A DNA stretch of 23,535 nucleotides from a virus: the IMG/VR virus record IMGVR_UViG_3300015024_000034, positions 1-23,535 of that record; one strand, written 5' to 3'. The notes beneath the pieces were generated by a model. That model was not told the origin of the DNA, searched no databases, and was given only the letters and a program-made list of their open reading frames with translations. Of the stretch, positions 1 through 23,535 are shown one piece after another. The translations under genes and the position numbers were made by a program. Each line of letters opens with the position of its first letter. Positions within the stretch are counted from its first letter, which is position 1.

Positions 1-1173
1 GCTGAGAACTTGAGTGACGCCCCAGCCTTGAATTGGGACGGAGAAGTTCACCGAAAGTACAGTTGAACTTGGGATGCCCGTACTACCGAGCATCGGAGTA
101 AGTTGTCCGGAGCCATTGGCTCCGAAGTAAATAAGCGAAGTAGAAGTACCCGGAGCGACGACTAAAGATCCGAAATTACCCGTAGGGTTCGAAGACCATT
201 GCCCTACCATTGTTCCTGGGGCGGCTGTCGTATTTAGAAGGGTGACCTTCGTCGTATCAATCACTAATCCGGTCGGCAGCGTGATCGAAGCAAGAACGCC
301 TGAGCTTGTTCCCGTAGTCAAGGAACCGAAGACCTGGAGCGTGTCGCCGACACGGCAATACTGGAGAGCGACGTTGGTAGGAGTTCCAACCCCGGTGAAG
401 GTAGGAGCGTAAGCCTGGTTGGCCGTAACAATCCCCCCAGCATTAGCGGAGTTTGGAGAAATCGAGAACTCGTCAAAGCGAATGCTGTACGCGTTAGCTG
501 ACGTCGATGCGACGTGCATGGCGAATCGATACGAGCTTCCAGTAGAACTCGTTTGAAATTCACAGTGTTGTTTTGCGACTCCGACGACGTAGATCAGAGA
601 ACATCCGGTCGGCTGAATTACGGTCGAATTGGTTACGTCGACGATGTACCCGGACATGTCTCCCGAAACGTAAGTTCCCGAAGCAATGAGGTAATAAAAA
701 TCAATGCTCAGTACCCGCGTCCGGTAACCAGGATCGACCGAGAACGGATAAGAGAATCCTTCGCCTTGGCGGTTTGCCGCGCCCTTGGTCCAAAGGAAAT
801 TGTTCGGCCCGATTACAGTCGGATCCGCAGATGCTGCGAAGGTCGAAAATGGAGCGCCGCCCGTAGCGGTGACGGGCGTAGATTGCGCCGTATTCTGGTA
901 TGCCGCCCATGCTCCGGTCGAAGCTCCCGACGACGAAGAAATGAGGTTTACTCCGGACCCGCCGCTTCCTCCGATTGCCCCACCCGAAATTGAAGTCGAG
1001 AGTTGCTGAAGGTTCGTTATGTCGAAAATCTTATCGGTCGGGATCAGGCGGGAGGAGACCGCCCCAACTTCAGAAAGACTCTTAACGTCCGATCCCTGAA
1101 TCCGCCCCGCTCCGAAAGAAGCCTGCGAGAAGATCAAAGTCCATACGAGGATTTGAGAGATTAGGTTTTTCAT
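1..1173 (-). CDS. Large beta-rich tail or adhesin-like protein with signal peptide (partial)
   Basis: An uninterrupted frame of 391 codons runs from an ATG at 1173 to the left edge, so the C-terminus is missing. A strong ribosome site (GAGGAG) lies 9 to 10 bases before the ATG, inside the end of the preceding gene. Residues 1 to 22 look like a Sec signal peptide: MKN, a hydrophobic core rich in I, L, V, W and F, then an ASFGA cleavage-type end. The remainder is rich in Ser, Thr, Gly and aromatic residues, with stretches such as GEGFSYPFSVDPGYRTRVL, and resembles beta-sandwich receptor-binding proteins of phages. It is the last gene of the fibre module in this window. A signal peptide is unusual for a virion protein that is assembled in the cytoplasm. 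The role as fibre, adhesin or exported protein is inference. Confidence 0.75.
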   Translation of the reverse strand, partial: MKNLISQILVWTLIFSQASFGAGRIQGSDVKSLSEVGAVSSRLIPTDKIFDITNLQQLSTSISGGAIGGSGGSGVNLISSSSGASTGAWAAYQNTAQSTPVTATGGAPFSTFAASADPTVIGPNNFLWTKGAANRQGEGFSYPFSVDPGYRTRVLSIDFYYLIASGTYVSGDMSGYIVDVTNSTVIQPTGCSLIYVVGVAKQHCEFQTSSTGSSYRFAMHVASTSANAYSIRFDEFSISPNSANAGGIVTANQAYAPTFTGVGTPTNVALQYCRVGDTLQVFGSLTTGTSSGVLASITLPTGLVIDTTKVTLLNTTAAPGTMVGQWSSNPTGNFGSLVVAPGTSTSLIYFGANGSGQLTPMLGSTGIPSSTVLSVNFSVPIQGWGVTQVLS

Positions 1174-1176
1174 AGA

Positions 1177-1416
1177 TTAGTTGCTCCTCAAATATCGAAC
1201 GAGAATGTCAGTTGATGCGGCGGGCGCGGTCGTAAAGCTAAGGGCGGTTCCCGTAATGGAGTAACCGGATGGGTTCTGGAAAATGCCGTCGATAAAGATC
1301 ATGGCCTCACTACTGGAGTAGGGTGCCTGAGTGAGTGTAAATCCAGTAGTCGACCCGTCCCCTAGGAACGAGTCGACCTGATAAACTAGATTTAGACCGC
1401 GGGAAGTCGCTCTCAC
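1177..1416 (-). CDS. Small beta-domain fibre-associated protein
   Basis: This 79-residue protein starts with GTG at 1416. A TTAGGAG ribosome site sits five bases before the GTG and overlaps the end of the upstream fibre gene. After about 15 residues the protein is one small domain, SFLGDGSTTGFTLTQAP then a strand pattern ending in DILVRYL. The same pattern occurs in the 242-residue protein at 2479..3207 and, more distantly, at the C-terminus of the 340-residue fibre. It may be a stand-alone fibre-tip or chaperone-like module. The family is not named with certainty. It ends four bases before the next start codon, which suggests translational coupling. Confidence 0.72.
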   Translation of the reverse strand: MRATSRGLNLVYQVDSFLGDGSTTGFTLTQAPYSSSEAMIFIDGIFQNPSGYSITGTALSFTTAPAASTDILVRYLRSN

Positions 1417-1428
1417 TCAGGCTCCTAA

Positions 1429-2451
1429 TCAGTAAGCGTATTGCGCGTAAGCTTTGTCGCCAGCAAGAATGGAAGCGTAAAGATCGCCGCTGATGATGAA
1501 CGTGACGACCGATCCAGATACGGAGTAGTCAACACTTTCGATCTGAATCACTCCGTACACTTCGAGTACGAGCGAGTTCGCTAACGGAGCATGTAAAAGC
1601 GTAATGGTGTGAGCAGTGACGTCAGCCGCAAGAACCGTGTACGTTTCTTTCTGACGAGTGACCGCAGATCCAGCCGCAATGATGTTTCCGTTAAGCTTCT
1701 GAATGGCTTGAAGGATGGAATCGGTCGCAGAGACCGTACCTGGGGCCGAAACATATCCCGTAAGCGGCGAGGCGATTGCCCGGGCGCTCGTGAAATAAAG
1801 GTTCGTGCCTTCGCTCAAATTCGTAGTCAATTTAGCGCTAAACGCAGAATCAAAACGAGCCTGAGTATAATAAAGGTTCGTGCCTTCGGAGACGTTCGTA
1901 GTCGTAAGGACTACAGCGCCCGTGCTTCCGTTGACGCTGGAAACCTTAATGCTGTTATCGACATAGTCCCACTGCGTGCCGTCATACGTCGCCCAGTCGC
2001 CGATCGAATACGCATGTCCGCTGATCGTTCCAGCGACAGAGATGACGTAATAATCGCCCTTTGCCGGACTAGTCGGATAGATCCCGGTGGAGGCGTCTAA
2101 GGTGCCCTTATAGTTCAACGATCCAAGGATTGCGGCGGGAAGGTAGGACGTCGGAATTTTACTGGAAGCGTCGAGAGGAGCGATACCGTTTGCGGCTCCG
2201 ATCAACGAAGAATTCACCTTCAGCGCGAGGCCGGTATCGGTATAGTTCTTCGTTGAAGACTGTTGAGCGCTACTTGGATCAGGATGAACGGGAGCGGCGG
2301 CAAACTCAGGAAGGTTCGAAGCGTTGAACTTGATTAAGTTCGCGGCGACAGCCGAGGCATTGAGCGCCTGAATGTAAGCGTTATTGCTTAAAAGAATTTT
2401 GGTTTCATCGACTGCAAGCGGGGCAATCCCGCGTTTTTGAACTAAACTCAT
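1429..2451 (-). CDS. Tail fibre protein with EGTNLY-type repeats
   Basis: This 340-residue protein is low in Cys and rich in Ser, Thr, Ala and Asn, as is usual for fibres. The N-terminus (MSLVQKRGIAPLAVDETKI) is probably the attachment region. Near residues 185 to 230 it carries two copies of a repeat of the form T-T-N-x-S-E-G-T-N-L-Y-x-T-x-A-R, which is common in phage tail fibres and probably trimerises. A PAKGDYYVIS...YSIGDWATYDGTQWDYV segment resembles carbohydrate-binding or fibre-shaft modules. The last 80 residues form a beta domain shared with the two neighbouring genes. A ribosome site (AAAGAGG) precedes the ATG. Host-receptor binding is inferred from position and composition. Confidence 0.8.
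   Translation of the reverse strand: MSLVQKRGIAPLAVDETKILLSNNAYIQALNASAVAANLIKFNASNLPEFAAAPVHPDPSSAQQSSTKNYTDTGLALKVNSSLIGAANGIAPLDASSKIPTSYLPAAILGSLNYKGTLDASTGIYPTSPAKGDYYVISVAGTISGHAYSIGDWATYDGTQWDYVDNSIKVSSVNGSTGAVVLTTTNVSEGTNLYYTQARFDSAFSAKLTTNLSEGTNLYFTSARAIASPLTGYVSAPGTVSATDSILQAIQKLNGNIIAAGSAVTRQKETYTVLAADVTAHTITLLHAPLANSLVLEVYGVIQIESVDYSVSGSVVTFIISGDLYASILAGDKAYAQYAY
1794..1888. repeat. Short direct repeat in the fibre gene
   Basis: A 20-base sequence occurs identically at 1794..1813 and 1869..1888, 75 bases apart. It encodes the core of the EGTNLY fibre repeat (EGTNLYF and EGTNLYY). The spacing is 25 codons, so loss or gain of one unit by recombination would keep the frame. Confidence 0.75.
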
Positions 2452-2478
2452 CCTTGAACCTCTTTCGATTAAATTACG

Positions 2479-3207
2479 TTAGATAAAATACTGTATTCGA
2501 AGAATAGAACCCGCGCCAACCGCTGGAGCCATTCCAAGGCCGCTCCACGAGATTACATTGCCAGAGACAGAGTAATCCGTTCCGTAAGCCTGCGGCCCGT
2601 CTTCGATCACGTCGATGAGGACAGCCGTAGCGTCGAACGGAGCGCGAAGAAGTGTCAGTTGACCCGACGCGACCTCGGAAGTTGTAAGAGTTCGGGTTTC
2701 GACTTTCTGAACCTGACCCGTTCCAATGGATTGAACCGTCTGTCCGGAAAACCCGGTTTGAATAATATAGACGACCATAACGTCAGCGCTGGAGTCAGGA
2801 ACGGAGCCGCTGTTAAAAATGAGGTTACGTCCCGAAACAGTGTAGCTCGTTTTATCTACGAGCAGTCCGTTAACGTGAACGAACAGATTAGTAGGACTCG
2901 ACGGCGCTTGAGACATCGTGAACTGCGTCTGAACGCCGTCTCCCGTGCCGATAGATTCCTGAGTTAAATTCGTAGAGAAAAGAGATCCCTCTACCGTGGT
3001 CAGGCGCGTGTTAATCGCGTCGGTAGTCGCCTCAAAATACTTGTCCCATTGATCCGCGTTAAAAAAGAGCCAGTTAAAGAACTCGGGCGGCGGCGCTTCG
3101 CCCGGAGTCCATCCGGTGACTTTCTTTCCCGTAGTCGGTTCGACGGTGACGGTCCCGAAGTTTGGGTTTCCGACTGTCCAGTCTAGATGTGAATTTGGTT
3201 TAGCCAT
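2479..3207 (-). CDS. Tail fibre or baseplate-attached protein with duplicated beta domain
   Basis: This 242-residue protein follows the DUF2612 baseplate gene. Its N-terminal 60 residues (HLDWTVGNPNFGTVTVEP...TGWTPGEAPPPEFFNWLFF) match a pattern common at the start of phage tail proteins, where a PP-x-x-FFNW motif recurs. After a short helical stretch there are two copies of a beta domain, roughly residues 84 to 152 and 168 to 242. Each ends in a VVYI or RIQYF-type strand and contains a Y-(T/S)-V-S-G turn. The same domain recurs in the next two downstream fibre genes. The likely role is to link fibres to the baseplate. No enzymatic motif is seen. Confidence 0.75.
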   Translation of the reverse strand: MAKPNSHLDWTVGNPNFGTVTVEPTTGKKVTGWTPGEAPPPEFFNWLFFNADQWDKYFEATTDAINTRLTTVEGSLFSTNLTQESIGTGDGVQTQFTMSQAPSSPTNLFVHVNGLLVDKTSYTVSGRNLIFNSGSVPDSSADVMVVYIIQTGFSGQTVQSIGTGQVQKVETRTLTTSEVASGQLTLLRAPFDATAVLIDVIEDGPQAYGTDYSVSGNVISWSGLGMAPAVGAGSILRIQYFI

Positions 3208-3217
3208 TCTGTGCCTC

Positions 3218-3895
3218 TCATTCCTCTGTAAAGTGTCCGCCCATTACTGGATCGGCTAAAGCACCGAAGCCCAGATTATCGGGGTTTCCACCGCTAAATG
3301 CGAATTTGATACCTACGGGGATATGAAGCCGCCCGATTCCGCCGCCGACGCTTGGATCAGTGATCGACCCGAACCCCGCTGACTGAGTAATCCCACCAGC
3401 GAAGGCGAACGCCTTGGCCGGGAATGATCCGATATAATCGACACGCGATCCAACCGGCGCAATTTCTTGAATCTGCTTATAAATCTCGGTCGCCTGGCTA
3501 TCCGGTATGTCGGCGTTAGCCATGAGGTTTGAGCCCGCAGGATAGTTTTCCTGATACAGAACGAGGCTTGCCGAGAGGAGCGACCCGTAGACTTGAATCA
3601 GTCGATCAGGTTCACCCTGTGAAAGATTCTGAATCACTCGGATTCGGATACGGGTCCGGTACGGCTCGTCGCTCAAACCATCGCGCGTGACGCCAACGAT
3701 GTCGCCGAGCCGGTCGAGTTGAACGCCGACCGCACCCGCGATACCTCGTTTATTATTTAGGTCATCGAACGCGTCCTCGAGCGTCTGAATCGGTGCGACG
3801 AGCGAATCAATCAAAGCCTTGATGTTCGGCTTATCTTTATACTGCTCGAGGAGTCTGCCCTCTGCGTCTATGACGTGGGTCGCGATGTAACTCAT
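3218..3895 (-). CDS. DUF2612 baseplate protein
   Basis: This 225-residue protein has the typical DUF2612 opening: an LxxQ/LEDAFDDL helix, then LDRLGDIVGVTRDGLSDEPYRTRIRIRVIQNLSQG. Such proteins follow baseplate J genes in contractile-tail phages and play the part of gpI-like wedge components that dock fibres. The C-terminal third contains a tandem repeat, FAFAGG...GFGSITDPSVGGG and FAFSGG...GFGALADPVMGG. Its ATG overlaps the stop of the baseplate J gene (ATGA at 3892..3895), so the two are translationally coupled. Placement in the baseplate comes from family and neighbours. Confidence 0.85.
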   Translation of the reverse strand: MSYIATHVIDAEGRLLEQYKDKPNIKALIDSLVAPIQTLEDAFDDLNNKRGIAGAVGVQLDRLGDIVGVTRDGLSDEPYRTRIRIRVIQNLSQGEPDRLIQVYGSLLSASLVLYQENYPAGSNLMANADIPDSQATEIYKQIQEIAPVGSRVDYIGSFPAKAFAFAGGITQSAGFGSITDPSVGGGIGRLHIPVGIKFAFSGGNPDNLGFGALADPVMGGHFTEE

Positions 3896-5364
3896 ACGCT
3901 ATGAACCACGATCCTAGACGTATCGAAAGACGCGATCTGAGCAATGGCAATCGCAACGCTCGATGCGATCCCAGGGCCAGGGGTCGTTCCGATCTTAACC
4001 GTGATCCCTATAATTCCGGGAATCTCGTCGAGCGAGCTTACGAGCTGCGGAGTTACATAGATCGATTGCCCGATACGAAGCGCGGCGCCGTAAGCAAGAA
4101 TAGCCGCGACCGCGAGAGCGTCTCCGTTTTGCGGGTAGTTGTAATCCGTCACGATATCGAGCTCGAGATAGATCGGCACTACCGTAGGACGGCTCCACCG
4201 TACCGGCTGATTCGCTCCCTGAGTATCGACGGCTACGCCTGCGTAGGCACCGTCCGTTTGAATACCGGCTGGCTTTGTATTCCAAATCGTTTGGGTGATG
4301 ACCTGGTCCACGCCCCCGGCGACGACTACCTCGTAAGACTTCGGTGGACGACCGGCAAGATCCGGGATGAGCGTAAGGTTTTCGAAAATAAAAACGTCAG
4401 TCACACCGGGCTGAGAAAGTAGCTTCGAGCGGATCGCGTCCCGCGTACCCGATCCACCGATTTGAAGCGTCTTCGTTCTACGGATTCGGAGCGATAAATC
4501 ATCCTCAACCGAGCGTCCGACGACGGCGTCGAATTGATTTAGGACGCGGTCTAAGCCAGACACAGGCGTCGTAATCACGGTTAAGGATCTCGCAGGAGCG
4601 ACGGTCGGACCCGTCACCGTAGCCGTGACCGAAACGCTCGCCTGGGGAACGCCTAGAACTAATTCCGAAACCGAGACCGAAACGGCCAGGTTCGAAGAAT
4701 TGGTCAGCGTGTTTGAGGATACCGCGATCAGGGGTTGAGGCTGTTTCCCGTTTACGCCCGCGAAAGTAATAACGAACCCGTTAGAAGCGTTCCCGGACAC
4801 CGCGCACTCGCTGAGTGAGTTTAAGCCGTTTAGTTCGGACTGAATGTCCGAAGCCGTCGCCGAGAAACTAAGGGGAGCCATCGTCTCGTTTCGAAAGGTC
4901 AAAACGAACGAACCGGAAACGGCGGCGGATCCGAAGGTGATCTTCTGAACCTCGTCCACTCCCGTGGTCAAAGTCGCTGCGCTATCGGTTTTAAAAATAG
5001 AGCTCGGGCTACCCTGCACCGCAATCTTGGTCCCTGCGGGCACAGTCGTGCCGGACGTTCCGAATAGGAGAAGGGAAGTATAACGAGACGGCGTGGACGC
5101 AAGCCGTGAGATCCCGCTAAAAGCCACTACGTTATCGAGCGAGGTGCCCGACGCCGTGTCTGGATACTGAGAGTTGTAAACGTCTTCGGCGACAGCCCAG
5201 ATCAGGGATTCACGCTCGGCCATAATGCCGACGATCGTAGCCATGAGGCCGGGCGCGAGCAGGTTGATCTGCGGACCAAGCTTACTCTTTAAGTTGTTTT
5301 CGATCTGAGTCTTAACGTCGTTTAGAGATAACGGGAGAAAGCCCGTAGAAGATAAACCGCTCAT
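3892..5364 (-). CDS. Baseplate J-like wedge protein
   Basis: This 490-residue protein belongs to the baseplate J/gp47-like family. The start (GFLPLSLNDVKTQIENNLKSKLGPQINL), the segment PDTASGTSLDNVVAFSGI, and SVEDDLSLRIRRTKTLQIGGSGTRDAI are typical. These proteins form baseplate wedges that trigger sheath contraction. The protein is longer than the usual 350 to 390 residues because an extra beta domain appears at about residues 136 to 236. That domain has the pattern EVQKITF...GSFVLTF...ATASDIQSELNGL...VITFAGVNG, known from repeats in surface and phage proteins. The ATG at 5364 overlaps the stop of the gp25-like gene. Confidence 0.92.
   Translation of the reverse strand: MSGLSSTGFLPLSLNDVKTQIENNLKSKLGPQINLLAPGLMATIVGIMAERESLIWAVAEDVYNSQYPDTASGTSLDNVVAFSGISRLASTPSRYTSLLLFGTSGTTVPAGTKIAVQGSPSSIFKTDSAATLTTGVDEVQKITFGSAAVSGSFVLTFRNETMAPLSFSATASDIQSELNGLNSLSECAVSGNASNGFVITFAGVNGKQPQPLIAVSSNTLTNSSNLAVSVSVSELVLGVPQASVSVTATVTGPTVAPARSLTVITTPVSGLDRVLNQFDAVVGRSVEDDLSLRIRRTKTLQIGGSGTRDAIRSKLLSQPGVTDVFIFENLTLIPDLAGRPPKSYEVVVAGGVDQVITQTIWNTKPAGIQTDGAYAGVAVDTQGANQPVRWSRPTVVPIYLELDIVTDYNYPQNGDALAVAAILAYGAALRIGQSIYVTPQLVSSLDEIPGIIGITVKIGTTPGPGIASSVAIAIAQIASFDTSRIVVHSV
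4230..4252. repeat. 23-base repeat, copy in baseplate J gene
   Basis: This is identical to 8379..8401. The core is the near-palindrome CTACGCCTGCGTAG. It encodes AYAGVA in the baseplate J gene. Confidence 0.8.
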
Positions 5365-5723
5365 GGTCCTAGCTCCCCGCTGTTAAACTCAACCGGCCCG
5401 TCCGTACTTGTTGCCCGGAGGCGAATCGTGAGCGAACGCATTTTCGAATCGAACTGAAATCCAAAGCTATCGAGCGATAAAATTCCGGGCGTGTTGAGAG
5501 CCACCCTTTTAAAAATAGTATCGAGCACGACGGGATCGGGATTTTTCGTGAATACTTTTTCGAAATAAGGAATTCCGAGGTCCACGTCCAAGAACCACTC
5601 CCCCGCGAAGAACTTATAGCTCTGCGAGAGAAGCTGCGTAACGGCGTCTGCGCCGTCTACGAGCGAAAGAGCGCCATCCGTTATAAGGAGGTCACCCGTG
5701 GCATCTAGTGCGATGTCGCTCAT
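5361..5723 (-). CDS. gp25-like baseplate wedge / sheath initiator
   Basis: This 120-residue protein has the gp25/gpW-like layout. An N-terminal strand pair (DITLDATGDLLI-like) is followed by a helix containing VTQLLSQSYKFFAGEWFLDVDLGIPYFE, and the end has the strand SLTIRLRATSTDGP. The family connects the baseplate wedge to the first sheath ring. Size and position directly before baseplate J are standard. Its start overlaps the stop of the preceding small gene by ATGA (5720..5723). Confidence in the family is high. Confidence 0.9.
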   Translation of the reverse strand: MSDIALDATGDLLITDGALSLVDGADAVTQLLSQSYKFFAGEWFLDVDLGIPYFEKVFTKNPDPVVLDTIFKRVALNTPGILSLDSFGFQFDSKMRSLTIRLRATSTDGPVEFNSGELGP

Positions 5724-5998
5724 CGCAATTTTCCAGACAACGTTGAAACTTCAATGAGGCCGATTCCGGTGACCGGGCCATGCACACTATCCATAAAAGT
5801 TCCCGGATCCACTTTGATATCGCCGGAAGACAAATCGATATCCATATTTGAGGTGATCTCGCTCAGAATTGCACCGGCAATGACTGACCACTCGGCGATT
5901 GAGCGCTGAACTTTCGAGCTATCAGTAGACGGGTAGTACCCAGCGCCCTGAAGCGCGGTTACTATCGCATTTCCTAATCTCGAATTGTCGGTCGCCAT
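5720..5998 (-). CDS. Small baseplate-region protein of unknown function
   Basis: This 92-residue protein lies between the spike and the gp25-like gene. It is predicted to be soluble: an N-terminal helix (NSRLGNAIVTALQGAGYYP), a second helix (VQRSIAEWSVIAGAILSEI) and a C-terminal Gly/Val-rich end. Small proteins at this place in related phages are not well characterised. Its position suggests a baseplate or spike accessory role, but no named family is recognised with confidence. It shares the ATGA overlap with the downstream gene and starts two bases after the spike stop codon. Confidence 0.75.
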   Translation of the reverse strand: MATDNSRLGNAIVTALQGAGYYPSTDSSKVQRSIAEWSVIAGAILSEITSNMDIDLSSGDIKVDPGTFMDSVHGPVTGIGLIEVSTLSGKLR

Positions 5999-6000
5999 TC

Positions 6001-6699
6001 TCAGCCTTTCAATTTATTCAGAAGCGAAAGGAGCGCAGGGAAAGCATCGGCGCCGACATTAATAAGCGGCATCGGACCCAGGAGCGTTTCGGTTCTTGCG
6101 TCGATTATCGCCTGGATAAGTCGGGTCAGCAAATCGACCAGCTCGACGCCCTTCGTGCTCATGACCTTGAAAGTCCCATCAGGACTGAAATTTATTTCTC
6201 CGCCCGGACCAGTAAACACGATCGAATCTGTTTTTACTTCGAGCCTAGCCTTGTCATTTAGGATCGTAAGTGCGGACGGGTTTGGCACCGTGATCGGCGA
6301 GCTAAACGGGTATAGACCCGGAATCGCGACCGCATCCGAATACTGGTGCTTTCTCGGGTCGTCGGGCGTCGGAGTACCGCCCTGAGTTTTCCAGATATCC
6401 ATCGATCGTTCGATGAATACGAGAAGTACCTGATCGCCCGGCGCGACCGGGATATGAACGATCGATTTGCCCGACCTCGGATGAATGACCGGGACGTTAT
6501 TTAACACGGGGATCATTACTGACTCGCCCGAAACGTATTTTCTCTGAAGGCTAGGCTGAACGCTTGCGAGCTGCTTAGCCGGGTCGTAGGAAAGAATTTT
6601 GCCTGGGAGCGCCGTGTGGAGCTCGGTAATGCGCGACTCCATCGCGTTACGGATTAATTGCTCAAGCGTTGGGGTGTCGTTCTCGCGGTAAGCGGTCAT
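6001..6699 (-). CDS. Gp138-type membrane-puncturing spike protein
   Basis: This 232-residue protein matches the Gp138 spike family. Helices at residues 10 to 30 (LEQLIRNAMESRITELHTAL) precede an OB-fold-like N-terminal part, LPGKILSYDPAKQLASVQPSL...IPVLNNVPVIHP, with VAPGDQVLLVFIERSMDIW. After that come short repeated strands (ARLEVKTDSIVFTGPGGEINFSPDGTFKV) that should form a trimeric beta-helix tip. Such proteins cap the tail tube and pierce the outer membrane on contraction, so the family fits a host with an outer membrane, although this is not proof. The ATG overlaps the hub gene stop (6696..6699). Confidence 0.88.
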   Translation of the reverse strand: MTAYRENDTPTLEQLIRNAMESRITELHTALPGKILSYDPAKQLASVQPSLQRKYVSGESVMIPVLNNVPVIHPRSGKSIVHIPVAPGDQVLLVFIERSMDIWKTQGGTPTPDDPRKHQYSDAVAIPGLYPFSSPITVPNPSALTILNDKARLEVKTDSIVFTGPGGEINFSPDGTFKVMSTKGVELVDLLTRLIQAIIDARTETLLGPMPLINVGADAFPALLSLLNKLKG

Positions 6700-7643
6700 G
6701 GCGCAGCCCCCTCACACTCACTAAACCATGGCCCCGTGCGCGTATCACCATTGTGGGTGACCTTGCGGACGACAAACGTCCCGAATACCTTGTCGTTCTT
6801 GCTCTTGATATGTACCCGCCGACCCGGTGCGAGCTCCGGATTTAGAAGCGCCTTGAACTCGACGCCGTGAAACTTCTTTTCCTTCGAGTGTGAAAACCCG
6901 GACAGCGTCGGACTACCAATCAGGCCCGTGTTAATAGGCTCACCGCCTCGCTCGTCTGCTACCGATTGCAGTAGGACCGGGGGGAACGACGTGAATGAGT
7001 TAACGGGGAGAACCTGGACTAATCCGTTTTGAACCGACCACTCAGTGCCGGTCTTACCCGCAAGCTGATCCATAGTATCGCGCGCAGAGCCGGAAGCCGT
7101 GAACCCGTTTACGAACTGAGATGAAGCCGCGTCACCTAAGTTCACCTCGCCCACGCCCAAGCCGCCAAAATTCCCCACGACCTGCTCGATGACTGATTTA
7201 ACCGGCGTGCCGGGCGCGAACGACGCGTTGACGTTTGAGTTTTGAAACGCGTTTAACCCATCCCCATTCTCGATCGTCGTAACGTAGTCGGCGCCCTTTT
7301 TTAGGGTGACGCACTTAAAGACATCGCCAGAGAATACGAGTTTAGCTACTGGCTTTGCGCCCCCGATAATCCCGTAACCGACCTCAAGCCCGATTGCGAC
7401 CCCTTTGGTGTGAAGGAGTTCGATCGTATTCGGGCTGATATTGTACAAATCGATCTGAGCCTTGTTCGGCGACGCTTCCGAAGTCTTCTCGATTTTAAAA
7501 GACATGCGGATACCCTGAACGATCTCGCCTTCATTGTCTTGCGAGATGCTCTCTAAAAGCTTGCCCTGCTTGCCCGGGATTCCGATCCTAACCGCCGCGT
7601 ACCGACCGAATAGGAGCGTGGATGCGGTGTACCCCTTAGCCAT
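6696..7643 (-). CDS. Baseplate hub protein
   Basis: This 315-residue protein has the pattern of gp44/gpD-like hub proteins of simple contractile tails. It shows MSFKIEKTSEASPNKAQIDLYNIS, then VGYGIIGGAKPVAKLVFSGDV, a central domain with SARDTMDQLAGKTGTEWSVQNGLVQVLP, and a C-terminal strand domain (GRRVHIKSKNDKVFGTFVVRKVTHNGDTRTGPW). Hub proteins form the trimer below the tail tube that carries the spike encoded next. The ATG at 7643 overlaps the stop of the plug-like gene (TGATG). No lysozyme or peptidase motif is visible. Confidence 0.88.
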   Translation of the reverse strand: MAKGYTASTLLFGRYAAVRIGIPGKQGKLLESISQDNEGEIVQGIRMSFKIEKTSEASPNKAQIDLYNISPNTIELLHTKGVAIGLEVGYGIIGGAKPVAKLVFSGDVFKCVTLKKGADYVTTIENGDGLNAFQNSNVNASFAPGTPVKSVIEQVVGNFGGLGVGEVNLGDAASSQFVNGFTASGSARDTMDQLAGKTGTEWSVQNGLVQVLPVNSFTSFPPVLLQSVADERGGEPINTGLIGSPTLSGFSHSKEKKFHGVEFKALLNPELAPGRRVHIKSKNDKVFGTFVVRKVTHNGDTRTGPWFSECEGAAP

Positions 7644-7972
7644 CAGATAACCTCGGTCGAGTCGATGTACATCATCGAGACGCGCGAGCCGAGATCATCC
7701 TCGCTCGGGTCCACGTTTCCCCCTGCCGTATCGATGAAAAGTATATTGCCGGGCGGGAGTAGCTCATTCCGGTAGCGCGCAAGCGGGAGTGTCCCAACAT
7801 AGACCGGGATTCCCGAGACGATGGGAGTGCCGTCGTCCTGGTTCACATCAAAGATCCACTTACCCATTCGAGCGTTGAAATGAAATCCAAACCCGTATCG
7901 CCGTCCCTCGAGCGTGGTCGTAAAAGAGTAGCTCTCGATATCGCTCCGAAGTGGTATTTCTAAGACCGCCAT
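7643..7972 (-). CDS. Baseplate plug-like protein (Pam3 gp18 type)
   Basis: This 109-residue all-beta protein opens with IPLRSDIESYSFTTTLEGRRYGFGFHFNARMGKWIFDV and continues to GIPVYVGTLPLARYRN. That pattern is typical of small baseplate proteins located between the Dit-like and hub genes, described as plug proteins in simplified contractile baseplates such as cyanophage Pam3. It probably closes or lines the hub. It starts at an ATG overlapping the stop of the Dit-like gene (TAATG) and overlaps the hub gene start, so all three should be co-translated. Confidence 0.82.
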   Translation of the reverse strand: MAVLEIPLRSDIESYSFTTTLEGRRYGFGFHFNARMGKWIFDVNQDDGTPIVSGIPVYVGTLPLARYRNELLPPGNILFIDTAGGNVDPSEDDLGSRVSMMYIDSTEVI

Positions 7973-8724
7973 TACTTGCCTCCAGTGAGGGCGCCTTTAG
8001 CGGCATCGAACAATCGGGCGGTGATCGTAATTTTATCACCCGTCGCCTGTTCGGCAGACTTGGCCCCGAGATCCTGTTTCGGTGCCGCACCACTCACACC
8101 CTTGAAGGTGTTCGGAATCGTTATTACCTGGCTCCGCACGATCCGAATCTGTTTCATCGCGCAGGTAAAGTTAAACGACCGGCCCGACTTAGAGTCACGG
8201 TTTACGGTCAAGGACGTGATGACCATGTTTTTGAATTCACGTAGACCCGTGACGACGGTGAACGGTACGCGCTTGGCTTGTAGATCGCGGAAGTGATCGA
8301 ACACGTTCTTCGTTCGACTCGAGCTCCGCTCGCCGAGAGTTCTCTGTTCATTCGCGATTAATCCAGCGACGGCTCCAGCGGCTACGCCTGCGTAGGCACC
8401 GAGTGGCCCGATAATTTTTCTACCAATTAAGGCACCAGCCGTCGTAGTCGCGCCCTGAACTGACGACGCTATATCAAGCGGAGTGTCCGAGATCACGCCC
8501 GTGATCGTAAAAGATTCGGGCTTTAGATCAATGTGATCGGTAATTGGAGAACCTTCTTCGACCGGATTTTCTGTAACGTCGGCCTGGAAATCATAGTTCT
8601 CGGTCAGCGTTACATCGACGACGAAATCAGCGATGGGCCGACCTGGCTGTGACTCTTTGAGCGAGAACTTCGTTCCGCGCTTTCGTCCGAGTAACTTGTC
8701 GGTGAAAATATTAACGAGTGCCAT
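7972..8724 (-). CDS. Dit-like distal tail / baseplate protein
   Basis: This 250-residue protein resembles the Dit-like N-terminal family. It has two strand-rich halves (DHIDLKPESFTITGVISDTPLD and RVPFTVVTGLREFKNMVITSLTVNRDSKSGRSFNFTCAMKQIRI) and a C-terminal tail. Dit-like rings connect the tail tube to the hub. Between the halves, about residues 91 to 125, is a Gly/Ala-rich hydrophobic segment (GPLGAYAGVAAGAVAG). Its DNA contains one copy of a 23-base repeat shared with the baseplate J gene. The ATG overlaps the tape measure stop (TGATG at 8722..8726). Family assignment is good; exact ring placement is inferred. Confidence 0.85.
   Translation of the reverse strand: MALVNIFTDKLLGRKRGTKFSLKESQPGRPIADFVVDVTLTENYDFQADVTENPVEEGSPITDHIDLKPESFTITGVISDTPLDIASSVQGATTTAGALIGRKIIGPLGAYAGVAAGAVAGLIANEQRTLGERSSSRTKNVFDHFRDLQAKRVPFTVVTGLREFKNMVITSLTVNRDSKSGRSFNFTCAMKQIRIVRSQVITIPNTFKGVSGAAPKQDLGAKSAEQATGDKITITARLFDAAKGALTGGK
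8379..8401. repeat. 23-base repeat, copy in Dit-like gene
   Basis: This is identical to 4230..4252. It encodes AYAGVA within the Gly/Ala-rich segment of the Dit-like protein, an otherwise unrelated gene. Confidence 0.8.
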
Positions 8725-10343
8725 CAGTGCCCCACGACCGGCGCAAAGGATCGGTTTGCCTGACGGATATGAGGATCAAGCGCCTTGGAAATTCCATCCT
8801 CCACGCGGTCCCCGACCATGTGGGCATCCGTTCCGGTTGGTACGGTAACGGTCGTCGTGACGTTCACGTTCTGAACCGGATTGCTTCCGCCTCCTCCTGG
8901 CATATCGTTTTGTCCTGGTATCACGCCAAGCATCGAGCTCGGGGAGCTATCGCCTCCGATGCCTAGCGAATTAACGGCGAAGTCCTTAGCGATGCCGATC
9001 CCTTTATCAACGAGCTTAAAGCCCGACGCCATGACGCCAAATATTCCGGTGATTGCTTTAAGCGTGTCCTTAAGTGACTCGAGAAGCGTTTTCCCGAACC
9101 ACTCGGCTACGGGTTGTAGGATCGTCCAGAGAGACTTCACCATATCGATGAGCCCGTTAAAAAGCCCCTTCATGAGCCCGAAAGCTTCGGGCATTGACTC
9201 CTGAAACATCGCAAGCAGTCGACCCGTTAAAGAATCCTTTCCCTGGAAGAAGCCGATTAAGTCTTCGATGATCGCGATCACGGCGAGTACCGCTATACCG
9301 ATTGAGATTGGGATAAGCATCGCCGTAGCATCGGCGAGGAGCATTTCCATTCGAAACGCCTTAACTGCGCCAGTTAGAACAGTGAAACCTGTTTGAGCAA
9401 GGCTTCCGATAGCCATCAATATTTTAAGACCTGCGAAAAGAGCTAAAGCCTCAAACGCGTACTTCGCGGCGGCCCCTAATCCTCCGAGCGGTTTAACCAT
9501 TCCCGAGATCCGCTGCATGACGATGCTCGAGACCTTCATGACTTTTCCGAGTACCGTCGCAAGGCCCTCAAAGAATTCGGTGATGTTCTGGCGAATGATC
9601 GCGCGGTTTAATCTAATCCACGTCGAGAACGATTCGAATACCTTGGTCATCGGCTCAAGCAGCGCGACACCTATGGTGCGCTTCATCCCGGTTAATAGAC
9701 CATGAACCTCATGCAGCGAGTGCATGAAGCCCTTCGACATCTGCACTTCGGACTCGCTCATCACGAGGCCCATCTCGCGGGCCTCTTCGGAGAACTTCTC
9801 GAGCCCTGCGGCGCCGTTCTTAAACATCGGCGTCATCATGTATCCGGCTCGACCGAATAACTTCATGGCAATCGCCCCGCGAGTGCCCTCGTCCTTAATG
9901 TTCGACAGCCCATCAGCTACGCGCATGAAAACTTCATTTGTCGGACGGTGAGCGCGAATCGCTTCAGTCACTCCGCGTCCGAGCATCCCAAATCCCTGAG
10001 CCGCTTCCTTATTCCCCATCTTCGCTTCGAACAAAGAGCGGTTAAGGTGAGCCAGGGAGTGCGTAAACATCTCTGCCGAGACGCCGCCCCGCTCGGCTGC
10101 GTAAGATAGTTCCTGAAACGCCTCGACGTTCATACCGGTACGCTGAGCGTTTAAGGACGCCTCTTTACCGGCCTTAGCCGTCGTCTCGGCCACTATAAAT
10201 AAGGATGCCGCAGCCGCCGCAGCTTCAATGCCAAGGATCTGAACGCCGTGCTTTAAGTCAGCAAGCGAGTCCTTCATTTTCTGGAGCGGTTTTAAATCGA
10301 CTTCAAAACCCCACCGAGTGACTAAAGATTTTACGGCCGCCAA
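8724..10343 (-). CDS. Tail tape measure protein
   Basis: This 539-residue protein follows the tail assembly chaperone, as tape measure genes do. It starts with TTG at 10343, supported by a strong GAGGTGAT ribosome site just upstream that contains the stop of the chaperone extension. The N-terminal half is helical and typical of phage minor tail proteins (VDLKPLQKMKDSLADLKHG, then NAQRTGMNVEAFQELSYAAERGGVS). Hydrophobic segments at about residues 285 to 320 and 335 to 365 could cross the host inner membrane during genome ejection. At about 1.5 angstrom per residue it would set a tail of roughly 80 nm. No lytic transglycosylase motif is visible. Confidence 0.92.
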   Translation of the reverse strand: MAAVKSLVTRWGFEVDLKPLQKMKDSLADLKHGVQILGIEAAAAAASLFIVAETTAKAGKEASLNAQRTGMNVEAFQELSYAAERGGVSAEMFTHSLAHLNRSLFEAKMGNKEAAQGFGMLGRGVTEAIRAHRPTNEVFMRVADGLSNIKDEGTRGAIAMKLFGRAGYMMTPMFKNGAAGLEKFSEEAREMGLVMSESEVQMSKGFMHSLHEVHGLLTGMKRTIGVALLEPMTKVFESFSTWIRLNRAIIRQNITEFFEGLATVLGKVMKVSSIVMQRISGMVKPLGGLGAAAKYAFEALALFAGLKILMAIGSLAQTGFTVLTGAVKAFRMEMLLADATAMLIPISIGIAVLAVIAIIEDLIGFFQGKDSLTGRLLAMFQESMPEAFGLMKGLFNGLIDMVKSLWTILQPVAEWFGKTLLESLKDTLKAITGIFGVMASGFKLVDKGIGIAKDFAVNSLGIGGDSSPSSMLGVIPGQNDMPGGGGSNPVQNVNVTTTVTVPTGTDAHMVGDRVEDGISKALDPHIRQANRSFAPVVGH

Positions 10344-10346
10344 GGA

Positions 10347-10942
10347 TCACCTCTCTAGTTTTTCGGACTCGATTCGTTCGCTATCCTCTTTCACGTCTAA
10401 GGCTTCGTTCGCATCCATCAGATCGCTTATATTCCAGGAACGTTCGATCTCCTCAAGGGTGGCGATCTTAGCGAGTATGACCCGCCACACTGGCCAGACC
10501 ATATGTGCAGGCCACTTTAAGCGGTTTTCTTCTTCATCGTCGCCGCCGGACGCTTGCCCAGACCTGAGCCTTTTACGGCGAGGACGCCTAAAAAATCGCC
10601 GTACTGAACCATAATGATTTCTTTTAGGAGCTTAAAGAGCATCCCAAACTTACCGGCGAAGAACGTATCGAACTGAATCTCACCCTCACCCCGGAGCCTG
10701 ACCCCGGTGAGAAGCTGCTTCACAGTATCGATCACCTCGTCTTCATCGAGTCGAGAGATCAGGGCTTTCACCGCTTCCGGTAACGCCTTCGATATTTCGG
10801 CTTCGCCGTCTGCCATGAGAACGCTCATCGGCTCGCCCAGAATCCGGGTGAGTCGGGTAAGAAGCTTCATGCCTTTAGTCGCGCTAAATTGGGTTACCTC
10901 AAAGGTCGCGCCATCGACCTCAACTGTACGCGTATCAAGCAT
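10347..10942 (-). CDS. Tail assembly chaperone, -1 frameshift product (GT-like)
   Basis: The 0-frame gene at 10517..10942 contains T TTT TTA at residues 117 and 118. A slip of -1 there leads into a frame that stays open for 80 codons to a TGA at 10347..10349, so the fusion would be about 198 residues. The extension reads through RRPRRKRLRSG, GGDDEEENRLKWP and VILAKIATLEEIERSW to ISDLMDANEALDVKEDSERI. The end has the acidic, Asp/Glu and Leu-rich character of the second half of tail chaperones. It has no convincing start codon and ribosome site of its own, and it fills the otherwise unexplained space before the tape measure gene. A frameshifted chaperone just before the tape measure is the classical arrangement (lambda G/GT). 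Confidence 0.82.
10517..10942 (-). CDS. Tail assembly chaperone, unshifted product (G-like)
   Basis: This 141-residue protein lies between the tail tube and tape measure genes. It begins with TRTVEVDGATFEVTQFSATKGMKLLTRL, the usual start of chaperones that coat the tape measure: a strand pair with a TxxK-type helix. Helical acidic segments (LPEAVKALISRLDEDEVIDTV) and FDTFFAGKFGMLFKLLKEIIMVQYGDFL follow. The C-terminal 23 residues after the slippery site (VLAVKGSGLGKRPAATMKKKTA) are basic, in contrast to the acidic shifted tail. The gene starts three bases after the tube gene stop. Confidence 0.88.
   Translation of the reverse strand: MLDTRTVEVDGATFEVTQFSATKGMKLLTRLTRILGEPMSVLMADGEAEISKALPEAVKALISRLDEDEVIDTVKQLLTGVRLRGEGEIQFDTFFAGKFGMLFKLLKEIIMVQYGDFLGVLAVKGSGLGKRPAATMKKKTA
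10589..10595 (-). promoter_or_regulatory. Programmed -1 ribosomal frameshift site
   Basis: Read on the minus strand the site is T TTT TTA, in the correct register (GAT TTT TTA) for simultaneous slippage to TTT TTT. It is followed at once by GGCG TCCT CGCC, which can form a short hairpin. It links the G-like and GT-like tail chaperone products. Confidence 0.8.
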
Positions 10943-10945
10943 TGA

Positions 10946-11365
10946 TTAGTTCCCGCCTTCGTTTGGGATCAGAGAATCGGTACGGATGATCCACTCGCGC
11001 GTATCCGTAGTCTTGCCGAACTTCGCCTCGGGTTGTTTTTGGATCCAAGCCTGGTCAGCGGCATAGAGCGAGCGGCCAGAGTTGTCTTTAATCAAGAGCG
11101 GGAAGATTCCCGAGTCACTGATCTTGTCCGAGTTCCAAAAGGATTGGAGAATCGTGTTTGAATCGGACGACTGCATCAGCATGATTTTCACGGTCGCAGA
11201 ATTGTTATTCGACTTCGCGCGCGTGCCCTCTCCGTCAGTTCCAACCTTTAGATCGAATTGATCCTCGTCCATCGTGATGGTAACGAATTCGCCATCTGCG
11301 TAACCGGAGATCGCGAAACCACCGGCGATGACCGCGACTTTTTTAGGATTATATGTTTTTGCCAT
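10946..11365 (-). CDS. Tail tube protein (DUF3277)
   Basis: This 139-residue protein shows the DUF3277 pattern. It opens with KKVAVIAGGFAISGYADGEFVTI, then has FDLKVGTDGEGTRAKSNNNSATVKIMLMQSS, which is the typical strand-turn-strand of contractile tail tubes, and NTILQSFW. Tube hexamers stack inside the sheath. It is preceded by the sheath gene (19 bases upstream) and followed by the tail chaperone, the standard order. A ribosome site (AAAGGAAA) lies before the ATG. Confidence 0.92.
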   Translation of the reverse strand: MAKTYNPKKVAVIAGGFAISGYADGEFVTITMDEDQFDLKVGTDGEGTRAKSNNNSATVKIMLMQSSDSNTILQSFWNSDKISDSGIFPLLIKDNSGRSLYAADQAWIQKQPEAKFGKTTDTREWIIRTDSLIPNEGGN

Positions 11366-11383
11366 GTTCTAATTTTCCTTTCT

Positions 11384-12412
11384 TTAAATGGTAACAACGC
11401 CTTGGATTGCAATCTTATGCACGGCTCCCGCTAGGATTCCGACGAAAGAGAAGCCAGGCATATAACGAATTGCTCGGTCATTCGGATTTTGATCCGCGAC
11501 CTTCGGAATCGTAACGGTATAGCTTGCGAACCCGCCGACCTTAACGCCCGCTTCAAGCTGAGCGCGAATCTCGTTTTCGATGATCGCAGCACCCGTGTCG
11601 GTGTAAGGGATCTTCTTATTGTTAATGAGCTTCGAGAAAATACGTTCCTGCATCCGGGACTTCACCCAGTCGGCAAACCGGATCACGTCGATGAACTCGC
11701 CGTCCACCATCGTGCCTTGGCCGACGATCGATACGCCCGCATAAGGCTCGTAGGTGTTTCCGTTCTTCACCTTGATAAAACCAGATTCGGTAGACGTCAG
11801 GGTGTCGGCAGCGGAACCCTGAATCATCTTAATATCCCAAGTCTCGGAACCTGGATCGAATGGAAGGCAAAGCCCGGCCCATCCGGCTTCCGGGTAAGTA
11901 CCAGGAGTATCGCTAAAGAGAAACGCGGTACGCGAGTAGTTAAGCGCCTTGAGCTGAGAAAGAACGTCGGTAGTCGAAGAAGTTTCGATAGCGGCGTCAC
12001 CATTACAGGCGATAAAGATTTTTTCTTTCGACTCGATGAACGCGGCGGCGTCCAGAATATCCTGGTCCACGCGTGAAGTCAGAAGCAAACAGTACCAGTC
12101 GTCGTCGATCGCGATAATCGCATTAAGGGCTTCCGCCATGGTTGGATGTCCGGATACGGCGACAGCTTTGTAACCAATTTTAATTTTCGAAGGATACTGT
12201 TGCTGCTCGAAAATAGATGCGGCGGAAAGGTACTCGGGATCGGTGCCCGCAAAGTCAGCCGAGACGCCCGTCATATCCTGGTACGAACGAATGAGGTCTG
12301 AGCCCATTTTATTCGACGATCCGAGGATAAGAGGAATTCCGAAACCGACCTGGCTCACGCCCTTCGTTTGTCTAGAAATCGAAACCTGAATGATTTGACT
12401 TAAATTTGGCAT
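11384..12412 (-). CDS. Tail sheath protein (DUF3383)
   Basis: This 342-residue protein has the DUF3383 start LSQIIQVSISRQTKGVSQVGFGIPLIL and later AAIIENEIRAQLEAGVKVGGFASYTVTIPKV, both characteristic of this short sheath family. The C-terminal RAIRYMPGFSFVGILAGAVHKIAIQGVVTI is the conserved tube-binding beta region. It establishes that the phage has a contractile tail. The length is normal for this short sheath type. It lies 20 bases after the neck protein gene. Confidence 0.93.
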   Translation of the reverse strand: MPNLSQIIQVSISRQTKGVSQVGFGIPLILGSSNKMGSDLIRSYQDMTGVSADFAGTDPEYLSAASIFEQQQYPSKIKIGYKAVAVSGHPTMAEALNAIIAIDDDWYCLLLTSRVDQDILDAAAFIESKEKIFIACNGDAAIETSSTTDVLSQLKALNYSRTAFLFSDTPGTYPEAGWAGLCLPFDPGSETWDIKMIQGSAADTLTSTESGFIKVKNGNTYEPYAGVSIVGQGTMVDGEFIDVIRFADWVKSRMQERIFSKLINNKKIPYTDTGAAIIENEIRAQLEAGVKVGGFASYTVTIPKVADQNPNDRAIRYMPGFSFVGILAGAVHKIAIQGVVTI

Positions 12413-12432
12413 CTAACTTTTTCCCTTCGCTT

Positions 12433-12915
12433 TTAACTAAGATCTCTTCCGTTTAAACTGATTTTGGTGACTACGACCGCAGTACTATCTCTCTCGGCCT
12501 GGAACCCGATTTTTAGATCCATCTGAGCTCGTTCCTCAAACCCGGTTTCGAGCAGTTCCGTTATGTTCTGAGGACTCCCATCCTCTATGATCGCTATCCC
12601 GTCCGCCTCGAGGTCATCGATAACGCTCGGGTCATCGAGAGAATCTCGAGCGGTCGTTAAAATATCTAAGGCCGTTTTTCCGATGACGTTAATACTTACC
12701 GTAATCTCTCTCGGACCATTTAGATAAAATAAGCCGCTCTCGTTCACTCTTAAATTGTCTTGCCCGCCTAATTTCACCGCTCCGGTTATAAGCCTAAGAA
12801 CCGCGTAAGGTCTGGCCGGTCTCGGTCCATCCTGGTCAGCCCAGATTACTGAATCGAGTCCGCTTGTTTTCTTAAACCAAGTATAGAGAGCGTCTTTAAT
12901 CGGCGCAAATTCCAT
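12433..12915 (-). CDS. Neck / tail terminator protein (LIC_12616-like)
   Basis: This 160-residue protein resembles the phage neck terminator family, also annotated as LIC_12616 family. It shows PIKDALYTWFKKTSG, PRPARPYAVLRLITGAVKLG and NGPREITVSINVIGKTALDILTTARDSL. Tail terminators cap the tube and sheath before joining to the head. Position between the head-tail connectors and the sheath fits. The ATG is five bases after the stop of the upstream gene, with no room for a separate promoter. Confidence 0.82.
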   Translation of the reverse strand: MEFAPIKDALYTWFKKTSGLDSVIWADQDGPRPARPYAVLRLITGAVKLGGQDNLRVNESGLFYLNGPREITVSINVIGKTALDILTTARDSLDDPSVIDDLEADGIAIIEDGSPQNITELLETGFEERAQMDLKIGFQAERDSTAVVVTKISLNGRDLS

Positions 12916-12919
12916 GACC

Positions 12920-13267
12920 CTAGTCTCCCGCGTTCTCGTCGTTAATACGAACCGCGACGGCCTGATAATGAGGAATAAGCTGAGTCCATTTTTTCACAAT
13001 CTGGACCTCGAATTTTCGACCGCAGTAAATCACGTAGTCCGCCTCTCGCTTGCCGTCTACCGTGCGGAGCTCGGTTTCGGTCCAGATACGGATAGATTCT
13101 TTGGTGCGGTCACCTTCGGATAGAAGCATGAGGTCATCGCCCGAAAGAGGCTCGACCGTGCCCATAAAGTCAATTAATCGGCGCGGCCCCCGGACGTAGT
13201 TCCCTGCGACGTACTTCGATTCTTGCTTATCACGGAGTATTTTAAGGCGTTCGGCAAACGGCATCAT
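12920..13267 (-). CDS. Head-tail adaptor / stopper-like protein
   Basis: This 115-residue protein is in the position of a head completion or stopper protein. It has a basic N-terminus (MMPFAERLKILRDKQESKYVAGNYVRGPR) and then a strand-rich body with PLSGDDLMLLSEGDRTKESIRIWTETEL and ADYVIYCGRKFEVQIVKKW. The GD/EGDR-type turn and length fit the adaptor proteins between connector and tail terminator. Its ATG overlaps the preceding stop (13264..13267), and the two Met codons at the start are alternatives. Family assignment is moderate. Confidence 0.75.
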   Translation of the reverse strand: MMPFAERLKILRDKQESKYVAGNYVRGPRRLIDFMGTVEPLSGDDLMLLSEGDRTKESIRIWTETELRTVDGKREADYVIYCGRKFEVQIVKKWTQLIPHYQAVAVRINDENAGD

Positions 13268-13797
13268 ACAGAAATATCCTCGTCATCGCCCGATATTTTG
13301 CCGTCCATAACCACTTCGTACTGGATCGATTTAATTAACTGACTCGTATCGATAAGGGCAGTGGACTTACCTTTTTCGGAGCCTTTTTTCTTAACCGTGG
13401 AGTCCTTAAGGGCGGGAGCAATGTTGGACTGAATTTTAAGCTTAATAAGCCGTTGAATCTGTAGCCCTAAAACGCCGATCATCTTTTCGACGGTCGTATT
13501 TCCTCGGTAAAGCTCGTCAACCATTCCGTTGGTGAGCTCGTTTAGGAAGCCTTCCTTTTCGTTCATCGTGGAGCGAATAAAAGATCGTTCAGGAATGCCG
13601 CGACTCTCGGACCCGAACTCATGAACCGACGCAATGAGCGCCACCGTAGTGTCGGCGTGATCCTGCGAATCGTGCTGACCCGCGTTCTCTAATACACCGA
13701 CCTTAACGTAGGGCTTGACCTTAAGTTTCTGAATCTCGTCTAAGATGTTTTTCTGGCCGTGATCCGCCTCGGTCGTGTGGCTCTTTAATTTTATCAT
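13264..13797 (-). CDS. HK97 gp10-like neck / tail completion protein
   Basis: This 177-residue protein contains PYVKVGVLENAG, then VALIASVHEFGSESRGIPERSFIRSTM, which is the characteristic signature of gp10-like neck proteins (VGV near the start, then hEFG with iPeRSF). The rest is helical, followed by STALIDTSQLIKSIQYEVVM, the usual end in which TG-x-L-x-x-S-I/V is seen. The family helps join the head to the tail. Asp-rich DDEDI residues close the protein. It is translationally coupled to the adaptor gene. Confidence 0.85.
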   Translation of the reverse strand: MIKLKSHTTEADHGQKNILDEIQKLKVKPYVKVGVLENAGQHDSQDHADTTVALIASVHEFGSESRGIPERSFIRSTMNEKEGFLNELTNGMVDELYRGNTTVEKMIGVLGLQIQRLIKLKIQSNIAPALKDSTVKKKGSEKGKSTALIDTSQLIKSIQYEVVMDGKISGDDEDISV

Positions 13798-13813
13798 TTA
13801 AAAAGCCTTTCTC

Positions 13814-14158
13814 TTATACCGGCATCGGTCCGACGACGACTAAATCCCTGAGCGCGAGGTACTCGACTCCGTAGCTCGTCTGTAGAAAGGCGAGATCGGT
13901 TTTATTGCCCTTAGCGAGTACGGAGTTCTGAATCTCGATATCCCCGACCTTCTGCATGGTCTGGGAGCCGGATAAGCCACGACGATTCTTCATCGTAAGT
14001 AAGTGTGCGGCGAGGAACGTAATGCCCTGATAATAGAGCGTTCCCCACACGACGGGAGAAATGCGGGCCTGAGCCATGCCGATGAATAACGAGATCGTCT
14101 CGGGCGTCTCCGCTGATAACTCTGGAGCAATCGCTGTTATTACGTCTGGTGTAACCAT
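13814..14158 (-). CDS. DUF4054 head-tail connector
   Basis: This 114-residue protein is a helical DUF4054 protein. It has PELSAETPETISLFIGMAQARISPVVWGTLYYQGITFLAAHLLTM and the C-terminal YGVEYLALRDLV (usual form YG-x-E/Q-Y-x-x-L). The family forms the connector ring below the portal. It lies 16 bases from the gp10-like gene and 19 bases after the unknown gene next to the capsid. Confidence 0.9.
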   Translation of the reverse strand: MVTPDVITAIAPELSAETPETISLFIGMAQARISPVVWGTLYYQGITFLAAHLLTMKNRRGLSGSQTMQKVGDIEIQNSVLAKGNKTDLAFLQTSYGVEYLALRDLVVVGPMPV

Positions 14159-14177
14159 TGCTCAGGCCCTCGGTTCT

Positions 14178-14546
14178 TTAGTTCAGTTTACCATCGAAAG
14201 CGTCGCCTTCGATTTTCTTAAGCTGCGTGGTGAGGTGCGCTTTAACGGCTGAGCGCTTCTCGTCTCCGCTCCAGGCTTTCAGAAGCGAAGTGTCGTTCGT
14301 ATTTTCAACGAGCTTCTTCGCGTCGGATAGGGAGAATTCCTTAAGGCTATGGTGAGGCATATCGGAGTCGGCGTCTTTAACGTCGTCCTTCGAGTGGATA
14401 TGCATGACGCCTTCTTTGATGCGCATGTCGATGCCTGGGTGGGAGTTGATGCGCTCCCAGGCTTGCTTAGGAACGGAGTTAACTCCAGGCATGAAAGTAA
14501 TGCCTTCTACAATATAGACGTGTTTTGCTCGATTTTCGATTAACAT
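14178..14546 (-). CDS. Head-region protein of unknown function
   Basis: This 122-residue protein is encoded just after the capsid terminator, with a strong AAGGAG ribosome site. The N-terminal 50 residues (VYIVEGITFMPGVNSVPKQAWERINSHP) look like the small beta segment seen in capsid-adjacent phage proteins. The middle is acidic and the end is helical and charged (SLLKAWSGDEKRSAVKAHLTTQLKKI), like a short head-completion or fibre-like helix domain. No named family is certain. Position suggests a virion or connector role. Confidence 0.78.
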   Translation of the reverse strand: MLIENRAKHVYIVEGITFMPGVNSVPKQAWERINSHPGIDMRIKEGVMHIHSKDDVKDADSDMPHHSLKEFSLSDAKKLVENTNDTSLLKAWSGDEKRSAVKAHLTTQLKKIEGDAFDGKLN

Positions 14547-14595
14547 AAACTGATTTCTCCTTGGGGTTGTTACTACTGCCCACGAGAATAAGACG

Positions 14596-14661
14596 ACGCG
14601 GGGTCCGGCGCAAACCAGACGACCCCGCGTTTATCTCACTTCCGGGAGGCGCGTCCCGGAA
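14596..14661 (-). terminator. Double hairpin after the major capsid gene
   Basis: Two perfect inverted repeats lie directly after the capsid stop. The first is TTCCGGGA/TCCCGGAA (arms 14654..14661 and 14640..14647, loop 6). The second is ACGCGGGGTC/GACCCCGCGT (arms 14621..14630 and 14596..14605, loop 15, with possible further pairing inside). The U content after the second is moderate (GTCTTATTCT), so it is either a weak intrinsic terminator or an RNA-stabilising structure that raises capsid mRNA over downstream genes. Confidence 0.7.
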
Positions 14662-14671
14662 AGTTCAGCTT

Positions 14672-15613
14672 TTAGATTCCGTCGCCGCGAGCAATCGAAA
14701 GTGGGTAATAGATAATGACCCCACCGATGCGCGAGTGACAGGCAATCTCGAACTCAAGGCCCCGTTCCTGAACCGGGAGCTGCTCGAAATCTTGCGGGAT
14801 CTCAAGCGTCAGCGCGTCCGGGTCGCGACGGTAAGCGAGCATCGCGTTCGTTCCGCTCATGCCGACGCCCTTCATCTCGTTAAGCCAGGTGACTTCCTTG
14901 ATGAACGGGTTGTTTTTCTTGAAGTAATCAAGAATCGTCGTGTCGCTGTTCGCCGAACGAGCGGTCGAACTGATGAGCGTATACTGCTCAAGTGGGAGGA
15001 GAACGGTATCAGCCGTCTCGACGCCCTTGGTGAGATTGAACGGAGTGTTAGACACTTGGTTCATATCGGCAAGGATTTGGTCCGGGGTTTTGTTAACCCA
15101 GAGAGTCGAGTTCACCGCACCGTTTTGATTGCCGTTAGCGGCGACCGAAACGACGGTGATGTTCGGGTTAGAAAGAAACCCGCCGAGGCCGTGATCAGCA
15201 TCGCCGAAAAACGCGATGGTGTTCTCGAGCTGCATGATCGCTTTCTTAGCGTGGTTCGCCTTACGTTGTTCGAGAGGCTTGCCCACCATCTTCGCAGCGC
15301 GGATTTCTTGCAGGTTATACCCGTAAGAAGCGCCGAGCGAGCGGACAGGGCTAGTGAACTGACGCCCCTTGATGTCCGAACGAGGAAGGTCGTTAGCGTA
15401 GTTTGAGATCAGCTTCGCGACGCCGAGGCCGTCGTATTGGCTGTAAGTGATCGACTCAGCCCCAGGACCGGCGTCGTAGGAAACCGGGATAAGGGAACGG
15501 GCCTTCAGCTCGGCATACTTAACGTCATAAGAACGGGACTTGATCTGCTCGAGTTCACGGGCGAAAAAGATCGTCTCGCCGGAGTCGAGTTTATGTTTCT
15601 TTTCAATGCTCAT
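14672..15613 (-). CDS. Major capsid protein (DUF2184)
   Basis: This 313-residue protein is a DUF2184-type HK97-fold capsid protein. Typical features are SRSYDVKYAELKARSLIPVS, DIKGRQFTSPVRSLGASYGYNLQEIRAA, KANHAKKAIMQLENTIAFFGD and the C-terminal LPVQERGLEFEIACHSRIGGVIIYYP (P-domain and spine elements of this family). It is preceded by the cement-like and protease genes and has a good ribosome site (GAGAGGAAA). There is no separate N-terminal scaffold region, in agreement with a scaffold encoded in the protease gene. It is followed by a double hairpin. Confidence 0.94.
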   Translation of the reverse strand: MSIEKKHKLDSGETIFFARELEQIKSRSYDVKYAELKARSLIPVSYDAGPGAESITYSQYDGLGVAKLISNYANDLPRSDIKGRQFTSPVRSLGASYGYNLQEIRAAKMVGKPLEQRKANHAKKAIMQLENTIAFFGDADHGLGGFLSNPNITVVSVAANGNQNGAVNSTLWVNKTPDQILADMNQVSNTPFNLTKGVETADTVLLPLEQYTLISSTARSANSDTTILDYFKKNNPFIKEVTWLNEMKGVGMSGTNAMLAYRRDPDALTLEIPQDFEQLPVQERGLEFEIACHSRIGGVIIYYPLSIARGDGI

Positions 15614-15645
15614 TTTCTAATTTCCTCTCAAGTTAATCCCGGCAA

Positions 15646-16134
15646 TTAAGCTGGGAGGTTAAGTTCTACAATCGCGACACCACCGGTGGCGGCTGAGCCA
15701 GCGAAAACAGCGCCCATCACTTGCGCCGCACTAGCCGTATCGGCAGAAGTACGGAAAGCACCAAGCTGCGATCCGCCAGCGCCCGATGCGAAGCGAACGA
15801 AAACAGGGCTACCCGCCGTAACGGATTCTTCGACCTTGACCCACATCCGGCCCTTACGAAGAAGTGGGATGTCCTTGCCCATAGGGTAGTTCGACACGCC
15901 AGTGCCGAGCGCTTGTTCGTTCGTATGGGAAAGAACGGAAACGCCGATGATCTTAGCCACGTCGCCGGACGAGCTAGGAAGCTTACATTCACTGTCGGCT
16001 ACGCCGCGGCAGAGAGCGACGCCGTAAGGAACGACTTCGGTCGGGTCCACTGCCGAAACAATATCATTAGGGCCCATATCGTAAAGACCGCCGCCTTGCG
16101 CCGCAGCCTGATTAATCGAGTAAGAAGTTTGCAT
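15646..16134 (-). CDS. Capsid cement / decoration protein
   Basis: This 162-residue beta-rich protein lies between the protease and the capsid. It matches the pattern of Gp24-like structural cement proteins: an N-terminal MQTSYSINQAAAQGG, VVPYGVALCRG, IIGVSVLSHTNEQ, then YPMGKDIPLLRKGRMWVKVEESVTAGSPVFVRF and a Gly/Ala-rich end. Such proteins bind the outside of the capsid and stabilise it after expansion. The family identification rests on the KGRMWVKVEESV-type segment and the location. Confidence 0.85.
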   Translation of the reverse strand: MQTSYSINQAAAQGGGLYDMGPNDIVSAVDPTEVVPYGVALCRGVADSECKLPSSSGDVAKIIGVSVLSHTNEQALGTGVSNYPMGKDIPLLRKGRMWVKVEESVTAGSPVFVRFASGAGGSQLGAFRTSADTASAAQVMGAVFAGSAATGGVAIVELNLPA

Positions 16135-16160
16135 GATTATATACCTTTCGTTTCTCTTTG

Positions 16161-16859
16161 TTATTTCTTCTGACTGGAATCAGGACGCTTGTAAGCGTTT
16201 TTTGATTCTTCCATCATTTTTAGGCGAGCCGCTTCGGAATCAGGTTTGTCGTTCGCCGAGTCCTTGCGCGTATTAACGATCTGGGAACCCATTCCCCGGC
16301 GGTCGCTAATAACTTTGTCGAGGCTCTCTTCGATATGATCGTAGCGAGCGTTCAAATATTCATCAGACTTACCCGCGAGATTCTTCTCCGGGCTATCGGC
16401 CTTGATGATTTCTTTCTTGATGTCCATATCGGTCATTTCGTCGAGCTTCGTATCGCTCGGAAGTTTCCGGGAAGCTACGGAGAGAACGCGCATGCGCGCC
16501 GTTACAGCGGCATGTAGGTTCTTAGCGTCGTACAATTCGCTCTGGCTTAAACGAAGTTTCGTTATCTCGGACTCGAGAGAATCGGCTTTCGCTTGCGCGG
16601 CGTCCTTCTCTTTTTTAACCGACTCGAGAGTTTCTTTGTTCTCCGGATCGGCTGCGTCCTTTTCCTTTTTCTCTACTTCAGGAGATTCGGATTTCTCTTC
16701 TTCGGCAGAACCTTCTGCGGGCTTCGCCGCTTTAAAAGCGTCGAGCTGCTTAGTCATGGCGTCCATCTGCTCTGACATATCCTTCATATTAGATTCGTGA
16801 GCCTCCATGAGTTCCGGACTCGCGTCGTATTCTTTATCTTTGATCTTAATCATTCCCAT
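16161..16859 (-). CDS. Scaffold protein from internal start (predicted)
   Basis: The protease gene contains an internal in-frame ATG at 16857..16859 (Met195), preceded by AAGGAGAG with 7 bases between the site and the ATG. This is a stronger ribosome site than most in the window. Translation from it gives 232 residues: a short lead (MGMIKIKDKEYDAS), a long acidic coiled-coil-like helix region rich in Glu, Lys and Ala, and a basic C-terminus (KNAYKRPDSSQKK). A scaffold made from an internal start in the protease gene is known in other phages (lambda C/Nu3). The prediction is inference from the ribosome site and composition. Confidence 0.65.
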   Translation of the reverse strand: MGMIKIKDKEYDASPELMEAHESNMKDMSEQMDAMTKQLDAFKAAKPAEGSAEEEKSESPEVEKKEKDAADPENKETLESVKKEKDAAQAKADSLESEITKLRLSQSELYDAKNLHAAVTARMRVLSVASRKLPSDTKLDEMTDMDIKKEIIKADSPEKNLAGKSDEYLNARYDHIEESLDKVISDRRGMGSQIVNTRKDSANDKPDSEAARLKMMEESKNAYKRPDSSQKK

Positions 16860-17441
16860 TTTAGGACTCTCCTTCGTTTTTTCCGTTTCCGTTATCATTT
16901 CGCCCTCGTCGGCATCGAGACGCAGCTTTACTTCCGGGCCAGCTCGCCCACGGGGGACAATCGCCAAATGATTATAGACGATGTTCCGTTGAATCACGTC
17001 GTATGCCTCGCCCTCGTAGATCCCAGGCGAAACTTCGTGGTCACAGGTATAGCCGCAGGATACTTCCTGCATTCCGTTTTCGGCTTGATCCATGGTGCCC
17101 TGATCAAAAACCGTTACATAGACCTGAACAAACTTTTCATCTACGCGCTCTACAATATCGCCAGTAAAGCCGATGGTGTAAGCCTTCGCGTTCTTAGGAT
17201 CTAAAAAGCCTGGCTTTGGATGAAGGTTCGTTACAGGCACGTTAGCAAGCGTCGCCATGGAGGCGGCGTTAAAGACTTCTTCCGCCGGGCGATACTCGCT
17301 GATAACTTTCCCGTCACCCGTGAGGTACTTAAATACGCCGGTACGGGTAGCGAACGCGGGAGCGCGAAGAAACCCTTGCTGAGTCTTTTCCGCTTTCCGT
17401 AGCTCCGTCCTATCGATCCGTCGAAGGTTCTTAGTCGTCAT
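16161..17441 (-). CDS. DUF2213 prohead protease fused to scaffold
   Basis: The N-terminal 175 residues of this 426-residue protein are a DUF2213 domain. They include GFLRAPAFATRTGVFKYL, ASMATLANVPVTNLHP, MQEVSCGYTCDHE and VYNHLAIVPRGRAGPEV. By analogy with HK97-type prohead proteases, His74 (NLHP) and Ser128 (EVSCGY) are the best candidates for the catalytic pair; this is inferred. Residues about 195 to 426 are hydrophilic and coiled-coil-like, typical of internal scaffold. The protein should act inside the prohead and then cleave itself and other head proteins. It is separated by 39 bases from the head morphogenesis gene. Confidence 0.88.
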   Translation of the reverse strand: MTTKNLRRIDRTELRKAEKTQQGFLRAPAFATRTGVFKYLTGDGKVISEYRPAEEVFNAASMATLANVPVTNLHPKPGFLDPKNAKAYTIGFTGDIVERVDEKFVQVYVTVFDQGTMDQAENGMQEVSCGYTCDHEVSPGIYEGEAYDVIQRNIVYNHLAIVPRGRAGPEVKLRLDADEGEMITETEKTKESPKMGMIKIKDKEYDASPELMEAHESNMKDMSEQMDAMTKQLDAFKAAKPAEGSAEEEKSESPEVEKKEKDAADPENKETLESVKKEKDAAQAKADSLESEITKLRLSQSELYDAKNLHAAVTARMRVLSVASRKLPSDTKLDEMTDMDIKKEIIKADSPEKNLAGKSDEYLNARYDHIEESLDKVISDRRGMGSQIVNTRKDSANDKPDSEAARLKMMEESKNAYKRPDSSQKK

Positions 17442-17480
17442 CGTTCCTTAATAATCTGCTTATTGAATTAAATTCACAAA

Positions 17481-19199
17481 TCAGCCGCCCGAATCGAAGA
17501 TGTCATCTAGGACGGGCTCGGCCCAGCACCGGCAGTTGCTTACGAGTTGGTTATTCGCTAGATAGACACCAGTTTCCGTCTCGAAATTATAAACGAACCC
17601 CTCGTAGGCATCATTTTTATGGCTCTTCACGCGAACCGATTTCAAAAAGGCCAAGTTCCCTGGAATAAAATACAACTCGACCCCAAAGAGGTCGCCACGG
17701 CGTACGAGCTCGGAGAGAGCGAGAACGCCATCGCTAAACGTCTTAGAGTCAATCGCACTACCATTCGAAATCGTCTGCTCGAAGCGGGTGTTAAAATCAG
17801 AGGTCACTCTGAAGCGGAAAAGTTTAAGTGGTCGCGTATGAACAAGAGGCAGCGCGCGCTCCAAGTCGCCCCCGCTCACCGAGCCTCCACCGGACGTAAG
17901 CGCCTCGATAGCGAAGCGTTCAAAATTGCCAGGACCAAACAGGGCACCCGATGCTACGTCGGAAAGTTCGAGAAAGAGCTTCAGGATTTTATCGAAGGAA
18001 ACGGAATCAGGTGTAATCCCCAAGCCGTAGTGGGCCCTTACAGTATTGACCTCTTGTGTAGAACCGTCGCCGTGGAATTGCTCATTGATGCCTGCGACCC
18101 TTTGAGCCGTCCCAACGACCGAAAAAAGATCGAACATCTTCTCAGCAGTGGTTACAAGGTTCTCTACTTTTGCGCCCGACGCGTTTCCGACATTAACGGA
18201 TTGGCTCTCGAACAACTCGTCGCCGATCTGCAAGTCCTTCAGAAACTTCCACCCGGCCTTGGTGAGTACAGGATGATTAGGAGTTCCAGTCACTATCCGG
18301 GAGGATTCCGTACCGATCGACACGACCTGGCCGGTGTACTTGCGGCGAAATGCCGAAATACCAGAGCTTAGAAGCTGAATTTCGGTTTCAGGTAGAAAGC
18401 ACATAATGTCTTCGCCGGGTGAGCCGGTATCCATCGGCGGGTCTTCCCATTCGAACTTCTTTCCCTCTTTTTCCGCGTGTGAATCTCTGACCCGATCATC
18501 GAGCGAGGTTCGCCACACGTATTCGGTAACTCCAAGGTTCGTCTGTCTCTCTTCGGTCAATTGCCCGTTAAGTTTATTAACTTGATCGCGTGCGATTCGT
18601 TCCGCGTTCCATTCGGACGTTCCGTAACTCTCTTCTAGGTCCGCCGCGATCTCTTCCCATCTTAACCCATCGGTAAAACCGTCGAATACTTTCGACTGAA
18701 CGTCGTTAAGGTAACGCTCCGGGATCGTTTTAATGAGCCTAACATTATCGAAGGAAAAGGCTCTAATCCGGTCCTCTAGCTTCGAGTCGTCGATGAATAC
18801 GTCTACGCCGAGAACACTAGCGATCTGGCTAGTAAGGTTTTCTTTATTCAGTCCGGCAACTTCGAGCCCGATTCCGCTCGCGATGTTATCGAGTTCTTTG
18901 TCCGTGTACGTCTTATAAAAAAAAGCGCGGATCGATTCGAAGTCCCCGAAGAGATCGCCCATTAAGTCGTCATTTTTTGCCCGGTGAAAGAACTTCGGAG
19001 CCTGAGTACTGTAGTGTGCGAGTTTTGATACAAGTCTTTCGTCGACGCGGGCCTTTAGGAACCGAAGCATTACTAGTAGTTTTCTTAGGTACTGGCGCTC
19101 TAAACCTTTAAAAGATTTCGGGCGCGGTGGTCTGCGAAGCCTAGCGGGCCGCCCGCCGTTTCTCCGAACAAGGTTCTTAAGCGACACTGCGGGATTCAT
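17481..19199 (-). CDS. Phage head morphogenesis (SPP1 gp7 / Mu F-like) protein interrupted by an intein
   Basis: The precursor is 572 residues: N-extein 1 to 266, intein 267 to 555, C-extein 556 to 572. The joined extein would be 283 residues. It is basic at the start, helical in the middle (SEWNAERIARDQVNKLNGQLTEERQ, VTEYVWRTSLDDRVRDSHAEKEGKKFEW), and has the family's end motif PGEDIM joined to CRCWAEPVLDD. This minor head protein sits inside or at the portal of the capsid and is needed for assembly. The ATG at 19199 abuts the portal stop (TAG then ATG). The intein must be removed to restore the conserved PGED-x-x-CRC motif. Confidence 0.9.
   Translation of the reverse strand: MNPAVSLKNLVRRNGGRPARLRRPPRPKSFKGLERQYLRKLLVMLRFLKARVDERLVSKLAHYSTQAPKFFHRAKNDDLMGDLFGDFESIRAFFYKTYTDKELDNIASGIGLEVAGLNKENLTSQIASVLGVDVFIDDSKLEDRIRAFSFDNVRLIKTIPERYLNDVQSKVFDGFTDGLRWEEIAADLEESYGTSEWNAERIARDQVNKLNGQLTEERQTNLGVTEYVWRTSLDDRVRDSHAEKEGKKFEWEDPPMDTGSPGEDIMCFLPETEIQLLSSGISAFRRKYTGQVVSIGTESSRIVTGTPNHPVLTKAGWKFLKDLQIGDELFESQSVNVGNASGAKVENLVTTAEKMFDLFSVVGTAQRVAGINEQFHGDGSTQEVNTVRAHYGLGITPDSVSFDKILKLFLELSDVASGALFGPGNFERFAIEALTSGGGSVSGGDLERALPLVHTRPLKLFRFRVTSDFNTRFEQTISNGSAIDSKTFSDGVLALSELVRRGDLFGVELYFIPGNLAFLKSVRVKSHKNDAYEGFVYNFETETGVYLANNQLVSNCRCWAEPVLDDIFDSGG
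17535..18401 (-). mobile_element. Intein (Hint domain) in the head morphogenesis gene
   Basis: The 289-residue intein starts at Cys267 (CFLPETEIQLL, block A) and has the block B motif TPNHPVLTKAGW (T306, H309), followed by KFLKDLQIGDEL. The C-terminal blocks F and G are FVYNFETETGVYLANNQLVSN with terminal Asn555 and Cys556 as the first C-extein residue. All nucleophiles for cis-splicing are present. The penultimate residue is Ser instead of the usual His. The roughly 180-residue linker between the splicing halves contains no LAGLIDADG or HNH motif on the sense strand. Instead it overlaps a nuclease gene on the other strand. Splicing is predicted but not shown. Confidence 0.93.
17619..18371 (+). 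CDS. HTH plus Vsr/EDxHD-like homing endonuclease, antisense inside the intein
   Basis: This 250-residue protein is the only convincing plus-strand gene. Residues 21 to 66 form an HTH-like specificity domain (VATAYELGESENAIAKRLRV, TTIRNRLLEAGVKIRGHSEA), as seen ahead of free-standing homing nucleases. Residues 117 to 186 resemble the Vsr-like / EDxHD fold: E118 or E120 in FEKELQDFIEGNGI, D144 in GPYSIDLL, E153 in TVAVE, D167 in NDRKKIEHLLSSGYKVLYF. The usual His of HD is Asn166. The last 55 residues overlap the splicing domain and are probably not conserved. Codons are in exact opposite register to the intein. The ATG at 17619 has only a weak GTAGG site 10 bases upstream. Function is inferred. 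Confidence 0.85.
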   Translation: MALHANRFQKGQVPWNKIQLDPKEVATAYELGESENAIAKRLRVNRTTIRNRLLEAGVKIRGHSEAEKFKWSRMNKRQRALQVAPAHRASTGRKRLDSEAFKIARTKQGTRCYVGKFEKELQDFIEGNGIRCNPQAVVGPYSIDLLCRTVAVELLIDACDPLSRPNDRKKIEHLLSSGYKVLYFCARRVSDINGLALEQLVADLQVLQKLPPGLGEYRMIRSSSHYPGGFRTDRHDLAGVLAAKCRNTRA

Positions 19200-20678
19200 C
19201 TATGCTTTCGCGTCCGTGCGCGAAACGTAACCAGGCTTCGGGGTCTGTACGAACTTCTCGTTCTGCTCCTCTGCCGTACTTACGGGAGCCGGGTCAGGAT
19301 CTTCGGTTGATCCTTTAGGCGTCGGGTCTTCGGTCGTTGCCTTCGAAACACCCGACTCGGAAGCCGGGCTTGGGATTTTCCGTCTAACATCTAAATCGAT
19401 ATCCGTTTCGAGCGAGAACTTGTCCCCTCCGAAGCGAGAGTGAGCGATCTCGTCAGGGTCCACGACCCCGTTTTGAATATAAATCTGGTCCTTCTGAGCG
19501 ACGACGAGCTGCATGTCCGCTTTTTCTTTATCGCTCATCTGCCAGAGCGGAACGAAATCAAACGTGTAAGCGTCCGGGACTTCGCCTTTAGTCGGGCCGT
19601 TCTTAGAGAGTAGGATGTACCGGATCAGCTTTTCCATGACCGGACGTAAAACCAGCTTCTGTTGATTCTTAACGTGATCATACCAGCCGCGTTCTTCGCT
19701 ATCGCCGGTCGCGCCTAAGCCAGACGGTGACTCGCCTAAGATCTTTGTGTGAGGCATCCCGGATGCGACGACTAATCTTGCGCCCGCGTCTTTAAGGAGA
19801 TCCGAAACACCGCCTAGGGATTTAGAGACCTGGCTATACTGCTCGTCGCTATCGAGGACGATCGATTTAATGACCGACTTCGAATAGTTCGCGAGCTCAA
19901 GCCGAGTGCGGACGATGTCTTCTTTTCCCGAGGAAATGAGTTCGGCCAGGTTCTTGATCTGGAACACGCCGACAGAGAAGTCCTGTAGCGCCGACACGGC
20001 CGCGTCGTTTGCCGAGTTATAATTCCGGATCGCGTTTAGGGTGCGAGAAAAAACGGAATCCCCCCACCACTGGTTCTCGATAAGTAACCGGCGCGGAAGC
20101 ATCGATCCGTCGAACCTAAGTAAGCGAGAATGGTGAATGTAGCGCTCAACGAAGTCGGTCGGTTGGGAAGTTTGGAGGCGATAAATCTCGGGCATGCCGA
20201 AGTATGGTGAATCGAGATTCGAGTTAATCTGATACGGGACGAGCTCATAGCGTGAGAGAACGGTCAGGGACTTAACGTCCATGATTTTTGTCTCATCGAC
20301 CGGCTCCTGAGGATCTAGCCCGTCGTCGATCGTAACGTAAACGCCAGCGCCACCGTAGAGACGACCCCACTTCCAGCCGGTCTCGATCCGAGTGCGGGCG
20401 AGGAGCGAGTCTAACTTAGCGAGAGTCGCGCTCTCCGCGTCCTGATCCGATAACTTTAACTCAATCCATTCGCGGAGTGCGTCCTCGGGGAGAAGGTCTA
20501 CAATTTTAGCCGCCAGGTCGTCGGCTGCGTAGAGGGTCTCGGCCTCGACTTCGGACAGGCGGGTTAACTCCCAGTCATTGTTTACGCGCTTGTCCCGGTC
20601 GCGAACACCGACGCCGCTTAAAAGATTAAACCAACCGTCGAGTCGTTCTTTCGTAACCCTAGCAAACCCTTTAGCCAT
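19200..20678 (-). CDS. Portal protein (DUF1073)
   Basis: The frame is open from 20714 (TTG). The ATG at 20678 is preferred, because the sequence before it lies in an inverted repeat and MAKGFARVTKERLDGWFNLLSGVGVRDRDK is the usual family start. The protein is 492 residues. Typical DUF1073 features are LYAADDLAAKIVDLLPEDALREWIEL, WGRLYGGAGVYVTIDDG, VERYIHHSRLLRFDGSMLP, WWGDSVFSRTLNAIRNYN and LKDAGARLVVASGMPHTKILGESPSGLGATGD. The C-terminal 70 residues are Pro/Thr/Asp-rich and probably disordered. It forms the dodecameric vertex ring for DNA packaging. The terminase that would act with it is not in the window. Confidence 0.9.
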   Translation of the reverse strand: MAKGFARVTKERLDGWFNLLSGVGVRDRDKRVNNDWELTRLSEVEAETLYAADDLAAKIVDLLPEDALREWIELKLSDQDAESATLAKLDSLLARTRIETGWKWGRLYGGAGVYVTIDDGLDPQEPVDETKIMDVKSLTVLSRYELVPYQINSNLDSPYFGMPEIYRLQTSQPTDFVERYIHHSRLLRFDGSMLPRRLLIENQWWGDSVFSRTLNAIRNYNSANDAAVSALQDFSVGVFQIKNLAELISSGKEDIVRTRLELANYSKSVIKSIVLDSDEQYSQVSKSLGGVSDLLKDAGARLVVASGMPHTKILGESPSGLGATGDSEERGWYDHVKNQQKLVLRPVMEKLIRYILLSKNGPTKGEVPDAYTFDFVPLWQMSDKEKADMQLVVAQKDQIYIQNGVVDPDEIAHSRFGGDKFSLETDIDLDVRRKIPSPASESGVSKATTEDPTPKGSTEDPDPAPVSTAEEQNEKFVQTPKPGYVSRTDAKA

Positions 20679-20869
20679 ACGCGCGATTATGCGCCCTATT
20701 TTGCGCACCCGCAAAAACGCGTGAATACTAGGGAAAGCCCCCGGTTAGTCCGGAACGTCGGTTCACGTTTGGGGTTTAAGACGTGTGCTACCAGAGTTCC
20801 CGGACTAGGTCTGTCGTATTATTATCGGACCGAGCCTAGATGCTGCTTCGCTCCCGGGGGCGAGGCTAC
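20679..20869. other. Structured intergenic region before the portal gene
   Basis: This 191-base stretch has no gene. It contains a large imperfect hairpin (TAGTCCGGAAC at 746..756 pairing with GTTCCCGGACTA at 796..807 of the 20 kb block, one bulge) enclosing a second inverted repeat (CACGT/ACGTG). It also contains a 7-bp palindrome TTTTGCG-CACC-CGCAAAA at 20699..20716. An A/T-rich GATAATAAT on the minus strand (complement of 20817..20825) could be a -10 element. The region separates small genes from virion genes and could hold a late promoter or operator; this is inference. Confidence 0.6.
20699..20716. repeat. Perfect inverted repeat at the portal leader
   Basis: TTTTGCG and CGCAAAA flank a four-base CACC loop. 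It is located 21 to 38 bases upstream of the preferred portal ATG and includes the alternative TTG codon. It could act as an operator or as an mRNA hairpin near the ribosome site. Confidence 0.7.
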
Positions 20870-20880
20870 TTACCGGGAGC
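20850..20880 (-). repeat. Hairpin overlapping the stop of the 77-residue gene
   Basis: GCTCCCGG (20850..20857) and CCGGGAGC (20873..20880) pair perfectly over 8 bases with a 15-base loop that contains the TAA stop codon. There is no U-run, so it is not a classical terminator. It may protect the end of the small-gene mRNA or attenuate read-through to the portal gene. Confidence 0.6.
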
Positions 20881-21103
20881 TCTCAACTCCTGGCTCGTCT
20901 TCCTTTTCTCGTAGCTCCATCGCCCGCACTTTCGCCTCTAGCTTCGCGAGCGCCTCTTCGCAGCCGTCCGCGTGGGTCGCTTCCCTCCCGAGTTGATAAC
21001 AAGCGGCGCCGAACTCGACGAGAAGGTCTACGCGACCCGGCTTGTAATCGCGGACGAGTCTGAGCGCATAACGAATGATCGCTACTCTATCGCCTTCGTT
21101 CAC
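20870..21103 (-). CDS. Small helical protein of unknown function
   Basis: This 77-residue protein starts with GTG at 21103 and overlaps the NrdR-like gene stop (GTGA). The sequence [26 protein letters not shown] is followed by a charged helix ([22 protein letters not shown]) likely to form a coiled coil. The family is not recognised. It is the last gene of the small-gene string before the structured intergenic region. The overlap and helical pattern support a real gene. Confidence 0.65.
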
Positions 21104-21315
21104 AATTCTTTCGGTTCTTCGAACGACCCGTTATCGATGATGTTCTTAATCGCTGCGAGCGCGCGGTCATGATTATTCGGAACCAGTATCGTCTCGTAAG
21201 TCGAAAACCTTGCGCCGCAGTTAAGGCACTCGCGGCGACGGCGTGTGTGCTTTAGCTCTACCGAGTAGCGTGAATCAACGACTTGCGTATCTGCCTCACA
21301 TTTCGGGCACGTCAT
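21100..21315 (-). CDS. NrdR-like zinc ribbon protein
   Basis: This 71-residue protein resembles the N-terminal zinc ribbon of Nrd[21 protein letters not shown], then [18 protein letters not shown]. The zinc ligands are Cys3, Cys6, Cys30 and Cys33. The ATP-cone of full NrdR (about 150 residues) is missing, and only a short helical tail follows ([17 protein letters not shown]). It should bind nucleic acid. NrdR represses ribonucleotide reductase genes, but without the nucleotide-sensing cone this phage protein cannot work in the same way. It could be a transcription factor; that is inference. Overlaps with both neighbours (ATGA and GTGA) show coupling. Confidence 0.8.
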
Positions 21316-21509
21316 TGTCCTAGTGCTCGAATCGTATCGGATAATTTTAAGAGCGATTGCCTAAGAATCTCTATGTCGATTTTATCAAAGCCCGCGCTTG
21401 CCCCGGTAAGCAGTTTATACCGCTCCTCTCCCGCCTTAGGGAGTTCCATTAGGATATCGAAAGCCTTTAGTCCGAGATCGCTATAGTAATTCTGCTCTCT
21501 AACTATCAA
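21312..21509 (-). CDS. Small protein of unknown function
   Basis: This 65-residue protein has a probable TTG start at 21509 with GGGGTAATCC before it and no earlier ATG in frame. It is helical: [25 protein letters not shown], then [22 protein letters not shown]. The family is not recognised. Evidence for reality is the ATGA overlap of its stop with the next start and the compact setting. Confidence 0.55.
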
Positions 21510-21521
21510 GGATTACCCCGC

Positions 21522-21698
21522 TTAATGATTCTTGCGCGTTAGTTCCTCTTTCGCAATCGCGTCGAGGCGAACGAGACAGGTCTTACAGGTTTTAGTGCGC
21601 TCCATATCTTTTAGCGGAACGATTAAGACCGAGAGCGAGTTTAGCCCACAAAACGTCATGCCGTCCGGCTTCTGAAGGTGAGCTTTGCTCGGAATCAT
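21522..21698 (-). CDS. Small cysteine (zinc-type) phage protein
   Basis: This 58-residue protein starts at the ATG in a TAATG overlap with the preceding small membrane gene. Longer forms starting further upstream would overlap two other genes and are not supported. It contains a pattern common in phages: HLQKPDGMTFCGLNS, then TKTCKTCLVRLDAI. The His, the CG cysteine and the CxxC pair could bind one zinc ion. Function is unknown; such proteins are widespread as small accessory genes. Confidence 0.7.
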   Translation of the reverse strand: MIPSKAHLQKPDGMTFCGLNSLSVLIVPLKDMERTKTCKTCLVRLDAIAKEELTRKNH

Positions 21699-21817
21699 TA
21701 TTTCCGCCCTACGCACGCGGGAGCCTGGCGCTGCCCGATTAAAATCCCTAAGCACCCACCTATGGCCCATGAAAAGACAAAGCCGAGCGAGATTAAAATC
21801 GTTGTTCTTGTATTCAT
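21698..21817 (-). CDS. Small single-helix membrane protein
   Basis: This 39-residue protein starts at the ATG of an ATGA overlap (21814..21817). It has a positively charged start (MNTRTT) and one hydrophobic helix, ILISLGFVFSWAIGGCLGIL, followed by a basic tail. Its function is unknown. Size and membrane helix are compatible with a holin-like or superinfection protein, but no lysis gene is next to it. Confidence 0.65.
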   Translation of the reverse strand: MNTRTTILISLGFVFSWAIGGCLGILIGQRQAPACVGRK

Positions 21818-22488
21818 GCGGCCCAGTCCTTCTGTGCAAACTTTGCCATCCAGGGGACCTCGGTCAAGTAGTATGCCGTGAACACGGTCTTGGGGGTCAT
21901 CCCGCGAGCCGTCCACCTATTCGCCCATATCGCGATCGCGAGCGAAGAGATCGGAAACCGATTCATCGAAGGGATCGCGAGCCAGATCATGAGGTGATCG
22001 CTCGTTTCGCCCGGCTTCGCGGTGAGCAGATGAAATATGCAGTGAATGGCGAATTGAATCTGCGAAAGGAGGCCGACCTTAAACCCTTCCGCCCAAGACT
22101 TCATCGCGGGCTTTAAGAATAAGAACCGGAAAATAGTCGGCTCGCTCTCGCGGTAAACGCCATCCGTTCGGTCGAGGTAGTCGAGCGCACGACCGGCGAA
22201 GCGGGGCGAAAGGAAAGATCCGCCGTATAGGTCATCGTGACTTGCCGTCGCTCCGTTCGGGAACGTGGAAATAAGGCCGTACGCACTTTCGCATTCTTTA
22301 AGGAGAGTGTTTTCGTACCGAATCCTTAAGACGGCCGCCGCGTCCGTTTCCCCCTGGGATTCGAGAACCCGGACGGAGTACGCGGTATAAATATGTGGAT
22401 TTAAGTGCATCGGGCAGGTCGGGAGAACCCACCTCATATCCACCGCATTCGAGGTCATGAGCTCGTCGTAAGCGGTCAAGGATGCCAC
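21814..22488 (-). CDS. Conserved-type phage protein of unknown function
   Basis: This 224-residue protein is the largest gene of the small-gene string. Alternative starts are GTG at 22488 (AGGG four to five bases before), TTG at 22479 (overlapping the previous stop) and ATG at 22458. The sequence has VDMRWVLPTCPMHLNPHIYTAYSVRVLESQG, a YENTLLKECESAYGLI helix, an SHDDLYGG motif and an aromatic, partly hydrophobic second half (IQFAIHCIFHLLT, SSLAIAIWANRW). It is all helical in appearance. It recalls unannotated proteins of other phages, but no enzyme family is recognised. Confidence 0.8.
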   Translation of the reverse strand: MASLTAYDELMTSNAVDMRWVLPTCPMHLNPHIYTAYSVRVLESQGETDAAAVLRIRYENTLLKECESAYGLISTFPNGATASHDDLYGGSFLSPRFAGRALDYLDRTDGVYRESEPTIFRFLFLKPAMKSWAEGFKVGLLSQIQFAIHCIFHLLTAKPGETSDHLMIWLAIPSMNRFPISSLAIAIWANRWTARGMTPKTVFTAYYLTEVPWMAKFAQKDWAA

Positions 22489-22577
22489 TTCGCCCTAATC
22501 TCATCGCGCATTCTTCGCATGCACGCGACGGTGCAGATTGATCCGGTGATTAAGCCTAAAATAAATGCGGCGGTCAT
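22476..22577 (-). CDS. Small single-helix membrane protein (paralogue 2)
   Basis: This 33-residue protein starts at the ATG of an ATGA overlap at 22574..22577. A longer frame with GTG at 22691 is open but would overlap the preceding small gene entirely. The helix AFILGLITGSICTVACM followed by RRMRDEI resembles the 34-residue protein encoded at 22693..22797 (F-I-x-G-x-I-x-G-S pattern, then RD), so the two may be paralogues. Function is unknown. Confidence 0.6.
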   Translation of the reverse strand: MTAAFILGLITGSICTVACMRRMRDEIRAKWHP

Positions 22578-22693
22578 TCGATTACCTTCTTCTTGGAGAT
22601 CAATCCAATGCCCCAGCTTCCCCATCCAAAAAGGAGCATGATTCGCCAGTTCTTCGCTAAGTACAGATTTGGAAATGGTACCCACCGCCACAT
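22574..22693 (-). CDS. Tiny aromatic membrane-type protein
   Basis: This 39-codon frame starts at an ATG in a TAATG overlap with the gene before it and ends in an ATGA overlap with the gene after it. The sequence is rich in Trp and aromatic residues (MWRWVPFPNLYLAKNWRIML, LFGWGSWGIGLISKKK) and has a hydrophobic core of about 14 residues. Both overlaps, and a small size like its neighbours, support it being expressed. No family is recognised. Confidence 0.55.
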   Translation of the reverse strand: MWRWVPFPNLYLAKNWRIMLLFGWGSWGIGLISKKKVIE

Positions 22694-22797
22694 TACTTCC
22701 GGCCTTTCGCTAGATCGGCGAGGCGGTCCCGGGCGTAGCTCAGGAGAGCGAGCGTGCTAGCACTCCCCGCGATAAAGCCGAATATGAACGAAATCAT
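22693..22797 (-). CDS. Small single-helix membrane protein (paralogue 1)
   Basis: This 34-residue protein is translated from an ATG overlapping the stop of the TPGPW-type gene (ATGA at 22794..22797). It has one hydrophobic helix (ISFIFGFIAGSASTLALLSY) and a charged end (ARDRLADLAKGRK). The pattern is close to that of the 33-residue protein downstream. Function is unknown; it is compatible with a small phage membrane protein such as a holin-like or exclusion factor. Confidence 0.6.
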   Translation of the reverse strand: MISFIFGFIAGSASTLALLSYARDRLADLAKGRK

Positions 22798-23117
22798 TCC
22801 TTCTCTCCCACGATCTCAGCGGCGCGGGAGAGGGCCCGAGAAGACTCTAGCTTGTACGCTTCGTTTACCGATTGCTCCAATGCCCCTGCGCCTTCTCTCG
22901 GTATGTAGCTTTCGAACTTCGAAAGTACCCCCGCCATCTCCTCGACCGCCTTCAGAAGCGCGGGGAGGGAATTGCGGGCGTCTGCGATGAGTATATCGTC
23001 GTTAAATCCGCCCGGCGCATAATCACAGTGTGCAACAATCCAAGGCCCCGGCGTCGCAGCACCCTCCACAGCCCGCCGCTTTTCGATGAAACGCTTGATC
23101 GCGTCGGAGGGGTTCAT
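22794..23117 (-). CDS. TPGPW-motif phage protein (Ea22-like)
   Basis: This 107-residue protein has the AATPGPWIVAHC motif at about residues 20 to 31 and then DDILIADARNSLPALLKAVEEM, both typical of Ea22-like phage proteins (TPGPW, then FIA-x-AR-x-x-x-P-x-LL). Role is unknown; the family is found in accessory regions of many phages. The C-terminal half is helical. Its ATG overlaps the previous stop (23114..23117). Confidence 0.78.
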   Translation of the reverse strand: MNPSDAIKRFIEKRRAVEGAATPGPWIVAHCDYAPGGFNDDILIADARNSLPALLKAVEEMAGVLSKFESYIPREGAGALEQSVNEAYKLESSRALSRAAEIVGEKE

Positions 23118-23535
23118 TCGTCCGCCTTGGGGTTGAGGATCGCTTCAATCACTTGCTTCATTGCTCTCCGACAGATCGCCCCTGCGTTCGCATCAAGCCT
23201 TGGCTGGAACCCTTCGGGCGTCGTGAAAAAGTCCTCGTGGTAAGCTTCGGCGTACTGATTCGCGAGGTATAGGCACCGCTCTCGCTCCGCCTTCACGGCG
23301 TCGGCGATCATTTCCCTTCGAACGGACTCACGCCCCTCGTTGTAAACTAGATCATCGTCACAATCTTGGTCGGGAATCCGGTCCTTCGCTTTCGTCCCCT
23401 CGACCCGCTCCAAGACGAGGCGGGCTCCGGCTTCGAATGCGTGGAAAGCCGAATGGAAATATTTTCCACCCTTCGGGTGAAGACGGTTGGCGTAGTCTTC
23501 GGCCTCGAACTTAATCCATTTAGGTGTCTCTTTCA
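23114..23535 (-). CDS. ERERC-type phage protein (partial at right edge)
   Basis: The frame is open to the window edge. The last bases (TG on the minus strand) followed by AAA GAG ACA fit an ATG whose A lies just outside, which would give about 140 residues. It contains KFEAEDYANRLHPKGGKYFHSAF, a long acidic centre (DRIPDQDCDDDLV), and AVKAERERCLYLANQYAEAY, then AGAICRRAMKQVIEAI. The ERERC-x-x-x-A and IRRAM patterns are common in small phage proteins of unknown function. A shorter form from TTG at 23413 is possible but less likely. Confidence 0.65.
   Translation of the reverse strand, partial: KETPKWIKFEAEDYANRLHPKGGKYFHSAFHAFEAGARLVLERVEGTKAKDRIPDQDCDDDLVYNEGRESVRREMIADAVKAERERCLYLANQYAEAYHEDFFTTPEGFQPRLDANAGAICRRAMKQVIEAILNPKADE

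Follow-up and report, generated by a model that had tools for sequence, protein, structure and literature searches.

In the usual description an intein is one polypeptide, with a nuclease domain placed between the two splicing halves. Fractured genes, in which split inteins flank a Vsr-like endonuclease gene, were reportedly found by Dassa et al. in 2009. The EDxHD (Vsr-like) homing endonucleases, among them I-Bth0305I (3r3p), are reviewed in PMC3943268. The ShiLan element is a hidden, out-of-frame HNH nuclease in a phage methylase (PMC11855218), and group I introns in the rDNA of Porphyra carry an endonuclease ORF on the complementary strand (PMC2585584).

We analysed a virus record of 23,535 bases (the window) that carries an intein and, on the opposite strand of the same DNA, a nuclease gene. 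This content (an intein and an EDxHD-type nuclease) is known, but the antisense arrangement differs from all systems that we compared, and its novelty is provisional. With inteins fused to LAGLIDADG or HNH nucleases the locus shares splicing blocks A, B, F and G, C1, the N/C junction and the pattern of mobility; however, its nuclease is a separate antisense gene, and in the sense frame no endonuclease domain was found among the matches to Pfam, NCBIfam and PHROGs, which were to head-protein and splicing-region models only. The fractured genes are likewise phage inteins with an EDxHD-type nuclease, whereas here the host ORF and intein are continuous and the nuclease overlaps the splicing halves instead of standing between them. 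I-Bth0305I is the nearest solved structure by profile and by fold and has the same E/D/E core and the same combination of DNA-binding modules and nuclease domain, but it was deposited as a mobile intron protein, while the gene in the window runs opposite to a protein-splicing element, whose own reading frame it has to keep free of stops. In both ShiLan and the window a phage gene has an in-frame insertion, and the nuclease is hidden in another frame of that insertion; ShiLan differs in that it lies on the same strand in the third frame, is an HNH nuclease and has no detectable splicing domain or Shine-Dalgarno sequence. The Porphyra introns also have a homing endonuclease antisense to a self-splicing element, but there the opposite strand belongs to an rRNA gene intron and no second protein frame is shared.

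Our literature searches, which covered subscription papers and bioRxiv preprints poorly, returned no paper that describes inteins with an endonuclease on the antisense strand. On overlapping frames in actinobacteriophages, PMC11855218 cites Gorbalenya 1998 (PMC147447) and a preprint (Gosselin et al., bioRxiv 2025.01.02.630785) that deals with inteins of 'non-canonical architecture' in these phages. Several members of our family come from actinobacteriophages (Gordonia, Mycobacterium), and prior description is therefore a real possibility.

Table 1. Features of the locus in the window, with the evidence for each.
Feature	Position	Strand	Evidence
Intein-containing MuF / SPP1 gp7-like head morphogenesis (minor head) gene, 572 aa	17481..19199	-	profile matches
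Intein, 289 codons, C267 to N555, +1 extein residue C556	17535..18401	-	motifs, alignment, extein junction
N-terminal splicing half, blocks A-B, TPNHPVLT, intein residues 1-67	18201..18401	-	AF2, HINT-like strands, Foldseek
Sense linker of the intein, mostly low-confidence fold	17670..18200	-	AF2, codon-position rates
C-terminal splicing half, blocks F-G, intein residues 245-289	17535..17669	-	AF2
Antisense gene, 250-aa HTH + EDxHD/Vsr-like (PD-(D/E)XK) nuclease, candidate homing endonuclease	17619..18371	+	profiles, AF2, Foldseek, conservation
Site of the predicted Shine-Dalgarno + ATG in most relatives, antisense to block F, degenerate in the window	17582..17597	+	family pattern
Helix-turn-helix region, nuclease residues 22-55	17682..17783	+	profile matches (several HTH families across members), AF2
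Nuclease domain, residues 112-222; ordered fold stops where sense block B starts	17952..18284	+	profile, AF2, Foldseek, conservation
Catalytic Glu118	17970..17972	+	E in 193/197 homologues
Catalytic Asp144 (Y-x-x-D motif)	18048..18050	+	D in 197/197 homologues
Catalytic Glu153 (VAVE motif)	18075..18077	+	E in 197/197 homologues

The sense protein matches Phage_Mu_F (7e-19), phageSPP1_gp7 (9e-19) and the PHROG for head morphogenesis (7e-65), and the portal gene adjoins its gene. It also matches the intein N-terminal model TIGR01445 (3.7e-5) and Intein_splicing PF14890 (1.2e-5, under Pfam's cut-off). The preliminary description had placed a complete intein in this head morphogenesis gene, and we found its residues as claimed and exactly over the interval of Table 1: the nucleophile C267, TPNH at 306-309 (within TPNHPVLT, 306-313), N555 and the +1 residue C556. 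C1, the block B His (His43) and the terminal Asn289 are invariant in a 66-member alignment (A8). When the intein is removed in silico, the resulting extein (...GSPGEDIM/CRCWAEP...) aligns in a single piece over the junction with intein-free phage MuF proteins, and the insertion point lies within MuF's conserved CRC motif. For the sense intein, AF2 gives a model that is confident at the ends (intein residues 1-67 and 245-289) and mostly poor in the middle, with pLDDT per 10-residue block of ~86-98 in the N-terminal half, which has HINT-like strands, and ~93-97 in the C-terminal half from residue 251 on. The top Foldseek matches are inteins, Mtu RecA first (probability 1.0, E ~1e-3), and by its two ends and these matches the model qualifies as a HINT fold. 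We consider the complete intein confirmed, while splicing activity itself is inferred.

On the other strand, a frame of 269 codons is open from 17562 to 18371, and its first ATG, at 17619, gives the 250-aa product. The window nuclease matches DUF559 (7.7e-5, above the curated cut-off) and, under cut-off, REase_MTES_1575 and an HTH model; across the family there are matches to HTH families, REase_MTES_1575 (best 5.8e-9), DUF559 and Vsr. A family profile was made from a 19-member nuclease alignment, in which Y141, D144 and E153 are invariant. It hit I-Bth0305I (3r3p, titled 'Mobile intron protein') at 1.4e-8 and, at 9.5e-7, 3hrl, which is Vsr-like. For the window nuclease, a 76-sequence alignment gave an AF2 model (mean pLDDT 86, pTM 0.71) with a three-helix HTH at the N-terminus and the nuclease fold at the C-terminus. 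With this model Foldseek ranked I-Bth0305I first in the PDB (E 2.9e-3) and also matched 3hrl (E 1e-2), both at a probability of 1.0. The window protein retains E118, D144 and E153, near-invariant in homologues, and lacks the G..WH that many members have after the second catalytic Glu. The HTH and Vsr/EDxHD-like nuclease gene of 250 codons that had been proposed for this strand is thus upheld, and so is the similarity of the plus-strand protein to nucleases, by profiles and by fold; homology to EDxHD/Vsr-like nucleases is seen in both sequence and structure, with DNA cleavage an inference. The Foldseek E-values for the nuclease are modest (2.9e-3) despite the probability of 1.0.

The length of the open frame is weak evidence for a gene. 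With the codon usage of the window the probability of 269 open codons is ~7e-4 per try, and antisense runs of 160-244 codons in the same register do occur by chance opposite other genes of the window. Since length is insufficient, the case was built on homology and comparison. A tblastn search of phage records with the nuclease gave 102 records at E<=0.01, and in all of the first nine inspected the match lies inside a portal-adjacent gene, on the opposite strand. Three scans of IMG/VR found 317, 238 and 72 relatives in overlapping sets; subfamily alignments were used, as the 19-member alignment was too divergent for pattern scans, and a single-protein scan of IMG/VR with the window nuclease gave no match. 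The comparison set (227 IMG/VR loci, four genome loci and the annotated loci) was reduced to 198 distinct nuclease-domain sequences. Because only the nuclease was used in the search, the sense frame was not selected for.

In 195 of the 198 distinct homologues the exact reverse-complement frame is free of stops over the whole nuclease domain. On the sense strand the two remaining frames have 16.5 and 8.3 stops on average, and on the nuclease strand the averages are 6.7 and 15.6; not one of these four frames is open throughout in any homologue. A sense stop corresponds in the shared register to an antisense TTA, CTA or TCA codon; because the sense frames of 160 loci are without a stop, their nuclease frames contain none of these three codons, against ~837 expected from each locus's own Leu and Ser usage. 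As a negative control, two homologues outside inteins (L016 and L129) have 12 and 13 stops in the same frame. The N-splicing profile was matched by 194 of the 195 sense ORFs and the C-splicing profile by 187; an N/C junction is present in 185 and a MuF extein in 159. The two splicing profiles were made from the seed alignment and share ancestry with it; when 20 further sense ORFs were compared with the independent model PF14890, 18 matched at E<=0.01, several of them under Pfam's cut-off. A check on related inteins had been proposed with the original claim, and it found the antisense frame not broken but intact together with the sense frame in 195 of the 198, with D144 and E153 present in all 197 homologues and E118 in 193. 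The dual-frame arrangement is confirmed to be real and common to ~195 relatives.

We then asked which strand constrains which part of the intein. The register shared by the two frames pairs the first codon position of the sense strand with the third of the antisense strand, and vice versa. Rates were compared in 38 independent pairs, with the intein cut into the N-terminal 80 residues, the middle and the C-terminal 45 residues. Differences per codon at sense positions 1/2/3 were 0.325/0.264/0.521 in the exteins. Within the intein they were 0.278/0.133/0.342 for the N-terminal 80 codons, 0.410/0.187/0.301 for the middle and 0.257/0.153/0.362 for the C-terminal 45. The middle changes faster at antisense position 3 than at sense position 3 in 37 of the 38 pairs; the exteins change faster at sense position 3 in 36 of 38, and so do the splicing ends in 31/36 and 30/35 of the pairs with a difference. 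The pairs were aligned on the sense protein, a bias that runs against an excess at antisense position 3. These rates show a pattern of change in which the antisense frame constrains the middle of the intein and the sense frame its splicing ends. The ordered part of the nuclease model stops at residue 221, and the sense TPNH lies opposite residues 219-222, which places the essential fold of each protein opposite the loose part of the other.

The idea in the preliminary description that one strand encodes a linker and the other a free nuclease is supported by these rates and by the two structure models, but the overlap reaches well beyond the linker. The median end of the nuclease frame is six codons after intein residue 1, the share of intein codons that are dual-coding has a median of 90 %, and the predicted start lies inside block F. 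Sense FHGD and EVEIV are the reverse complements of the nuclease catalytic VAVE and YNLDF, and the conserved nuclease VIRG is the reverse complement of sense TPNHP. A role of the conserved FHGD and EVEIV on the sense strand was considered, but a shadow of VAVE and YNLDF is the simpler reading. Parts of residues 81-120 are modelled by AF2 in the sense protein with moderate confidence, which the antisense conservation of the alignment could cause.

A putative start signal of the nuclease was found within block F, which has a recognisable H-V-Y-N-L in 134 homologues. The codon of its His is CAT in 115 and CAC in 19, against 404 and 675 in exteins (Fisher p 1e-27), and for its Leu 110 of 129 use CTC, a codon with a share of 24 % in exteins (p 8e-47). 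On the antisense strand these codons give an ATG with GGAGG, GAGG or GGAG-like motifs 9-13 bases upstream, and 127 of the 134 homologues have such a motif. In most relatives the nuclease therefore seems to carry its Shine-Dalgarno sequence and ATG antisense within the splicing block. In the window, CGAAA replaces GGAGG, GAA replaces ATG and, on the sense strand, Phe535 replaces the block F His. The next in-frame ATG (17619) is 24 nt downstream with only a weak AGG before it, and no convincing antisense promoter was found in the window, only one weak 9/12 match at 17563-17590 (expectation 0.3). The active site of this copy is intact and its usual start signal is lost, so its expression is uncertain.

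Regarding mobility, the gene of Escherichia phage Snoke is 1860 bp long and that of the intein-free fEg-Eco19 1044 bp, with exteins 98 % identical in amino acids; the difference of 816 bp is the length of the Snoke intein (272 codons). The histories of inteins and exteins are decoupled in both directions: between L106 and L107 the exteins differ by 12.3 % and the inteins by 0.2 %, and between L001 and L177 the exteins differ by 3.5 % and the inteins by 13.6 %. In most pairs the ratio of intein to extein divergence is 0.5-0.7, as dual constraint predicts. A ratio below 1 is by itself not evidence of transfer, because dual coding slows change, and we limited the evidence for transfer to extreme ratios and those above 1. 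The empty sites and the incongruence support mobility, from which homing itself can only be inferred. In three FREESTANDING copies (L016, L129 and L130) the nuclease lies outside any intein, convergent to an intein-free MuF gene and just downstream of it. In the tree L016 and L129 stand apart from L130, each inside intein-borne groups, with support of 0.87-0.95 for L016 and weak support for L130. A freestanding ancestor was considered and is not preferred: the copies branch inside intein-borne groups, and intein loss is at least as likely.

We interpret the locus as a mobile intein with a homing endonuclease gene lying antisense to it, codon on codon, over most of its length, to which we assign a probability of roughly 0.86. 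The two frames, their conservation, the opposed constraints on codon positions, the start signal, the empty sites and the incongruence were computed here; splicing, antisense transcription, expression, cleavage and homing are inferred, without data on RNA, protein or cleavage. Sense-strand translation of the capsid gene would run through the insert, the two intein ends would fold into a HINT splicing domain, and the intein would be excised and the MuF protein rejoined, with the middle of the intein serving as a permissive linker. On the other strand, translation from within block F (in most relatives) would yield an HTH-EDxHD nuclease as a free protein. If it acts like other homing endonucleases, it may cut MuF alleles without an intein, either at the insertion site or close to it, and repair would copy the intein in; the antisense nuclease probably spreads the intein in this way, although cleavage and homing are both inferred. 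The body of the nuclease would lie over the linker and its tails over the splicing blocks, and the two proteins could share the DNA because each essential fold sits where the other can be loose.

Several other explanations were weighed. The antisense ORF could have stayed open by chance because the intein opposite is conserved, as a mere shadow of its sense codons, and the long antisense runs opposite other genes of the window illustrate how easily ORFs arise in this register. Against this stand the nuclease homology and fold, the excess at antisense position 3, the embedded SD/ATG, the invariant catalytic residues and the homologues L016 and L129, which lie opposite no gene; the last two rule it out, and we give it practically no credence. 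It is also conceivable that the sense strand does not splice and is a tolerated in-frame insertion hiding a nuclease, as nucleases of the ShiLan type are hidden in phage methylases without splicing domains (PMC11855218). We regard this as very unlikely given the complete splicing motifs, the HINT-like model, the invariant C1, His and Asn, the excess at sense position 3 at both ends and the insertion inside the conserved CRC motif of MuF. A ShiLan-type element as such was rejected, since the window nuclease is on the opposite strand and splicing blocks are present. A conventional intein with a fused endonuclease is excluded by the lack of an in-frame endonuclease domain and the mostly low pLDDT of the linker, and a split intein or fractured gene by the continuous sense ORF of 572 aa and the 195 homologues without stops across the nuclease domain. 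A group I or other RNA intron was rejected, as 16900-19400 has no Rfam match at E<=1.

Two further possibilities accept the nuclease as a real gene. In the window, and perhaps in some relatives, it may be a decaying or silent remnant of homing, kept open mainly by the need for the sense frame. The canonical SD and ATG and the G..WH residues are lost in the window, whose sequence sits on a long branch of the tree; nevertheless all three catalytic residues and the HTH are retained, an in-frame ATG follows after 24 nt, the 269-codon frame is intact with a confident AF2 model, and an open sense frame does not by itself hold the antisense frame open. We consider a remnant possible but doubtful. The nuclease could also serve the phage otherwise than in intein homing, by marker exclusion against rivals or by regulating late genes through antisense transcription, and the copies beside MuF genes without an intein indicate that it can exist without one. 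However, the precise empty sites, patchy distribution and incongruence fit homing, and several unrelated host genes have been invaded; we find such a role improbable.

More broadly, these loci may represent a widespread undescribed class of inteins, with a homing endonuclease antisense in codon register through ~90 % of the intein, a ribosome-binding site and start codon in block F, several invaded phage genes, freestanding relatives and at least two origins with different EDxHD nucleases; we see the case for this as evenly balanced. A nuclease that is a second gene on the other strand can have its expression separated from that of the capsid gene and from splicing. The ~195 relatives form a large natural data set of almost complete antisense overlap between two proteins, with the constraint split between strands. 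The antisense nucleases are unnamed or unannotated in many sequenced phages, including common phages of Salmonella and Klebsiella.

Among the host genes other than MuF, that of L020 is a dCMP deaminase (PF00383, 5e-11) and that of L217 is terminase-like (PF04466, under cut-off). The host genes of L210 and L231 were judged by eye to be other enzymes. One MuF gene (L048, the same as L254) contains two inteins, and the first carries a different, zinc-finger EDxHD nuclease, also antisense and in the same register. That frame is free of stops, whereas the other two contain 18 and 17; in L255 and L256, which are its relatives, the corresponding frame is interrupted by 10-14 stops. This single example suggests that the antisense-nuclease design had an independent origin.

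In one example, the pairing of an intein with an antisense nuclease involves a second nuclease subfamily. One MuF gene (L048) carries two inteins, and the first of these contains a zinc-finger EDxHD nuclease of a different subfamily. This nuclease also lies antisense in codon register, with the sense frame the exact reverse complement of the nuclease frame, and the sense frame has no stops. At other loci, the frame antisense to relatives of this zinc-finger nuclease is not open. Camster has a frame for a related zinc-finger EDxHD nuclease opposite an annotated 'hypothetical protein', between pieces of a DNA methylase; the codon-register sense frame has two stops, and the strand chosen when this stretch was annotated may be incorrect. 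Long antisense ORFs are common in the window, as shown by the 281-aa ORF opposite another of its genes.

The PK1 annotators recorded the antisense frame as a 'hypothetical protein', and it is unannotated in most other records. Regarding host genes, the Virus Rctr197k gene is annotated as 'head morphogenesis' but is a dCMP deaminase bearing both the intein and the antisense nuclease. The Sejanus intein occupies a different site in a capsid maturation protease gene (WV|C ... HN|CTIDGK); this site lies upstream of the CRC motif where the intein is usually inserted. In REQ3, Ala rather than Cys appears to be the first intein residue (HPN|AVLEGS), and the HTH part is missing from the nuclease at this locus. 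Three members of the window nuclease's family (L016, L129 and L130) are freestanding, convergent to MuF genes without an intein and adjoining the empty site.

Coordinates of the loci and reading frames discussed
Feature	Coordinates	Strand	Source or remark
MuF gene with two inteins	L048:2414-5425 and 3659-4525		contig also L254
Zinc-finger EDxHD nuclease frame	L262:1917-2705		Camster
281-aa antisense ORF	window 14561-15406	+	opposite gene 14672-15613
Antisense frame inside head gene, annotated 'hypothetical protein'	L012:2435-3244		Salmonella phage PK1
dCMP deaminase gene with intein and antisense nuclease	L020:616-1968		Virus Rctr197k
Capsid maturation protease gene with intein	L005:761-4072		Mycobacterium phage Sejanus
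Intein locus	L018:2039-3817		Rhodococcus phage REQ3
Freestanding nuclease-family members	L016:455-1348; L129:2384-3391; L130:2297-3223
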